64,000 nt of DNA from Planctomycetaceae bacterium. Its GTDB lineage: Bacteria > Planctomycetota > Planctomycetia > Planctomycetales > Planctomycetaceae. This document shows positions 1 to 64,000 of this stretch, one piece after another. Where the stretch lies: assembly GCA_021732845.1 (NCBI GenBank), contig JAKFUF010000022.1, forward strand, positions 62,001 to 126,000, written 5' to 3'. The stretch's first letter is position 1. Each line of letters opens with the position of its first letter. The position numbers and the translations under genes are program-made. The notes under the pieces are model-generated. The model did no database searches, was not told the origin of the DNA, and was given only the letters and a program-made list of their open reading frames with translations.

Positions 1-1452
1 CTTGCCGCCATCGAGAATCCGGTCTGGGCCGGGCTGATGGCCACCTATGTGCGCAAGCAGGGGTTGTCCGCCGAGATCATTGATGCCGAAGCCGAAGAGC
101 TGGACCATGACGAGGTCGCCCGCCGCGTGGTCGACCTCGATCCGGTCCTGTCGGTGGTGGTCGTCTACGGACATCAGCCGTCGGCCTCGACGCAGATCAT
201 GCCGGCTTCCAGCGCTTCCGTGTCGGCCATCAAGGCCGCCAAAAGCGACATGCCCGTGCTGATGGTCGGCGGCCATGTCGCCGCGCTCCCTGGCAAGACG
301 ATGGAAGACGAAGTCTGTGACTACGTCGGCTCCGGCGAAGGCCTGTTCACCATTGTGGAACTGGCCCGCGCGCTCAAGGCGTCGCCCAAGCGACCCGAAC
401 TCGAAAAGGTTCGCGGCCTGTGGTATCGCGACAACGGCAAGTTGAACTTCACCCCCAACGCGCCGCTGCTGCAAAACCTGGATGTGGAAATGCCCGGCAT
501 CGCCTGGGACCTGATCCCCACCGACAAGTACCGCGCCCACAACTGGCACACGTTCGGCAACCTCGAACGCCAGCCGTACGCCGCCATCTACACCACCCTG
601 GGCTGCCCCTACCATTGCAGTTTCTGCTGTATTCAAGCTCCGTTCAAGGACGGTGAAAAAGAACTGGGACTGAAGGAAACCACCAACAGCTACCGCTACT
701 GGAGCCCTGCCGCCGTCGGTGCCGAACTGGACATCCTGGCGAAGAAGGGCGTCCGCAACATCAAGTTCGCCGACGAAATGTTTGTGCTCAACCGCAAGCA
801 TGTGATGGGCATCGCCGACCTGATCATCGAACGGGGCTACGACTTCAACATCTGGGCCTACGCCCGCGTCGATACGGTCAAGGAAGGGATGCTGCCCAAG
901 CTGAAACAGGCCGGCTTCAACTGGCTGGCGTTTGGCATCGAAACCGCCAACGACCGCGTCCAGACCAACATCGAAAAGCGGTTCTCGACCGCCGAGATCT
1001 ACGACACGGTTCGCAAGGTGAAGGAACACGGGATCAACATCATCGGCAACTACATCTTCGGCCTGCCCGAAGACGACCATGCCAGCATGCAGGAAACACT
1101 GGACATGGCACTGGAACTCAATTGTGAGTTCGCCAACCTGTACTCGGCGATGGCCTACCCCGGCTCGCCGCTGTACACGATGGCCCTGGCCGAAGGCTGG
1201 CAGCTTCCCGCCGCCTGGTCCGGCTACTCGCAGCACTCCATCGACAGCACGCCGCTGCCCACGAAGTATCTGCCCGCCTCCGAAGTCCTCAAATTCCGCG
1301 ATGAAGCCTTCACCAAGTACTTCACCGCCCCGAGCTACCTCAAGCTCGTGCAGGACCAGTTCGGCAGCGAAACCATGGCCCACCTCCGCGACATGTGCAA
1401 ACACACGCTGACCCGGAATTTGTACAAGCAGGAATCGAAAGCGGCGGCATAA
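1..1452 (+). CDS. B12-binding radical SAM protein (5' end outside window)
   Basis: The reading frame is open from base 1 and the first ATG (37) is internal to a conserved-looking domain, so the true start probably lies upstream of the window. The N-terminal part resembles a cobalamin-binding Rossmann domain (VVVVYGHQPSAS, VLMVGGHVAALPG, VGSGEG). A radical SAM core follows, with a CX3CX2C cluster motif in TTLGCPYHCSFCC (about residue 190 from base 1), which would bind a 4Fe-4S cluster and SAM. Enzymes of this class do methylations or carbon-skeleton chemistry on lipids, cofactors or natural products; the substrate cannot be told here. The gene ends in a strong hairpin terminator, so it closes its transcript. 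The class is clear; the function is not. Confidence 0.88.
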   Translation, partial: LAAIENPVWAGLMATYVRKQGLSAEIIDAEAEELDHDEVARRVVDLDPVLSVVVVYGHQPSASTQIMPASSASVSAIKAAKSDMPVLMVGGHVAALPGKTMEDEVCDYVGSGEGLFTIVELARALKASPKRPELEKVRGLWYRDNGKLNFTPNAPLLQNLDVEMPGIAWDLIPTDKYRAHNWHTFGNLERQPYAAIYTTLGCPYHCSFCCIQAPFKDGEKELGLKETTNSYRYWSPAAVGAELDILAKKGVRNIKFADEMFVLNRKHVMGIADLIIERGYDFNIWAYARVDTVKEGMLPKLKQAGFNWLAFGIETANDRVQTNIEKRFSTAEIYDTVRKVKEHGINIIGNYIFGLPEDDHASMQETLDMALELNCEFANLYSAMAYPGSPLYTMALAEGWQLPAAWSGYSQHSIDSTPLPTKYLPASEVLKFRDEAFTKYFTAPSYLKLVQDQFGSETMAHLRDMCKHTLTRNLYKQESKAAA

Positions 1453-1470
1453 CCGCAAGCAAGGCGAACA

Positions 1471-1499
1471 AACGCGGAACGGTTGTTCCGCGTTTTTTT
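1471..1499 (+). terminator. Rho-independent terminator after the radical SAM gene
   Basis: Perfect 10-bp stem AACGCGGAAC/GTTCCGCGTT with loop GGTT, followed directly by a T run, 18 bases past the stop codon. Confidence 0.93.
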
Positions 1500-1600
1500 A
1501 TGCCGCGTGAACGTTCTCAGATAATCTCAAGATTTCAAAGTCTGTTGTGGACCAGAGTCAGCAAAATTGCGATCGACGGCCGACCATAACCAACGAGAAG

Positions 1601-1720
1601 AAGAACCACGAATTTACACGAATCAAACGAATGACACGAATAAAACAATAGATCTCATCACCAGCGATGAGGAGCCGGTTCTCTATTCGTGTAATTCGTA
1701 AAATTCGTGGTCAACTTTAC
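1601..1720. repeat. Family A palindromic intergenic repeat, copy 1
   Basis: The left arm starts AACCACGAAT and carries four ACGAAT units spaced 9-10 bp. The right arm is the inverted version (three ATTCGT units ending ATTCGTGG). About 45 unrelated bases separate the arms. Similar elements occur at 4813, 15677, 20161, 51110 (half) and 53880, always outside genes. The rest of the 1453-1874 gap shows only a short AAATTTGAAATT stretch near 1830, a motif that recurs at 43.4-43.8 kb. Confidence 0.9.
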
Positions 1721-1874
1721 TACCATTCGATCTAGGCACCGTATCGTTGGATCAACTAAACCGTCGATCCAGAGGCGTTTCTCGTCCGCTGATTCTCCAC
1801 GCGTTTGCCGCCATCTTGCACAGCGTACTGTGAAATTTGAAATTCCCTCCTCTCGTCCGCCTGGCCGCACCGCG

Positions 1875-2585
1875 ATGCCCGATTTCAGCCTGATCCTCCC
1901 CACCCGCGAACGTCCCGCGCTTGTCGAGCGGACACTCGATTCATTGTGTGCCACGGCGACGCGGCCGGAACAGGTGGAAGTGGTGCTGTATGCGGACGAC
2001 GATGACCTGGTTTCCCAGGCGATCGAGTATCCCGCACTCAAGCTCAGGAAACTGGTTGGTCCGCGGCAGCGGATGGGGCAGATCACCCGCGCCTGTTACC
2101 GGGCCTGCACGGGGCGGATCATCATGCTGGCGAACGATGACATTATCTTCCGCACTCCCGGCTGGGATCGGCAGGTGCTCGCGGCATTCGATGTCCATGC
2201 CGATGGCCTGGCCCTGGTGTGGGGCAACGACCTGCACAGCGGAGCCCCGGCGCATCCGTTTTTGTCCCGCGCGACGTGCGAAATGCTGGAAGAAGTCTGC
2301 CCCGCCGAGTATGACCGCGAATTTATCGACACGCACATCTACGACATCTTCCGCACGCTCCGCGAACTGGGCCACAACCGGATGCGGTACCTGCCCGAGG
2401 TGATCGTCGAACACTGCCATGTCTACGCCGGCAAGATGGTGGCCGACGCCACCTTTGTCAAAAAACACTATGCCCATGACGAGCGGGTCTACATGGCCTG
2501 GACCGACGAGCGCTCCATCATCGCCCGCGACATGGCCCGCTGCATCGAGACATCGGCCCGTGGCTTCGCCAATCGCGCAGCATGA
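1875..2585 (+). CDS. Glycosyltransferase, family 2-like (GT-A fold)
   Basis: A 236-residue protein beginning MPDFSLILPTRERP, the typical beta1 strand and nucleotide-sugar loop of GT-A glycosyltransferases. An acidic ADDDD stretch and a DxD-like NDD in IIMLANDDIIF (about residue 85) would bind the metal and UDP-sugar. The frame is open further upstream, but those codons lie in the palindromic repeat, so the ATG at 1875 is preferred. No partner glycan genes are adjacent, so acceptor and sugar are unknown. It could be a surface polysaccharide or glycolipid enzyme. The fold assignment is good; the specificity is not known. Confidence 0.75.
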   Translation: MPDFSLILPTRERPALVERTLDSLCATATRPEQVEVVLYADDDDLVSQAIEYPALKLRKLVGPRQRMGQITRACYRACTGRIIMLANDDIIFRTPGWDRQVLAAFDVHADGLALVWGNDLHSGAPAHPFLSRATCEMLEEVCPAEYDREFIDTHIYDIFRTLRELGHNRMRYLPEVIVEHCHVYAGKMVADATFVKKHYAHDERVYMAWTDERSIIARDMARCIETSARGFANRAA

Positions 2586-2635
2586 CTGAAGGCCGCATTG
2601 TACCCAGATTCACTGATCGCATTTTGACAATGACC

Positions 2636-2655
2636 CGCAGACTCTTCAGTCTGCG
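2636..2655. repeat. Short perfect hairpin CGCAGACT/AGTCTGCG
   Basis: 8-bp perfect inverted repeat with a 4-nt loop in the short gap after the glycosyltransferase. No T run follows, so it is not an obvious terminator. The AGTCTGC core also appears in the repeat-rich gap at 43.4-43.8 kb. Confidence 0.6.
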
Positions 2656-2888
2656 CAGGGGGCCTTGCAAACCCTTCAGCTTCTCCAATTTCGAGACAAA
2701 TCCCCTCTTTCCTCGATTCCACCCCACCGCTAGAATCCCCCACGGTGTGCGGATCCCCAAGTCACACATCTCCTTTGGAACGCGTCGATCTGTTCGATGG
2801 GGTTCACTTCATGGGCCGAACGTGTCCAAGGATGGCGAAAATTAACTTCGGCATTGATGTCGGTTCGAAGAAGGAGTTTTTGATCGTG

Positions 2889-4652
2889 ATGCGCGCTGCA
2901 TTCCTCTCCAGACTGGCTGCCGGACTCTTGGCAGTGACGGCCCTGCTTAACGTGGCTCAGGCCCAGCCCGCCAAACCGGCGGCCGGCGAACCGGCACCCA
3001 CACTGACGATTGTACTCAAGAGTGAAAACGAGCTGCTCGAAGACCTGAAATTCATTCTGACGGATCTGGGCGGCGCCCCCAGCGAGTACAAGACACTCGA
3101 GGACACCGTCCAGGCCATCATGCTGGGCATCGACCCGGCGGGCACGCTGGTGCGGCGCTCCTATCAGGTCGACAAGGACTTCATCGACACCTATTCCGTC
3201 AAAGTGGACACGGCCGCCAAGCTGAAGGACATGCTGGCCAATTTCAACGACCTCAGCATCACCACCCGGCCCGACCGCGAAACAACCCCCGCTCCGGCAA
3301 ACACCTACAAACTGACCGGCATCGAACACGGCACGCTGCGGCATGACACGACGGCCAAAATGGTGTTCTTCGCCCTGCTGGGCGACCAGCCACCGACGCG
3401 CGCCCGGGCGGCCGCGGCCCGGAAACTGATCCTCGGCATGAAGCCCGCGGATGGGACCAAGCTGCTCGCCGGCAACGATTTCGTAGCCATTCTCGAGCAT
3501 GATGCCACCAACGCGGCGGCCCGCAAGGAGGCGTTCGAACTTCTGTCCAAAGAGGCGATCCCCAAGGCACGCATCACCCCCAAGGGACAGAAGGAGCCCA
3601 AGGAAACCGAGGCCCAGTTCAACCTGCGAAAAGCCGTTACCGAACAGCAGATCGCAGAAGGCGAACGGTTCTACCTCGAATCCGAGCGGATCTTCGTCGG
3701 GTGGAAACTCGACGCCGCCGCGAAGACCGGAATCATGAACCTCGACCTTGTGGCTCTCCCCAGCACGACTCCTGGATCGCTGGCCGAGAGTGTCGAACTC
3801 ATCGGCAAGACGCCCGATCATTTCGCTGGCGTGACAAAAGAGGGCGCACTTTCTTGGTGGACTGTCAATTTCCCCATCGACGAACTGCGGAAGAAGCACG
3901 TCAAGGAGATCGCCAAATACTGGATTCCGGTCGTCAACGAACAGATCGACAAGGGTTCGGCTCATTCTGATGCAGACAAGCAACTGGACAAGGATCTGGT
4001 CAAACTGCTGTCCGACATCGTCGCCAGTGGCGTCGATTTGGGCGTCACCAACAGCTTCGCCCGCGTGTTCCCGTCGGCCGGTGGTGGCTACACCACGGTC
4101 GCTGGCGTTCGCGTGCCCGATGGCGGCGTGATCCTGCCCGCGTTGGAGAAACTCAAGGCTCACACCAACATTGATGTGGAGCTGAACGTCGAGAAGATCG
4201 ACGACCTCTCCCTGCACAAAGTGATCATCAAGGGCAAGGCTCCGGCGCAGCTCGCTGACCTGCTGGGCACCGGAGGCATCGTGTTTGTCGCCACCAGCAA
4301 AGACACTGCCTGGGCGGCGATGGGCACCGACGCCGAGAAAGTGCTGAAGCAGGCGATTGCCGACGTGAAGAAGACCGGACCCAAGCCCGGCCCTGGTGTC
4401 GAGGCCCATACGTCGATGGCTCACTGGATCGAAGTTCTGGACCGCGCGATCGACCCCAAAACCGAGAAGAAAGAAGACACCGAAGGCCGCAAAGCCGCCC
4501 TGGCCGAACTGAAGAAGGGCAAAGACACCATGGACTTCAAACTCGACCGCGACGGGAAAACGGTCAAGCTGCACATCAAGTTTGATGAGGGCCTGCTCCG
4601 CGCCGCCGGCAAAGTCATGGCCCGCGTCGTGAAGGAAAAATTCGCTGAATAA
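2889..4652 (+). CDS. Secreted planctomycete protein of unknown function
   Basis: A 587-residue protein. The start at 2889 is supported by AAGGAG about 12 bases upstream and by a clear signal peptide (MRAAFLSRLAAGLLAVTALL, then AQAQ before the cut). The mature part is alanine- and lysine-rich with no catalytic motif I recognise. It has long helical stretches and two similar passages mentioning chosen-length helices around LEDLKFILTDLG and LTGIEHGTL. It looks like one of the large exported proteins common in planctomycetes. It is monocistronic, with a hairpin terminator right after the stop. No function is proposed. Confidence 0.82.
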   Translation: MRAAFLSRLAAGLLAVTALLNVAQAQPAKPAAGEPAPTLTIVLKSENELLEDLKFILTDLGGAPSEYKTLEDTVQAIMLGIDPAGTLVRRSYQVDKDFIDTYSVKVDTAAKLKDMLANFNDLSITTRPDRETTPAPANTYKLTGIEHGTLRHDTTAKMVFFALLGDQPPTRARAAAARKLILGMKPADGTKLLAGNDFVAILEHDATNAAARKEAFELLSKEAIPKARITPKGQKEPKETEAQFNLRKAVTEQQIAEGERFYLESERIFVGWKLDAAAKTGIMNLDLVALPSTTPGSLAESVELIGKTPDHFAGVTKEGALSWWTVNFPIDELRKKHVKEIAKYWIPVVNEQIDKGSAHSDADKQLDKDLVKLLSDIVASGVDLGVTNSFARVFPSAGGGYTTVAGVRVPDGGVILPALEKLKAHTNIDVELNVEKIDDLSLHKVIIKGKAPAQLADLLGTGGIVFVATSKDTAWAAMGTDAEKVLKQAIADVKKTGPKPGPGVEAHTSMAHWIEVLDRAIDPKTEKKEDTEGRKAALAELKKGKDTMDFKLDRDGKTVKLHIKFDEGLLRAAGKVMARVVKEKFAE

Positions 4653-4679
4653 GGCTGTCGCCAGACGATGACGACAAGG

Positions 4680-4710
4680 AATGGCCCGTGCCCACGGGCC
4701 ATTCTCTTTT
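4680..4710 (+). terminator. Rho-independent terminator after the secreted protein gene
   Basis: Perfect 11-bp stem AATGGCCCGTG/CACGGGCCATT with a 2-nt loop, followed by CTCTTTT, 27 bases past the stop. Confidence 0.92.
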
Positions 4711-4812
4711 GGCCAGACGCGTGAGGATGCACGCCCCATTATTAGGACCGGACAAAGAATAAAGCACGCTTCAAGATGCTGACCGAACGCCGGTCTTAGG
4801 CAACGAGAAGGG

Positions 4813-4925
4813 GGAACCACGAATTTTCACGAATAAGACGAATGTCACGAATAACAACGCGCAGGATTCCATCACCCGCGAAGCCATGCCGGTTGATCAT
4901 TCGTGAAATTCGTGGTTAATTTACG
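4813..4925. repeat. Family A palindromic intergenic repeat, copy 2
   Basis: AACCACGAAT left arm with four ACGAAT units at 10-9-9 bp spacing, about 50 bp of spacer, and a right arm ending ATTCGTGGTT. Same design and orientation-symmetric ends as the copy at 1601. Confidence 0.9.
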
Positions 4926-5085
4926 ACCGTACGATTCCCGCTCCGTTTCGCCAGGCCTGTCGACTTCACCACCAACTTCATTCGTCCTTGATGGCGTTCG
5001 CTGCTGGAGAGGGAGACAAATGTCACAGTTATTTTCGCTGCGATCCTTAAGGGATCGTGGCATGCCTGCGGCCGCTCGCTAACTT

Positions 5086-5145
5086 GTCACCCGACGCGCC
5101 AGCGAGGCCGGGAAATCAAACGCCCTCGCTGACGCAGCGGGTGAC
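5086..5145. repeat. Imperfect inverted repeat (GTCACCCG...GCGAGG family)
   Basis: The 22-nt arm at 5086-5107 (GTCACCCGACGCGCCAGCGAGG, with arms read in two parts) pairs with 5124-5145 with three mismatches. It lies upstream of the sulfatase. Short CCTCGCTGACGC-type repeats are common in planctomycete genomes as far as I recall. The small hairpin CGATCC/GGATCG near 5041 is separate. Confidence 0.7.
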
Positions 5146-5202
5146 TCTCTATAACTGGGACACGCCGTGGCCATCACGAACCGCCCCTTGAGGATCGCCC
5201 AC

Positions 5203-6753
5203 ATGACTTCTTTGAACCAGACATCCGTGCCCCGTCACAAGTTCGCCATTTCCGCGGTGGCCTTGATTCTGCTTTGCGGTCAGTTGCTGGCGGCTGAACC
5301 AGTGGTCGAACCGACGGCCGCGGCCAAGCCCGCCGCACGGCTGAACGTGGTGTTCATTCTCGCGGATGATCTGGGTTGGGGAGAGACGGGCTGCTACGGC
5401 CAGAAGAAGATCCCGACCCCCAACATCGACCGGCTGGCGTCGCAGGGGATGCGGTTCACGCAGCACTATTCGGGCGCTCCCGTGTGTGCCCCCTCCCGTT
5501 GCGTGCTGATGACCGGCCGGCACCTGGGACATGCCGAGATCCGGGGCAACCGCCCGGCCAAATTGGACTTCCCGCAGTTCGAGGAGGGGCAGTATCCCCT
5601 GTCCGAGCGGGCGCTGACCGTCGCCCAGGTCTTCCAAAAAGCGGGCTACGCCACGGGCGCCATGGGAAAGTGGGGGCTGGGACCGGTCGGCAGCACCGGC
5701 GAACCGAACCGCAAGGGCTTTGACCTGTTCTTCGGCTACAACTGCCAATCGGTGGCTCACAGTTACTACCCGCCGCACCTCTGGCGGAATACCGACAAGG
5801 TCACCATCAACGCCACGCCGATTCCCGGCCATCTGCCGCCCGTGAACGCCGCCACCAGGCTGGACGACACGATCGGCGAAACCCATGCCCCCAGCCTGAT
5901 GATCGCCGAGGCAGAACGCTTCATCGACGCCCACAAATCCAAACCGTTCTTCCTGTACCTGCCGTTCATCGAACCGCATGTCGCCATGCATCCGCCCCGC
6001 GCCTCCGTGGAGAAGTTTCCGGCGGAATGGGACACCGAACCGTACCTGGGCGACAGTGGCTACCTCCCCCATCCGCGGCCGCACGCGGCCTACGCCGCGA
6101 TGGTTTCCGATCTCGACGGCTACGTGGGACGGGTGCTGGCCGCGCTGGACACCGCGCGGCTCGCCGACCAGACGCTGGTCGTCTTCAGCAGTGACAATGG
6201 CACGACACACGCCGGCCCCCAAGGCAAGCGGTTCGATGTCGGTGGCTCAGACGCGGAGTTCTTCAACAGCACCGCCGGCCTGCGTGGCCGCAAAGGCAGC
6301 GTCTACGAGGGCGGCATCCGCGTGCCGATGATCGTCCGCCTGCCGGGGAAAATCCAAGCCGGCACGGTCAACGACTCCCCGGGTTACTTCGCCGACTGGT
6401 TCCCCACGCTGTGCGAAGCCACGGGTTTGATGGCACCAGAGGGTTTGGATGGCGAAAGCCTCTGGCCGGCAATGACGGGCGGGACGCTGCGCGCACACCA
6501 GAAGCCGATGGTCTGGGTCTTTCCGGAATATGGTGGCCAGCTCGCTGTGCGGATCGGGGATTTCAAGGCTGTTCGACAAGGCTTGAAGACGAAGTCTCCC
6601 CAGCCTTGGGAGATCTACAACCTCGCCGATGACCATGGTGAAACCAACAATCTGGCGGCAACACGCAAGGACCTGGTCGCGCAGGCTGGGACCATTCTCA
6701 AGCGAGAATCTGCCGAAAACGCGGTGTTTCCACTGGCGCTGCCCAAGAAATAG
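5203..6753 (+). CDS. Type I sulfatase (arylsulfatase-like), secreted
   Basis: A 516-residue alkaline-phosphatase-superfamily sulfatase. The motif CAPSR (in GAPVCAPSRCVLMTGRH) is the Cys-type signature whose Cys is converted to formylglycine. The first metal site is in ILADDLGWGETG, and the later DNGTT supplies more metal ligands. The ATG at 5203 follows an AGGA box and starts a hydrophobic leader (FAISAVALILLCGQLLAAE), so export is likely; a GTG at 5167 is a less likely start. It removes sulfate esters, plausibly from algal polysaccharides, but the substrate class is not shown. Maturation needs an FGE-type enzyme; the FGE-like protein at 29257 appears not to be a catalytic one. Confidence 0.95.
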   Translation: MTSLNQTSVPRHKFAISAVALILLCGQLLAAEPVVEPTAAAKPAARLNVVFILADDLGWGETGCYGQKKIPTPNIDRLASQGMRFTQHYSGAPVCAPSRCVLMTGRHLGHAEIRGNRPAKLDFPQFEEGQYPLSERALTVAQVFQKAGYATGAMGKWGLGPVGSTGEPNRKGFDLFFGYNCQSVAHSYYPPHLWRNTDKVTINATPIPGHLPPVNAATRLDDTIGETHAPSLMIAEAERFIDAHKSKPFFLYLPFIEPHVAMHPPRASVEKFPAEWDTEPYLGDSGYLPHPRPHAAYAAMVSDLDGYVGRVLAALDTARLADQTLVVFSSDNGTTHAGPQGKRFDVGGSDAEFFNSTAGLRGRKGSVYEGGIRVPMIVRLPGKIQAGTVNDSPGYFADWFPTLCEATGLMAPEGLDGESLWPAMTGGTLRAHQKPMVWVFPEYGGQLAVRIGDFKAVRQGLKTKSPQPWEIYNLADDHGETNNLAATRKDLVAQAGTILKRESAENAVFPLALPKK

Positions 6754-7014
6754 GGTCGCCGCAGAATCCTAGTTCCGCAAATCTCAAATCTCAAACAATC
6801 GATCTTGGAGCGATTGAGTTGAAAATTTGCCAAATCGACGGGCGAAGGCTCGGTCCACCAACGCATTCCGGCTGATTTGTCGCAAATTGGCCAGCCCTGA
6901 TCTGGACTGCCAGTTTTGAAGATGGCTGGTTGGGTGGCTCGCGGCTCGGCAAGAGCCTCTTCCTCCCGATCGCCAAATGAAAGCGAACTCTTTCCAGGGC
7001 CGCGGTCGCCTGCC

Positions 7015-8490
7015 TCACCAGGGAACAACCTCGTAGTTCCGCCACAAGACTCCGCATTCGGGCTCGGCAGGGTTCAGGACGCCGTCCCACACCGGGGCGA
7101 GGATCCGCGCGGCGCCGTCCACGGCATCCAGAGGAAGCCAGTCGCCCATCAGGTCGCGGTCCTGCTCGGCGATGGGGAACGGACGCTGGTCGCTGACCCA
7201 GCCAGGATCGACACTGTTCGCATAGATTCCCTCCCGGCGCAGCCCGGAAGCAATGGTCTTGGTCAGCATGTTGAGCGCCGCCTTGGCCATGTTCGTATGC
7301 GGGTGGCGCGCGGCATTCGCTTCGGAAAACCGCCCTTCCTTGGCGGCCACGTTGATGATGAACCGGCGGGGAAATGGCGACAAGCGGAAGGCCGGCAGCA
7401 GTGCTTGAATCAACAGGAAGGGGGCCAGGGCATTGACCGCATGCACTTCCAACAGCTCCATCCCGTGAATCTGCTCCAGCGTCTGACTCCAACTGTTCTC
7501 CTCGCGCAGATCCAGTGGCTCACCCTCCGCATCCCAAGCCACGGGGAGGAATGACATGGCCGGCGCGAGGTCCTGCTCGAACAAGGGCACCTGCGTCAAC
7601 CGCGCTGATGTGGCGACCTCTCCGCCGATGAGTACCGGCAAACGCTCAACGATTGCGGTGGATTGGCTCGTCAACGCGGACATGCAGCGGTGTGGGTCGT
7701 GAGGCGCGAGACAGGCTCGGGCAGTCCCGGTGAGGTTCTGCAACCGGTGTTGCTCCTGGTCGACCAACAGGGCGTAATGGGTCCGCGGGCGGCGAATGGT
7801 TTGAGCCGCGTTGTTGATCAGCAGATCCAGCGGGCCAGGGCGCTGCAGTTCCGCGGCCAAACTCTGCACGGCGGAGAGATGCCGCAGATCCACGCCATGC
7901 AGCGTCAACCGGTGGCTCCAGGCTTCAAAGTCTGGTTCTTCGGCATAGCGGGTCGCGGCCAGGGCCGGGAAGCGGGTCACACCCTCGACCGTGGCTCCGC
8001 CGCGCAGCAGTTTCAAAGCCGTCTGGTAGCCAATGCGAACCCGCGCTCCGGTCACCAGAGCCCGGCGACCGGTCAGATCGGCAGAGCGCGTGCGACGGGC
8101 CAGGTTCTCGTCGCCGCAGCTTTGACACATCCGTGGATACTCGGGATGGGGTTGAGCCACGAGGGTTCGGCAGACGTAGCAGCGCAGCGGGATGACGGGC
8201 GTTGGCTGTGGGCGTGGCAGATTGGCGGGTGTCGTTGGAGTGTCACCCGGCACGGGAGAATGAGCCACGCCCTGGCCGCGGCGCTGACGGACGGCACCCT
8301 TGATCGCTTCGATCAGGCGGTTGGCCGCTGCCCGCACACTGGCCAGCGCGGGAAAATCCGCCGCCTGCTTGTCGAGGAACGTTTCAGGGTTCTCGGACAA
8401 TCGGGACAGAAGCTGGGTCAGGCCTGCGAGATCGGTTGTTTCGCCCGGTTCCCGCTCAGCGGCGGGGTCTTGGTCCGTGTCGTCGTACAT
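7015..8490 (-). CDS. Zinc-ribbon/SDR-family oxidoreductase fusion
   Basis: A 491-residue protein preceded by a GAGGTGG box. Residues about 1-95 are polar and predicted helical. A CX2C...CX2C knuckle follows (CYVC, then CQSC), then a short-chain dehydrogenase domain from about residue 140. The cofactor loop is ALVTGARVRIG and the NNAAQ motif is present. At the usual YxxxK position the sequence reads TNMAK, so the Lys is kept but the catalytic Tyr is replaced by Thr. Either the enzyme uses another acid or it is a divergent reductase. It stands alone on its strand. SDR fold sure; reaction unknown. Confidence 0.85.
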   Translation of the reverse strand: MYDDTDQDPAAEREPGETTDLAGLTQLLSRLSENPETFLDKQAADFPALASVRAAANRLIEAIKGAVRQRRGQGVAHSPVPGDTPTTPANLPRPQPTPVIPLRCYVCRTLVAQPHPEYPRMCQSCGDENLARRTRSADLTGRRALVTGARVRIGYQTALKLLRGGATVEGVTRFPALAATRYAEEPDFEAWSHRLTLHGVDLRHLSAVQSLAAELQRPGPLDLLINNAAQTIRRPRTHYALLVDQEQHRLQNLTGTARACLAPHDPHRCMSALTSQSTAIVERLPVLIGGEVATSARLTQVPLFEQDLAPAMSFLPVAWDAEGEPLDLREENSWSQTLEQIHGMELLEVHAVNALAPFLLIQALLPAFRLSPFPRRFIINVAAKEGRFSEANAARHPHTNMAKAALNMLTKTIASGLRREGIYANSVDPGWVSDQRPFPIAEQDRDLMGDWLPLDAVDGAARILAPVWDGVLNPAEPECGVLWRNYEVVPW

Positions 8491-8733
8491 GCCACCTCAT
8501 CCGACAGGGTCGTACTCAGGACCGTGAAATCAATAAAGGCGACATTCCGCCGCCCTGCACCGCGGGGCGGACCACGGCCGCCACCGCAGCGAGTTCACCT
8601 CGTGGTGAACAGGCCTGGTGCACTACGCGGCATGCCGCAGTTCGACGTCTTGCAGAGGCCCGAATCCACGGAGGCCAAACGCGGTGGGGAATGTGAGACA
8701 GAAGTTCCACCTTGAGTGTTGGCAAAACGGGCG

Positions 8734-8806
8734 GCAACTGACACGAATCGAACGTGCATCTTCGTATTTGGAGTACGACGTCCTACCCGTTGGACGACAG
8801 TTGCCA
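8734..8806 (-). tRNA. tRNA gene A1, anticodon CCA (Trp-type codon reading)
   Basis: 73 nt on the minus strand fold as a canonical cloverleaf: acceptor GCAACUG/CAGUUGC, U8, D-stem GUCC/GGAC with A14, GG and A21 in the loop, anticodon stem UCGUA/UACGA with loop CUCCAAA (U33, anticodon CCA), 4-nt variable region, T-stem GCACG/CGUGU with loop UUCGAUU. An extra G at -1 faces C73, as in bacterial tRNA-His. CCA is not encoded. It is identical to the gene at 9718-9790 except for the three anticodon bases. Functional charging is uncertain. Confidence 0.75.
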
Positions 8807-8811
8807 AAATG

Positions 8812-8884
8812 AGAACCGACAGGAATCGAACCTGGATCTCTGACCTTTGGGGGTAGCGGCCTACCAGTTGGCCGACGGTCCGCG
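8812..8884 (-). tRNA. tRNA-like gene B1, degenerate anticodon arm
   Basis: Starts 5 nt upstream of A1 in transcription order. The T-arm (CCAGG, loop UUCGAUU, CCUGU), D-arm (GGCC/GGCC with AACUGGUA) and most of the acceptor (GGACCG/CGGUUC) are good. The first acceptor pair is mismatched (C-U), and the anticodon arm CUACC...GUCAG has two mispairs and no U33. G-1 and C73 are again present. Probably a decaying or non-decoding tRNA; amino-acid identity cannot be assigned. Confidence 0.6.
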
Positions 8885-8927
8885 TTCAACTTCACCCTCC
8901 GTCTGTGGGACAGAGAGTGAAGGGAGG

Positions 8928-9518
8928 TCATTGGATCATGGGTCTGGGGTTCTGTAAACCGATGAGAATGATCACTCCGGGGAGGTTGACGCGTCGAATC
9001 AGCGGAAGACTCTCTTCACTGGGGAGCACGATGCTTTCGAGACGGAGCAGGTCTTCGCGGCGATCCGTTAGAACGCGGTCGAAGCCCCATTCCGGACGAC
9101 GGATGCGCAACTGGCGGATCGGGCCAAGGCGAAACAGGATTTCTGAGTGTTCCAAGACGGACTGCGGCTCCACTTCCAGCGATTCCACGCAGCCCCGATC
9201 GAAATGCCAGCCACGAATGCGGCTTCGTCGCGAGCCGACCTCGCCGCGCAAAGGTGTCTGACTTAAGAAGCGGTGGAGCGGTCCGTTCCACTGCCGCTGA
9301 TGCCGCCAATGCAGCACTGCGATCTCCTGCTCAAGATGCACCGCCATCGGTCCCGCGGTTTGGAACAGCCGAATCTGCAGCCGGATCAGTTCGGCCTGGG
9401 TGTTCCCCCGCTCTTCCAGCCAGTCGGCAAACACGAGCCGCAGGCTCATGTCGCGGGGTGCGGCAAGGATCGCCTCATACAGCCCGTTGGCTTCAGGAAA
9501 GACTGAGACTGGCAACAT
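8928..9518 (-). CDS. TIGR02996 domain protein
   Basis: About 196 residues from the ATG at 9518 (MLPVSVFPEANGLYEAILAAP); the frame is open to an ATG at 9608, but the domain begins at the inner one. The N-terminal 50 residues match the TIGR02996 repeat-companion pattern (LYEAIL..P.D...RLVFADWLEERG...AELIRLQ), which is characteristic of planctomycetes and often precedes leucine-rich repeats. The C-terminal part (LEVEPQSVLEHSEILFRLGPIRQLRIR) could be a short degenerate leucine-rich stretch. No enzymatic motif. It sits between two copies of the tRNA-like cassette, one upstream and one downstream. Confidence 0.8.
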   Translation of the reverse strand: MLPVSVFPEANGLYEAILAAPRDMSLRLVFADWLEERGNTQAELIRLQIRLFQTAGPMAVHLEQEIAVLHWRHQRQWNGPLHRFLSQTPLRGEVGSRRSRIRGWHFDRGCVESLEVEPQSVLEHSEILFRLGPIRQLRIRRPEWGFDRVLTDRREDLLRLESIVLPSEESLPLIRRVNLPGVIILIGLQNPRPMIQ

Positions 9519-9717
9519 TGTCTGTCGGGAATTCCAAGAAACTGGCTCGATCGTGATTGTGATCGCTGCCTGCGTTGCAACAGAGTGGGTCGTGCACATT
9601 TGAAACAAGATCCTTTGTCACTTCACTCCTTTCGATACAGCGGTTTGGTGCCCTCATCCATGTGCCGACATACAATTCACGCCTATTGATGACGCGATCT
9701 CAAGCTTCAAAACAGGC

Positions 9718-9790
9718 GGCAACTGACACGAATCGAACGTGCATCTTCGTATTCGTAGTACGACGTCCTACCCGTTGGACGACAGTTGCC
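9718..9790 (-). tRNA. tRNA gene A2, anticodon ACG (Arg-type codon reading)
   Basis: Same 73-nt cloverleaf as the gene at 8734, with anticodon loop CUACGAA (U33, anticodon ACG). All other 70 positions are the same. The G-1:C73 pair is kept; ACG would normally belong to tRNA-Arg, which carries A or G at 73 in most bacteria, so the identity elements conflict. No encoded CCA. Confidence 0.78.
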
Positions 9791-9794
9791 AAAA

Positions 9795-9866
9795 GCAAAC
9801 CGGCAGGAATCGAACCTGCATCTCTGACCTTTGGGGTAGCGGCTTACCAGTTGGCCGACGGTCCGC
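9795..9866 (-). tRNA. tRNA-like gene B2, degenerate anticodon arm
   Basis: 72 nt, starting 5 nt before A2 in transcription order. The acceptor pairs fully if G-U pairs are allowed (CGGACCG/CGGUUUG), and the T-arm is GCAGG, UUCGAUU, CCUGC-type. The D-stem has an A-C mismatch. The anticodon region is 16 nt, one short of the standard 17, without U33. Likely not a decoding tRNA. Confidence 0.6.
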
Positions 9867-10008
9867 ATTCAACTTCACCAGGGGATCCTCCGCTGAGGCA
9901 CAACCGCATCGGCATTCATGCTGGCTTCTCAGCTCGGACTTGGTCTTAATCTCCCGACCTCAAACCTGATCATGGGGGCGCAATCCCGCAGTAGGCACCG
10001 AGAACAGG

Positions 10009-10704
10009 TCATTTCGCCTTGACCATGTATTTCGCCCGGTTCACGCTCCAATCGGCCTTCTCTGTGGCTTCCCAGATGCGCAGGTTCTTGAACGACACGG
10101 ATTCGCCACTGACGGTCAGCCCAATGTTGGACTTGTTGATGTCGATCGCTTCGTGCGAGCCATAGGCAGTCTGTTTGCCATCGAGCCTTGCGAGGAATTC
10201 CGCCCCACGAACTTCGATCACGAGCGTATGCCATTCATCCGCTGTGACGGGTGTCTTCACCGCCTGCAGAAGTGCGGGTTTGTCTGGCCCCGTGTGGTCG
10301 TGGTCGTCTTTTCGCGCCGAGAAACCGGTGGGGGTGACAATCACCCGTGAGTTGTGCCCCTTGGCATCGTTGATGCTGAACGAGGTCATTTTGGCCCCCT
10401 GCAGCTTGAAGGAGTATTGGATCACGGCGTCGTGCCACGGCAGGTTCGTGCGGATCACCGCGCCGTGCATGTCCGCCTGGATTTCCGTCCCCTGTATCGC
10501 ACCTTCAACGATTTCCCATTTCCCCTTGGCCGCCTTCCAGGGCTGCGCCAGCGGCTTGTCGAAATCGTCGCTCAGCAGCAGCCGGCCGGGTTCGCACATC
10601 AGCGTTTCCACCGCGGCCGCGGGTTTCTTCTCCGATTCGTCGGCCGCCACCACGGACAGCATCACGGCGAAGACCAATCCGGACAGTTGCAACGCTCTCG
10701 GCAT
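10009..10704 (-). CDS. Secreted DUF1080-like (LamG/concanavalin-fold) protein
   Basis: A 231-residue protein with a signal peptide (MPRALQLSGLVFAVMLSVVAADE). The mature domain has the beta-sandwich pattern of DUF1080/3-keto-disaccharide hydrolase-like proteins: LLLSDDFDKPL, then WEIVEGAIQGTEI, DAVIQYSFKLQG, EWHTLVIEVRGAEFLARLDGK, and SNIGLTVSGESVSFKNLRIWEA. Such domains bind or cleave sugars in the planctomycete periplasm. It is the last gene of a minus-strand run ABC ATPase, DUF58, DUF1080, with a 30-base gap to DUF58, so co-transcription is likely although a functional link is not obvious. Confidence 0.82.
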   Translation of the reverse strand: MPRALQLSGLVFAVMLSVVAADESEKKPAAAVETLMCEPGRLLLSDDFDKPLAQPWKAAKGKWEIVEGAIQGTEIQADMHGAVIRTNLPWHDAVIQYSFKLQGAKMTSFSINDAKGHNSRVIVTPTGFSARKDDHDHTGPDKPALLQAVKTPVTADEWHTLVIEVRGAEFLARLDGKQTAYGSHEAIDINKSNIGLTVSGESVSFKNLRIWEATEKADWSVNRAKYMVKAK

Positions 10705-10734
10705 GTTGGGCTCCTGATGAAGGGAACTGACGGA

Positions 10735-11631
10735 CTAAAACCGCGCCTGCCGTTGCGACAAATATTCCAAGAGCGCCTTGTCGAACGGCATGCTGGTGTC
10801 GAGCGGCACGTAGTCGATGCCGGCGGCGAAGCAGTCGCGGCGGTAGGTGTCGCGCAGTTCGCGCACGGCGTCGAGATAGTCGCCGCGCATGCTGGCGGCG
10901 TCGAGCACCAGGCTTTCGCCGGTCTCGGGATCCTTCAGGTCGACGGTGCCGTCGAACGGGAAACTCACCTCGGCCTCGTCCAGCACGTGGAACAGAATCA
11001 CGTCGTGCCCGCGGTGCCGAAGCTGGTGCAGCGTGCCGAGGATTGGAGCGGGGTCGGCCAGCAGGTCGGAAAAGATCATCAGCAGGCTGCGATGCCGGAG
11101 CATCGCGGCCACCGCCTTGAGGCTGGCGGCCGCGTCCGTCAGTCCCACCGGTTTCAACTTTGACAGCAGGGCCAGAATGGTGCCCAACTGTGTCCGTTTG
11201 CTGCGAGCCGGCAGGCTGTGTCGGATTTTCTCGTCGAAGGTGATCAGGCCCACCGGATCCTGCTGGTGGATCATCAGGTAACTGAGGGCGGCGGCGAGGC
11301 AGATGGAATAGTCGAACTTGGTGAGCTGCTGGCGGTGGGTGTACGCCATGCTTTCGGACAGGTCCATCACCAGATAGCCGGTGATGTTGGTTTCCGCCTG
11401 GTATTTCTTGATGTAGTACCGGTCAGTCTTGGCATACACCAGCCAGTCGATGTCCTTCAGGTCGTCGCCCTGCGCGTACCGCCGATGCTCGCTGAACTCG
11501 ACGCTGAAGCCATGATACGGGCTGGCGTGCAGCCCGCTTAAAAACCCCTCGACGATGAAGCGGGCCCGCAGGTCGAGCCGAGCCACCGTCTGGATGACTT
11601 CTGGTTTCAGGTACTGTTCGGCCGTGGGCAT
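10735..11631 (-). CDS. DUF58 domain protein (VWA-like)
   Basis: A 298-residue protein. The hallmark DUF58 segment is present: SVEFSEHRRYAQGDDLKDIDW, then YIKKYQAETN, followed by a VWA-like strand-helix stretch with an altered MIDAS (LVMDLSESMAY). This family pairs with MoxR-type AAA ATPases or ABC ATPases in operons that act on envelope or metal-centre maturation. Here the ABC ATPase gene ends 24 bases upstream on the same strand. No transmembrane segment is evident, so it is probably cytoplasmic or peripheral. Confidence 0.9.
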   Translation of the reverse strand: MPTAEQYLKPEVIQTVARLDLRARFIVEGFLSGLHASPYHGFSVEFSEHRRYAQGDDLKDIDWLVYAKTDRYYIKKYQAETNITGYLVMDLSESMAYTHRQQLTKFDYSICLAAALSYLMIHQQDPVGLITFDEKIRHSLPARSKRTQLGTILALLSKLKPVGLTDAAASLKAVAAMLRHRSLLMIFSDLLADPAPILGTLHQLRHRGHDVILFHVLDEAEVSFPFDGTVDLKDPETGESLVLDAASMRGDYLDAVRELRDTYRRDCFAAGIDYVPLDTSMPFDKALLEYLSQRQARF

Positions 11632-11655
11632 GGGGAAAGCTGGATCCGGCGGACA

Positions 11656-12642
11656 CTATTCGAAGATGTCGGCTTCCTTGGGGGCCGTCCCGGTGCGGAC
11701 AAGTTTCAGGAACGCCTCTTCCAGCGAAAGCTGGTGGGGCACCATGGAACGGATGCTGATTTCCCGGCGGCGCAGGTCGTCGAGGCAGGCGTCGATCTCC
11801 TTCTGCGTCGCCAGCCGGGCCTGGACATTAAAGCCTGCCGATTTCTCGGCTGGCGTGACGGTCGCGGTGGTGCCGGCGAACGCGGCCTCAATGTCAGCCT
11901 TGGAGCCCTGCAGCGAAAACCGCACCTCGTTGAGCTGGTCGGCACCGACCCGGCGGGAGATGCTGGCGACATCGTCAACGATCTTCAGCTCGCCCTTCAC
12001 GAGAATCGCCACCCGATCGCAGACGAGTTCGATCTCCTGCAGCAGGTGGCTGTTGAGGAACACCGTTTTCCCCTGGTCGCGCCAGCGGTTCAGCACCTCG
12101 CGGATTTTCGCCCGGCCGACGGGGTCGACACCGTCCGTCGGTTCGTCCAGGATCAAGAGATCCGGGTCGTGAAGCATCGCCTGAGCCAGGCCGATCCGCT
12201 GCTGCATCCCTTTGGAATATTTGCGAACCGACGTGTTGCCCCACTTGGCCAGGTCGACCTCTTCCAGAATCGCTCCGCGGCGGCGGCGGACTTCGCCGGA
12301 CGAAAGCCCGCTGAGCCCGCCATAGTATTCCAGCGCGGTGTTGCCGGTCAGATGCCGCGGCAGACGATGACCCTCGGGGAGGTAGCCAACCCGCACCCGC
12401 GACCGCCGGGTTCCGGCCGAATAACCCAGCACGGAGGCTGAGCCACCGCTTTTACGCACGATTCCCAGCAGGATTTTGATGAGCGTGGTCTTTCCGGCAC
12501 CGTTTGGTCCGAGCAGCCCGAAAATTTCGCCGCGCGGAACCTCAAAGGTGACGCCCCGCAGCGCGGGGACCTTTTTGAGCCCCAGGAATCCATCGCTGAA
12601 CGTCTTTTTCAATCCGTTGACTTCGATGACGGCGTCGCTCAT
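11656..12642 (-). CDS. ABC transporter ATP-binding protein
   Basis: A 328-residue ABC-2-type ATPase. Walker A is GPNGAGKTT (about residue 43), the signature is YSKGMQQR (about 143), Walker B is LLILDEPTDGVDP with catalytic Glu, and the switch His is in NSHLL. A C-terminal extension of about 100 residues (MPHQLSLEEAFLKLV at its end) is typical of NatA/gliding-motility-type ATPases. No permease gene is adjacent: upstream on the strand is an esterase-like gene, downstream DUF58 and DUF1080. The membrane partner must be elsewhere, or DUF58 replaces it functionally. Confidence 0.95.
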   Translation of the reverse strand: MSDAVIEVNGLKKTFSDGFLGLKKVPALRGVTFEVPRGEIFGLLGPNGAGKTTLIKILLGIVRKSGGSASVLGYSAGTRRSRVRVGYLPEGHRLPRHLTGNTALEYYGGLSGLSSGEVRRRRGAILEEVDLAKWGNTSVRKYSKGMQQRIGLAQAMLHDPDLLILDEPTDGVDPVGRAKIREVLNRWRDQGKTVFLNSHLLQEIELVCDRVAILVKGELKIVDDVASISRRVGADQLNEVRFSLQGSKADIEAAFAGTTATVTPAEKSAGFNVQARLATQKEIDACLDDLRRREISIRSMVPHQLSLEEAFLKLVRTGTAPKEADIFE

Positions 12643-12751
12643 CGCGTCTCCGATGCCCTAAACCGCGGAATGCGTGTTTCCCTGCCCTCGACCACCACTG
12701 GCGATCATAGCCACGGGCGCGCGTCCCGGCGAGTGGATTCGGCGGACAGAC

Positions 12752-12813
12752 CAGGGCTGGCCACTTTGAAGAGGCGAATCATGAATCAGCCGGAGGCCGC
12801 TAGGCCCCGGTTC
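12752..12813. repeat. Family B palindromic repeat, partial copy
   Basis: Contains CAGGGCTGGCCA and ATCAGCCGGAGGCC...GGCCCCGGTTC, matching parts of the full element at 58260-58413. It sits in the 230-base gap between the ABC ATPase start and the end of the esterase-like gene. Confidence 0.65.
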
Positions 12814-12872
12814 TGAACTCTCAGTCGCCTCTGTCCCCGCCTCGCCGGAGTCAGCCTCGGTTGAGACATAGA

Positions 12873-14861
12873 CTACTTCTGCCCCGGAAACCTCCACGCA
12901 CTGTTAAAGATTTCCGCCCAGACGATGCTTTCCTTGTAGCCCGGTTCGGTCGGTTCGAACTTCAGCACTGCAATGTCACCCAGGCGGGGGAAGAGCCACG
13001 CGTTGGATTTCTTGAAGTCTTCTTCGTGGAAGGTGTGGCCGGAGTTGACCACCACATAGCGGCGGGGGTTCATGGGGTTGGGATAGATCAGGGCGACGCC
13101 GTGCGTGGCGGGGTCGTAGCTGATGTTGTTGACCTCCAGCACCTCTTTGGTCCACCGCAATGGCAGTCGCTTATAAAACTGGCCGAGCATGGCGTTGGAA
13201 CCCGGATCGCCGAACAGGATCAAGTTTTTGTCGGCGATGACCTCGGCGGTGACCTGGGTGTCGTCGATGATGGGGATTGAGCCACGCATCCCCTTGTCGA
13301 ACTCGCGGGCGAAGCGGTCGAGTGTCCAGGTGGCCCATTTCTGGTGGGCTTCGGACCACGGGGTGCCGGTGCCTTTGACACAGACGAAGGCTTCCATGAA
13401 GGCGTCGTCGATCGGACCCTGCAGGTTGTGCCGCTTCATGCGGTCGTTGTTCTTGGCAAAGCTCAGGGATTGGTCGTAACTCTGCTGCTGCCAGGCGCCG
13501 GGCCGGCCTTCGAAGTAGACGTCCGGCAACAGCCCGTCGGCGGCGGAGGTCAGCGGGTACTTGTCGCCGTCGAGTTCAATTTCCTCCGCCAGATCGCGCG
13601 AGACCGCCAGCACCGAGATGTTGTCGGTTTTCACCTTCAGCACGCCCGTGGCGGCATCGCGTTCGCTCTCAATCGTCGCCGCCTTGTACACCTCGGGCAT
13701 CTCGTGAATCGTCAGCCAGTTGCAGGTATTGTACTTCAGCGTGTAGGTGATGAACCGCGTCTTGCCATCGCCTGGGTACGCTTCGCGTCCCTTGGTTTGG
13801 TTCTCGCGGTGAAACGCCATGAATTCCTTCAGGGCGTTCGGCTCGAACTTGTGGCCCACCCCCGGACCGACAATCAGCTTCATCGGCACGTTGAGTGTCT
13901 TGGCCAGGTCCACCATGCTGGTGCTGGCGACCAGTTGGGCGTCCTGTTCGCCCCCATAGGTGACGAGCGGCACATTGGCGGCGTTGAGCACATACCCGGT
14001 GGCGTCGTAGATCTTGAGCGTGGCATCCTGGTAGGGAGGCAGTGGCGTTTCGACCTTCTGGTACTTGTAGAAATCGACGAAGCCCGCCCCGGGACCAACC
14101 GAGCACCACTGCGAAGGGTGATGCAGCCCGATATGCCAGCTTCCCGCGCCACCCATGGAGAATCCATGCAGGACGACGCGGCGATCATCAATACGGAAGC
14201 GACGGCGGACATCGGCGAAGGCTTCGAAGACATCCGTCTCACCCGCCCAACGATAAGCGTTGTTGGTGCGGCCGAAGACATCGAGTTGAATCCAATCCTG
14301 CTCGGGGACGACCGGCTTGCCGTCATGCTGGCGGATGAAGGCGACCTCGTTGAGCGTGTCGCCCCGGCCGTGCAGCACAATGTGCAGCGGCCACCGCTGT
14401 TCGTTCATTTTGCCGTGGTCGGCGGGCAGCGAAACGGCATAGGGCTGAATCGATCCATCGACCTTTGAGCGGTAGCCACGGATGCTGCGCCCGGGAGCCT
14501 GATCCCAACTGGCCTGTCCCTTGCCGCCGTCGAGTTCCGCCGCCCGCTTGAGGCCGGTCTCCAGCGCCGCGAGCGTGGCTTGCGCATAGTCGGGCTTATA
14601 AAACTCGTTGTGCCGGACAATCCAATCCGCCGCCTTGGCGTAGACGGCGACATCGGCAATGGCCATGTCGCTGGCGTCGGACTTTTCCAAAGTCTCGACC
14701 AGTGGCTTCAACTTGGCCCGTTGGGTTTCAATCGCCTGGGCGGACTCGGGGTCGGCGGGCTGAGCCACTGCCGTGGCTGGCACCATCAGCAGCGCGAGGC
14801 ACACGGCCCGAGCAATGAACGCCGTCAATTCCGCACGCTTTTTGGCAAATCGGCCGGTCAT
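12873..14861 (-). CDS. Secreted esterase/prolyl-oligopeptidase-like alpha/beta hydrolase
   Basis: A 662-residue protein. The ATG at 14861 has GGAG nine bases upstream and starts a leader (ELTAFIARAVCLALLMVPATAVAQ). The central region is an alpha/beta hydrolase: oxyanion-type LHIVLHGRGDT, nucleophile elbow GFSMGG (GxSxG), then candidate Asp and the His in GPGVGHKFEP. N-terminal about 150 residues are helical; the C-terminal 250 form a separate beta-rich domain. This architecture is shared by feruloyl/acetyl esterase-like and S9-like planctomycete exported proteins. The substrate is unknown; a carbohydrate ester is plausible. Confidence 0.82.
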   Translation of the reverse strand: MTGRFAKKRAELTAFIARAVCLALLMVPATAVAQPADPESAQAIETQRAKLKPLVETLEKSDASDMAIADVAVYAKAADWIVRHNEFYKPDYAQATLAALETGLKRAAELDGGKGQASWDQAPGRSIRGYRSKVDGSIQPYAVSLPADHGKMNEQRWPLHIVLHGRGDTLNEVAFIRQHDGKPVVPEQDWIQLDVFGRTNNAYRWAGETDVFEAFADVRRRFRIDDRRVVLHGFSMGGAGSWHIGLHHPSQWCSVGPGAGFVDFYKYQKVETPLPPYQDATLKIYDATGYVLNAANVPLVTYGGEQDAQLVASTSMVDLAKTLNVPMKLIVGPGVGHKFEPNALKEFMAFHRENQTKGREAYPGDGKTRFITYTLKYNTCNWLTIHEMPEVYKAATIESERDAATGVLKVKTDNISVLAVSRDLAEEIELDGDKYPLTSAADGLLPDVYFEGRPGAWQQQSYDQSLSFAKNNDRMKRHNLQGPIDDAFMEAFVCVKGTGTPWSEAHQKWATWTLDRFAREFDKGMRGSIPIIDDTQVTAEVIADKNLILFGDPGSNAMLGQFYKRLPLRWTKEVLEVNNISYDPATHGVALIYPNPMNPRRYVVVNSGHTFHEEDFKKSNAWLFPRLGDIAVLKFEPTEPGYKESIVWAEIFNSAWRFPGQK

Positions 14862-15123
14862 CGCAACACTCCGCAGGTGCTGCCCCAAGCGGCCCGCGGA
14901 CGCCTTCGCCGCGGCCAGTTTCACGCTTGAAACAGTCGGTGTCAGACTACGGGAAAAGATCCGAAAGCGAAAGCTTCAACATTGCCGTGGCTCACATGCC
15001 TCACGGGGCGGTGCTGATTGGAGAACGTGCCGAACGCAGTACGTGTGGACAAGCCCAGCCGCGCGTGGCATCATTTTCCTCTGATCGAGGAAATGAAAGC
15101 TGAACTCGGCGGGAGGGGCGATC

Positions 15124-15609
15124 ATGGCACGGCGAAAGACCTGGCGGGAAAAGCTCGCCGACGACAAGGATCTGCCCAAGGTCATCACGCTGGCGGAAAA
15201 AGATGTCAAGAAGTGGGGAACGGGAACGATGGTCGTCCCCGCCCCGCGCGAGGTCGACGCACTCATGAAATCGGTCCCGTTTGGCAGTTTGATCACCATT
15301 CAAGAACTGCGGCAGGCCCTGGCGACCGCGCATCAAACCACGCAGTGCTGCCCGCTGACCACCGGAATTTTCGCCTGGATTGCAGCCCACGCCGCCGAAG
15401 AATCACTGGCCGCCGGCGACACCGAACCCACGCCTTACTGGCGGACCCTCAAGGCCGGCGGGGAGATCAACCCCAAGTACCCTGGCGGAGCCGAAGCGGC
15501 CAAAGCCCGGCTTGAAGCCGAAGGCCACCGCGTGGTCGCCCGGGGAAAACGCCTCGTGGTGGAGAACCATGAACAGCACCTGGCGACGCTGGAGCCGAAC
15601 CTCAAATAA
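15124..15609 (+). CDS. MGMT/ATL-like DNA-binding domain protein (tentative)
   Basis: A 161-residue soluble protein preceded by GGGAGGGG, giving a good ribosome site. The stretch VDALMKSVPFGSLITIQELRQAL followed by QCCPLTTGIFAWIAAHAA resembles the winged-helix and active-site region of O6-alkylguanine methyltransferase-like proteins, in which a PCHR motif carries the acceptor Cys. Here the equivalent reads CCPLTT, so it is not a canonical methyltransferase. I recall similar proteins being annotated as MGMT family, but the relation is uncertain by eye. Monocistronic; a palindromic repeat follows. Confidence 0.6.
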   Translation: MARRKTWREKLADDKDLPKVITLAEKDVKKWGTGTMVVPAPREVDALMKSVPFGSLITIQELRQALATAHQTTQCCPLTTGIFAWIAAHAAEESLAAGDTEPTPYWRTLKAGGEINPKYPGGAEAAKARLEAEGHRVVARGKRLVVENHEQHLATLEPNLK

Positions 15610-15676
15610 CGCTCAGATAAGACCTATCTTGGGCACCTATCAGAGAGCAATGATCTCCGATGGGAGCGATTGAGGG

Positions 15677-15785
15677 GAACCACGAATCTCACGAATAACA
15701 CGAATAAAAGCCGTTGACCACGCGGTCCGCGATTTCTGGCAGCAGTCTTATTCGTGAATATTCGTTAGATTCGTGGTTAAATTTG
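15677..15785. repeat. Family A palindromic intergenic repeat, copy 3
   Basis: Left arm AACCACGAAT with three ACGAAT units at 9-bp spacing, then AAAAG; right arm of ATTCGT units ending TTCGTGGTTAA. It lies between convergent genes (MGMT-like protein and DUF1501). Confidence 0.9.
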
Positions 15786-15834
15786 CATTGTAAATTCTGC
15801 GAGGAGTGGGCCACGCACCAGCGACCCTTGGCAC

Positions 15835-17268
15835 CTATCGCAGGATCTCCGTCACCACGCGGTTTGTCTGCTTCTCCAGCAGAGACGCTTCCTGCAGGTT
15901 GCGGACGAAGGTGACCTTGGCGGGGTCCAGGCCGAAGAGGTGGAACAGGGTGGCGTGGTAGTCGTTGTGGGTCACGATGTTCTCGGCCGCCTTGTGGCCC
16001 ATTTCGTCCGTCTTGCCGAAGGTGCAGCCGGCTTTGACGCCGCCGCCGGCGAGCCACATGGTGAAGCCGTACGTGTTGTGGTCACGGCCGACACTGTCGG
16101 GGCCGGCATCGTTTTGAATCACGGGCAACCGGCCCATTTCGCCGCCCCAATGGACGAGCGTGCTGTCGAGCAGGCCGCGTGCCTTGAGGTCAGTCACCAG
16201 CGCCGCTGACGGCTTGTCGACTTTCTTGCAGGCGTTCGGCAGAGCCGTCCGGATGGCACCGTGATGATCCCAGAACTGATACCGCGTGTAGAGCTGCACA
16301 AACCGCACGCCGCGTTCCACCAGCCGCCGGGCGATCAGGCAGCGTGTCCCATAATCCTTGGTGGCTGGTTCATCAATGCCGTACATCTTCTGCGTGGCTT
16401 CCGTCTCGCCGCTGATATCCACCGCCTCTTTCGCGGCGGACTGCATCCGCGCCGCGAGTTCATAGCTCGCGATCCGCGCGTCGAGATCGTGCTCGCCAGG
16501 ATGGCGGGCAAGGTGCGCCTTGTTCAACTGCGAGAGGTAGGACAGGTACGCTTCCTGCGGCGCGCCGCGCAGATACTCTGGCGGATCCAGATTCAAAATC
16601 CGTGGCTCACGCGGCCGGATCACCGTCCCCTGAAACAACGAGGGCAGCCACCCATTCGACCAGTTCTCGACCCCCATCACCGGCAGTCCGTCCGGGTCGG
16701 TCAACACGACGAACGCCGGCAGGTTCTGGCTTTCGCTGCCCAGCCCGTAGCTCATCCAGCTTCCCAGCGCGGGGCGTCCAGAGACCGTCAGACCGTTGTT
16801 GAGGGCATTAATCGACTGGCCGTGATTGTTCACGCCCGTCTGCATCGAGCGGATGATGGTCACGTCGTCGACGATGCCGGCGAAGTGCGGCAGCAGTTCC
16901 GAAACGTCGGCTCCGCACTGCCCATGCTTGTCGAATTTCCACGGGCACCCGAGGATCTTGGAACTGGCCTGCGCCGCGTTGTCGTGCTTGATGTCGCCCT
17001 GGAATTTTGTGCCATCCAGCCGGTTCAGCTCCGGCTTTGGGTCGAACAAGTCGATGTGGCTTGGCCCGCCCTGCATGAACAGGGAGATCATCGCCTTCGC
17101 CTTGGGGGCAAAATGCGGGGTCTTCGACCGCAGGTCGAATTTCCGTTTCTCGAGGTCGGGTTTGACCGGTGCCCCTTCCGCCCGGTCCGCCTGGAGCAGG
17201 TGTGCCAGAGCCACGGTTCCCACGCCGAACGTGGCTGCTCCCAGAAACTCCCGGCGACTGGCTGGCAT
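15835..17268 (-). CDS. DUF1501 Tat-exported protein
   Basis: A 477-residue protein. The ATG at 17268 is preceded by GGAG and begins a twin-arginine leader (SRREFLGAATFGVGTVALAH). DUF1501 hallmarks follow: FMQGGPSHIDLFDPKP, DVSELLPHFAGIVDDVTIIRSM, NNHGQSINALNNG, and late DHHGAIR and GRDHNTYGF. The family is distantly related to alkaline-phosphatase-superfamily enzymes and is greatly expanded in planctomycetes, usually beside DUF1549/DUF1553 cytochrome-like genes. No such partner is adjacent here. Function is unproven; export by Tat and a hydrolase fold are reasonable. Confidence 0.93.
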   Translation of the reverse strand: MPASRREFLGAATFGVGTVALAHLLQADRAEGAPVKPDLEKRKFDLRSKTPHFAPKAKAMISLFMQGGPSHIDLFDPKPELNRLDGTKFQGDIKHDNAAQASSKILGCPWKFDKHGQCGADVSELLPHFAGIVDDVTIIRSMQTGVNNHGQSINALNNGLTVSGRPALGSWMSYGLGSESQNLPAFVVLTDPDGLPVMGVENWSNGWLPSLFQGTVIRPREPRILNLDPPEYLRGAPQEAYLSYLSQLNKAHLARHPGEHDLDARIASYELAARMQSAAKEAVDISGETEATQKMYGIDEPATKDYGTRCLIARRLVERGVRFVQLYTRYQFWDHHGAIRTALPNACKKVDKPSAALVTDLKARGLLDSTLVHWGGEMGRLPVIQNDAGPDSVGRDHNTYGFTMWLAGGGVKAGCTFGKTDEMGHKAAENIVTHNDYHATLFHLFGLDPAKVTFVRNLQEASLLEKQTNRVVTEILR

Positions 17269-17500
17269 TGATGACTCCACAAGTTTTGCAGGCAGATTTC
17301 GAGCAGCATTGAAGGCAGCCACCTTCTGCGAATGTCGCGATGAACAGACCCCGCCGAGTTCCACCCGGTCAAGTCACTGCGATTTCCATATTCACGACTG
17401 TTGATCTATCGTGGCAAAGGGGCCGGGACTCGTCAACCGCGCCTTTTGGGGTCGCTGAACCACATGAAGAGCCCTTTTTTGACCTCAGGGGATCCAGCCA

Positions 17501-18573
17501 ATGTCGGACATTCCAAACCATCATGACCGCTTGTTCAAAGAGGTGCTGACGCGTGTTGACGCCGCTCAGGATGTCGCCCGCCATTACTTTTCACTGCGTG
17601 ATTCCGGGACACCTGTCGCGGATCCGCTCGCTGGCGCTCACTCCAGATCCGCTGGCGGTGTCCCGGAATCTCGCAAGGCTGGCCGCCGGCGATTGTGCAG
17701 CAGTTGAACCTGGAGACTATGGAACTGGTCAAGGATTCGTGGGTTGATCCAGAGCTTCAGGAATACTTCGCCGATGTGCTATACCGGCTGGAATGGCTGC
17801 ACCCGGAAGGCGGGGGAGAGGTCTACCTGTTCATCCTGTTCGAGCACAAGAGCCACCCCGACGCACACACAGCGCTACAGGTGCTGCGGTACATGACGCA
17901 GCAGTGGCATGCGCACGTGAAGACTGGAACATTGCCGCTGCCGTTTATCATTCCGCTGGTGATGTACCACGGGGAGACCCGCTGGACATACCCGCTGACG
18001 TTTGACTCGCTGTTCGGCAAAATTCCTGCGGGCATGCAGGCCTATGTGCCACGATTCTCCTACGAGCTGCTGGACTTGTCGCTGCATTCGTCGCGCGAAA
18101 TCGTGGGCAGTTCGCTGGTTCGCACAGCCTTTGCGGCGATGCATTCCATCTTCGACCCAAACCTGCACGACCGCCTGCCGGAAATCCTGAAAACTCTCGC
18201 CTCCGGGACGCCCTCCGAGGTAAAATTCCTGGCAACGATCGTGCGATACTTCGCCACCGCCAGTACCCTGAATGAATCCCAACTCTCCGCCGCCCTCAAC
18301 GTCTCCTTTCCCCTGCAAGCGAGTACTCTGATGCCAACTCTTGCCGAAACGTGGATGCAAAAAGGCGAGCAAAAGGGAATCCAGCAGGGAACGCACAGTG
18401 GCCAACTGGCGGTGATCATCAAACTGCTAGCCCAGAAGTTTGGCGCGGCGATTGAACCTGCGCATCAAGCGAAGTTGGAGCACCTCTCGCTTGCGGATCT
18501 AGATCGATTGACCGAGGAGTGGCCGAGCATCATGACTTCAGACCAACTTCACCAGTGGCTCGCGCAGCACTGA
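17501..18573 (+). pseudogene. Rpn/PD-(D/E)XK nuclease family gene split by a palindromic insertion
   Basis: Two pieces of one gene lie in different frames. The first (from ATG 17501, after AGGGGA) reads MSDIPNHHDRLFKEVL...VARHYF, the usual Rpn N-terminus. The second resumes at PPAIVQQLNLETMEL near 17683 and continues through SWVDPELQEYFADVLYRL and YLFILFEHKSHPD to the end. Family members run HYF-LPPAI without a gap, so the intervening roughly 90 bases, including a 71-bp nested palindrome (17600-17670), look inserted and shift the frame. The product is probably truncated. Rpn proteins are endonucleases that promote recombination. A GTG at 17695 could restart the C-terminal part. Confidence 0.8.
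17600..17670. repeat. Nested palindromic element inside the Rpn gene
   Basis: Outer arms GATTCCGGGACACC (17600-17613) and GGTGTCCCGGAATC (17657-17670) are perfect reverse complements. Inner arms GCGGATC (17618-17624) and GATCCGC (17646-17652) pair inside them. It resembles a miniature REP-like insertion. Confidence 0.88.
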
Positions 18574-18608
18574 CATCCTCCACTCGCCACGTACAGGTAA
18601 TCGAACTG

Positions 18609-18827
18609 ATGCCAACCCTTGCCGCAACATTGATGCAGCAGGGAACGCACAACGGCCGACTGGCCGTGATCACTGAACTGTTGGCCCAGCAATTTGGCGA
18701 AGCGATTGCTCCCGAACTTCAATCTCAGCTCGAAGGGCTCACGACAGATGACCTGAGCCAATTGACCAAAGAATTGCGGACCATCACGACGGCAGACGCA
18801 CTTCGCCAGTGGCTTGCGGGTCATTGA
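18609..18827 (+). pseudogene. C-terminal fragment of a second Rpn-family gene
   Basis: Just after the first Rpn gene, LMPTLAATLMQQGTHNGRLAVITELLAQQFGEAI...LRQWLAGH repeats the last 75 residues of that gene (LMPTLAETWMQKGEQ..GTHSGQLAVIIKLLAQKFGAAI...LHQWLAQH). No N-terminal or nuclease part precedes it. It is a remnant of a tandem duplication or of recombination at this locus. Confidence 0.8.
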
Positions 18828-18997
18828 AGCCGTTGTCAGCCGCGGGCGTTTGAGCGCATCGACGCGTCGGGTGACGAACTGGCCTCGGCAACTTCAGGAA
18901 CTGACCAGTTCGTCGGGGATGCTTCTGTAAGATGAGGGCGATATGCTGTCGTCCATCGGTCCGTCTCATCCCCCAGACCTGCTGCTGGATCCTCCGC

Positions 18998-20095
18998 ATG
19001 TCCGCGAACGAACCTGTTTCCCGTCGTGACTTCCTGGCGACAACCGCAACTGCCGCTGGTGCGGTCGTTCTGCTCGGGGCTCCGGCGGTCATCACCGCTC
19101 AGAAGACCGACAAGCCCCTGATCGTGGGTGAAGGCGAGCACAAGTTCGAGGTCCAGCACGACTGGCCGCAACTGCCGGACAAATACACCTGGCAGATCAC
19201 GCACAATGTGGCGGTCGACAAGGCCGGAAACCTGTATGTGATCCACGAGGGCCGGGCGGATCTCAAGGATCATCCGTCGATCTTCGTGTTTGACAGCGAG
19301 GGCAAATTCATTCGGGCCTTCGGCAGCCAGTTCCAGGGCGGCGGGCACGGCATCGAGATCCGCGAAGAGGGCGGGCAGGAGTTTTTGTATGTCTGCGCGT
19401 ATCAGATGCGCAAGACCTTCGCCAAGCTGGATCTCAAGGGCGAAACCGTCTGGCAGAAGTTCGCGCCGATGGAATCCGGTGTCTATGCGCCCGAGGAAGA
19501 CTCCAAGCCGATGCAGGTCTGGGGCCGTGACCGGTTCATGCCGACCAACTTCGCGTTCCTCGACGACGGCGGATTCCTGCTGGTCGACGGCTACGGGGCG
19601 TTCTACGTCCACCGCTATGACAAGGATGCCAAGTGGGTCTCCTGCTTTGGCGGCGCGGGCGGTGGCGAAGGGAAGTTCAACACGCCGCATGGCATCTGGA
19701 TCGACAAGCGCGCCGGACGCGAACCGTCGATCGTCGTCTGCGACCGGGCCAACAACACCCTCCAGTATTTCAGCATGGACGGAAAGTACCAGGAGACGCT
19801 CAAGGGGTATGGTCTGCCCGCCAATGTCGAGACGTGGAAGAACCTGCTGGTGGTGCCGGAACTGCATGCCCGGATCACGCTGCTGAACGAGAAGAACGAA
19901 GTCGTGGCTCAACTCGGCGACGACATCGCGCGCGTCAAAGGGCCCGGCGGAGGCGCGATTCGCGGCGACCGCTCCAAGTGGCAGGCCGGCAAATTCGTGC
20001 ATCCCCACGACGCCTGCTTCGCCGCCGACGGCAGCATCTTCGTGGCCGAATGGGTCGCCACAGGCCGGATTTCGAAACTGAAGAAACTGGCTTGA
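18998..20095 (+). CDS. Tat-exported NHL/six-bladed beta-propeller protein
   Basis: A 365-residue protein with a twin-arginine leader (SRRDFLATTATAAGAVVLLGAP) when started at ATG 18998. Repeated propeller strands with NHL character follow: THNVAVDKAGNLYVIHEG, IFVFDSEGKFIRAFG, PHGIWIDKRAGREPSIVVCDRAN, VHPHDACFAADGSIFVAEW. The His residues at each blade entrance fit the peptidylglycine-lyase-like/6-bladed group. In planctomycetes these often act as periplasmic sugar- or sulfonate-processing lyases or binders, but no catalytic assignment is possible. Monocistronic; a family A repeat follows. Confidence 0.85.
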   Translation: MSANEPVSRRDFLATTATAAGAVVLLGAPAVITAQKTDKPLIVGEGEHKFEVQHDWPQLPDKYTWQITHNVAVDKAGNLYVIHEGRADLKDHPSIFVFDSEGKFIRAFGSQFQGGGHGIEIREEGGQEFLYVCAYQMRKTFAKLDLKGETVWQKFAPMESGVYAPEEDSKPMQVWGRDRFMPTNFAFLDDGGFLLVDGYGAFYVHRYDKDAKWVSCFGGAGGGEGKFNTPHGIWIDKRAGREPSIVVCDRANNTLQYFSMDGKYQETLKGYGLPANVETWKNLLVVPELHARITLLNEKNEVVAQLGDDIARVKGPGGGAIRGDRSKWQAGKFVHPHDACFAADGSIFVAEWVATGRISKLKKLA

Positions 20096-20160
20096 GGCAG
20101 CGTAGCGATACGCGACGCGCACGGCACGTTGAATACGTCTCGTAGGGAACGGCTCAATAA

Positions 20161-20255
20161 GAACCACGAATAACACGAATTAAAGCGAGTACGAGGGTCA
20201 CTCTCAGCCTGGATTATTGCCTTTTATTCGTGAGATTCGTGCTATTCGTGGTAAA
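20161..20255. repeat. Family A palindromic intergenic repeat, copy 4
   Basis: Short form: left arm AACCACGAATAACACGAATT, right arm of three ATTCGT units ending GCTATTCGTGG. It lies between the convergent propeller and EutB genes. Confidence 0.88.
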
Positions 20256-20330
20256 ACTTCTAACCGTGCAAGCTAGGTGACGGATGGTCTGCACATTGCT
20301 GGGCGCAGTTTGTGTTGCCGCGATCAGTCG

Positions 20331-21734
20331 TCAGGTCAGCAGGGATTGAATTCCGTCCGTCAGCCGTGACCAGTCGGAGCCGTCGTTGGGGATGAGGCGA
20401 CCTTTCTCAAAAATTCCCTGGCGTTCGAGCCACGCGGCGAATTCGGGGGCGGGTTTGAGATTGAACAGGCTCCGCATGGCCACGGCGTCGTGGAAGCTGG
20501 TGGACTGGTAGTTCAGCATCACGTCGTCGGAGCAGGGCACGCCCATGAAGTAGTTGCAACCGGCGGCGGTGAGCAGCATCAGCAGATTGTCGGCGGAATT
20601 CTGGTCGGCTTCGGCGTGGTTGGTGTAACAGACATCGCACCCCATCGGCAGGCCGAGCAATTTCCCCATGAAATGGTCTTCCAGCCCCGCGCGGATGATC
20701 TGCCGCTCGTCGAACAGGTATTCGGGACCGATGAACCCCACGACACTGTTGACGAGGAACGGATCGAAGACCCGCGCGACCCCATAGGCGCGGGCTTCGA
20801 GCGTCAACTGGTCCACGCCGTGATGCGCCTCGGCCGACAACGCGCTGCCCTGCCCGGTCTCGAAGTACATCACCTGCTGGCCGACCCACGGCACGTCTCG
20901 CGTCGCGTGATGTGCCAATACCTGTTCGCGCCCGGTGCGCAACAGGTCCAGTGTCACGCCAAAGCTGCGGTTGGCGGCCTGGGTGCCCGCAATCGACTGG
21001 AACAACAGGTCGACCGGCGCTCCGCGCTCCAAGGCCGCGAGTTGCGTGGTGACATGCGCCAGGCAGCAGGCCTGCGTCGGGATGTTTAACAAGCCAATGA
21101 GCTTTTGCAGGCTGGACAACACATCCGCCACCTTCTCGACAGACTCCGTCGCTGGGTTGACGCCGATCACCGCGTCACCGCAGCCGTACAGCAAGCCTTC
21201 AAGTGCCGCCAGCAGAATGCCGGCCGGGTCGTCGGTGGGGTGGTTGGGCTGCAGGCGGATGCCGAGCGTCCCGCGTTCGCCGAGCGTGTTGCGGCAGCGG
21301 GAGACATTGCGAAACCGCGCCGCCGCCAGTACCAGATCCTTGTTGCTCATCAGCCGAGCCACGGCGGCGGCCATTTCTGGTGTGACGCCCCATTGCAGGG
21401 CGGCCAGGCCGGCGTCCGCCGTCCGGTCGGAGAGGAGATGCTCGCGAAATTCGCCGACGGTGAGTCGAGCCACGGGTTCGAAGGCGGATTGATCCTGCGT
21501 CTGAAGGATCAGGCGGCTCACGTCATCGGTGTCGGGATCGACGACCGGTTCCGCGAGGATCTGCCGCAGGGTCACATCCGCCAGCGCCAGTTTGGCCGCC
21601 ACCCGCTCGCGCTCGCTCCCCGCTGCCAGCCCCGCCAGCTCATCTCCCGACTTCCGCTCGCTGGCCCTTGCGAGCAGCGTCCGCAGGTCAGGGAACACAA
21701 AGCGTTCGGAACGGAGGGTGGTGGTGTAAGGCAT
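20331..21734 (-). CDS. eutB: Ethanolamine ammonia-lyase large subunit
   Basis: A 467-residue protein matching EutB in length and sequence: LMSNKDLV, FRNVSRCRNTLGERGTLGIRLQPNHPTDD (start and end of a long conserved block), GCGDAVIGVNPATES, and MYFETGQGSALSA. The family is an adenosylcobalamin-dependent lyase that splits ethanolamine to acetaldehyde and ammonia together with the small subunit EutC. No EutC gene lies on either side, nor any microcompartment shell gene. A 60-codon frame ends 19 bases upstream and may be co-transcribed. Either EutC is elsewhere or this is a stand-alone variant. Confidence 0.95.
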   Translation of the reverse strand: MPYTTTLRSERFVFPDLRTLLARASERKSGDELAGLAAGSERERVAAKLALADVTLRQILAEPVVDPDTDDVSRLILQTQDQSAFEPVARLTVGEFREHLLSDRTADAGLAALQWGVTPEMAAAVARLMSNKDLVLAAARFRNVSRCRNTLGERGTLGIRLQPNHPTDDPAGILLAALEGLLYGCGDAVIGVNPATESVEKVADVLSSLQKLIGLLNIPTQACCLAHVTTQLAALERGAPVDLLFQSIAGTQAANRSFGVTLDLLRTGREQVLAHHATRDVPWVGQQVMYFETGQGSALSAEAHHGVDQLTLEARAYGVARVFDPFLVNSVVGFIGPEYLFDERQIIRAGLEDHFMGKLLGLPMGCDVCYTNHAEADQNSADNLLMLLTAAGCNYFMGVPCSDDVMLNYQSTSFHDAVAMRSLFNLKPAPEFAAWLERQGIFEKGRLIPNDGSDWSRLTDGIQSLLT

Positions 21735-21753
21735 GGGTGAAGGCCGGTGAAGG

Positions 21754-21936
21754 TCAGTCCCACCAAAAGTGAAAGAGGTTTTCCTTCACGACCGCGGGCA
21801 GGAAATTCTCCATCGCCAGCTCATCGGAGTAAATCTCCAATCCGCTGTAAATCAACCACGTCTCTTCCGGCTTGCTCTCGTCCACCAGCAGGCGGACCAT
21901 CTGGAGAATTTCCTCCTCGGTGCGCAAGAGAATCAA
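21754..21936 (-). CDS. Small hypothetical protein upstream of eutB
   Basis: About 60 residues if started at the TTG at 21936, which follows an AAGGAGG box by 16 bases. It ends 19 bases before eutB on the same strand. The sequence is compact and acidic (TEEEILQMVRLLVDESKPEETW, read in parts, then FLPAVVKENLFHFWWD), unlike the Arg/Pro-rich translations of non-coding frames here. The frame stays open upstream, but with random-looking composition. No family recognised. Its position suggests translation with EutB. Confidence 0.55.
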   Translation of the reverse strand: MILLRTEEEILQMVRLLVDESKPEETWLIYSGLEIYSDELAMENFLPAVVKENLFHFWWD

Positions 21937-22150
21937 GCCTGTGGCCCGGACGCCTCCTTGAGATCTTCCACCAAGTCTGCCCGGCCTCTTCGGGCGACCT
22001 GTGCTTCCCAGTTTCCTGGTCGTTTCGGGTCTCTCCGTGAGACCTCTGGAAACACCCGTGCGATCGCGTTTCCGCTTTCCCCAATCCGCCCTGCCGCCTA
22101 CAATCACCGGATTGGTTCACAGTTTTCTGCCTCCGGGATGTTGTCGCTCA

Positions 22151-25100
22151 ATGACTTTGGCTCGAGCCTTAGAGGATTCCTTCCGCGGGGACATCCGGTT
22201 TCGCGGTGCCTCGCTTTTCAAAACTGAACGGGTGACGATCACACGGGTGTCTCCCGAGTCTGTGCTGGCCCTGGTTCAAGACGGGGTGGAATATTCGACG
22301 CAGATTGGCCGGAATGAAGGAGCCGCCCAGCTCTCGTGCACCTGCGCGCAGCCTGGAAAGCCGGCCGTCAATTGCAAGCATCTGTGGGCCACGATCCTGA
22401 CGATCGACGCCGGCGGTCTGCTGACCGGCACGGTCCGGCCGGGGTTCATCCCGCCGTTTGCCACCGAAGCCGAAACCGGTCCGGCGTCCGACGACTATTG
22501 GGACGGCGACTCGAACCGGGACGTATTTGTCCCACCGGCGCGGACGCGGGTGGCGCGGGAGGCCGAACCGGTCGTACCGTTGCGCGGCTGGGAGGCTCAG
22601 TTGCGTGGCTTGGGCACCGGGATGGCAGCCACGGCCGACCCGGCGGCGGCCGCACCCAAAGAGCGCGAAGTGTTTTACGAAGTCGACATTTCCCAAAGTC
22701 GCGACCGCAAGATGCTGGTGCTGCAGACATCGCAGCGGCAGCGGCGGAGCAACGGCCAATGGGGCAAGCGCAAACCCCTGAAGCTGCGGCAGGGACAGAT
22801 CGAAAACCTGGAACGCGACGACGACCGCCGCATCCTGGCGTACCTCACCGGCGGCGTGCCCGAGCGGCCAACGTGGTTCAACCAGTCGGAAGGGCAGTCC
22901 AGCGTCTTCCGCTACTACCTGTCGTTCAGCCTGGCGGAGATGCTGCTGCCGGTCCTCTGCCAGACCGGCCGGCTGTGCCTGCTTGAAGAAGACCAGGACA
23001 CGCTGTCGATTCTCGAATGGGACGAAGGACCAGCCTGGGAGCTGTGCCTCAACGTGGCCAACAGCACCGCGGCTGTGGCCTCCGTCGAAGTCATTGCCGA
23101 CGAAGACGATGAAGACACGGAAGAGAACGACGACTTGCCGGAAGAAAGTGACGCCGAAGCCGAGGCCGATGCGGCCCGGGATGCGGCGGAAGATGGTCTT
23201 GATGAGGTGGCCGAAGCGCCGGCCCCTGTCACGAAAGCGGAGCCAGTCGAACCGGAGTGGCTGGTCAACGCCAGCCTGCGCCGTGGTGACGAAATTCTGT
23301 CGCCGCAGGAATTGACGCTGGCGGTTCCCGGCGGGTTTCTGATTGCCCGCGCCAAGGTGTCGCGGCTCGAAGACTTTGGCGCGTTCGAGTGGATCTCGCT
23401 GCTCAAGCCAGACGGAGCGGTGAAAGTCCCCATCGACGAGGGACGCGACCTGGTCGACCGGCTGCTGGACATGCCGCAACTGCCGCGGCTGGAACTGCCG
23501 CCGGATCTGAGGCTGGAAGAAGTCCGCACGACGCCCGTGCCGCATTTGACGCTGCACACGCCGCGCGGCGTGCGGTGGCAGCACGAACGGCTGCAGGGGG
23601 AAATCAGCTTCGCCTACGACGGCGCGCGTGTCCGCAGTTCCAGCCCGCAGGGGGCGATCGTCCAGCGCGACGTGGGCCGCTGCCTGCTCCGTGACCGGCC
23701 GCAGGAAGACAACGCGATGGTCGGCCTGGAACCCATGGGCTTCAAGCGACTGTTGAACCCGCACCGCGGCCCATATGATGTCGAAATTCCGGCAAAAATC
23801 CTCGGTCCGGCGGTCCGCGGACTGATCAAGGACGGCTGGCAGGTTCACGCCGACGGCAAGCAGGTCCATCAGGCCGGCGCGATGAAGTTCGAAATCAAGT
23901 CGGGTCTCGACTGGTTCGAACTGCATGGCCGCGTCGATTTCGAAGGCCGGACGGTCGGCTTCCCGGAACTGCTGTCCGCCCTGGCGCGCGGCGACTGCAC
24001 CGTCCGCCTCGACGATGGTTCGCTCGGAATCCTGCCGGAAGAATGGTTTAAACAGTTCGGACTGTTGTCCGGCCTGGGCGTCTCCGAAGGCGACCATGTG
24101 CGGTTTGCCCAGAACCAGGTGGGGCTGCTGGATGCCCTGCTGATGGCGCAGGAAAGCGTGCAGGTCGATGCCGGCTTCGAACAGCTTCGCGAACGGTTGA
24201 AGTCGTTCACCGGCATCAACACCACTGTCGAACCCGAGGGGTTTACGGGAGAACTGCGGCAGTACCAGCGCGAAGGCTTCGGGTGGCTCCGGTTCCTGGA
24301 AGACTTCCGCTTCGGCGGGTGTCTGGCCGATGACATGGGCCTCGGCAAGACGGTCCAACTGCTGGCCCTGCTGCAGGACCGGCACAACCGCGAAGACATC
24401 CACCTGCCGTCGCTCGTGGTCGTCCCGAAGTCGCTGATCTTCAACTGGAAGCAGGAGAGCGCCCGCTTCACGCCGCAGATGCGCGTGATCGAGTACATCG
24501 GCCTGCATCGCACGCGGCTGCGAAAAAAACTGGCGAAATGCGACATCGTGCTGACCACCTACGGCACCATCCGCCGCGACATTCTGCAACTGAAGGATCA
24601 GGCGTTTGACTACGTGGTGCTTGACGAAGCACAGACGATCAAGAATGCCGGCTCGCAGGTTGCCAAGGCCGTGCGGCTGCTGAAAGCCCAGCACCGGCTG
24701 GCGCTGTCGGGCACGCCGATCGAGAACCGCCTCGGTGACCTGTGGTCAATCTTCGAATTCCTCAACCCCGGCATGCTGGGCCGGGCCTCGGTCTTTCGGA
24801 CGCAGACCTCCGAAGGCGGCGATGCCGAATCGCGGACGCTGCTCTCGCATGCCCTGCGGCCGTTCATCCTCCGCCGCACGAAGCGGGAAGTCGCCCGCGA
24901 CCTGCCCGAAAAGCTCGAGCAGACCGTCTACTGCACCATGTCGAAGCCACAGGAGGCGCTGTACAACGAACTCCGCGACCATTACCGTGGGTCACTCCTC
25001 GGCATCATCCAGAAGCAGGGACTGGCCAAGTCCAAGATCCATGTTCTGGAAGCCCTGCTGCGTCTGCGGCAGGCGGCCTGCCACCCTGGTCTCTTGGATC

Positions 25101-25627
25101 CCGCCAAGGCGGACGATGCCAGTGCCAAGATGGACGTCCTCAGCCTGCAATTGCAGGACCTGCTGGCCGAAGGTCACAAGGCGCTGGTGTTCTCGCAGTT
25201 CACCAGTTTCCTGGCGCTCGTCAAGCGGCATCTCGACGAGAAGAAGATCCCCTACGAGTACCTCGACGGCCAGACCCGCGACCGCCGCGAACGGATCGAG
25301 CACTTCCAAACCGACGAGAAGTGCGGCGTGTTCCTGATCAGCCTGAAGGCCGGCGGCCTGGGTCTCAACCTGACTGCCGCCGACTACGTGTTCCTGCTCG
25401 ACCCGTGGTGGAACCCCGCCGTCGAAATGCAGGCAATCGACCGGGCGCACCGCCTCGGCCAAACGCGGCAGGTCTTCGCCTACCGCCTCATCTGCCGCAA
25501 CACGGTGGAAGAAAAGATCGCCGAACTGCAGGGCCGCAAAAAGGACCTCGCCGACGCGATCCTGCAGGCCGATAACAACGTCATTCAGGACCTGTCGGCG
25601 GAGGATATTGAACTGCTCCTGTCGTAG
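22151..25627 (+). CDS. SWIM zinc finger/SNF2-family DNA helicase
   Basis: A 1158-residue protein from ATG 22151. A SWIM-type zinc motif is near residues 60-75 (CTC...CKH). A long insertion with an acidic low-complexity run (DEDDEDTEENDDLPEES) follows around residue 320. The C-terminal half is a full SNF2 ATPase: motif I DDMGLGKT, DEAQ box in VLDEAQTIKN, LSGTPIENRLGDLWSI, and motifs V-VI in KAGGLGLNLTAADYV and DRAHRLGQT. Bacterial SWIM-SNF2 proteins of this build move along DNA or RNA-polymerase complexes. Its gene stands alone and precedes a peptidase gene by about 60 bases. Confidence 0.96.
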   Translation: MTLARALEDSFRGDIRFRGASLFKTERVTITRVSPESVLALVQDGVEYSTQIGRNEGAAQLSCTCAQPGKPAVNCKHLWATILTIDAGGLLTGTVRPGFIPPFATEAETGPASDDYWDGDSNRDVFVPPARTRVAREAEPVVPLRGWEAQLRGLGTGMAATADPAAAAPKEREVFYEVDISQSRDRKMLVLQTSQRQRRSNGQWGKRKPLKLRQGQIENLERDDDRRILAYLTGGVPERPTWFNQSEGQSSVFRYYLSFSLAEMLLPVLCQTGRLCLLEEDQDTLSILEWDEGPAWELCLNVANSTAAVASVEVIADEDDEDTEENDDLPEESDAEAEADAARDAAEDGLDEVAEAPAPVTKAEPVEPEWLVNASLRRGDEILSPQELTLAVPGGFLIARAKVSRLEDFGAFEWISLLKPDGAVKVPIDEGRDLVDRLLDMPQLPRLELPPDLRLEEVRTTPVPHLTLHTPRGVRWQHERLQGEISFAYDGARVRSSSPQGAIVQRDVGRCLLRDRPQEDNAMVGLEPMGFKRLLNPHRGPYDVEIPAKILGPAVRGLIKDGWQVHADGKQVHQAGAMKFEIKSGLDWFELHGRVDFEGRTVGFPELLSALARGDCTVRLDDGSLGILPEEWFKQFGLLSGLGVSEGDHVRFAQNQVGLLDALLMAQESVQVDAGFEQLRERLKSFTGINTTVEPEGFTGELRQYQREGFGWLRFLEDFRFGGCLADDMGLGKTVQLLALLQDRHNREDIHLPSLVVVPKSLIFNWKQESARFTPQMRVIEYIGLHRTRLRKKLAKCDIVLTTYGTIRRDILQLKDQAFDYVVLDEAQTIKNAGSQVAKAVRLLKAQHRLALSGTPIENRLGDLWSIFEFLNPGMLGRASVFRTQTSEGGDAESRTLLSHALRPFILRRTKREVARDLPEKLEQTVYCTMSKPQEALYNELRDHYRGSLLGIIQKQGLAKSKIHVLEALLRLRQAACHPGLLDPAKADDASAKMDVLSLQLQDLLAEGHKALVFSQFTSFLALVKRHLDEKKIPYEYLDGQTRDRRERIEHFQTDEKCGVFLISLKAGGLGLNLTAADYVFLLDPWWNPAVEMQAIDRAHRLGQTRQVFAYRLICRNTVEEKIAELQGRKKDLADAILQADNNVIQDLSAEDIELLLS

Positions 25628-25691
25628 GGTGTGTGTAGCGCGGCGAAACACACCACGCGCGTCTATCGGTCTCCACAAGCAACGGCACTCC

Positions 25692-26774
25692 ATGTCGCTC
25701 TCCGACCTGCACGACGAACTTCAATGTCTGACCAACATGGAGGCCCCCACTGGCTTTGAGGAGCCGGTGCTGCGATACGTCCAAAATGCGCTGGCGGGCG
25801 TGTGCGAGCGGGTGGAAGTCGATGTTCGTGGCAACGTCTATGGGTATCAGCCCGGATCCGATCCCAACGCGCCGCGGGTGATGATCACCGCCCATGCGGA
25901 CGAGATCGGCTTTCTCGTCACCTGTCTCCTCCCCGGTGGCTTTCTGCGGTTCACCAAACTGGGCGGACCGACGGACATGGTGCTGCCGGGCCAGCGCGTG
26001 CGGGTGCTGGGGTCGACCGGGCCTCTGGAAGGAGTGATCGGTGTCAAGCCGGGTCATATTCTGAGTCCTGAAGCCGCGCGGCAGGTGCCCGCCGTGCGTG
26101 ACATGTACATCGACATTGGGGCCGATTCTCCCGAGCAAGCCACGGCTTGGGGCGTGGAGGCTGGCACGCCAGTCGTCTTCGTGGGCGAACTGACCGCCAC
26201 GCGCAACACCCACCGGATGTTTGGCAAAAGTGTCGACAACCGCGCGGGTGTGGCGGCGGTCCTGTGGGCCGCCCGGCGGCTCTCACAACAAGTGCTGCCG
26301 GCCGCGCGGGCGTTTGTGATCGTCGTGGAAGAGGAGGTCGGCCTGCGCGGGGCGGAAGTCGCCACGAAGCATGTGCAGCCCGACGTCGTGCTGGCCATCG
26401 ACACCGTTCCCTCGGGAGGCACTCCCGACCTGCGGGCAGACGATCTGCCCTGGGACATTGGCCTGGGTCCGTTGCTCAAGGTTCGCGAATCCAAGGGGTT
26501 GTCGACCCATGGGCCGCTGCGCAGGTTGATCCGCAGTGTCGCCGAGAAGAACAAAATCCCCCTGCAACTGATCGTGGACACCGCCGGCATCACCGATGCC
26601 ACGTCCGCCCAGCAGGCTGGCGGGCAGGTGGCGGCCGCGGTGCTGGGGCTGGCCCGGCGGTACTCTCATTCCGCCGTCGAGATGTTCGACCTGACCGACC
26701 TGCAGGCCATCATCGATCTGACCTGTCTGACGACTGCCGCGATCACCAGCAAATCCCAACTGATGCGGATTTGA
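25692..26774 (+). CDS. M42 family metallopeptidase
   Basis: A 360-residue aminopeptidase of the M42/glutamyl-aminopeptidase group. Zinc ligands and catalytic residues are visible in order: ITAHADEIGFL (His), SVDNRAGVAA (bridging Asp), VVEEEVGLRGAE (catalytic Glu plus Glu ligand), VLAIDT (Asp) and ARRYSHSAVEM (His). These cytosolic enzymes assemble into dodecamers that trim peptides. The ATG at 25692 is preferred because the domain starts at once; the frame upstream is not conserved-looking. Thirteen bases separate it from the next gene, so the two probably form an operon. Confidence 0.95.
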   Translation: MSLSDLHDELQCLTNMEAPTGFEEPVLRYVQNALAGVCERVEVDVRGNVYGYQPGSDPNAPRVMITAHADEIGFLVTCLLPGGFLRFTKLGGPTDMVLPGQRVRVLGSTGPLEGVIGVKPGHILSPEAARQVPAVRDMYIDIGADSPEQATAWGVEAGTPVVFVGELTATRNTHRMFGKSVDNRAGVAAVLWAARRLSQQVLPAARAFVIVVEEEVGLRGAEVATKHVQPDVVLAIDTVPSGGTPDLRADDLPWDIGLGPLLKVRESKGLSTHGPLRRLIRSVAEKNKIPLQLIVDTAGITDATSAQQAGGQVAAAVLGLARRYSHSAVEMFDLTDLQAIIDLTCLTTAAITSKSQLMRI

Positions 26775-26787
26775 GAGGCAGGCGATC

Positions 26788-27423
26788 ATGCCCCGCTTGT
26801 TCGCCATCATTCCCGCCGCCGGGCTCAGCCGCCGCATGGGGCGGCACAAACTACTGCTCCCGCTGGGCCGTGGCACGGTCATCGATCAACTGCTGGGCGT
26901 CCTGCAAAGCTCTGGCATTGCTGAAATCTTCGTGGTCATGCGGAAAAATGACGATGCCCTCCGTGAAGTCGTGGAGCGCCGCGGAGCCACGGTGATTCAG
27001 CCGAATGTTGATCCGCCCGACATGCGAACCAGCGTCGAACACGGTCTCCGCGCCGTGGCTCAGCGTCACTCGCCCACCCCTGCCGACGGCTGGCTCTTGT
27101 CCCCGGCCGATCATCCCCTGCTTGAGCCACGTGTTTTGGGGCAGCTTGTTGAGGCGTGGGCCTGTTCCAATCGGCCGATACTCCTGCCCACCTTTGAAGG
27201 ACAGCGGGGCCATCCCACCTTTTTCCGCTGGGCATTGGCTGACTCGGTCTTCAACCTTCCGCCCTGTGCTGGCATCAACCAACTCGTGCGCGCCCATGGG
27301 GACCAAATGGCGTTGATCCCCGTGGACTCGAAAGCCGTCCTGCTGGACCTTGATACACCCGAGGACTATGAGCGGCTGCTGGGGGACTTTAATGTCCAGC
27401 CAAGCTGGCCGGTCACTCCGTGA
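26788..27423 (+). CDS. MobA/MocA-like nucleotidyltransferase
   Basis: A 211-residue protein with the nucleotide-binding start IIPAAGLSRRMGRHKLLLPLG, the family GxSxRMGxxK loop. SPADHPLL holds the metal-binding Asp, and a late LDLDTPEDY motif is typical of the MobA/MocA/IspD-like superfamily. It likely transfers CTP or GTP to a molybdenum cofactor or a sugar phosphate; the exact substrate is not visible. It follows the M42 peptidase by 13 bases. A 13-bp inverted repeat overlaps its stop codon. Confidence 0.9.
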   Translation: MPRLFAIIPAAGLSRRMGRHKLLLPLGRGTVIDQLLGVLQSSGIAEIFVVMRKNDDALREVVERRGATVIQPNVDPPDMRTSVEHGLRAVAQRHSPTPADGWLLSPADHPLLEPRVLGQLVEAWACSNRPILLPTFEGQRGHPTFFRWALADSVFNLPPCAGINQLVRAHGDQMALIPVDSKAVLLDLDTPEDYERLLGDFNVQPSWPVTP

Positions 27424-27446
27424 CCGGATTCGAGTCACGGAGTGAC
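27412..27446. repeat. 13-bp inverted repeat over the stop codon of the nucleotidyltransferase gene
   Basis: GTCACTCCGTGAC and GTCACGGAGTGAC are perfect reverse complements with a 9-nt loop. No T run follows, so it is more like a dispersed palindrome or mRNA-end hairpin than a classic terminator. Confidence 0.8.
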
Positions 27447-27562
27447 TCGGCAACTTTGAGCGATTCGACGGGTTTTACCGCAGGCGTCCGCAGTGCGACG
27501 ATTTGCTCGGCCCACATCGCGCACCGAGCCGTCACTCTTCTTCCTCGTCGTCGCCATCTACA

Positions 27563-28285
27563 TCATTCATACTGCGGTGGCGACTTTCCAACCCGCTTTG
27601 TCACACGCGGGTATTTGACCGTGGGGCTCGCCTTGTCGATTTTTTCCACGATGATCTGGTGATACCAGTCGTCACCGAAGTCGAACCAATAACCGAAGAC
27701 CCGCTTCGGCTTCAGATTCAGAGCATCCAGGGTCGTCACCGTGGCATCGCCACCCTCGTTCATGGGGTGTCCGTAGGTTGCACCCGACCGGTCAAAGGGC
27801 TTCTTGCCAAACTGAAACTCGTACAAATGTTCCTCTTCACGGTCGTAGGCCTCGAAGATCGCCCAGTGCAGCTTCTCAAGCGTCTGGTCACCGCGGATCT
27901 CAATCACCCGGCTGATTTCCTTCTCACCGAATTTTTCGCTGATGGGGCCGCTCTGGATGTACGTGTTCAGCACATAGAGATTGGCGGATGTGGAGGACGG
28001 CGGGGCTTGACGAACCGGTTTGGCTGCGGATGGGGAGGCCTTACGTTCGCTCTTCCAGGCTGGGATCTCCTCCTCTGGAATCAGAATTTCGACGGATCGA
28101 GCCTGGCCTGGGGTCCGCTGAATCAGCCCCTCCTGCTCCAGTTTCTTGATCATCTGATGAACTGACGGCCCTGACACGCGCATCGCGGTGGCGATTTCCG
28201 CTTCAGCGGGCGGTATTCCATGCAGATTGACATAGGCGTGAATGAACGCCAGATACCGGCCTTGGGTGGGTGTGAACGTGGGCAT
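27563..28285 (-). CDS. LexA-type winged helix fused to a pRiA4b ORF-3-like domain
   Basis: A 240-residue protein with two parts. Residues 1-75 resemble the LexA DNA-binding domain: FTPTQGRYLAFIHAYVNLHGIPPAEAEIATAM..SGPSVHQMIKKLEQEGLI. After a Ser/Pro linker, residues about 100-240 match the plasmid pRiA4b ORF-3-like fold: YVLNTYI..., RVIEIRGDQTLEKLHWAIFEAYD, HLYEFQFG, and FGYWFDFGDDWYHQI. The second domain is found in mobile elements. The fusion suggests a DNA-bound regulator of unknown target. No autoprotease or recombinase motif is seen. Confidence 0.85.
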   Translation of the reverse strand: MPTFTPTQGRYLAFIHAYVNLHGIPPAEAEIATAMRVSGPSVHQMIKKLEQEGLIQRTPGQARSVEILIPEEEIPAWKSERKASPSAAKPVRQAPPSSTSANLYVLNTYIQSGPISEKFGEKEISRVIEIRGDQTLEKLHWAIFEAYDREEEHLYEFQFGKKPFDRSGATYGHPMNEGGDATVTTLDALNLKPKRVFGYWFDFGDDWYHQIIVEKIDKASPTVKYPRVTKRVGKSPPQYE

Positions 28286-28373
28286 GCCTCTCGCCTCTCA
28301 AGTGAAGTTTGAGGCACAGTTTATCAAGCATTGGCTGCAAGGGCAGTGTCGCCAACCGAGATCGATTGCGCAG

Positions 28374-28406
28374 AAAAAAACGCCCAGGTCACTCAACCAA
28401 GGGCGG
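28374..28406 (-). terminator. Rho-independent terminator after the SUKH gene
   Basis: Read on the minus strand, CGCCC...GGGCG closes a stem with an inner GGT/ACC pairing, followed by seven T. It ends the transcript of the gene at 28424-28915. Confidence 0.85.
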
Positions 28407-28423
28407 TCCCAGGGCTCCGGGGA

Positions 28424-28915
28424 CTATGCGGTCTTCCTTGGCTCGAGGATTTTGCCCTCGATCGCACAGAGGATGTTGTTAATGGCCTCTTCCCCGGTGG
28501 ATCCAACCAGGGTCACAGCTTCGTCGGATCCTCCGAAGACCCTCCCCTGTCGATCCATGAACAGGATGCAGGTTCCAAACTGGTAGTGTCCGATCGGGCA
28601 CAATGGCGCGACGCCGATCAGCTCTTCGAAGACCTTGGTCCCCCCGCGCCCCATCCCCTGCACCGCTCGCTCCGCAAGGAACTCCAGGACATCCTGATGA
28701 TCAACGGGAGTACCGTAACGGATGATCAGGCCGCCAAAATGTCGCAGAAAGGCCTTCACCTTCGGCGGCAAAGAGAGTCCCTCCGCCGCATAGGCCGTTT
28801 CGTACGGCGCAATCGGAACCATCCTTGATGGGGTCCATCCGAAGTGCCGGAGGCACGAGGAAGCCACGGATGAGACTGCAGATATCGCATTTCCAGACTT
28901 CGATTTCTCAGCCAT
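28424..28915 (-). CDS. SUKH-3-like immunity/regulatory protein
   Basis: A 163-residue protein. The pattern LSLPPKVKAFLRHFGGLII with later GTCILFMDRQGRVFGGSDEA and LVGSTGEEAINNIL fits the SUKH superfamily (SUKH-3 type), whose members commonly neutralise polymorphic nuclease toxins in cis. The gene has its own terminator, and I see no toxin gene next to it. An orphan immunity protein or a housekeeping SUKH paralogue are both possible. No signal or membrane segment. Confidence 0.7.
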   Translation of the reverse strand: MAEKSKSGNAISAVSSVASSCLRHFGWTPSRMVPIAPYETAYAAEGLSLPPKVKAFLRHFGGLIIRYGTPVDHQDVLEFLAERAVQGMGRGGTKVFEELIGVAPLCPIGHYQFGTCILFMDRQGRVFGGSDEAVTLVGSTGEEAINNILCAIEGKILEPRKTA

Positions 28916-29256
28916 CGATCACTTCCTGCAGTTCACAATGTCCACAGGCACGAGAGGGCATCTTGCGGAACGGTCACTCTGCAGTTTGGACATTGTGGAA
29001 ACGGTTCCATTGTTCGCGCTTCGAAGCACCACACTGTGCCGCTGGTCAGCTCGCTGCCAGTGCGAACGTCTGGTGATTCTGCCATCCGAAGTTCACCCTG
29101 TGACACCCGGCAATTTGTCACGGCTAACCCCGGCTAACCCAGCCCAGTCGCTCTCAACCGCCGGCATTTGTCGAGGGACATCGACAAACGACCGCACTGG
29201 CCGACAAGCTGACCACTGGCTCACAAGACGCACGTTAGTGGCGCTGCACACTGCGC
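28916..29256. other. Gap between SUKH and FGE-like genes
   Basis: No gene, repeat or RNA that I can support. A short minus-strand frame with CPNC and a later Cys is discussed among the rejected items. Confidence 0.5.
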
Positions 29257-30195
29257 TTATCGGTCCAGACGCTCCGCAGCGCGGCCGGACGGACTCAGGA
29301 CCACACGGAAGCCAACGTCATAGCCGCGAAACGACGAACGGAGCGAAAGGCGGAACGCCGAGCGGCAATAGCTGGCAGGGTGGCCCCATGCCCCACCCCG
29401 CGCCATTCCTGAGGAGGCATTAGTCACCAGTCGTTCAAGACCATCCGCCATTTTCTGAGGCCGCTCTTCCACACACCATTCGAACACATTGCCGTGCGTG
29501 TCCCGAAGTCCCCACGCATTCGCCAGTTTTGTTCCCACGCGGTGAGCACACAGCGCGACCGGATCATCCAGCCACGATGGATTCATGTGCATGGAGTTCC
29601 AGTTGTTTCCGTCAAACCAAGCATGCTGGTCCAGATTTGCTGAATCATCCCCAAAGCTGTAAGCGGTTGTCGTACCAGCGCGGCAACCATATTCCCATTC
29701 GGCCTCGGTCGGCACGCGGTAGATCCAGCCCGTCGGTAGCCGTCCTGCCGCTCGTTCGCGGGAGGTGAACCGCTCGCAGAACGCCACCGCACTGTCCATG
29801 TCGTCGCTGTGGCTGACGAAGACTGCCGGGTAGTTCGCCCCCTCGGTGACGTCGTCCTCCCCCTTCCACGGCGTCGTCCCCATCAAGCTCTGCCACTGAC
29901 GCTGCGTCACCTCTGTCTGCCCCAGCCAAAAACCCTGAGTCAGTGTCACTTTGAACTGCTCTTCATCGTTCCTGCGGTTGGGTTCAGTCGCTGGGCTGCC
30001 CATCGCAAACGTCCCCGGCGGGCACCAGCGGAAGGGCATGTGCAGACCATTGCCGCTCCATGGCTGGCCGGCGTACTTCCCCAGTTCGGGCGGAGTTGTG
30101 CGGTTACTCCAAACGATTGCGCCGACCACCACCACGAGCGCGAGTAGTGCCGCTGCAACCATTGAACTCGCGCGCACCGTACGCCGCTGTGGCAT
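29257..30195 (-). CDS. Membrane-anchored FGE/SUMF1-like domain protein
   Basis: A 312-residue protein. The ATG at 30195 has GGAG seven bases upstream. An N-terminal membrane anchor (MVAAALLALVVVVGAIVW) precedes an extracytoplasmic FGE-sulfatase fold: FRWCPPGTFAMGSP, GFWLGQTEVTQRQW, RVPTEAEWEYGCRAGT, HGNVFEWC, and ARGGAWGHPASYCRSAFRLS. True formylglycine-generating enzymes use two Cys near this last motif; here only one is obvious. A binding or structural role is therefore more likely than sulfatase activation, though the window also holds a sulfatase needing FGE. Confidence 0.85.
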   Translation of the reverse strand: MPQRRTVRASSMVAAALLALVVVVGAIVWSNRTTPPELGKYAGQPWSGNGLHMPFRWCPPGTFAMGSPATEPNRRNDEEQFKVTLTQGFWLGQTEVTQRQWQSLMGTTPWKGEDDVTEGANYPAVFVSHSDDMDSAVAFCERFTSRERAAGRLPTGWIYRVPTEAEWEYGCRAGTTTAYSFGDDSANLDQHAWFDGNNWNSMHMNPSWLDDPVALCAHRVGTKLANAWGLRDTHGNVFEWCVEERPQKMADGLERLVTNASSGMARGGAWGHPASYCRSAFRLSLRSSFRGYDVGFRVVLSPSGRAAERLDR

Positions 30196-30348
30196 GTTCA
30201 ACTCCGACGCCGCTGCTCCTTCAGTCCACCGCTTATGATCATACTCGCCCCCAGGCGGATGACCACAGAGCTTCCGATTCGACGCAATCACTCCAACATT
30301 TGTTTCAAAAATATCTGAGACGCAATATAATCACCGCGATAAAAAGAA

Positions 30349-30386
30349 AAGAACGCCCTGGTCTCTCGACCAAGGCGTTCTTTTTT
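30349..30386 (-). terminator. Rho-independent terminator of the EF-G gene
   Basis: AAGAACGCC...GGCGTTCTT forms an extended stem (inner pairs TGGT/ACCA) with T runs on both sides, so it can work in both directions. On the minus strand it lies 24 bases past the EF-G stop. Confidence 0.9.
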
Positions 30387-30409
30387 AACTTCGAAGCAGC
30401 GTCGCAGTC

Positions 30410-32569
30410 CTAGCGGGCCAGCGCCATGCGTTCGGCCTTTTCAGCCCGGCGCTTGGTGATGACTTCTTCCTGCAGGCTGCGGGGCAGTTGCTTGTAGCGG
30501 GCGAATTCCATGGTGAACGAGCCTTTGCCCTGCGTCATCGAACGCAGTTCATTGGCGTAGTCGAACATGGAGGCCAGCGGCACTTCCGCACGGAACACGC
30601 CCATCCCGGCGATGGTGTCGCTCGAGCTGATCATGCCGCGCTTGCTGGCGATGTGTCCGGTCACCGACCCCTGGAATTCGCTCGGGGCTTCCACTTCGAG
30701 CGTCATGATGGGCTCCAGCAGCACCATTTCGGCCTGCTTGAGCGTGGTGCGCATGCAGTCGATGGTGCAGACATGGAACGCCATTTCCGACGAGTCAACG
30801 TCGTGGTAGCTGCCGTCCTCCAGAACCATTTTCACGTTCACAACTTCCGATTCGCAGAGCGGCCCCTTCTCCAGGGAGAGGAAGAACGCGTCTTCGATCG
30901 GCTTGATGTACTCCTTGGGAATGCGTCCGCCGAACACCGCGTTGTCGAATTCTGACGGCACGGGTGAGTCTTCCGGCAGCGGTTCGAGCTTCCCGACGAT
31001 GTGGGCGTACTGGCCCGAACCGCCGGTCTGCTTTTTGTGCTTGTAGTTGAACTCGATCGGCGACAGCAGAGTTTCCCGGTAAGCCACGCGTGGCTCACCG
31101 ATCAGGCACTCCACCTTGTATTCCCGCTTGATGCGTTCGATGTAAATTTCCAGATGCAACTGGCCCATGCCGCCGATCAGCGTCTGGCCCGACTCTTTGT
31201 CGGTGTTGACGCGGAACGTCGGATCTTCACGGCGGAACCGCTGCAAAGCCTTGGCCAGCTTGTCGGCCCCGTCGCGCTTCGCCGGCTCGATGGAGAGACG
31301 GATCACGGCGTCGGGAACGAAGATGCTTTCCAGACCGTATTCCAGATCGCCACCGCAGAACGTATCGCCCGAGGCGCACTCGATGCCCACGACCGCACAG
31401 ATGTCGCCAGCTTCGGCGACGTCGAGGTCTTCGCGCTGGTCGGCATGCATGCGGACAATGCGTCCGATGCGCACCTTCTTGCCGGTACGGGTGTTAGTGT
31501 ACGAGTCACCCTTCACGATCTTGCCCTGGTAGAGGCGCATGTAGGTCAACTGGCCGAACTGCTCTTCGATGATCTTGAAGGCCATCGCGACGAGCGGCAG
31601 GTCAGGGTTGGGTGCGAGCTTCACCTTCACCGGTTCGGGCTTGGTTCCTTCGGGGCCGGCAGCGGCGATGGCCGCCGCGGCTTCGCGGGCCTTGCGGGAG
31701 TTGTCGGTGGCGGAGATCTCACGGTCGAGCGGGCTGGGCAGATAGGCCAGAATGGCGTCCATCAGTTCCTGCACACCCTTGTTCTTGTAAGCCGTGCCCA
31801 TCATCACCGGAACGACCGCGTGAGAAAGAGTGGCTTCACGCAGAATCGGCACCAGTTCTTCGGCGGTCGGTTCGCGTTCTTCCAGCAGGCATTCCATCAG
31901 TGCATCGCTCGAAAGCGACAGCGTTTCCAGCATCTCATGCCGGGCAGCCTGGGCCGCTTCGGCAAATTCGGCGGGAATCGCTTCGTAACGGACATCTTCA
32001 CCCTTTTCGCCGTCAAAGAAGACCGCCTGCATCTTGATCAGGTCGATCACACCCTGGAACTTGGACTCGGCCCCCATGGGGAGCTGAATCGGCAGGGGGA
32101 TCACGCCCAGCTTTTCACGCACCTGCTTGATGACGCTGGCCGAATTGGCCCCGGTGCGGTCCATCTTGTTGATGAACGCAATCCGGGGAATCTTGTAGCG
32201 CTTCATCTGCCGGTCCACGGTCAGCGACTGGCTTTGGACGCCGCCGACCGAACACAGCACGAGAATGGCGCCGTCGAGCACGCGAAGGCTGCGTTCGACT
32301 TCAACGGTGAAGTCCACGTGGCCCGGGGTGTCGATGACGTTGATGATATGGTCATCTTTCCACTTCACCTGGGTGCAGGCGGAAGTGATCGTGATCCCAC
32401 GTTCCTTCTCAAGGTCCATGTAGTCCATGGTCGCGCCGTCGCCGCTTCCCTTCACTTCGTTCATCCGGTGGATGCGTCCGGAGAAGAACAGGATGCGTTC
32501 GGTGAGCGTGGTCTTGCCCGAGTCAATGTGGGCCGAGATGCCAATGTTACGGACTTTGCTGAGATTCAT
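30410..32569 (-). CDS. fusA: Elongation factor G (spd/mitochondrial-type)
   Basis: A 719-residue translational GTPase from ATG 32569 (MNLSKVRNIGISAHIDSGKT); a TTG at 32593 would add eight residues and is unlikely. G motifs are visible: AHIDSGKT (G1), RGITITSA (G2), DTPGHVDF (G3), NKMDRTGAN (G4). The G1 Ser in HIDSGKT, instead of HIDAGKT, and an Ala-rich insertion before domain II are features of the EF-G group shared by spirochaetes, planctomycetes and mitochondria (spdEFG1). That paralogue catalyses translocation, while a second one handles ribosome recycling. Monocistronic with its own terminator. Confidence 0.95.
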   Translation of the reverse strand: MNLSKVRNIGISAHIDSGKTTLTERILFFSGRIHRMNEVKGSGDGATMDYMDLEKERGITITSACTQVKWKDDHIINVIDTPGHVDFTVEVERSLRVLDGAILVLCSVGGVQSQSLTVDRQMKRYKIPRIAFINKMDRTGANSASVIKQVREKLGVIPLPIQLPMGAESKFQGVIDLIKMQAVFFDGEKGEDVRYEAIPAEFAEAAQAARHEMLETLSLSSDALMECLLEEREPTAEELVPILREATLSHAVVPVMMGTAYKNKGVQELMDAILAYLPSPLDREISATDNSRKAREAAAAIAAAGPEGTKPEPVKVKLAPNPDLPLVAMAFKIIEEQFGQLTYMRLYQGKIVKGDSYTNTRTGKKVRIGRIVRMHADQREDLDVAEAGDICAVVGIECASGDTFCGGDLEYGLESIFVPDAVIRLSIEPAKRDGADKLAKALQRFRREDPTFRVNTDKESGQTLIGGMGQLHLEIYIERIKREYKVECLIGEPRVAYRETLLSPIEFNYKHKKQTGGSGQYAHIVGKLEPLPEDSPVPSEFDNAVFGGRIPKEYIKPIEDAFFLSLEKGPLCESEVVNVKMVLEDGSYHDVDSSEMAFHVCTIDCMRTTLKQAEMVLLEPIMTLEVEAPSEFQGSVTGHIASKRGMISSSDTIAGMGVFRAEVPLASMFDYANELRSMTQGKGSFTMEFARYKQLPRSLQEEVITKRRAEKAERMALAR

Positions 32570-33122
32570 GGACGTGCTGAGAAACTGGGACAAGGGAATC
32601 GAAAACGACCCTTTGGGAGCCGCACGGTGGACCGTACATTACGGTGTACAAGATTTATTTGGTGTGTGTTTGCGGTGAAGATTCGGTGAAGTTTTGTGGC
32701 TCCGGCGAAGCACATTCTCCACCGGCGTGGAGAGCAAGCTCACCACAAGATTCGAGGGGAAGGACCCGAGAGCGACAGTGCGGACGGAAGGATCGTTGCC
32801 TGGCGTGGGTCCGGCTCAAAACCGGAGCAACACAGGATCTGGTGCGCTGAGCATCATCAGCCTCAATCGACCAGCCTTAGAGGAGCCAGGGAAACATCCG
32901 CAGGTGCGGGACCAAAGGTGGGTGGCTGAGAACGCATTTCAGCCGCTGCCATGGTGAGTTCTGAAAAACATTTTCAGCGCTCACGACACGCAGAACGAGT
33001 AATGCTATCGGAAGATGCAAGTGTCGGAAAGGGCAGTTTCGCGGATTTCAACGATTTTTTTGGGACAGCCCCGACAGGTGGCGCGACTCGACAGGTGGCG
33101 GGAGGGCGAAGCTTCCGTTGAG
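32570..33122. other. Gap upstream of EF-G
   Basis: About 550 bases between the EF-G start and a small membrane-protein gene. It should hold the EF-G promoter, but I cannot mark convincing -35/-10 boxes. No repeat of the families described here, no RNA gene and no convincing coding frame. Confidence 0.5.
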
Positions 33123-33407
33123 CTACTGGCACAATGGCAGCAGCAAATACACGGTGGCAATGGCCAGCAACAGGGTGGCGATGACCTGGCGAGCCTGCTC
33201 TCCACCGGCCGATTGCTGGCGAACCCCCAGAATGATGACGGCCGGAGGGAGGATGTAGAGCGAGAACAGCGCAACGTATGCGGCAACCAGGAGCGCGGGC
33301 ATGAAAATCCGTGGGAGCAGCCACCGGTCGGTCAGGCTGGCCATGAGCGAGAGTACAGCCAGGGCAACTTGCAGCCAAATGATCGAACGGATCATGTCTT
33401 CACCCAT
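33123..33407 (-). CDS. Small three-helix membrane protein
   Basis: A 94-residue very hydrophobic protein with about three membrane spans (IIWLQVALAVLSLMASL, FMPALLVAAYVALFSLYILP, VIATLLLAIATVYLLLPL) and short polar ends. A weak GAGG box precedes the ATG. It starts about 48 bases after the end of the zinc-ribbon membrane protein gene on the same strand, so a shared transcript is possible. No family recognised. Confidence 0.7.
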   Translation of the reverse strand: MGEDMIRSIIWLQVALAVLSLMASLTDRWLLPRIFMPALLVAAYVALFSLYILPPAVIILGVRQQSAGGEQARQVIATLLLAIATVYLLLPLCQ

Positions 33408-33455
33408 GCCTCAGGTGAACTGCCTGCCACTGTCCTGACCTCGTGCTGGCCAACT

Positions 33456-35111
33456 TCACGTTGTCGCCGGTTTGGCCGGCACCGCCTGGGGGGCGGGCTC
33501 GGTCGGAGGTGCAGGTGGCACAGTGAGATCGACAATTTCGCGGTCGTTGAAGGCGACTTCAATCAGCGTGGTGACACCGCGTTGCGACGGGTTCAGGCCC
33601 TTGCGGAAATGCACCCGCCAGATCAGGTCGCCCGCGAGTTTGTCCAGTCCTTCCTCCATCGTGGCGATGTAGGTCTCCAGCGATTCGCCGGGCTTGAGTT
33701 CAGCCCCCAGTTTTTGATCCTTCAAATCCCAGTCGCCACCATCATACAGGTCATAGGGCAGCACATGGGTGCTGATATCCGCCTTGGACGCCAGTGGAGC
33801 AACGAAATTCGACGACCGATACAGGTCCAGGTTTTTAGGGTCCTGCTTGCGGGAATAAACCAGGTCGAAGTCCAACGGCACAACCGTTTGATTCTGGGAA
33901 ACATTCTCGATTTTCAAATGCAACTTGAGTACCGGTCCCTTGGGTGACTGAACATGCCTGGCGCGGTCATTGGCGTCAAACCACACCAGCTCCGCAAAGT
34001 CCCGCGTGACCTTCAACGGCGTCACCTTCAAGGATCCATAGCGCTGCGCTTCGCCCAGCTTCAAGGTGTGCAGCGGATTCATGGGGGTGCCGGCCGGCAC
34101 CGTGATGAGCGAGGTTTTTTTCTTTCCGTCTTCGCGAATGTAGTCCGGCAGGCTTTCCAATTGATCATTGAATGTTTGGGAGATCCGCGCCTGATAGAGC
34201 AGGTAGCCACAGGCCAGCGTCATGGCGCTGGCGTAACTGACCACGAGCATGAACAGCGTTGACGACACCCCCGCCGTCGCGGGTTTTGTCGGCGCGGGTG
34301 CGGAAGGTGTTGCCCCTGACGGACCCAACTTGACTGCCGGTGCCGTGGCTGCCACGGCATCGACGGCCTTGATCGGCCCTTCAGGCGGCCGAGCCTCCAC
34401 GAACGCCAGCGGGCTCACTTCGGCCGATTCGGGAATATCAACGGTCCGGGTGATGTCCTCGGCTGGCGGCAATGAAGCCGTTTCTCCCGCTGCTGCGACC
34501 GGCGCGGGGATCGCCATCGTTGCCGAGCCGGGGGGCGCTGCGAGTTCGTCCCGGTTCAACTGTTGGGTCACTTCGAATTCCCGCGGAGCCTGCCCATCGC
34601 CGGTTGGCACATCGTTTGACGCACCGTGCGACTCCAGTTCCGCCAACTGAATTTGAACGGTCGCATTCAGTGGCTCAAACGTGGGCGGATGGGCGGCAAA
34701 TTCCGTCGAAAACATCGGTTCGACCGGTGGCGGCGCTGGTGCCTCGTTCGCCACCGCTTCGACAGCGGCTGGAGCCGATTCGGTCGAACTCGCGGCTTCG
34801 GCAGATGCGACCTGCCGTGCCAGAGAGGCAGGTTCCGTCGCCGCTGGTTCCACAACGACCGGTGCTTCGACAGCGGCCACTGGCTCTGCAGCAGCCACTG
34901 AGACAGGGGCAGTCCATCCCTTGGGTGTCTCCAGCGGCGCGGGCGGGGGGGTGAAAACCGGTGGAGCCTCACCCAACGGCGGGGCGGCAGTGTTGTCTGG
35001 TACGCCGGGGGTCTGCAGATGCACGCCACAGTGTGGGCAGGCCACGATGCTTCCGGCGACTTCAGCCATCAGGCGGCCTTGACACTGGCCGCACGTCAAT
35101 TCAATCGCCAT
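33456..35111 (-). CDS. Zinc-ribbon membrane-anchored protein
   Basis: A 551-residue protein starting MAIELTCGQCQGRLMAEVAG with a CX2C...CX2C zinc ribbon (CGQC, CPHC). An Ala/Pro-rich low-complexity stretch of about 250 residues follows, then one membrane span (LFMLVVSYASAMTLACGYLLY), and a folded C-terminal domain of about 230 residues (LKVTPLKVTRDFAELVW, LKLHLKIENVSQNQTVVPLDF) that looks like a beta-sandwich. The zinc ribbon would be cytoplasmic and the sandwich extracytoplasmic. No family name; the build is common among planctomycete proteins. Confidence 0.8.
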   Translation of the reverse strand: MAIELTCGQCQGRLMAEVAGSIVACPHCGVHLQTPGVPDNTAAPPLGEAPPVFTPPPAPLETPKGWTAPVSVAAAEPVAAVEAPVVVEPAATEPASLARQVASAEAASSTESAPAAVEAVANEAPAPPPVEPMFSTEFAAHPPTFEPLNATVQIQLAELESHGASNDVPTGDGQAPREFEVTQQLNRDELAAPPGSATMAIPAPVAAAGETASLPPAEDITRTVDIPESAEVSPLAFVEARPPEGPIKAVDAVAATAPAVKLGPSGATPSAPAPTKPATAGVSSTLFMLVVSYASAMTLACGYLLYQARISQTFNDQLESLPDYIREDGKKKTSLITVPAGTPMNPLHTLKLGEAQRYGSLKVTPLKVTRDFAELVWFDANDRARHVQSPKGPVLKLHLKIENVSQNQTVVPLDFDLVYSRKQDPKNLDLYRSSNFVAPLASKADISTHVLPYDLYDGGDWDLKDQKLGAELKPGESLETYIATMEEGLDKLAGDLIWRVHFRKGLNPSQRGVTTLIEVAFNDREIVDLTVPPAPPTEPAPQAVPAKPATT

Positions 35112-35140
35112 GGATGCTACGGCCTGGAAACGGTCGCGAA

Positions 35141-35884
35141 TCAGTGAGCTGCGGGAAAAATTGCCGGCGAAAACTGGCCGAGAATCTTTGTCCAATCCAT
35201 CTTGGGGAAAGCGTCATCCCGAAGCAAGTCCGTATCCGCTCTCCAGGGACAGACAGCCAGAATCGGTGCCGCGCAGCGTCGCGCAAGCTCATCCGGATTG
35301 CCCGATTCGGCCTGACTTTGACGATTGTCCGGATTGCGTGGCTCAGCCTCGTTCATCACGATGCCGGCCACTTTCAGTCCGCGCCTTTCGATCGCCTCGA
35401 CGGTCAGCAGCGTATGGTTCAGCGTCCCCAATCCCAACCGGGCGACCACGAGAACCGGCAGGCCAAGGTCCCGTGCCACGTCGGCCACGCTCTCTGTTTC
35501 GGTCAGCGGCGCGAGCCACCCCCCGGCACCCTCCACCACGATGGCCTCCACCTGACCGGACCACGGTGCGATGCCCGACCGCAGCAGTTCGGCATCGACT
35601 GTGCGGCCCTCCAAACGCGCGGCAACGGGTGGAGCCAGCGGAGCCACGAACCGTTGGGGACAGATCCATTCCTCTGGCACGCGGCGCTGCAACCCGGCGG
35701 CGACTGCTGCTTGAAGTTGCTCGGCATCCGTCCACACCGGCCCGGACGGAGTTTGTTCGGCTCCGGAGGCCACCGGTTTGTAGGCTCCGGTGCGCACGGA
35801 TCGAGAGAGGCAATGGACGAGAGCCACGGCGACCGTCGTTTTGCCGACCCCCGTGTCGGTGCCGGTGATGAAGACGCCCTGCAT
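35141..35884 (-). CDS. bioD: Dethiobiotin synthetase
   Basis: A 247-residue P-loop enzyme from ATG 35884: MQGVFITGTDTGVGKT holds the Walker A motif, YKPVASGAE the carboxylase-side loop, and VVEGAGGWLAPL the EGAGG motif typical of BioD. It catalyses ATP- and CO2-dependent ring closure of diaminopelargonic acid to dethiobiotin, the penultimate step of biotin synthesis. The alcohol dehydrogenase gene stops one base before this start, so the pair is translationally linked. Other biotin genes are not in the window. Confidence 0.94.
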   Translation of the reverse strand: MQGVFITGTDTGVGKTTVAVALVHCLSRSVRTGAYKPVASGAEQTPSGPVWTDAEQLQAAVAAGLQRRVPEEWICPQRFVAPLAPPVAARLEGRTVDAELLRSGIAPWSGQVEAIVVEGAGGWLAPLTETESVADVARDLGLPVLVVARLGLGTLNHTLLTVEAIERRGLKVAGIVMNEAEPRNPDNRQSQAESGNPDELARRCAAPILAVCPWRADTDLLRDDAFPKMDWTKILGQFSPAIFPAAH

Positions 35885-35885
35885 G

Positions 35886-37088
35886 TTACATCGCCGCTTC
35901 GTACAGGCTTTGCAGGCTGTGCACATCCACCGGCCGGGGGTTGAAAGTCCCGGTCCATTGGCGGGCCGCTTCCGCCGCCATCTGTGGAATCAATTTCGCG
36001 GTCACTCCCAACGGGGCCAGTGCGTCGGGCAATCCCGCCGCGGCGGTCAACGACTGCAGGAAACTGACAAGCCGTTCCGCGGCCGTCGGGTCGCGGCGTT
36101 CGCAAAGTCCGATATCTGCCGCCAGGTCGGCATACAGACCGCCCACAACCTGGGAGTTGTACCGCACCACGTGCGGCAGCATCACGGCGATCGCCACACC
36201 ATGCGTCAGTCCGTAGTGCGCCGACAACGGATTGGCGAGGGCATGTGTTGCCCCCAGCATGGAGTTTTCGATGGCGGCGCCGGCCAGATGCGACCCCAGC
36301 AGCATGTTGGCGCGGGCGGCCTGATCTTGCCCATCGCGAACCACCGGCCCGAAGCCGCTCGCCAACAACTGCCACGCCTGTCGGCTGAACAGTTGCGACA
36401 CCGGATTGCGGCGCAGCGTCACGTGCGACTCGACGGCATGACTGACGGCGTCGATCCCCGTCGCCGCCGTGACGGAAGCCGGCATGCTGAGGGTCAGTTG
36501 CGGGTCCAGCACGGCGATTTTGCAGGCAGCCTTGGGGTCGCCACAGGCCATTTTCATATGGGTTTTGGCATTGGCGATCAGCGCGTAAGACTGCGCCTCG
36601 CTGCCCGTTCCCGCCGTGGTGGGCACGGCGATCATTGGCAGCATCGGCAGTTTGGCCTTCCCCATCCCCTGATAGTCTTCCATGCTGCCGCCGTTGCTCA
36701 GCAGGAAGTTGATCCCCTTGGCGACATCCATGCTGCTGCCGCCGCCGAGACCGACAATGACATCGACGCGGCCCGCGCGGGCAATCTGCAATCCACGCTC
36801 GACATCGTCGGTGGTCGGGTTGGGTTGCACATCGTCGAAGACCACCACATCCAGGTCCGCGGCGCGGAGCGGGTCCAAGCCACGCTTTTCGTGACCGGCG
36901 TCAGCCAAGCCACGGTCCGTCACCAGCAGCACTCGTCGCGCACCCAGTCCAGCCGTCAATTCACCGAGCCGATCGATGCTCCCGTCGCCGAACACAACCC
37001 GAGTGCGTGGCTGATAGTCGAACGCCGTCAATTGGGGGCGCGGCGTGTCAGGAGGCAGTTCTCCAAGGCTTCCAGGCGGCATCATTCC
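35886..37088 (-). CDS. Iron-containing alcohol dehydrogenase
   Basis: A 400-residue protein if started at ATG 37088 ([13 protein letters not shown]), after a GGAGGA box; upstream in-frame starts exist. Family III ADH motifs: [13 protein letters not shown] (nucleotide loop), [18 protein letters not shown] and the metal-binding His residues in [22 protein letters not shown]. It oxidises or reduces short alcohols or aldehydes with NAD(P). It ends one base before bioD, an unexpected pairing that suggests co-transcription but not necessarily a shared pathway. Confidence 0.93.
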
Positions 37089-37592
37089 TCCGGCTTGGCG
37101 GAAATTGACACACGGCTTGCCCATCGAGAGTCTTGCCGGTGGGCCACATGTCTCAGGCGGGAACCATTGCACAACTGCCGGGAAGACAGGTGGCTCAGGT
37201 CAATTCGGGTGGGGCGGGGGATGGACGCCTGTGGTCTCTGCATCCGAATTCTAGTCGCTCCCCGCACGCACGGGCAAGCCGTGCGTTCCTCGCCGCGTAT
37301 ACACGGGGCTCCAGCGTCAGATCCCTGCCATTTTCAATATTCGATGGGCGTTGTGAGCCCGGCCCACCATTTTTGGCGGCACGGCGCAAGCCGTCCGGAC
37401 GACCGACTCCGCCGTCTGGCACATCCTGCCAAAATGGCCACACGAGCTTCGCGGCATTCATGGCGTCACTGCTAAACATCATGACTCGGCCAATATGGCA
37501 GAATTCCTGAATTGCCGTAATGGCAGTAGCTATAGTTCCATAATGCATTCAAAAAATTCATGTTATGAAATTTTACCAATCCGCGTTAGCGT
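37089..37592. other. Gap before the hsp20 promoter region
   Basis: No supported gene. The last 110 bases (37480-37592) are noticeably AT-rich compared with the surroundings, with TGGCAGAATTCCTGAATTGCC-like short inverted sequence, and may be part of a promoter region. Confidence 0.45.
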
Positions 37593-37593
37593 T

Positions 37594-37609
37594 TGGCACA
37601 TGATTTGAA
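37594..37609 (+). promoter_or_regulatory. Possible sigma-54-like promoter of hsp20
   Basis: TTGGCACATGATTTGAA matches the -24/-12 pattern TGGCAC-N5-TTGC except for GA instead of GC at -12. It lies about 120 bases before the hsp20 start. Suggestive only. Confidence 0.35.
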
Positions 37610-37728
37610 TTACTGATTTCTCGTGATCTGCAGCAGCCGCCAAAACGACCGGTTCACGTGACTGGCCGTGCTGTCTGGGAATGCAGCCATCTCACAACAA
37701 CTCACAATTTTCAAAGAAGGATCATGCC

Positions 37729-38235
37729 ATGTTGACAGGTGTTCCCAATCGCGTGTCGGCTCTGTTTGCTCATCCTCTTCACTCGGTTCTGCGTGAACTG
37801 AATCGGGATTTGCCCCGCGCCAGCAAGCAGCAGACGACACACCTGCCGGCGCTTTCCCTGTGGGAAGATGCCGGCGCGATTCATGTCGAGGTGGATGTTC
37901 CAGGCGTGGCTCTCGCCGACCTGGATGTCTCGATGGAAAAGGACAAGCTGACCATTCGAGGTGAGCGGAAACCGGGCGAGAGGTCGGCGGACTTCGTCTA
38001 CGACGAGCGCTCGTTCGGTCAATTCGAACGGACGGTGACACTGCAGGAAGGGGTCGACCCGGCTGCCATTGAGGCGGTGTTGCGGGATGGCGTGCTCCAT
38101 CTCAAGCTCACCAAAAAGCCTCAGGCCCTGCGCCAGAAGGTCACCATCCAGTACGCGGATGGCACGAATTCTGCTTCTGCACCCGTGGGGGCTCCCGATG
38201 CGTCGGCAACGGGGCAGGACGGCAGTGGCTCTTGA
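37729..38235 (+). CDS. Hsp20-family small heat-shock protein
   Basis: A 168-residue protein after AAGAAGG. The alpha-crystallin domain is evident: LWEDAGAIHVEVDVPGV, LTIRGERK, ERSFGQFERTVTLQEGVD, and AVLRDGVLHLKLTKK. It is an ATP-independent holdase. Near the C-terminus a VTIQYADG replaces a clear IxI motif. It is followed by a large hybrid kinase gene about 110 bases downstream. Its stop codon lies inside a GTGGCTC-TT-GAGCCAC palindrome. Confidence 0.93.
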   Translation: MLTGVPNRVSALFAHPLHSVLRELNRDLPRASKQQTTHLPALSLWEDAGAIHVEVDVPGVALADLDVSMEKDKLTIRGERKPGERSADFVYDERSFGQFERTVTLQEGVDPAAIEAVLRDGVLHLKLTKKPQALRQKVTIQYADGTNSASAPVGAPDASATGQDGSGS

Positions 38236-38348
38236 GCCACACGTCAGCAGGTTGCTATGTTTCAGTCTCGTGAAGCCTTGCAGCGCGGGTGGCCTTTTCC
38301 ACCCGCGTTTGCGTCGTTTCTCGACATGCTGAAGGGTGGGGTGCGAAA

Positions 38349-41300
38349 ATGGACGATTCAATTCCCCCTAGCACAGAGCCGGAAGCAGCCACCACACCGG
38401 CGACGAGTTCGTCGGATTCGTTCTTTGTCGTCGGAATTGGTGCATCTGCCGGCGGGTTGGAGGCTCTCGAACAGCTTTTCGAGAAGATGCCGGAAAATTC
38501 TCCATTCTGCTTTGTCGTCGTGCAGCATCTGTCGCCCGACTTCAAAAGCATGATGGATGAGCTGCTGGCCCGCCGGACGAAGATTCCCATTGTCCATGTG
38601 GAAAACGGTATTGAGATTCGTCCCAACGCCATTTTCCTAATGCCGTCGCGGAAGGAAATGATTTTGTCCGGCGGCCGACTGCTGCTGACCGACAAGGATC
38701 CGGCCCAGGGTTTTGCGCTGCCGATTGACTGCTTTCTGCGCTCCCTGGCTCAGGATGCTGGCAGCCGTTCCATTGGCATCATTTTGTCCGGAACTGGCAG
38801 CGACGGCTCGCGCGGCATTCGCAACATTCACGATGCCGGTGGCCTGGTGATCGCGCAGAACGAAGAGTCTGCCAAATTTGACGGCATGCCCCGCAGCGCG
38901 CGGGAAACGGGCTTGGTGGACCTGGTGCTGCCGGCGGCCGAAATGCCGGATGCGATTCTGGAACTGGTGCGCTTCCGCCGGTCTCCCGATTCACCCGGCA
39001 ACAACGGCGAGCCGATCGTTCCCGAGGTGGGCCTGCAGTCCATCTTTCGGATGCTGCGGGCTGAGTACGGCATCGACTTCAGCCAGTACAAACCCAGCAC
39101 CGTGACCCGCCGGGTCGAGCGGCGGCTGCTGCTGAACCAGTCTCCCAGTGTGGAGCAGTATGTCGAACGGCTCTCCGAAAACAGCAATGAACTGAACCTG
39201 CTCTACAAAGACCTGATGATCGGGGTGACGCAGTTTTTCCGTGACAGTGAGGCCTTCCACCGGCTCGCGGTTGATGAACTGCCGCGGCTGCTGTCGGGGA
39301 TCAAGGACGACCAGGAATTTCGCGTCTGGGTGGCAGGCTGTGCCACGGGTGAGGAGGCGTATTCGCTCGCGATCCTGATTCACGAGCAGTTGACGATGCT
39401 GCGGCGCGCGCCGACAGTGCGGATCTTTGCGACAGATGCGCACCGCACATCCTTGGACTTTGCCGGTATCGGGATCTATCCGGCCGAGGCTCTCACGGCT
39501 GTGGGGCCGCAGCGGAGGGAGCAGTATTTCGTACAGCGCGGCGATTCGTACCAGGTGGTGCCGCATCTGCGAAAAATGATCGTTTTCGCCCCGCATGACC
39601 TGCTGAAGGATGCTCCGTTCACACGGCTCGATCTGATCACCTGCCGCAACCTGCTGATCTATCTGCAGCCGGCTGCGCAAAAAAAGGTGTTGTCGCTGTT
39701 TCACTTCGGACTCAAGGCCGGCGGCGTGCTGTTCATGGGACCCAGTGAGACTCCAGGCGACCTGTCCGACGAATTTGAGCCGGTGGACAACCACTGGAAG
39801 CTGTACCGCAAGCGGCGGGATGTGCGGCTGCGTCCCGACTTCCGCCTGATGCTGCCCGCCGGGGTGCCGGCGGTTCCCCGCATCAATTCCCACTACACAG
39901 CGAGCGCCGCGGCCTCGGACCGGCTGCAGCAGGCTGTGTACGACCGGCTGCTCGAAGAGCACATGCCGCCCAGCTTCCTGATCAACGACCGCAAGGAACT
40001 GGTCCATAGCTTTGGAGGGGCGGGCAAATATCTCAAGATGCGCGACGGCCGGGCCACGACGCAATTTCTGGAAATGGTCGACAGCGAACTCAAGATGGTT
40101 CTGCAGGGGGCGCTGGCGCGGGCCGAAAAGCAGATGATCCCCGTCGTGTTCACCGGCATTCGGGTTGCGGCCGAAGGCGGCCACGAGTCCATGACCCGGC
40201 TCACGGTCAAGCCCATTCACGACCGCCTGTGTGGGCTCACCAGCTATTTGATCATCTTGGAAGACATGGAGCAGCCGCTTCCCTCACGCGACGAAACGGC
40301 GATTGATCTGGGGGTGGCCTCCCGGGAGCAGATTGTGGCTCTCGAACAGCAACTCGGCCACACCCGGGAAAACCTGCAGGCGATGATCGAAGAGCAGGAG
40401 AGCAGCAACGAGGAGTTGCAGGCCACCAATGAGGAACTGGTCGCCTCCAACGAAGAGCTGCAAAGCACCAACGAAGAGCTGCATTCGGTCAATGAAGAAC
40501 TCTACACCGTCAACGCCGAATACCAGCACAAGATCGAAGAGCTGACCCAGGTCACGTCCGACCTGGAGAACCTGCTGCTGGCGACCGATGTGGGGATCCT
40601 GTTTCTGGACGGTCAATTGTGCATTCGCCGGTTCACACCCCGCGTGGCCAAACTGTTCAACCTGCTTCCGCAGGATGTGGGCCGGTCGATCACCGGTTTC
40701 ACGAATCTGCTGGACGAACCATTGATCGACGCCCTGAAGCAGGTGTTGAAGACCGGCAGCCCCATTGAAAAGGAAATTCGCGACCGCGAGGGAAACTGCT
40801 ACTTCCTGCGGATTCTCTCGTATCAAATCAGCGCCACCGCGCTCGACGGCGTGGTCCTGTCCCTGATCGACATCTCGCTGCTCAAGCAGGCGGAGGCCCG
40901 GCTGCGGCACCTGTCGGCCATCGTGGAAAGCTCCGCCGATGCGATCGTCGGCAAGGATCTGGAGGGCAACATCGTTAGCTGGAACCGCAGTGCCGAAGAG
41001 ATGTACGGCTATGCGGCGGAGGAGGCCGTCGGACGCAATGTGCGGATGTTGTTCCCGGCTGATGCACGGGAAGTCTGCGAGGAAGTTTTGAAGTTGATTC
41101 GCGCGGCTGAGATCTGCACGCACGAATACCAGCGACGGCGTAAGGACGGCACATTGATCGATGTGCTGCACACCCTTTCCCCGATACGAGACGATGCCGG
41201 GCAGGTGGTGGGGGCTTCGGGCATCTCGCGGGACATCACCGCCCGCAAACAGGCGGAGCGGGAAATTCAGCAGGCGGTGCGCAACCGCGACCACTTTCTC

Positions 41301-42419
41301 GCCATGCTGTCGCATGAACTGCGCAACCCGCTGGGGGCGATTCTCAATGCCTCGCAACTCCTGGAGTACGCGAGGCTGACCGGCGAGCCACTGGCCGCCA
41401 GCCAGGTGGTCGGGCGGCAGGCCGAACAGATGCGGCTGCTGCTCGACGATCTGCTGGATGTGGCCCGCGTCACGCAGAACAAGATCATTCTTCGTCGCGA
41501 GAACTGCCGCCTTGCCGATGTGCTGGCAGCCGGCATGGAGGCCGTCAAGCCGATCGTCGACGCGCGTCGGCAACAGGTGGAGGTGACCGGTCTGGAGTCC
41601 GCCATCTGCGTTAATGGCGACCCGGCGCGGCTGCAGCAGGTGGTGGTGAATCTGCTCAAGAATGCGTCCAAATATTCCGCTCAGCAGGCAAAAATCGCCG
41701 TGGCCTTGAAGGCGGAGAATGGTGAGGTGGTGCTGAGTGTCCGGGACTGGGGCGTGGGGATCGCGCCAGAGATGTTGGGCCGCGTCTTCGAGCTGTTTGT
41801 GCAGTCCAACGAAACGCTGGATCGCTCGGACGGCGGAATGGGAGTCGGACTGACGCTGGTGAAGTCGATCGTGGAACTGCATGGGGGCACCATCTCGGCG
41901 GCGAGTGATGGAGTGAATGTTGGCAGCGAATTCACGGTCCGCTTGCCGGCCACGGCAGACGCTTCGCCGACGGCGGACTCCACCCTCAATGCCGACTCGG
42001 CGAACGACCCCAAACGTTCCCAGCCGGTTCCGCAACTGAGGATTGTGGTCGTCGAGGATAATGCGGACAGTCGGATGACGCTGCAGGCCCTGCTGCAACT
42101 GGATGGGCATGAAGTCAGCGTGGCTCCCGATGGACTCCAGGGGGTGCAGCTCATTTCCGAGGTTCGTCCCGATGTCGCGCTGGTCGACATCGGCCTGCCG
42201 GGACTGGATGGTTTTGAAGTCGCCCGGCGCGTGCGCGCCGACCTGTCCGGCCCGACACCAATGCTCGTGGCTCTCACCGGCTATGGCTTCCCTGCCGACC
42301 GTGAGAGAGTTTTGGCCGCCGGTTTCGACAACCATCTCGTGAAACCGTTGCGACGTGAGAAGCTCGTGTCTCTGCTGCGGGGGATCAGCCCAAGCGGTGC
42401 GGAACGCTCCGAGCCGTAG
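38349..42419 (+). CDS. CheB-CheR-PAS hybrid histidine kinase with receiver
   Basis: A 1356-residue protein. Order: CheB methylesterase ([12 protein letters not shown] with Ser, QHLSPDF with His, GSDGSRG with Asp; residues about 25-200); CheR methyltransferase ([19 protein letters not shown] site; about 230-490); a coiled-coil of NEELQ/TNEELH repeats (about 690-750); two PAS domains (about 755-980); HisKA with the phospho-acceptor in [12 protein letters not shown]; HATPase ([31 protein letters not shown]); and a C-terminal receiver ([19 protein letters not shown]). All catalytic residues seem present. It precedes the CsrA-receiver fusion gene by 256 bases and may signal to it. Confidence 0.96.
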
Positions 42420-42675
42420 TCTCGAAGTCGTGAGGACATTCGTCTTCACCCACAGTTACCGACCATCATTAGTCACAATGGGCATCGAGCGAAAAGCGAT
42501 CGCCGCGTCAAGTTGGCCTTGAAATCGTAAGATTCGCCATTACACTTCGGACACACCGTTGAATCTGGGGCACACACGGACGTGTCCGTCGAGCAAGACG
42601 CTCCCCCGGATGTTGCAGCCACCGACCTCGTGTTGCTGGCTGCGCGTCCGTCCATTCCAGGGAAGGGATTAAGTC

Positions 42676-43431
42676 ATGCTCGTATTGTCACGTCGTCCCG
42701 GACAGAAGGTTGTATTTCCTGGCCTCGGGATCGAGATCGAAGTTCTCCGCTCACGCGGAGCAGTCACCCGGTTGGGAATCGAAGCCCCCGAAGATGTGGT
42801 GGTCCTCCGTGAAGAGATCATGGACCGCTCGCCGCGTGAAGCGGCACAGCCGGCTGGGATGTCCGCCGCCGAGCGTGAGCAGCGCCATGCGTTGAATAAC
42901 CAACTCAACCAGATGATGCTCAAGCTGGAGCTTCTGAAGGGGCAGTTGGAACAGGGGCAGGCTGCCGACTCGGAACACCGTCTGGATGAGGTGCTGGCGG
43001 AACTCTCCAAACTGGAGCAATCCACGGCCGACGCGCCGGTGGTGAAAAACACCTCGCCCAAAGTGCTGATTGTCGAAGACGAAGCCAACGAGCGGGAACT
43101 GCTCGCCTCGTGCCTGCGGCTGCGGGGGCTCGACGTGGCCACGGCTGGCAACGGCCGGGAAGCGTTTGATTACCTGCACGACCACGAGCTGCCGGACCTG
43201 ATTCTGCTGGACATGCGGATGCCCGATGTCGACGGCCCCACCTTCCTGAAGTCCGTCCGCGACAGTGTGCGGCTGCATGATTTGCGGGTCTTCGCCGTCA
43301 GTGGCTCATCGCGGAACGAATTCGCCGGGAATCCGCTGCCGCTCGACGGCTGGATTTCCAAGCCCGTCCGCATTGATGCCCTGCTGCAGGCGGTGCGGGT
43401 GGAAACACCGTCGGTGGCTGCCACGGCCTGA
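42676..43431 (+). CDS. CsrA-coiled-coil-receiver fusion protein
   Basis: A 251-residue protein. Residues 1-55 are a full CsrA: MLVLSRRPGQKVV, IEIEVLRSRGAVTRLGIEAP and VVVLREEI, keeping Leu4 and the Arg of the RNA-binding VxxREEI strand. Residues about 62-120 are helical (HALNNQLNQMMLKLELL, a sequence that looks like a His-containing dimerisation helix). Residues about 129-245 are a response-regulator receiver (VLIVEDEANE, phospho-acceptor Asp about 179 in LILLDMRMPD, VSGSS, and Lys in WISKPVR). Phosphorylation may therefore control mRNA binding. A normal CsrA has about 60-75 residues. The neighbouring hybrid kinase is a candidate partner. Confidence 0.95.
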   Translation: MLVLSRRPGQKVVFPGLGIEIEVLRSRGAVTRLGIEAPEDVVVLREEIMDRSPREAAQPAGMSAAEREQRHALNNQLNQMMLKLELLKGQLEQGQAADSEHRLDEVLAELSKLEQSTADAPVVKNTSPKVLIVEDEANERELLASCLRLRGLDVATAGNGREAFDYLHDHELPDLILLDMRMPDVDGPTFLKSVRDSVRLHDLRVFAVSGSSRNEFAGNPLPLDGWISKPVRIDALLQAVRVETPSVAATA

Positions 43432-43816
43432 GGTCTTGAGAATCTCAAATTTCCGATCCGAAATTTCACAGTCTGCAGGCTGATGCCCCCTCGTTACCCG
43501 GTGGGCAGCACCTTCGGATCACGCTTGGTGAACGGTCAATGTGCAGCCACATCGAACTGTCAACTGAGCTTCAATGGCGCAAACGTAACTGTTGCCCGAA
43601 GTGGGAATACTGCGAAAACGCATTTTTCTGTGAAATTTGAAATCTGAAATTTGAAATTCCGTGAAACAGAGACGGCCGATTTTTGACGGAGAACTCACAT
43701 TTGACGATTCCGACAAAAGTTGATTTCAAATTTCAAATTTCACAGTCTGTGCGACCACATCGAACACTCGGCCACGCCTTCGCAGCGAAGTACGTAACTC
43801 TCGTCCTGTCCATGGC
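43432..43816. repeat. Gap with AT-rich repeats (AAATTTGAAATT family)
   Basis: Three segments (43441-43478, 43630-43665, 43722-43756) share TTGAAATTTGAAATT or its reverse complement next to CACAGTCTG. Related short pieces occur near 1830. No gene in this gap. Confidence 0.75.
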
Positions 43817-46561
43817 TCACAACAGCCGCAGAGCCGCACCGGTGAAACTGTTCTGACAGCGGGCGATCTCAGCGGGAGGGCCGGCGGCGACGAGTGAGCC
43901 ACCGCCGCGCCCGCCTTCGGGACCGAGGTCGAGAATCCAGTCCGCCTGCGCGATCGTTTGCAGGTCGTGTTCAATGACAATCACGCTGTGGCCTTCGTCC
44001 ACCAGCCGTTGCAGGATCGCCAGCAGGCGGTCCACGTCGGCGGGGTGCAGCCCGGTTGTCGGTTCGTCGAGGACATAGATTGTTGAGAGCGGGCCAGCCG
44101 TCGGCGCGAACAAGTCCCCCGCGGTCCGCGCACGGTTCAGCTCGACGGCCAGTTTGATCCGTTGGGATTCGCCGCCGGACAGTGTCAGCGCCGACTGGCC
44201 CAACTGCAGATAGCCCAGCCCGACATCGACCAACCCCTGCAGCCGCCGGTGAATCTCGGCAAAGCTGGCGAAGAACTCAGCGGCGGCATCGATCCGCAGA
44301 TCCAGCAGGTCGGCCACCGAAAGACCGCGGAAGGCCACACGCAGTGTCTGTCGGTTGAACCGGCGTCCCTGGCAGGCAGAGCAGACGACTTCGAGGTCGG
44401 GCAGGTAGTGCATGGCCAGGCGGCGCGTGCCACTGCCGCGACAAGTTTCGCACCGTCCCCCGGCGGCATTGAAGCTGAATCGGCTGGCACCAAACCCCCG
44501 CAGCTTCGCCTCTTTGGTGCGGGCGAACAGTTTTCGAATGAGATCCCACACACCGGACACCGTTGCCGGGTTGGAGCGGCCGGACCGGCCCAGCGGTGAC
44601 TGATCGACCTGCACCAGCCGCGCCAGGCTTTGAGCGCCCTCGAGTGTGGCGCCGCCAATGTCCACAAGCGGTGCTGGAATGACCGGCTTGCCTCCCCAGG
44701 CTTCGGTGGGCAGTTGCTGCCGGAGCAGAGGAACGAGCGTCTCCATGATCAGCGACGATTTTCCCGAGCCACTGACTCCGGTGACGCACACGAACCGGCC
44801 AAGCGGAATTTCGACGGTTAACTCTCTTAAGTTATGCCTGGAAGTGTTTCGCAACGTGAGCACGCGGGCCGGGTCGGGCGAGCGCACTGGCGTCAGGCGT
44901 TTCCGGGCGGGATGCGCCGCACCGGGCAAATAGCGGCCGGTCAGCGATGTCGGATGTCGGGCCACTTCCGCCGGCGTGCCATGGGCGACAAGCTGCCCAC
45001 CCTCGCGGCCAGCTCCTGGACCCAAGTCCAGCAGGTCATCGGCAGCCGCCATCACAGCCGGGTCATGTTCGACAACCATGACGCTGTTGCCGGCATCGCG
45101 CAGGTGACGCAGGGCGTCGAGAAGCTGGGCGGTGTCACGGGGGTGCAGTCCGGTGGTCGGCTCGTCGAGAACGTACATCACCCCCAATAGTCCCGCACCG
45201 AGCCCCCGTGCCAGCCGGGCGCGCTGGAGTTCTCCGCCAGAGAGGGTGATCACCGCCCTATCGAGCGCGAGGTAATGCAGGCCCACCCGTTGCAGGAATT
45301 CGAGCCGCCGTGTGATCTCGGGCAGGAGTTTTTGAGCCACCAGCCGGGGTGGTGCGTCGGGCTTGAATTTTTGTTCGACTTCGACCGCGAGCCTCAAGGC
45401 GACAGCGTGCGCGTCCGTGACGGCGGTCGCCGTCCACTCCGGCAGGGTGACTCCCATCAGTTTGACGTGCCGTGGCAGAGCCGCGAGTCGAGTTCCTGAA
45501 CAGGCGGGGCAGGGATGCTCCAGCGGCGCGGCCTTGTCTGGATTGTCTGCCGGCGGCGTTTTCGCCTTTGCTTTTTTGGCCACCTTTTTCCGTGGGGCCG
45601 GCGCTGCTGGTCCGGTCACCGTCCCCAGACCCTGGCATTCGGGGCAGGCACCGTGGGGCGAATTGAAACTGAAGGACCGGGGCTCAAGGTCCGGAAAGCT
45701 CAGCTCGCAACGGGCGCAGGCGAAACGGGTGCTGAACAGTTCATCCACCCATTCGTTCGAGGAATTTTGCCGTACCACAATGCAACAGCCGCTTCCCACC
45801 CGCAGGGCGAGTTCCACCGACTCAACCAGCCGTGGCCGCAGGCTGTCTTTCACCACGAGCCGGTCGACGACCGCTTCGATGGTGTGTGACTGTGTCTTCT
45901 TCAAGTCGGGTGGGGTGGCGGCGTCGACGATCTCCCCGTCGACCCGCGCCCGCACCATGCCGTCACGGACGATCTTCTCGAACACTTCGCGGTGCGTTCC
46001 CTTGCGGCCGCGGATGAGCGGAGCCAAGAGCATCACCTTCGCGCCGGTCTCCAGCGACAGGACAGAATTGAGAATGGCCTCGACGGGCTGGGACGAAATT
46101 TCTGAGCCACACTGTGGGCAATAGGGTGTACCGGCGCGGGCGTAGAGCACACGCAGAAAGTCGTGAATCTCCGTCAGTGTCGCGAGCGTGCTGCGCGGCG
46201 AAACGAACCCGCGCCGCTGCTCGACGGCGATCGCGGGCGGCAACCCTTCGATTTCGTCGACATCCGGACGCGACAGTTGATCGAGCCACTGCCGCGACTG
46301 GGCGGACAGGCTTTCCAGGTATCTCCGCTGCCCTTCGGCATAGAGGGTGTCGAACGCGAGGGAACTTTTGCCGCTGCCGCTCACCCCCGTGAAGACCACC
46401 AGCCGGTCGCGGGGCAAGTCGACGCTGAGGTTTTGCAGATTGTGCGTGCGGGCACCGCGCACGCGGATGGCAGGGCCGGCAGAGAGAGTGTTCAATTCGG
46501 ACACGCGCGTCTCAACCACAAATGCAGAATGTCCCAGAACGATGGATGGCTGCCAGCCCAC
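43817..46561 (-). CDS. uvrA: Excinuclease ABC subunit A
   Basis: A protein of about 914 residues; the true start may be a GTG near 46504, where similarity begins ([21 protein letters not shown]). Two ABC ATPase halves: Walker [22 protein letters not shown] and [12 protein letters not shown], signatures [12 protein letters not shown] and [12 protein letters not shown], Walker [15 protein letters not shown] and [13 protein letters not shown]. Zinc-binding pairs CPQC, CARC, CPEC, CPAC and CETC/CSAC are present. It recognises bulky DNA damage with UvrB in nucleotide excision repair. UvrB and UvrC are not in the window. A UvrA2-like paralogue role is possible. Confidence 0.94.
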
Positions 46562-47358
46562 AGGTTATTGATCGCACCGTGGAATGACCACAAGCTGCTG
46601 AAAGGTGATGCAGTCTCCGACACGGCCAGCCGAGCGCGGCGAAAGTGGCTTGCGCAATTTCATGCAGCCGAAAGATACAGCCTGCACCATTCCGCCACGA
46701 AGTGTGAGCCCCATGGGAATGTACCGGCTGACTTGATGTTTACACAAAACACTACCAATAAACAACTTAAGAAAAAAGTGAACTGGCGAGCGTTACGGCA
46801 CGCCACGTGCAACCAATGTTCCCATGCCACGGGACAAGCGTTGGCCCGCTCTTGACTCGTGTGCATTGAACGCGTTCTGGGTGTTCGCATCCAGAACGCG
46901 TTCTGTCTTTTGGCCCGTGGCTCTTCGCCCCCATCAACGGGGCCGAGTGCTGCGTCTTGCCACTGCGCGGAACACCGCCAACCGGCAATAACGGGAAAAT
47001 GGAGTCGCCATTACGCTTATTGCTGGTAATAAGAGTAATGGAGTGCCTATTTCACGCTCTCCCAAAGGAACGCACGGCGGAGGGTGACCGGAACGTCGGC
47101 CTCGGTTGACCGTACCAGTTCCGAAACCTCCGGCCGTTCGGCGAAGCGCGGCAAACTCTGCGGACTGATCGCGAATTGCCGGGGGAAATCCCTGTATCGG
47201 TTTCAAGGAGCGTGTTCGGGCCGGAACGCGTGAACCTGTTTGGCGTGCCTTGTCGATTCTCCCTGAGGATTGCAGCGCGACACAGCACGGACTGGCGCGG
47301 GATCGGCGCAGACCGACACATCAGCCAGACACTGTCCGAAAATAAGGATCAATGATCC
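46562..47358. other. Gap upstream of the HlyD-like gene
   Basis: About 800 bases without a supported gene. It holds a 13-bp perfect inverted repeat (46868-46903), annotated separately, and locally AT-rich sequence (46735-46790). Confidence 0.5.
46868..46903. repeat. 13-bp perfect hairpin followed by TGTCTTTT
   Basis: GAACGCGTTCTGG and CCAGAACGCGTTC with a 10-nt loop, then TGTCTTTT on the plus strand. It has the shape of a terminator, but no plus-strand gene lies just upstream. An unrecognised short transcript could end here. Confidence 0.75.
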
Positions 47359-48474
47359 ATGCCATCGGCAGCCACCCCCACGAAGACTTCGTCCTCCCGA
47401 TTTGCGACCGCCGTCCTGGCCTCCGTGGCTCTGGTCGCAGGCTATGGCGTCACCCGAGTCATTGACTCCGTGCAGTACGAACGGTTGGAAGGCAGCATCG
47501 CGGCGCGGCGGACCACCGTAGTTTCCGGCCGGCTGGCAACCATCACGAAAATCCTGGTCACCGAGGGCAGCGCTGTCACTCTGGGGCAGCCACTGGTGGA
47601 GCTGCATGACCATGGACTGGCGGCCCGGGTCGAAATTGCCGAACGGCAGCTCTATCGGCTCCAGGTCGAGCTGGCCGCCACCGAGGCCCGCAAGGCAATC
47701 GAACTCACGGCCCAGGAACGGGTCCTCAACACGGAACTGTTTGACGCCGAGCTGAAACTGACAGAATTTCAACAGCAAAAATTCAACAGCCAGGTGGAAA
47801 ACGTGGCTTGGCAGCAGTTGGCCAAAAACCCCGCAACGACCCTTGAAGAGGCGTTCCGAACCGACAACGCCGAACCGTTGATCCTGCCCTCGCTCGTCGC
47901 TGAAAACGTTCGCCAGGAAGAGCTTCGCGTCCGGGCCGTGCTGCGGCAGGGAGCCGCGCAAAATGCCCAGGAAGTCTTGTCCGTTCGCATTGAACTTTGT
48001 GAGCAGCGGCGGCGGAAGGTCCAGCAGGAACTGATGGAACTGCCGAACCGGCTGGAAAAATCGCTCGGAATTGAAGCGCTGAAGGCGCAGTTGGCTGAGG
48101 CCCAGACCTGTCTCGAAACGCTTAAACAACAGCCACAGGACTTCACGCTGACCGCCACCGAGTCTGGCCGGGTGGCGAGCATCCGCCGGAACGTGGGCGA
48201 CAGCGTGCGGACAGAGGATCCGATCATCCAGACGGTGGATGAAACCCGCCCGCTGGTCCAGCTTCCCTTGGTCTCGCGAAACCTGCCCGACTTCGCCAAA
48301 GGCGTGGACCTCGAAGTCCGCTTCCCCGACGGCAGCCTCCGCAAGGCCCGCGTGGGCGAAATCGCCCTGGTGGCCAGCGCCACCGGGACATTGACCGTCC
48401 CCGTGGAACCCGCCGGCGCGGTGTGGCCACGGATGCCGGATGGAGCGACCGTCGAGGTGCGGCGGCGACGTTGA
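47359..48474 (+). CDS. HlyD-family membrane fusion protein
   Basis: A 371-residue protein after AAGGATC. An N-terminal hydrophobic segment (FATAVLASVALVAGYGV) anchors it. Then come a lipoyl-like half (VVSGRLATITKILVTEGSAVTLGQPLVEL), a long coiled-coil hairpin (about residues 90-235), the second lipoyl half (LTATESGRVASIRRNVGDSV) and a beta-barrel. The layout fits adaptors of ABC or RND exporters. No transporter gene follows; instead an ART-like/partner module sits between this gene and the SpoIIE-type phosphatase. Cargo unknown. Confidence 0.87.
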   Translation: MPSAATPTKTSSSRFATAVLASVALVAGYGVTRVIDSVQYERLEGSIAARRTTVVSGRLATITKILVTEGSAVTLGQPLVELHDHGLAARVEIAERQLYRLQVELAATEARKAIELTAQERVLNTELFDAELKLTEFQQQKFNSQVENVAWQQLAKNPATTLEEAFRTDNAEPLILPSLVAENVRQEELRVRAVLRQGAAQNAQEVLSVRIELCEQRRRKVQQELMELPNRLEKSLGIEALKAQLAEAQTCLETLKQQPQDFTLTATESGRVASIRRNVGDSVRTEDPIIQTVDETRPLVQLPLVSRNLPDFAKGVDLEVRFPDGSLRKARVGEIALVASATGTLTVPVEPAGAVWPRMPDGATVEVRRRR

Positions 48475-48533
48475 GAAGGGCTTTCGATTGAGATGTACGG
48501 GGATACACGCGAGCGGATTGCATTTCGTGTAGG

Positions 48534-48539
48534 TATAAT
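48534..48539 (+). promoter_or_regulatory. Perfect -10 box TATAAT of the ART-like module
   Basis: TATAAT lies 26 bases before the preferred GTG start at 48565, with AGGGG between. No good -35 box is visible at 16-18 bp. It suggests the module has its own promoter. Confidence 0.45.
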
Positions 48540-48564
48540 ATTTGGAGTTGCTCAGGGGTTTGTT

Positions 48565-48996
48565 GTGCAAACACGGTTTCATGGGACCGGACTCAATGAC
48601 GCAGTCGCGATGGCGACATCCCCGGGAACGATCAATGTCCTCCTTGGTGCTGGTGAATTTGGAAGAGGGTTTTACACCCAACATTCCCAACGCCGCGCGC
48701 TGCAATGGGCAATTCGGGTGAAGGTGAAGTTAAATGGTTCGCCGTGTGTATTGCGGCTTGATATCGACGATGCAGCATATGCTCGCCTTACAGTTCTGGC
48801 ATTGGATGTCAGGCTGGGACTCAACCTCACGGAGATTCTGGGGCACTGGGGTGTCAAGGCGACATTCATGACCGGCTGCTGCGATTTGATCGAAGGACCA
48901 ATTGGTGGTGATATAAGCAGAATTCAGCAAAAATTTGAGTCTGATGATGCGCAGGTCGTGCTGAATGGCAATGACACTCAACGCACGGTGAATTGA
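48565..48996 (+). CDS. ADP-ribosyltransferase-like (DUF3990-like) protein
   Basis: A 143-residue protein from GTG 48565, which has an AGGGG box eight bases upstream; the frame extends to an ATG at 48493, but that start would precede the -10 box. The sequence follows the ART-like toxin pattern: RFHGTGL near the start, GEFGRGFYTQHSQRRALQWA in the middle, and CDLIEGPIGGDISRIQQKF...AQVVLNG towards the end, as in DUF3990-type proteins (HGT, GFYxT..A..WA, GP.ADD). Base composition is visibly less GC-rich than neighbours. Its stop overlaps the next start (TGATG). Likely a toxin; not proven. Confidence 0.6.
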   Translation: MQTRFHGTGLNDAVAMATSPGTINVLLGAGEFGRGFYTQHSQRRALQWAIRVKVKLNGSPCVLRLDIDDAAYARLTVLALDVRLGLNLTEILGHWGVKATFMTGCCDLIEGPIGGDISRIQQKFESDDAQVVLNGNDTQRTVN

Positions 48997-49484
48997 TGTA
49001 CAAGGTTCATTTTCTCACTGCGGTCGAAAAAAATGGTTCGCAGGGCTGGATAGCGCCAGTCGAACTCGGGGTGGACCAACCGCAAGATGGCAGACTGGTA
49101 ATCCCAGTGCCTGTCGCCCACTCAGGATTGTTTGAGAGCTATTGCCTGGAATATGCCATCCATCAAGGTATTGGCCAGTTCACGGCGCGCTCTGTCGCAA
49201 TGGACCGCCAAAAAGACAATTCTTTGAAGGTAACCATTGAGGGACAAGACGTCGTTTTCGTTCAACGTCGCATTGACGGACAGCCACTGGAACTACCCTA
49301 CGTCGGGCAGCTTACTCATGGGGATTTTGCAAAGCTGCTTTGCGAGATCGAACCATCCGACCCCACGATCCTGGATGACCTCTATGATAAGTCTCAGGTG
49401 ATTGTCGCTGGGTGTGACCCCGAGATCGAGTATCAGGGGCTTGGCCAACTCCTGGCAATTCAAGGCCACCAGCGCATTTCCTAA
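48996..49484 (+). CDS. Partner of the ART-like protein (candidate antitoxin)
   Basis: A 162-residue soluble protein whose ATG overlaps the preceding stop codon by one base (TGATG), so the two are translationally coupled. It starts MYKVHFLTAVEKNGSQGW and contains an IEGQDVVFVQRRIDGQPLELPY stretch read in parts. No DNA-binding or known antitoxin motif is apparent. The coupling, small size and shared lower GC suggest it acts with the ART-like protein, most simply as an antitoxin or substrate adaptor. A different operon partner role cannot be excluded. Confidence 0.6.
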   Translation: MYKVHFLTAVEKNGSQGWIAPVELGVDQPQDGRLVIPVPVAHSGLFESYCLEYAIHQGIGQFTARSVAMDRQKDNSLKVTIEGQDVVFVQRRIDGQPLELPYVGQLTHGDFAKLLCEIEPSDPTILDDLYDKSQVIVAGCDPEIEYQGLGQLLAIQGHQRIS

Positions 49485-49500
49485 AGCTGACGTCAAAACC

Positions 49501-51012
49501 ATGCTGGCGACGAAAGTCCTGCGTCTGATTCCCGATCTCTGCCGCGAGTTCTCGCGGCTGACGGGGTGGCGTTTGGAGTTCACGCTGGCGGAGCATCCGC
49601 TTCCGGACGAGGACGCGCTGAATGATGAGTCAGGGTATTGCTGGCACGCGCTGATCGACGATGGTCAGCGACCGGCGGGCATTCTGCGCATGGCGGCGGG
49701 AGATGAGCCGCTCAGCACCTATGCGGCCGCGACCAGCATGGCAACGGTGCTGGCGGAATTGCTCAAGTCGCTGGTGGCCGAGCGCCGCCATGTGGAGTCC
49801 CGCGACGACGACGTGTCGACGCTGGTGAACCTGGGGATGGCCGGGCCGGTGCGGGAGAACCTGGCGTTCCTGCTCAATCAACTGCTGCGGGGTGCCGTGC
49901 AGCTCACCGCGTCATTTTCCGCGGCGTTCTTCCTGCTGGATTCCACGACGAGCCTGCTGCGGCTGCGTGCCGTGCATCAGGTGGCCGCGGACGAGATGCC
50001 GCAGCCGATGCGGAGCATCGTGGCCAGCCACATCGACCTGCGGGCTCTCACCGAGGGGGCGCAGGTCATGACGGCCGAGCAGCCGGAGGTCCACATGCTG
50101 CCGCCGGGAATCCGGTCGGCGATGTGCGTGGCGGTGGAATCGGAGACGATGCCGATCGGCACCCTGTGGGTGTACGACCGCCGGGAGCGTACCTACGAAG
50201 ACCGCGACCGGCATGTTCTGCAGTCGATCGCCGCGCAGCTCGCTGGAGTGCTGGAGCGCGTGGCTCTCCTGCGGGGCAGCGAGAGCCACGACCGGATCGC
50301 CCGTGACCTGGAAGCGGCCAGCCGCGTCCATTCGGTGGCTCCGTTCGACTTGCCGGCGGACGACCGCTATGAACTCGCCTCGCGCTGTGCCAGTTGTTAC
50401 GAACTGGGCGGCGACCTGTGCGAGATCATCCCCTTGCCTGCGGGCCGCGTGGCCATCGCGGTGGGCGATGCCACCGGCAACAGCATTCCGGCGTCGCTCA
50501 TCATGTCGGCGGCCAGAGGGGCGCTGCATGCCGACCCTGGTGATCACACCCAGGTCGTGCAGACGATGCTGAGGCTCAACCGGGCGCTGGTGGCGGTGAT
50601 CGACTCGCATCAGTTCATGAGCCTGTGCTACGGCGTATTCGATCCCGAGACCCGGCAGTTCACGTATTCAAACGCCGGCCACCCCATTCCGCTGCTCGTT
50701 CGTGAACACGCCATCCTGCCGCTCAAGTCGCATGGCCTGCTGTTGGGGGTCTTGCCGGATGCCACGTATGGCTCTGCCACGGTGAATTTGCAGCCGGGTG
50801 ATGTGCTGGTGCTGTACAGCGACGGGATGAGCGAAGCCCGCAGTCACACGGACGAAATGTTCCGTGCCGAAGGGATCGGCGACGCCGTGCTGCATGGCAT
50901 TGAACGCTCCGCCGCGGCGATGCTCGAAAACGTCTGGCACCGGGTCGACTCGCACATGGCTGGCGGCGACCCCGGCGACGACCGGACGCTGGTGATCTTG
51001 CGCGTGTTGTAA
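49501..51012 (+). CDS. GAF-SpoIIE serine phosphatase
   Basis: A 503-residue protein from ATG 49501. A GAF-like sensor domain lies at about residues 100-270 (FLLNQLLRGAVQLTASFSAAFFLL, SAMCVAVESETMPIGTLWVYD). A PP2C-type SpoIIE/RsbU domain follows (about 290-500), with metal-binding Asp residues in GGDLCEI, GDATGNSIPA, YSDGMSEA and GDDRTLVILRVL. Such proteins dephosphorylate anti-anti-sigma factors in partner-switching stress pathways. No anti-sigma gene is adjacent. The ART-like module lies 16 bases upstream. Confidence 0.93.
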   Translation: MLATKVLRLIPDLCREFSRLTGWRLEFTLAEHPLPDEDALNDESGYCWHALIDDGQRPAGILRMAAGDEPLSTYAAATSMATVLAELLKSLVAERRHVESRDDDVSTLVNLGMAGPVRENLAFLLNQLLRGAVQLTASFSAAFFLLDSTTSLLRLRAVHQVAADEMPQPMRSIVASHIDLRALTEGAQVMTAEQPEVHMLPPGIRSAMCVAVESETMPIGTLWVYDRRERTYEDRDRHVLQSIAAQLAGVLERVALLRGSESHDRIARDLEAASRVHSVAPFDLPADDRYELASRCASCYELGGDLCEIIPLPAGRVAIAVGDATGNSIPASLIMSAARGALHADPGDHTQVVQTMLRLNRALVAVIDSHQFMSLCYGVFDPETRQFTYSNAGHPIPLLVREHAILPLKSHGLLLGVLPDATYGSATVNLQPGDVLVLYSDGMSEARSHTDEMFRAEGIGDAVLHGIERSAAAMLENVWHRVDSHMAGGDPGDDRTLVILRVL

Positions 51013-51027
51013 TCCATCAGAAAGAAC

Positions 51028-51058
51028 AAATCAGCCGGAACGCGTTAGTGTCCGGTTG
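51028..51058. repeat. Family B repeat, short copy
   Basis: ATCAGCCGGAACGCGTTAG-TGTCCGGTT, matching the core of the 58260-58413 element. It begins 16 bases after the SpoIIE-type gene. Confidence 0.7.
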
Positions 51059-51109
51059 GTGGTCTCTGGTGAGCAACCCGGGGCTTTCCGTCAATTTCCG
51101 CTGCGACCA

Positions 51110-51165
51110 ATTCGTTGTGATTCGTGTCATTCGCCGGATTCGTGAAGATTCGTGGTTCCCCTTCT
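51110..51165. repeat. Family A repeat, right half only
   Basis: Four to five ATTCGT-type units (TTCGTTGTGATTCGTGTCATTCG and on to ATTCGTGGTT, read in parts) without a left arm. It sits between the SpoIIE-type and HrpB genes. Confidence 0.8.
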
Positions 51166-51202
51166 CGTGATCTGGAACCGACCCTCGGTGTATGGCGCAG
51201 TT

Positions 51203-53764
51203 TTAAGAGTCTTGCTCCTGGCATAGCTCCCACGGGTTCTCCGGCCAGGCATGTTTGGGATATCGCCGCCGCAGGTCTTTGCGGACTTGTGGATACGTGT
51301 TGATCCAAAAACTCTTCAAATCGTCGGTGACCTGCTGAGGACGCATGTTCGGAGCGAGCAGGTGCAGCAGGACGGGGACTTTGCCGCCAGCGATTCGCGG
51401 TGTCTCGGCCAGTCCGAACAGGTCTTGAATGCGGGCCGCCAGCACGGGAGGACGGCCCACTTCGTAACGCAGGGCGATCCGTTTGCCGCTGGGTGTTGGC
51501 CACCGCTCGGGGGCTTCGCGGTCCAGCGTTTGGAGCTGCGGCCAAGTCAAAAGTCCGCGCAGGAAGCCAGACCAGTCTGCCCGCCGGAGGTCCGCGAAGG
51601 TGCGGCACTTGGCACACAGCGACGGGAGTTCGCGGGCGAGGTGTGCGTCGTCCAGCGGCGGCAGGTCGAGGTCGGGACGCCACCCGCGCAGGCAGCGCAC
51701 GCGAGCCAGGAAGTTCAGGACATCGTCGTCCTTGGGCAGCACCTGTTCCAGTTGTCGCCCTGCCGCGTCCGCCAGCACCAGAGCGACTTGGTCGCCGTCC
51801 GGGAGCTTGATGGCCACGTCGGCAATGGTGAGTCCAAGCCACGTCGTTCGGCGAGTCGCGGTGACGCGCTCCTGCTGCGTGTCGAACCCGAAGGCCTCGA
51901 CGGTTTCCAGGCCCTCCGACGGCAGCCACTCACGCTGCACGGCGGACGCCTGCCGAACCAGGGCTTCGATGCCGCCAGCATCGGCACCCACGCACACGAA
52001 CAGTTCGGCTTCGAGCACCGCACTTTCGACGGCGAGCCGAACGCCCCGGCCCCCGACCATCACCGCCCGTCCCTGGCCCGGTTCGCGCCGCCGCGCCAGC
52101 CTGTCGGGAAACGCGGCCAGCAGAGCCCGCTGCAGCCCTTCATCCTCGTGCGCCACCGGCTCTGCCGGCGGAAGCTTTAGAGAGCGAAATAAACGCTTCA
52201 AGTCGTCCCGAACGCGCAGGATGCCCTTGGCCGCCCCTGGATTGAGTCGGCCGCTGGCAGACTCCAGCACGCCGCTGCGCTCAAAATCCTCCAGGGCGAC
52301 AACCCGGTCGACGACATCCGATTCCGACGCGTGGGTCGTCGGCCGCCGCGGTCCTGCTCCGCCGCGCACGAAGGGATCCCGTTCCGACAGCAGCGCCGCC
52401 GCCAGAGCCACGCGGTCACGAACACCATGGGTTGCACCGGCCAGCAGCAGGCAGCCCAGCCGCGGGGCGAGGGGAAACGTCGACACCGCTTTGCCACGTT
52501 CGGTCAGCGCGCCATGCTTCACCAGGCCCAATTGCTTCAGCAGCAGCTCCGCCTGATCGAGGGCCGCCGCTGGCGGCGTCTCGTACCATGGAAAGTCGCG
52601 CGGATTCTCGCCCCATTGGCAGAGCTGCAGCACCGCGCTGGCCAGATCAATGCGACGTACCTCGGGCTCGGTTTGTTCCGGCAGCGCACGCTGGTCGCGC
52701 TCACCCCACAGACGCAGGCAGACACCGGGCTGCGTCCGGCCTGCCCGGCCGGCCCGCTGGTCGGCCGAAGCCTGCGAGATCTTCTCCAGCGACAGGCGGT
52801 CCAACCCCAGCCCAGGTTCGAACCGCAATAGCCGCACGAGGCCGGTGTCGACAACGCCCGTCACCCCCTCCACGGTCACTGATGTTTCCGCCACGTTGGT
52901 CGAGACAATGACCCGGCGGCGCGTGCCCTGGGAGAGGACCGCATCCTGCTGCTCTGGCATCAGGTCCCCATATAGCGGCAGCACGGTCAGGTTTTGCTCG
53001 CGGGCCAGCGGCTCCAAGCGGACCAGAGTCTGGCGGATCTCGCCCACCCCCGGCATGAAGACGAGCAGATCGCCGGGTGTCTGCGTCAACAGTCTGGCCA
53101 CACCCTGCAGCGCCAAATCGGCCAGTGGCTCACGGCCGAGCCCCGGCAGATACTCGATCTCAACCGGATGCGAACGGGCTCCGGCCACGATGACCGGACA
53201 GTTCCCGAGAAAGGCCGGCAGCGCGCGTGTTTCCGGCAGGCCGCCTTCACTGCTTGTGTCTTTTTGCACGAGCCCCAGCGTGGCCGACATGACCACAATC
53301 CGCATTTCGGGCCGCACCGTCTGTTGAATGCGCCGCACCATCCCCAGCGCCAAGTCGACGTTCAGGCCCCGCTCATGAAACTCATCGAAGACCACCGCGC
53401 CCACCGACTCCAGAAACGGATCGGTCTGCAGCATGCGCAGCAGGATGCCATCGGTGACGATTCGCAGCCGGGTTTTCAGTCCCGCCCGGTCATCGAACCG
53501 CACCTGATAGCCCACCTCTTCGCCCAGCACCACATTCCGTTCGTGGGCAATCCGCCGGGCCGCCGCCCGCGCCGCCACCCGGCGTGGCTCAAGCATCACC
53601 ACCTGCCCCGGGCCAAGCCCGGCATCCAGCACCGCCCCCGGCACACGCGTCGTCTTGCCCGTGCCCGTCGGTGCCTGCAGCACCACGCAGGAGTTTTCGC
53701 GCAAGGCGGCGATCAACTGCGGCAGGACATCATCAATCGGCAGCGGCTGCATCCGTGAACTCAT
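51203..53764 (-). CDS. hrpB: ATP-dependent helicase HrpB
   Basis: A protein of about 853 residues (ATG 53764, or ATG 53752). DEAH/RHA helicase motifs: LQAPTGTGKTTRVP (I), EPRRVAARAAA (Ia), FDEFHERGLNVDLAL (DEFH box II), VMSATL (III), FMPGVGEI, STNVAETSVTVEGV and QRAGRAGRTQPGVCLRLW (VI). The HrpB C-terminal domain with DGDQVALVLADAAGRQLEQVL follows. The role is RNA remodelling, not fixed even in model bacteria. The gene stands alone; palindromic repeats flank both ends. Confidence 0.95.
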   Translation of the reverse strand: MSSRMQPLPIDDVLPQLIAALRENSCVVLQAPTGTGKTTRVPGAVLDAGLGPGQVVMLEPRRVAARAAARRIAHERNVVLGEEVGYQVRFDDRAGLKTRLRIVTDGILLRMLQTDPFLESVGAVVFDEFHERGLNVDLALGMVRRIQQTVRPEMRIVVMSATLGLVQKDTSSEGGLPETRALPAFLGNCPVIVAGARSHPVEIEYLPGLGREPLADLALQGVARLLTQTPGDLLVFMPGVGEIRQTLVRLEPLAREQNLTVLPLYGDLMPEQQDAVLSQGTRRRVIVSTNVAETSVTVEGVTGVVDTGLVRLLRFEPGLGLDRLSLEKISQASADQRAGRAGRTQPGVCLRLWGERDQRALPEQTEPEVRRIDLASAVLQLCQWGENPRDFPWYETPPAAALDQAELLLKQLGLVKHGALTERGKAVSTFPLAPRLGCLLLAGATHGVRDRVALAAALLSERDPFVRGGAGPRRPTTHASESDVVDRVVALEDFERSGVLESASGRLNPGAAKGILRVRDDLKRLFRSLKLPPAEPVAHEDEGLQRALLAAFPDRLARRREPGQGRAVMVGGRGVRLAVESAVLEAELFVCVGADAGGIEALVRQASAVQREWLPSEGLETVEAFGFDTQQERVTATRRTTWLGLTIADVAIKLPDGDQVALVLADAAGRQLEQVLPKDDDVLNFLARVRCLRGWRPDLDLPPLDDAHLARELPSLCAKCRTFADLRRADWSGFLRGLLTWPQLQTLDREAPERWPTPSGKRIALRYEVGRPPVLAARIQDLFGLAETPRIAGGKVPVLLHLLAPNMRPQQVTDDLKSFWINTYPQVRKDLRRRYPKHAWPENPWELCQEQDS

Positions 53765-53879
53765 CCTGCGTGGCACCAGGCGCGGAGTGAAAACGACTTG
53801 CACGACGTCGGGACACTGAGAGGGAAACCGGTGCCACGCATGATCCCTGCCTGAGTGAACTGATACAGACTTGGAAAAT

Positions 53880-53980
53880 TAACCACGAATCAAACGAATA
53901 ACACGAATAAAAGACATTGCCCCAGCGAGCGATTTGGGCGCGCATCCTGATTCGTGTTATTCGTCTGATTCGTGGTTCCT
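53880..53980. repeat. Family A palindromic intergenic repeat, copy 6
   Basis: AACCACGAAT left arm with three ACGAAT units at 9-bp spacing and AAAAG; right arm ATTCGT units ending ATTCGTGGTT. It lies between divergent hrpB and the Clp-like gene, so it occupies their shared upstream region (53765-54096). Confidence 0.9.
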
Positions 53981-54096
53981 CTTTTTCTTTCCAATGGATC
54001 AGCGAAACTCGGCCTCACTCCGGCTGGTTGAAAATCGTGGTGATTCTTCCGCCCATCCTTGGTCGAATCCGAAATCTTCCCATAAAATAGACGCCC

Positions 54097-56415
54097 ATGC
54101 CGACCACCCGCTACCCTGTGCTGATCTGGCGCGACTTTGCCGGGCAATTTACCGCCAGCCTCGTCGAGCATTCGGTGGCCGCCGTGGGCCGCTCGCGGTC
54201 GCTCGCACTGGAGTCCCTGCGGGACTACCTCACGTGGATCAACGAGCGCGAGCCACTGCCGCCCTCCGATCTGTTTGAGCCACAGCTCAGCACGTTCAAG
54301 GTGGCGGTGCGGCCGGAGTACACCTTTAAGGAGCGAATTTTTCCGTGCGATCAGACGCTCTCCTTGCGGGTGCATTGTGTGCATGGGAAGCAGGTGTCGG
54401 GCCTGTACGTGGCGGGTGTCCCACGGCTCGACATCCGCTGCTACTACTACGAAAAGGCGACCATGCAGGAGCAGGTGAGCTGGCATGTCCAGCAGCGCCT
54501 GCGGGAACTGACGCCTGCCGAGTTGGCGCGGCAGCTTCCCCCGGCGGAGGTGCTGCTGGACGACATCGTCATCCGTTTGTCCGACAAGCTCCGCGAACGC
54601 CCCGACGAGCAGCGGCTGCCGGTGCTGTCTTCGATCGCGCAGCCACTGGGTCACAAGGCCGTCCGCAAACTCTACGGCCGTGCCTGGGAACGGGAGCGCG
54701 ACGTCGAGAACCTGGTCCAGACCATTCGGCAGGGGCAGGCGAATCTGTTGCTGGTGGGAGACGGTGGCAGCGGCAAATCCACGGTGCTGTGCGAAGCGGC
54801 ACTGGCACTGGAGCGCGAATGGAACAAGAAGCGCAAGAAAGAGGATCCAGAACTCGCGCCGTTGGGCTCCAAGAGTCCGCATCGCTTCTGGCAGACGAGC
54901 GCCGGGCGGATCATTGCCGGGATGAAATACCTTGGCCAGTGGGAGGAACGCTGCGAACAGTTGATCGCTGAACTGAGCGGGATCGAGGGGATCTTATGTG
55001 TCGAAAACCTTCTCGATCTGGTGCGGACCGGTGGCTCAGAACCGTCGGCGAGCATCGCCGCGTTTTTGATGGCTTACGTCCAGCGGGGCGAGCTGCGGCT
55101 CATCGCCGAGGCAACACCCACGGAACTGGATGCCTGCCGCCGCCTGCTGCCGGGCTTCGCGGACATCCTGCAACCGGTCGTATTGCCACCGTTTGAACGC
55201 CCGGCCGCCCTGCGGGTGCTGGAACGGATGGCGACGGTCAGCCAGCAGAATCACGGAGCGGGCTGCGAGCCTGGCGTGCCCGATCTCGTGGACCGGCTGC
55301 ACCGGCGATTCCAGCCGTATCAGGCCTTTCCCGGCAAGGTCGCACTGTTCTTTCAGGAGTTGCTGGACCGGCCAAAGCGAGCCACGGGTCAGCCGAATCT
55401 GGTTTCGGTCACGGATGCCATGCGGCTGTTCATTGAACGGACGGGGTTGCCGGACCGCTTCCTGCGGGATGAAATCCTGCTCGATCGCGAAACGGTTCTG
55501 GGCGAATTTCAGCGGCAGATCATTGGACAGCCGGAGGCGTGCGGCGCAGCCACGGATCTGGTGCTGACGTTCAAGGCGGGGCTCAACGACCCCAACCGCC
55601 CGGTGGGCGTGCTGCTGTTTTGCGGACCCACTGGCGTGGGCAAAACGGAACTGGCGAAGGCGATTTCCAAATCCTTCTTCGGCGAGGGCGGCACCGACCC
55701 CGGCCACGACAAGCGCGAGGCCGACCGGCTGATTCGCCTGGACATGAGCGAATACTCCGGCTGGGGCGCTGTGGAACGGCTGCTGGGCAACCCCTTTGGC
55801 GAACCCAGTCCCTTCATTCAAAAAGTGCGGTCGCAGCCGTTCGTGGTGGTGTTGTTTGACGAGATCGAGAAGGCCGCACCCGAAGTGTTTGATGTCCTGC
55901 TGGGTGTGCTGGATGAGGGGCGGCTGACCGACCGTTTCGGCCGGACGACGAACTTCCGCAGTGCGATCCTGATTTTGACCTCCAACATCGGCAGTCAGCG
56001 GCAGTCGGTGGTCGGATTCGAGCCTGGTCAACGGCGGAATCTCGACACTGCGGTGCAGGGCTTCTTCCGCCCGGAATTCTACAACCGCCTGGATGCCGTG
56101 GTGACCTTTTCCCCACTCGACCGCGCGGCCCTGCGGGCAATCACGGCCAAGGAGCTGGAGGAAATCAACCTTCGCGAAGGCCTGATGAAACAGGGCCTGA
56201 AACTCACCTGGACCGCCGCCGCCCTCGACCACCTGGCCCATACCGGCAGCGACATCGCCTACGGTGCCCGCCCGCTGCAACGCACCTTGGAGCGCCTGGT
56301 CATCGCCCCGTTGGCAAAGTTCTTGCTGGAACACCCGCAGGCGGGCCCGGGGGAGATTCTGTTGGAACTCAATGCGGACGAATCGTTGAGCATGCGACGA
56401 ATGCCGCTGCCATGA
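54097..56415 (+). CDS. Clp-like double AAA+ ATPase with divergent first domain
   Basis: A 772-residue protein. The first 200 residues are not a Clp repeat domain. NBD1 (about 215-400) has Walker A GDGGSGKST, but at the Walker B place reads ILCVENLLDL, without the usual Asp-Glu. NBD2 (about 470-720) is intact: GPTGVGKTE, VVVLFDEIEKAAPEVF, LTSNIGS sensor 1, FYNRLDAVVTF, and GARPLQRTLERL sensor 2. There is no ClpB-type middle domain. Probably a remodelling ATPase powered by NBD2, possibly serving a secretion or stress function. No protease gene is adjacent. Confidence 0.88.
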   Translation: MPTTRYPVLIWRDFAGQFTASLVEHSVAAVGRSRSLALESLRDYLTWINEREPLPPSDLFEPQLSTFKVAVRPEYTFKERIFPCDQTLSLRVHCVHGKQVSGLYVAGVPRLDIRCYYYEKATMQEQVSWHVQQRLRELTPAELARQLPPAEVLLDDIVIRLSDKLRERPDEQRLPVLSSIAQPLGHKAVRKLYGRAWERERDVENLVQTIRQGQANLLLVGDGGSGKSTVLCEAALALEREWNKKRKKEDPELAPLGSKSPHRFWQTSAGRIIAGMKYLGQWEERCEQLIAELSGIEGILCVENLLDLVRTGGSEPSASIAAFLMAYVQRGELRLIAEATPTELDACRRLLPGFADILQPVVLPPFERPAALRVLERMATVSQQNHGAGCEPGVPDLVDRLHRRFQPYQAFPGKVALFFQELLDRPKRATGQPNLVSVTDAMRLFIERTGLPDRFLRDEILLDRETVLGEFQRQIIGQPEACGAATDLVLTFKAGLNDPNRPVGVLLFCGPTGVGKTELAKAISKSFFGEGGTDPGHDKREADRLIRLDMSEYSGWGAVERLLGNPFGEPSPFIQKVRSQPFVVVLFDEIEKAAPEVFDVLLGVLDEGRLTDRFGRTTNFRSAILILTSNIGSQRQSVVGFEPGQRRNLDTAVQGFFRPEFYNRLDAVVTFSPLDRAALRAITAKELEEINLREGLMKQGLKLTWTAAALDHLAHTGSDIAYGARPLQRTLERLVIAPLAKFLLEHPQAGPGEILLELNADESLSMRRMPLP

Positions 56416-56421
56416 ACCGCG

Positions 56422-56979
56422 TCACTTCACAGCCAGTACCAGCGGCGAATTCTCAACTGACTTGATGGTTGTCCGCCGCCATGCGAGCGCGAGCACCAAC
56501 ACGCATGCCACGGCGACACCGATCATCATCCCCTGAGAACTTCCCAGTCCGATGCCCACATCTGTCGGACTGAATGACGCATGCTCGTTTTCGCGGTTGA
56601 ACATGCTGTGGTAATACCCTGGGGCCAGCCGGCCCAAAAGATAGCCCAGCGTCCCGCCGACGACTCCGAACAGCAGCGACAACCCCGCCAGGATGATGAG
56701 CGCCTTCAGACACGACAGCCAACTGAGTTGCCGCAGGTATCCCAATCCCAGCGGGATGACGAGGCCAACCAACAGGCCGATCAGAAGGCCCTGAATGATG
56801 CCTGTGACAACCCCATCGAGTGTGGACAAGCCAGGTTTATGGGTCGAAGCTGGGAACATCACTGGATAATACCCCGGGGCAATCGCAGCCAGCGTCCCGG
56901 CCACCACGCCACCGCCAATGGCAAACAGAAAGAAGCATGCCACGAAAAACACGGTTCCGCGGATGAACTCTGCCATCAC
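56422..56979 (-). CDS. Membrane protein with internal duplication
   Basis: A 185-residue protein with about four membrane spans. Two halves mirror each other: GGVVAGTLAAIAPGYYPVMF...STLDGVVTGIIQGLLIGLLVG and GGTLGYLLGRLAPGYYHSMF...SPTDVGIGLGSSQGMMIGVAV. Each repeat has span, APGYY-MF loop, polar loop, span. The conserved APGYY loop is probably functional. No known family. It is convergent with the Clp-like gene with 6 bases between the stops. Confidence 0.82.
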   Translation of the reverse strand: MMAEFIRGTVFFVACFFLFAIGGGVVAGTLAAIAPGYYPVMFPASTHKPGLSTLDGVVTGIIQGLLIGLLVGLVIPLGLGYLRQLSWLSCLKALIILAGLSLLFGVVGGTLGYLLGRLAPGYYHSMFNRENEHASFSPTDVGIGLGSSQGMMIGVAVACVLVLALAWRRTTIKSVENSPLVLAVK

Positions 56980-57102
56980 TCAGCCCCTTCGTGCCCAAGA
57001 TTAAGAAGCTAAATTCGGCTGTGAAAAAGCATACCAAAATCGCATGCTTGAAACCGCGCATTTGCCTTAACCCGGCATTGAACCTGGCGTCAAGGAACTC
57101 TC

Positions 57103-58215
57103 ATGAACACCCTCGACCATCAGTTCATCCCCCCCGACAACTTCCCCGAATTCGGGATCGGCGTCATCGGCGCGGGGTTTATTGTCCGCGACTGTCACCT
57201 CGTGGCTTACCAGCAGGCGGGCTTTCGCACGGTGGCGATCACGTCACGCAGCCGGGCGCGGGCGGAAGAGGTGGCGGCTGCGCGGGGTGTGCCACGGGTG
57301 TGGGAGACGACCGAGGAACTGTTGGATGATCCGGAGGTGCAGATTGTCGATATCGGCGTGCCGCCGCAGTTTCAGGCGGAACTGATTCGCACCATCGCCC
57401 GGCATTCACGGGCGGGCCGGGCAGGAGGGATTCGCGGAATTCTCGCCCAAAAGCCGCTGGCGATGAATCTGGCCGATGCCCGTGACATTGTGGACCATTG
57501 CGCCGAAGCTGGCATCACGTTGGCGGTGAACCAAAACATGCGGCATGACCAGTCGGTGCGGGCCTGCAAAGATCTGCTGCGGCGGGGTCTGCTGGGCGAA
57601 CCGGTGTTGGGGACGATCGACATGCGGGCCATTCCGCACTGGATGCCGTGGAGCCGCGACCTGCATTCGCTGTCGACGTTCATCATGTCGATCCATCATC
57701 TGGACTGTTTCCGGTATTGGTTCGGCGACCCCGTCCGGGTGATGGCCAGCACGCGGCCCGACCCGCGGACGACGTTTCCGCATTCGGACGGCATCAACCT
57801 GTACATCCTGGAATTCGCCACCGGCTGCCGGGCTTCCAGTTGGGATGATGTCTGGTCGGGGCCGGTGCGCGAGGGGACGGCGGGCGACATCGGCATCCGC
57901 TGGCGGGTGGAGGGCACCGCCGGCATGGCCCGTGGCACGATCGGCTGGCCGAGTTATCCCGAGCACACGCCCAGCACGCTCGACTACACCTGCCAGCAGA
58001 ATGGCGCTGAGTGGATCGCGCCGCGGTGGCCCGAGGCGTGGTTCCCGGAAGCTTTCCGTGGCACGATGGGAGAGTTGCTGCTGGCCGTGCGGTCGGGGAC
58101 TGAGCCACCGATTAGTGGGAGGGACAACCTGAAGACGTTGGCCCTGGTCGAGGCGGTGTTTTCCGCGGCGCGGGACCACCGCGTGGTGGAGCTGGCGGAG
58201 ACGAACGTTTCCTGA
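57103..58215 (+). CDS. Gfo/Idh/MocA family oxidoreductase
   Basis: A 370-residue protein after AAGGA. A Rossmann start [16 protein letters not shown] binds NAD(P), EKP-like position reads AQKPLAMNL with the conserved Lys-Pro, and a C-terminal alpha/beta domain contains [22 protein letters not shown]. These enzymes act on sugars, inositols or their derivatives, often with sugar isomerases that are not seen here. The substrate is unknown. A family B repeat follows. Confidence 0.94.
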
Positions 58216-58259
58216 TTGTTCGACCCCCTTCGCAGCGAACGGTGTTTCCCCGATTGTCG

Positions 58260-58413
58260 GCAGGGCCGACCAGTTTTCGAAAGATCAGCCGGAACGCGTT
58301 AGCGTCCGGTTCCGAACCTCGCGCGATCATTGATTTTCAGCCAGGCCAGAACCGGGGCCTAACGGCCTCCGGCTGATTTAAGATCCCCTAACCTCAAAAA
58401 CTGGCCAGCCCTG
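58260..58413. repeat. Family B long imperfect palindrome, full copy
   Basis: Left part CAGGGC..CCAGTTTT...ATCAGCCGGA.CGCGTTAGCGTCCGGTTC pairs with right part GAACCGGGGCCTAACGGCCTCCGGCTGAT...AAAACTGGCCAGCCCTG (given in short pieces). Partial copies are at 12752 and 51028, with a fragment near 6890. It lies between the oxidoreductase and kinase genes. Confidence 0.82.
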
Positions 58414-58475
58414 CGATTGTCGGCCCCGCCCCTTCCGTGGCGTGGGGCCTCACGGCATAATCGAGGAGTCTCAAC

Positions 58476-61280
58476 ATGGCAGCAGCGCCCCATGTGTGTG
58501 CAAATGTTCCGTGTTCCATTGAAGTGTCGAGCGGCCACGCTGACCAGTCAGCAGCAGCGCGTGGCTCAGAATTGTCACAAACCGCATTGCCAGAGCCGCC
58601 GTTGGCACAGAGGAGTTTTGGAGTGACGCAGCCTGCCCATTCGCGCTACCAGATCCTGGAGAAAATTGCGTCCGGCAGTTTTGCCACCGTTTATCGGGGG
58701 CGGGATCTGGAGTTGGGCCGCGATGTGGCCATCAAGCAGATTCACGACCATTATCTCGACAACCCGAAGCAGCTTGAACGCTATTGGCACGAAGCGCGGA
58801 TTCTGGCGGAGCATCATCACCCGAACATCGTCACGATTTATGACATCGTTCGCGAACGGGGCTGGCTGATTCTGGAATTGATGCAGGGCAGCCTGTTGAA
58901 GGTGGCGGGGCGGAAGGCGCTGGATGTGGAATCGGTTCGCGGCACGCTGGCCCACTGCCTGCGGGCGCTCAAGTTTTTGCACGCCCACGGCATCGTGCAT
59001 GGCGACATCAAGCCCAGCAACATGATGATCGACCGCCGCAAGCGGATCAAAATTGGCGATTTTGGCCTGGCGCGGCGGGTCAGCGACGACGAGGGCAGCC
59101 TGGTCAAAGGGACCACGAAGTACATGGCTCCCGAAGTGGTCTCGGAAGATTTTGGCGAAGTCGGCCCCGCCAGCGACCTGTATTCGCTGGGCTTTGCCGC
59201 CTTTGAACTGTTGTGCGGCGAGAACTTTGAATCGTTGTTTCCCGGCCTGAGCGCATTCGGCCGAGACAAGCAGATCGCGTGGATGATGTGGCACGCCGCG
59301 CCCGACCGCAAATTGCCGGACATTTCGCGTGTCCTCGAGGGCGTCCCCGACGACCTGGCCCGGTGCATCCAGCGGCTGGTTGCCAAGCCACTGAGCGAAC
59401 GCTACCGCAACGCCGACCAGGCGCTGGCCGACCTGCACATGGACAAGGTGGGCAAAGGAGAAAGTTCGCAGGATGAATCGTACTCCATGCCGCCGGCAAA
59501 AGACGCGCAGGTCGACCGCCGCCGGTGGCTGATCATCGGGGCCTTCTCGTTCAGCGTGCTGATGAGCGTCATGGTCCTGATGTGGGACAGCCTGACCGGC
59601 TCCGGCAATGCGACTCCCGAGGCCGGCATTTCGGGCATCGTGCGGGAGGTCAACAGCAAGGACAACTCGCTGACGCTCGAAGACGAAACGGGCTACCCCA
59701 ACATCGTCCCCATCGAGCCCCAGACCCGGTTCCTCCTCGTTGATGACAAGACCCAGGTGTTTCTCAAAGACCTGAAACCGGGCGACCGGGTAGAGACGCC
59801 CAAGGGCAAGAAGAACCGCAAGCTTGTGTTGGACGTGTTCCGCCCCAAACGGGCGCGCGGCAGGCTGGATAGTGTCGATCTGCCCCGCAACGAGTTGACG
59901 TTGCTGATCGAGGAAGGGGCCAATCGCGAACAGATCACGCTGCGCGTCCCCGAGCGGACGGCGCCGCTGCTGAATGGCAAGAAGGCAACGCTGCTGCAGC
60001 TCAACAAGGACGACCGGATCGACGCCGTCCACATCCTCGACTCCTCGCAAAAAGCCACCCGTGTCGCCATTGAACTGCAGGCGCTGCGCACGACAAAACT
60101 GCTCGGCTTTGTGGTCAAAGGGGATGCCAAGCGGCTGACCGTCGAGCAGCGGGGAGAGACGGCCAAGACCCAGACGGAACTTCCGTTTGCCGAAGGCTGT
60201 GAGATCACCGTCAATGGTCAGAAAACGGCTGATGGCAAACCCCTGACACCCCGCGACATCATCAAGGGCGACCGGGTCATCGTCCAGCATGACACGCACA
60301 TCACCGCGGTGCAGGTCTCACGGCGGCAGATGCAGTCCGGCATGGTCGTCGAACTCGACGAAGCCAAGCGGACCATTGCCTTGCAGACCGAAAAGGGTGA
60401 AAAATTCCAGTTCATCGTGCCGGAAGACAGCGAGATCAGCCTCGGTGGAGAACATGTGGCGCTCGGCGAGCTGCGGCGCTACGACAAGGCCGACATCAGC
60501 TTCGACCCGGAGGCCGGCACCCCCGCCGCCCGCACCATTGATGGTGTCCGTCAGCCACGCAAGGACCGGCTGGTGATCCTCTTCGGCGTGCAGTCGTTCA
60601 CCGACCGCAACCTGAGCCGCCTCGACACCCCGGTGGCCGACGTCAAGCAGCTTCACGACATGCTGGTGAAACGCTACTGCGTGGCTCCCACCGACATCCT
60701 GACCCTGGCGGATGCCACCAAGGCCGAGATTGAGAACGAGATCCCCGCGTGGCTCAAACGCTCCTCCAATCTGGCCCAGGTGGTGATCTACGTTGCCAGC
60801 CAGGGCTATAAAGACGAAGACGGCTCGATTTACCTGGCCGCCAAGGACACACAATTCGCCGAGCTTTCCAAAACCGGCGTGAGCCTCGACTGGCTGGCCA
60901 AAGAACTGGACGGCAGCGTGGCCCGCGAGCGGATTCTACTGCTGGACGCCTGCCACGCCGGCAGCGGCCCCGACCTGCGAAAACAGCCCTCCGGGGCCGA
61001 AATGGTCGAGTCGGTCGCAACCGGGGACAAACGAAGCCTGAAGGCCACCTACGCAATTGCCGGCAGCAGTCGTGGCCAAGTCGGCCTCATCACCGTGGAC
61101 AAGCAGCACAGCCTGTTCGCCAGCTCCCTGGCGGAGGCGTTTTCGGGCAAGGCCGATGTGAACGGAAACCTCATTCTTGAGCCCAAGGAACTGCTCGACT
61201 TCCTGGTGGGGGAAATGAAACGGGGCTCGGAGGCACAACAATTGTCGCAGACCCCGCAAATGTTCGCCCCACAACCGTAG
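58476..61280 (+). CDS. Ser/Thr protein kinase fused to a caspase-like domain
   Basis: A 934-residue protein after GAGGAG. Kinase (about 57-320): glycine loop KIASGSFATVYRG, VAIKQI Lys, HGDIKPSN catalytic loop (about 175), DFGLA (about 195), APEVV. One membrane span (WLIIGAFSFSVLMSVMVLMW, about 350-372). Then three to four beta-rich repeats (GIVREVNSKDNSLTLED, SGMVVELDEAKRTIALQTE). C-terminal caspase/metacaspase-like domain (about 698-930): LVILFGVQSF, LLDACHAG with the nucleophile Cys (about 825). The usual GHG with the dyad His reads ASQG. A membrane kinase with a possibly inactive peptidase-like sensor outside. Confidence 0.9.
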   Translation: MAAAPHVCANVPCSIEVSSGHADQSAAARGSELSQTALPEPPLAQRSFGVTQPAHSRYQILEKIASGSFATVYRGRDLELGRDVAIKQIHDHYLDNPKQLERYWHEARILAEHHHPNIVTIYDIVRERGWLILELMQGSLLKVAGRKALDVESVRGTLAHCLRALKFLHAHGIVHGDIKPSNMMIDRRKRIKIGDFGLARRVSDDEGSLVKGTTKYMAPEVVSEDFGEVGPASDLYSLGFAAFELLCGENFESLFPGLSAFGRDKQIAWMMWHAAPDRKLPDISRVLEGVPDDLARCIQRLVAKPLSERYRNADQALADLHMDKVGKGESSQDESYSMPPAKDAQVDRRRWLIIGAFSFSVLMSVMVLMWDSLTGSGNATPEAGISGIVREVNSKDNSLTLEDETGYPNIVPIEPQTRFLLVDDKTQVFLKDLKPGDRVETPKGKKNRKLVLDVFRPKRARGRLDSVDLPRNELTLLIEEGANREQITLRVPERTAPLLNGKKATLLQLNKDDRIDAVHILDSSQKATRVAIELQALRTTKLLGFVVKGDAKRLTVEQRGETAKTQTELPFAEGCEITVNGQKTADGKPLTPRDIIKGDRVIVQHDTHITAVQVSRRQMQSGMVVELDEAKRTIALQTEKGEKFQFIVPEDSEISLGGEHVALGELRRYDKADISFDPEAGTPAARTIDGVRQPRKDRLVILFGVQSFTDRNLSRLDTPVADVKQLHDMLVKRYCVAPTDILTLADATKAEIENEIPAWLKRSSNLAQVVIYVASQGYKDEDGSIYLAAKDTQFAELSKTGVSLDWLAKELDGSVARERILLLDACHAGSGPDLRKQPSGAEMVESVATGDKRSLKATYAIAGSSRGQVGLITVDKQHSLFASSLAEAFSGKADVNGNLILEPKELLDFLVGEMKRGSEAQQLSQTPQMFAPQP

Positions 61281-61531
61281 CGTCGGCTTCAGCCGACACG
61301 CAGGACGGACTTCCCATCCCAGAGTCACTCGGCGTCAACAGCGATGCCAGCGTCCTCCGCTTGAAGGGGCCAGACCGGGCTGAGATTCACGAAGCCAACC
61401 GCGCGGCGATGCGCGCCGCCGTATGCTGCGTCACGCCTGTTTTCGTCTTCGCACGAACTCGGCTTCAATGCGACGCCCGCTCTCCGCGCAACTCTGCGGA
61501 TCACTGATGGGAACGCCGAAAGAATGGCGTC

Positions 61532-61647
61532 CGGAGCGGAAGGCTGCCCCCTCATACACATGGGAAGCGGATGCTTAAGGCTGCTTCGGTTAGGATCTGA
61601 CCTGGTTCACATGCCCCCATTGTACTCGGGGACAGCCTACCGCTCCG
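61532..61647 (-). ncRNA. ffs: Signal recognition particle RNA (small bacterial type)
   Basis: On the minus strand, GGAGCGGTAGGCTGTCCCC pairs with GGGGGCAGCCTTCCGCTCC as the closing stem. The apical domain IV carries CCAGGTCAGATCC-UAAC-CGAAGCAGCC: the conserved GGUCAG and AGCAG sides and a URRC-type tetraloop. About 115 nt. It binds Ffh for membrane targeting. The gap from 61281 to 61531 shows nothing else. Confidence 0.93.
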
Positions 61648-62166
61648 AAGCACGGAGCGGAACACGCGATTATCGCGTCGATTCCGACAGCGTCAAGCAA
61701 CGCGTCGAAGTTCTCTTCAAAGAGCCACCATTGAGACTCGAACTCAAGACCTACGCTTTACGAAAGCGTTTTTTTGTTGCAGGAAAATGCACGATGTTGC
61801 AGAAACGTTGCACAGAGTTGCATCCACTCCAAAAAACCGGTGGCAAAATGCGCCCGGATGTCACGGCCAACTAACGAATTTACTAACGCGCTCTTTTCGA
61901 GTTGAGATTGGCCGGCGACGCTCGTCATCGCCCCTGCGCTTCCAGCTCGGCGATCGGCCCGAACGGGCAACGCTTTTTGTTAGTAGATCGGCCCGCCCGA
62001 AAAATTTCTCAAAATATTTTTCGCGCCTCTACGCGCCTCTATGCGCCCCTACGCACTTCCAGCCGAACGCGACCACTCCGAGAACGGCAAATCCGCGCAA
62101 GCCCTATTGTTGCAGGGTGTTTCGCCGCTTAGATTGAACCCACGCAAACGCAACTGGAGGCAACAA
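61648..62166. other. Gap between SRP RNA and the phage-like segment
   Basis: About 500 bases without a supported gene. A CGCGCCTCTACGCGCCTCTATGCG stretch near 62020-62045 contains three tandem 10-bp GCGCCTCTAC-like units. No attachment site could be identified by eye. Confidence 0.5.
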
Positions 62167-62427
62167 ATGGTCGCGACAAAAACAAAGAAGCGGACGGCTC
62201 GGCCAGCGACAAAAGGCCAGTCAAAGGCTGACAGGAGATGGCCGATCGACGGCAGCGCCACGTACCCGGAAGCTGCCGCATTTCTCCAAGTCCACCGCAC
62301 CACGGTTTGGCGGCTTGTCACCGCGAAGATGCTGACGGCGGTACCGGTCGGCAAGCGTGGGAAACGGATCGCCTGGGCTGTGCTGCACGCATACGCCGAA
62401 GGGCAAGACACGGCAAAGTCAGCCTGA
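62167..62427 (+). CDS. Excisionase-type HTH protein
   Basis: An 86-residue basic protein after a GGAGG box. The core ATYPEAAAFLQVHRTTVWRLVTAKMLTAVPVGKRGKRIAW (in parts) is the MerR/excisionase-like winged HTH used by phage and integrative elements to control excision. An N-terminal KKRTARPATKGQ tail is basic. It opens the phage-like segment; its end overlaps the beginning of the structured RNA region. Confidence 0.8.
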   Translation: MVATKTKKRTARPATKGQSKADRRWPIDGSATYPEAAAFLQVHRTTVWRLVTAKMLTAVPVGKRGKRIAWAVLHAYAEGQDTAKSA

Positions 62428-62877
62428 GGGAAAGCACCTGGCCGGCCGAGCGGGTGGTGTCGCTCATGGGAAGTCAGCGGAAGCTTCCCAGGCCGCTTCG
62501 AGGACTCTGAACCGAGTCAGACGGAATCGAAGCGGCGGCCAGCCCAGGTTTTCAATACCTACCGCGAGAGGCCCTGTGGCGGTCGGAACTCCAACGTGGA
62601 GGAATGACACGAGGGCATCTGATGGCAACCGCCGGAAGCCATCAGCGGGGCGCAGTGGGAAAGCCTCCACTGTCGCCGACGACAGCAGGTTATCGGGGAA
62701 CGCCTGCGGTTCACCCCTAAGCCACCAACGTGGTGGAAGCAAGGTGACGAGTGAAGAGCGGAGGCTTGACGATAGTGCTCAGCCGGAGAGACGGCAGGGC
62801 GTCATGCGGGGATCTTCCAACGGATAGGATACCGGTCGCCAAAGCCGGAGATGTTGGTTCGAATCCAGCTCCCACGC
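62428..62877 (+). ncRNA. Large structured RNA with tRNA-like 3' end (class unknown)
   Basis: A gene-free stretch packed with perfect hairpins: TGGGAAG/CTTCCCA (about 62467-62490); GCCGCTTCGA/TCGAAGCGGC (62492-62537) enclosing GACTC/GAGTC; CTCCA/TGGAG; CTGATGGC/GCCATCAG (62619-62645); CAGTGG/CCACTG (62653-62672); CCACCA/TGGTGG; GCCG/CGGC. GCAGG/CCTGC with GGGG in the loop and CCCC downstream could form a pseudoknot (62684-62717). The 3' end is a tRNA-like fold. It is not a tmRNA, RNase P or group II domain that I recognise. The 5' boundary is a guess. Ornate phage-linked RNAs such as GOLLD or ROOL are the nearest analogy. Confidence 0.7.
62806..62877 (+). tRNA. tRNA-like domain, CCA at anticodon position, G33
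   Basis: 72 nt with canonical spacing: U8, D-stem UUCC/GGAU with A14 and A21, anticodon stem CCGGU/GCCGG, loop CGCCAAA, T-stem GUUGG/CCAGC, loop UUCGAAU. The acceptor GCGGGGA/UCCCACGC pairs only if A70 is bulged, giving G1:C73. Position 33 is G not U. Probably not a normal decoding tRNA. Confidence 0.6.
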
Positions 62878-63047
62878 AATCGTGATCGAAGCCAGGACTG
62901 CAGGCGTGTAGATAAGAGCAGCAGCCAGCCAGCGCTACGCGCGGCCAACGAATCCTCTCCACCGGTCACGGTTCCACCCCCATTCCCTTTTCTGCGATCG
63001 CGGTGCGCCCATGCATCCCGAGACGGCACGAATGAGAAGGAAACTTC

Positions 63048-63263
63048 ATGAGCCACGCGCCGCCCGACAAATCAACCGGCGAAGCCACCTGCAAAGAATG
63101 GGTCAAGCGGCCACCGTTCGAGCAGCTCCCGGACCACGTCAAACAGGAATGGGCGCAGCTCGAACAGCAGATCGCCGAAAGCGTCGGATTTCAACGCCGG
63201 CCCTACGGCTCCGGACCGATCGGCGAACCGACGGTCGACGAGCTTCCCAACGGGGTCCATTGA
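63048..63263 (+). CDS. Small hypothetical protein in the phage-like segment
   Basis: A 71-residue protein after AAGGAA, 10 bases before the next gene, so likely in one operon with it. Polar, with HVKQEWAQLEQQIAESVGF as a probable helix and no known motif. Context suggests an early phage or element gene. Confidence 0.65.
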   Translation: MSHAPPDKSTGEATCKEWVKRPPFEQLPDHVKQEWAQLEQQIAESVGFQRRPYGSGPIGEPTVDELPNGVH

Positions 63264-63273
63264 GGGAAGCGCA

Positions 63274-64000
63274 ATGAGCTGGACCATCGTCTACATCGCC
63301 GGCAAGTACGGCGAGCGATTCGCCAAAGTTAAACCATTCACCATCGCGAGCACCCAGATGAACAACCAAGCCCACAGCCACGAACTCAGCACACTCCCCG
63401 AGCCACGGCAAATCGACGAGATCATTGCCGGGGCACAAACGACCCTCGCCGAAGCGAAGGGGTTCGCCCAGGTCATCACGCTGGCCCGCGTGATGAACAC
63501 GCTCCGGGAGGCCCTCGACCCGTTCATGGACGAGATCGTCAAATTGCAAAACACCCGACTCGGGTTCCAGACGGACCGGGAGAAGGGTTACCCGAAAGAG
63601 ATCGTCCGCGACTGCTGCATCGACCTGGTCATCGCCGGCGGACAACTGACCGGGAACGAGATGACGATCATCGGCGGCAACGCCTACCTCAACAAAGAGT
63701 TCTTCACCCGCAAGCTGCGCGAGTTTCCGGGCCTCAGCAATTTGGAAATGAAGCTGTTCGTTCCCCGGATGGACAAAGAAAACCCAGGGACGTCGCTCGT
63801 TCCAGCCCGCGCGTCATGGGTCATGAACGGCAGGTTCGAGGAAATCACGTTCTTCGCCAGCGACAAGGGCGACGAACGCATCCCCGTCCGCGTGAACGCC
63901 GGCCAGGGACCGGACGCGATTCAGGGTAAGGCGGACCGGAAGCTCAAATACCGCGTCTACCGCCGCCTGCTACGGCAAGAAAACTCGTTCGTGTCGCCGT
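63274..64000 (+). CDS. Phage-type protein (recombination-locus-associated), truncated at window end
   Basis: The frame from ATG 63274 stays open to base 64000 (242 codons). Translation by eye gives LREALDPFMDEIVKLQN, then TRLGFQTDREKGYPKEIVRDCCIDLVIAGGQLTGNEMTIIGGNAYLNKEFFTRKL (in parts), and VNAGQGPDAIQGKADRKLKYR. This resembles a protein common in phage and prophage recombination regions, often near RecT-like or exonuclease genes (GF.TDR....Y....V..CLI...LRG..P.GNEFNII.G..Y.TKEGF), though its function is not known to me. A prophage or integrative element continues beyond the window. Confidence 0.75.
   Translation, partial: MSWTIVYIAGKYGERFAKVKPFTIASTQMNNQAHSHELSTLPEPRQIDEIIAGAQTTLAEAKGFAQVITLARVMNTLREALDPFMDEIVKLQNTRLGFQTDREKGYPKEIVRDCCIDLVIAGGQLTGNEMTIIGGNAYLNKEFFTRKLREFPGLSNLEMKLFVPRMDKENPGTSLVPARASWVMNGRFEEITFFASDKGDERIPVRVNAGQGPDAIQGKADRKLKYRVYRRLLRQENSFVSP

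Follow-up and report, generated by a model that had tools for sequence, protein, structure and literature searches.

Organization of the locus

The window, by which we mean the whole 64,000-nucleotide stretch of DNA that was analysed, corresponds to C4:62001-126000 of a Planctomycetaceae assembly of 9.25 Mb, and the region under study (62428-62877) lies within the left end of a prophage, flanked by an excisionase-type gene and the early genes. The features of the locus are as follows.

61723-61780, minus strand: truncated 3' part of a tRNA, anticodon CGT by eye, without a D arm (RF00005, 27.2 bits; gathering score 29)
62167-62427, plus strand: excisionase-type helix-turn-helix gene, whose stop codon directly abuts the RNA region
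62428-62800, plus strand: candidate structured RNA body of 373 nt, ends approximate (fold, hairpins, GGAA tetramers, coding scores)
62436-62549, plus strand: predicted 5' domain, a closing stem with hairpins 62448-62465, 62467-62490 and 62492-62536 (pair probabilities 0.78-1.00 in three fold contexts)
62589-62604, plus strand: hairpin CUCC-AACGU-GGAG with a GAA tail and flanking GGAA (repeat families D2/D4; stem probability 0.92-0.93)
62619-62645, plus strand: perfect hairpin of 8 bp whose loop has GGAA on the 3' side (fold, perfect-hairpin count)
62661-62767, plus strand: predicted 8-bp stem 62661-62668/62760-62767, formed over a long range, with the possible pseudoknot and the second of the AACGU hairpins inside it
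62685-62717, plus strand: possible H-type pseudoknot, 62685-62689/62703-62707 with 62695-62698/62714-62717
62723-62738, plus strand: hairpin CACC-AACGU-GGUG followed by GAA (U-A to A-U swap relative to 62589-62604)
62805-62878, plus strand: tRNA-like 3' domain, anticodon CCA (ARAGORN, RF00005)
63048: 71-aa frame, downstream of the RNA region
63274: 334-aa frame, without a Pfam or PHROG match

The excisionase-type gene matches PF12728 (HTH_17) at E=1.1e-5, with 26 bits against a cut-off of 27, and phrog_66 (excisionase and transcriptional regulator) at E=1.3e-4. Rightward of the 334-aa frame follow an HNH endonuclease, a replication-initiation protein of the phrog_2509 type and an IstB/DnaC-type ATPase, and TerS, TerL, portal and a Clp-type protease lie near the end of the contig, which does not include the right end of the prophage. 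The genes on both sides thus bear out the phage-like setting that a preliminary description of this DNA had proposed. The start of the prophage is placed near 61,720-61,780 because of the minus-strand 3' tRNA fragment found there, which is probably the left attachment site; no second or full copy of this fragment was found in the assembly. The interval from the attachment site to the excisionase gene contains short direct repeats (61937-61995 and about 62026-62060), among them one of 25 nt at 72% and units, picked out by eye, that resemble CGCGCCTCTA; these repeats are possible binding sites of integrase or excisionase. A candidate bacterial small SRP RNA (61540-61636, minus strand; 37.9 bits, Rfam cut-off 40) adjoins the left end of the prophage. 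Scanning 61700-63300 for sigma-70-type promoters, the only promoter type covered, returned none, and the same interval holds two terminator-like sites against 2.1 expected, neither of them inside or just 3' of the RNA.

Predicted fold of the RNA body

The 373-nt body folds to a computed energy of -170.7 kcal/mol, compared with -148.1 +/- 6.1 kcal/mol for its shuffles, only one of 400 of which is as low (z about -3.7). This fold leaves 117 bases unpaired, against a shuffle mean of 140, and none of the 400 shuffles has fewer; for the wider stretch 62420-62900 the z value is -3.2. The minus strand gives z values of -4.9 to -5.7, stronger than the -3.4 to -4.4 of the plus strand, and of 40 plus-strand stretches taken as background, two, at 15501-15873 (z -5.3) and 43401-43773 (z -4.7), equal or exceed the studied region.

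Individual elements of the fold were also compared with shuffled sequence. Counting as perfect any hairpin with at least five Watson-Crick pairs and a loop of 3-12, we found seven non-overlapping examples in 62428-62800, as had been claimed from a first reading of the sequence, whereas dinucleotide shuffles average 2.9 and reach seven in 12 of 1000 cases; extending the stretch to 62877 raises this to 38 of 1000. The nested long stem that had been described is likewise predicted, with a mean pair probability for 62661-62668/62760-62767 of 0.98 in the fold of 62420-62900 and 0.64 in that of 62428-62803; it shares bases with the hairpin 62653-62672, and the two are mutually exclusive. The motif of the H-type pseudoknot is present as described, but at chance level, since at least one such motif turns up in 252 of 1000 shuffles, and its CCCC strand (62714-62717) overlaps the helix 62711-62715/62743-62747.

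The hairpins 62589-62604 and 62723-62738 have the AACGU loop and the GAA tail in common and differ by a single compensatory swap of a base pair. Repeats of this kind (a 16-mer with at most two mismatches) are found at least once in 21 of 1000 shuffles. The swap, one paralogous event read from sequence, is suggestive and would favour structure at the RNA level. GOLLD and ROOL form homo-oligomeric nanocages; the palindromic ACGU loops of the two hairpins are at most compatible with kissing.

Loop composition and coding potential

Purines make up 0.78 of the unpaired bases in the body fold, compared with 0.73 +/- 0.01 in shuffles, a share reached by none of 400 shuffles and none of 124 background windows. 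The tetramer GGAA occurs ten times in 62428-62800, where 2.9 copies are expected and none of 5000 shuffles reaches ten, and eight of the ten copies are more open than the mean of the region. Only two of 1272 windows, counted over both strands, hold ten copies, one of which overlaps the studied region while the other lies at 47701-48073. Composition by itself is not enough to set the RNA apart, since the neighbouring excisionase gene has a purine content of 0.58, similar to the 0.59 of the RNA region; a scan for look-alikes by purine and GGAA content also returned purine-rich windows with many GGAA from other phage loci. RNAs of the CsrB/RsmZ type carry many ANGGA motifs, the CsrA-binding consensus. 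Such a CsrA-sequestering RNA was considered and rejected here, as one ANGGA was counted among 14 GGA.

That the region might instead encode a protein, in a 156-aa plus-strand frame (62357-62827) or a 92-aa minus-strand frame, was considered because these open frames exist. All six frames of 62428-62800 score negatively (-0.10 to -0.54 bits per codon), and the two named frames score -0.49 and -0.16, respectively, whereas the in-frame scores of 16 prophage genes, each held out of training, run from +0.07 to +0.54. For short genes the test is weak and leaves little margin: the excisionase gene in frame reaches only +0.07, below the best of 80 wrong-frame scores (+0.09). With this proviso, the earlier statement that no convincing protein is encoded here stands, and we regard a coding region as extremely improbable.

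The tRNA-like 3' end

The tRNA-like 3' domain that had been noted is recovered by two programs. ARAGORN reports a tRNA-Trp(CCA) at 62805-62877, and RF00005 matches 62809-62873 with 30.4 bits, above the gathering score of 29 and thus over the cut-off of the tRNA family, with a whole-genome E of 8.3e-4; this is the weakest match over the cut-off in the genome. Relatives carry tRNA-Gln(CTG) genes that match the T arm and 3' part of this domain and, judged by these likenesses, the end is a genuine tRNA relative. It is also degenerate: the ARAGORN drawing contains a C-A mismatch, weak acceptor ends and a G at position 33, and the local fold pairs the acceptor as UGCG-GGGA/UCCC-A-CGCA, with eight pairs, a bulged A62874 and pairing probabilities of 0.93-0.97. 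Elongator tRNAs normally have a 7-bp acceptor stem and U33, and the tRNA-like end departs from both, so it is probably not a working decoder. RF00005 found no other tRNA inside the RNA body, and a tmRNA was rejected on the ARAGORN and Rfam results.

Other tRNA-like loci were recorded along the way. The window contains a tandem duplication of a tRNA-like gene pair on the minus strand (8723-8896 and 9708-9879), in which the 87-nt first units are 97% identical but differ in anticodon (CCA and ACG), with scores of 27.4 and 32.7 bits for the second units. Elsewhere in the same genome, the end of a group II intron (RF00029, 54 bits) lies directly 5' of a tRNA array (L131, G000:C153, 43-122 and 174-2503).

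Searches for homologues

No homologue of the RNA was found by blastn, single-sequence covariance models or synteny. Rfam 15, applied to 62100-63100 at E up to 10, returned tRNA only, in agreement with the initial remark that there is no direct match to GOLLD or ROOL; group I and group II introns, also considered, gave no match at this threshold. With 62420-62900 as the blastn query, 10 of 99 relatives gave a match at E <= 0.01, the genome itself among them. Three of the other nine are tRNA-Gln(CTG) genes (L003, L005 and L007), and six are matches of 24-31 nt at loci without a tRNA gene, which by eye look coding. One of the tRNA-Gln loci, L003 (G015:C142), holds 28 tRNA genes within 3 kb. The RNA body alone, searched against 392 genomes of the phylum, matched one place besides itself (36 nt, G454), which we take for chance. 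A search of phages gave 26 records, and among the 20 matches listed all fall within the tRNA part; a plasmid search with the RNA region gave no match, and an exact 23-mer and an exact 19-mer from it are absent from the viral contigs searched.

The covariance models R1 and R2, run on genomes with the stricter filters of Infernal, returned comparably little. R1 found one other match in each of the sets of 297 class and 392 phylum genomes, at a site in G018 common to both (23.9 bits, E=0.085), where the middle of the model is missing. R2 found four others among the 392 phylum genomes (21.4-24.3 bits, E 0.013-0.070), which is no better than expected over 392. One of these, L221, lies near four tRNA genes in a Thr-Gly-Tyr-Thr cluster that is also present in the genome studied here, a likeness taken for coincidence. 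In a set of 82 sources, made up of the window, L013 and 80 TerL loci from viruses, R1 matched only itself, and R2 matched itself and three weak sites, the best of which (18.9 bits, E=0.084) is in the window. A pattern of two AACGU loops occurs in 106 viral stretches; R1 was run on 80 of these, with a best E of 0.77, and blastn on all 106 found no homologue.

The neighbouring genes were followed in the same manner. Neither the excisionase nor the 334-aa protein has relatives in the viral contigs, and the latter has none in genome contigs or phages. A search of 197 genomes for synteny of the neighbour proteins yielded one relative at 30%, whose upstream sequence is missing because it starts at a contig end, and the single viral relative of the replication protein is accompanied neither by a tRNA gene nor by a match to R1 or R2. 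A search of 216 other genomes found relatives of TerL, at up to 54% identity, in 44, and the sequence upstream of TerL was taken from 20 of these places, at most 20 kb each. In these stretches TerS has a relative in 17, the replication protein a weak relative in one and a 234-aa protein a weak relative in one, and tblastn with the excisionase, 71-aa and 334-aa proteins found no match. The best R1 score among them is 13.5 bits (E=1), and the best R2 score is 19.1 bits (E=0.024), with many broken pairs. Within the scope of these searches, the RNA-bearing early region appears to be private to this prophage.

Discussion

The DNA at 62428-62878 is non-coding, more folded than its shuffles, homologous to tRNA at its 3' end and situated in a prophage, and the tests of fold, hairpins, loop composition and coding partly support a structured non-coding RNA with a tRNA-homologous end. 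Our preferred interpretation, to which we assign a probability of about 0.4, is a non-coding structured plus-strand RNA of the prophage with a tRNA-like 3' end that RNase P probably processes. Such an RNA would be transcribed together with the excisionase-type gene or immediately after it, and its body of about 370 nt would fold into several hairpin domains with purine-rich loops. Host RNase P would recognise the degenerate tRNA and cut at about 62804/62805, setting the 3' end of the body in the way known for longer RNAs that mature at tRNA-like ends, and the body, once released, would serve as a stable structured RNA belonging to the early or lysogeny region. A precedent is offered by MALAT1 and MEN-beta (mascRNA/menRNA), in which, according to PMC11693755, a tRNA-like domain recognised by RNase P comes after a long RNA. 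The candidate studied here has the same succession of long body and tRNA-like domain, and RNase P cleavage would be its counterpart by analogy; unlike it, the precedents are human nuclear RNAs, and no homology is claimed.

The size, complexity, prophage home and tRNA neighbourhood of the candidate also resemble GOLLD and ROOL, described in PMC12286853 as large, elaborate RNAs that phages and prophages carry, often close to tRNA islands, and which are held together by kissing loops and A-minor contacts and, in GOLLD, have a linker that sometimes contains phage tRNAs. The RNA studied here is likewise prophage-borne, complex and beside a tRNA. It differs in its body of about 370 nt, where that source gives more than 800 nt for many GOLLD RNAs (PMC12286853), in the degenerate tRNA at its 3' end and in having no sequence or structure match in Rfam, and membership of GOLLD or ROOL is not supported. 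More generally, a highly divergent representative of one of the known large classes (GOLLD, ROOL, a group I or II intron, or an RNase P-like RNA) that escaped the Rfam models seems very improbable to us, given that only tRNA was matched across 62100-63100 while the same library detects the group II intron end elsewhere in the genome.

The absence of a homologue of the body from every collection searched is what would be expected if the locus were simply a decaying phage tRNA gene preceded by a spacer, containing no functional large RNA, and if the inverted repeats of the spacer were incidental or had a role at the DNA level, for instance as a replication origin or as protein-binding or attachment arms. 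Palindromic DNA would account for the stability of the minus strand and for the two equally extreme background stretches. The attachment site and the excisionase gene are close by, and the genome has low-scoring tRNAs in other places, some of them with a D arm of a similar TCCAACGG type, as in the tRNA arrays of phages and prophages. Here, in contrast to such arrays, there is a single tRNA-like unit with a bulged acceptor, placed after a long structured stretch. The purine bias of the loops and the enrichment of GGAA, both beyond composition-matched shuffles, together with the compensatory change that distinguishes the two AACGU hairpins, are better suited to RNA than to DNA, and we consider the decayed tRNA gene possible though on the unlikely side. 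The position of the RNA, directly upstream of the early genes and on the same strand as the phrog_2509-type protein and the IstB/DnaC-type ATPase, would also suit a structured leader of the early (replication) operon, which would govern the downstream genes by premature termination or antitermination and use the tRNA-like piece as a processing point. Satellite phage P4 provides a model for this in its CI RNA, which according to PMC4825925 is processed from an untranslated transcript, in the leader of the phage replication region, and terminates the replication operon. The resemblance is limited by the fact that CI acts as an antisense RNA that causes termination, whereas no terminator-like site was found within or just after our candidate in the scan of 61700-63300. 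The CI RNA is, moreover, several times shorter than the body studied here, which also counts against a leader, and we judge this explanation distinctly unlikely.

Counting the preferred RNase P-matured RNA and the operon leader together, it is somewhat more probable than an even chance that some structured plus-strand RNA is real. As it is without homologues, this RNA cannot be called a new class. The fullest version of the proposal, a new class of prophage RNA with a body of about 370 nt that is freed by RNase P at a degenerate 3' tRNA, whose hairpins are extended by GGAA purine tracts, which di- or oligomerises via its two palindromic ACGU loops and which is GOLLD/ROOL-like though unrelated to either, is in our estimate quite improbable. 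Should the locus be only a decayed tRNA behind palindromic DNA, it would be ordinary. If the RNA is real, it would be an unrelated newcomer among the few large structured RNAs of phages that lie close to tRNAs, coming from a prophage whose early region has no relative in the collections searched, and it would suggest the tRNA-like tail as a maturation signal for large phage RNAs.
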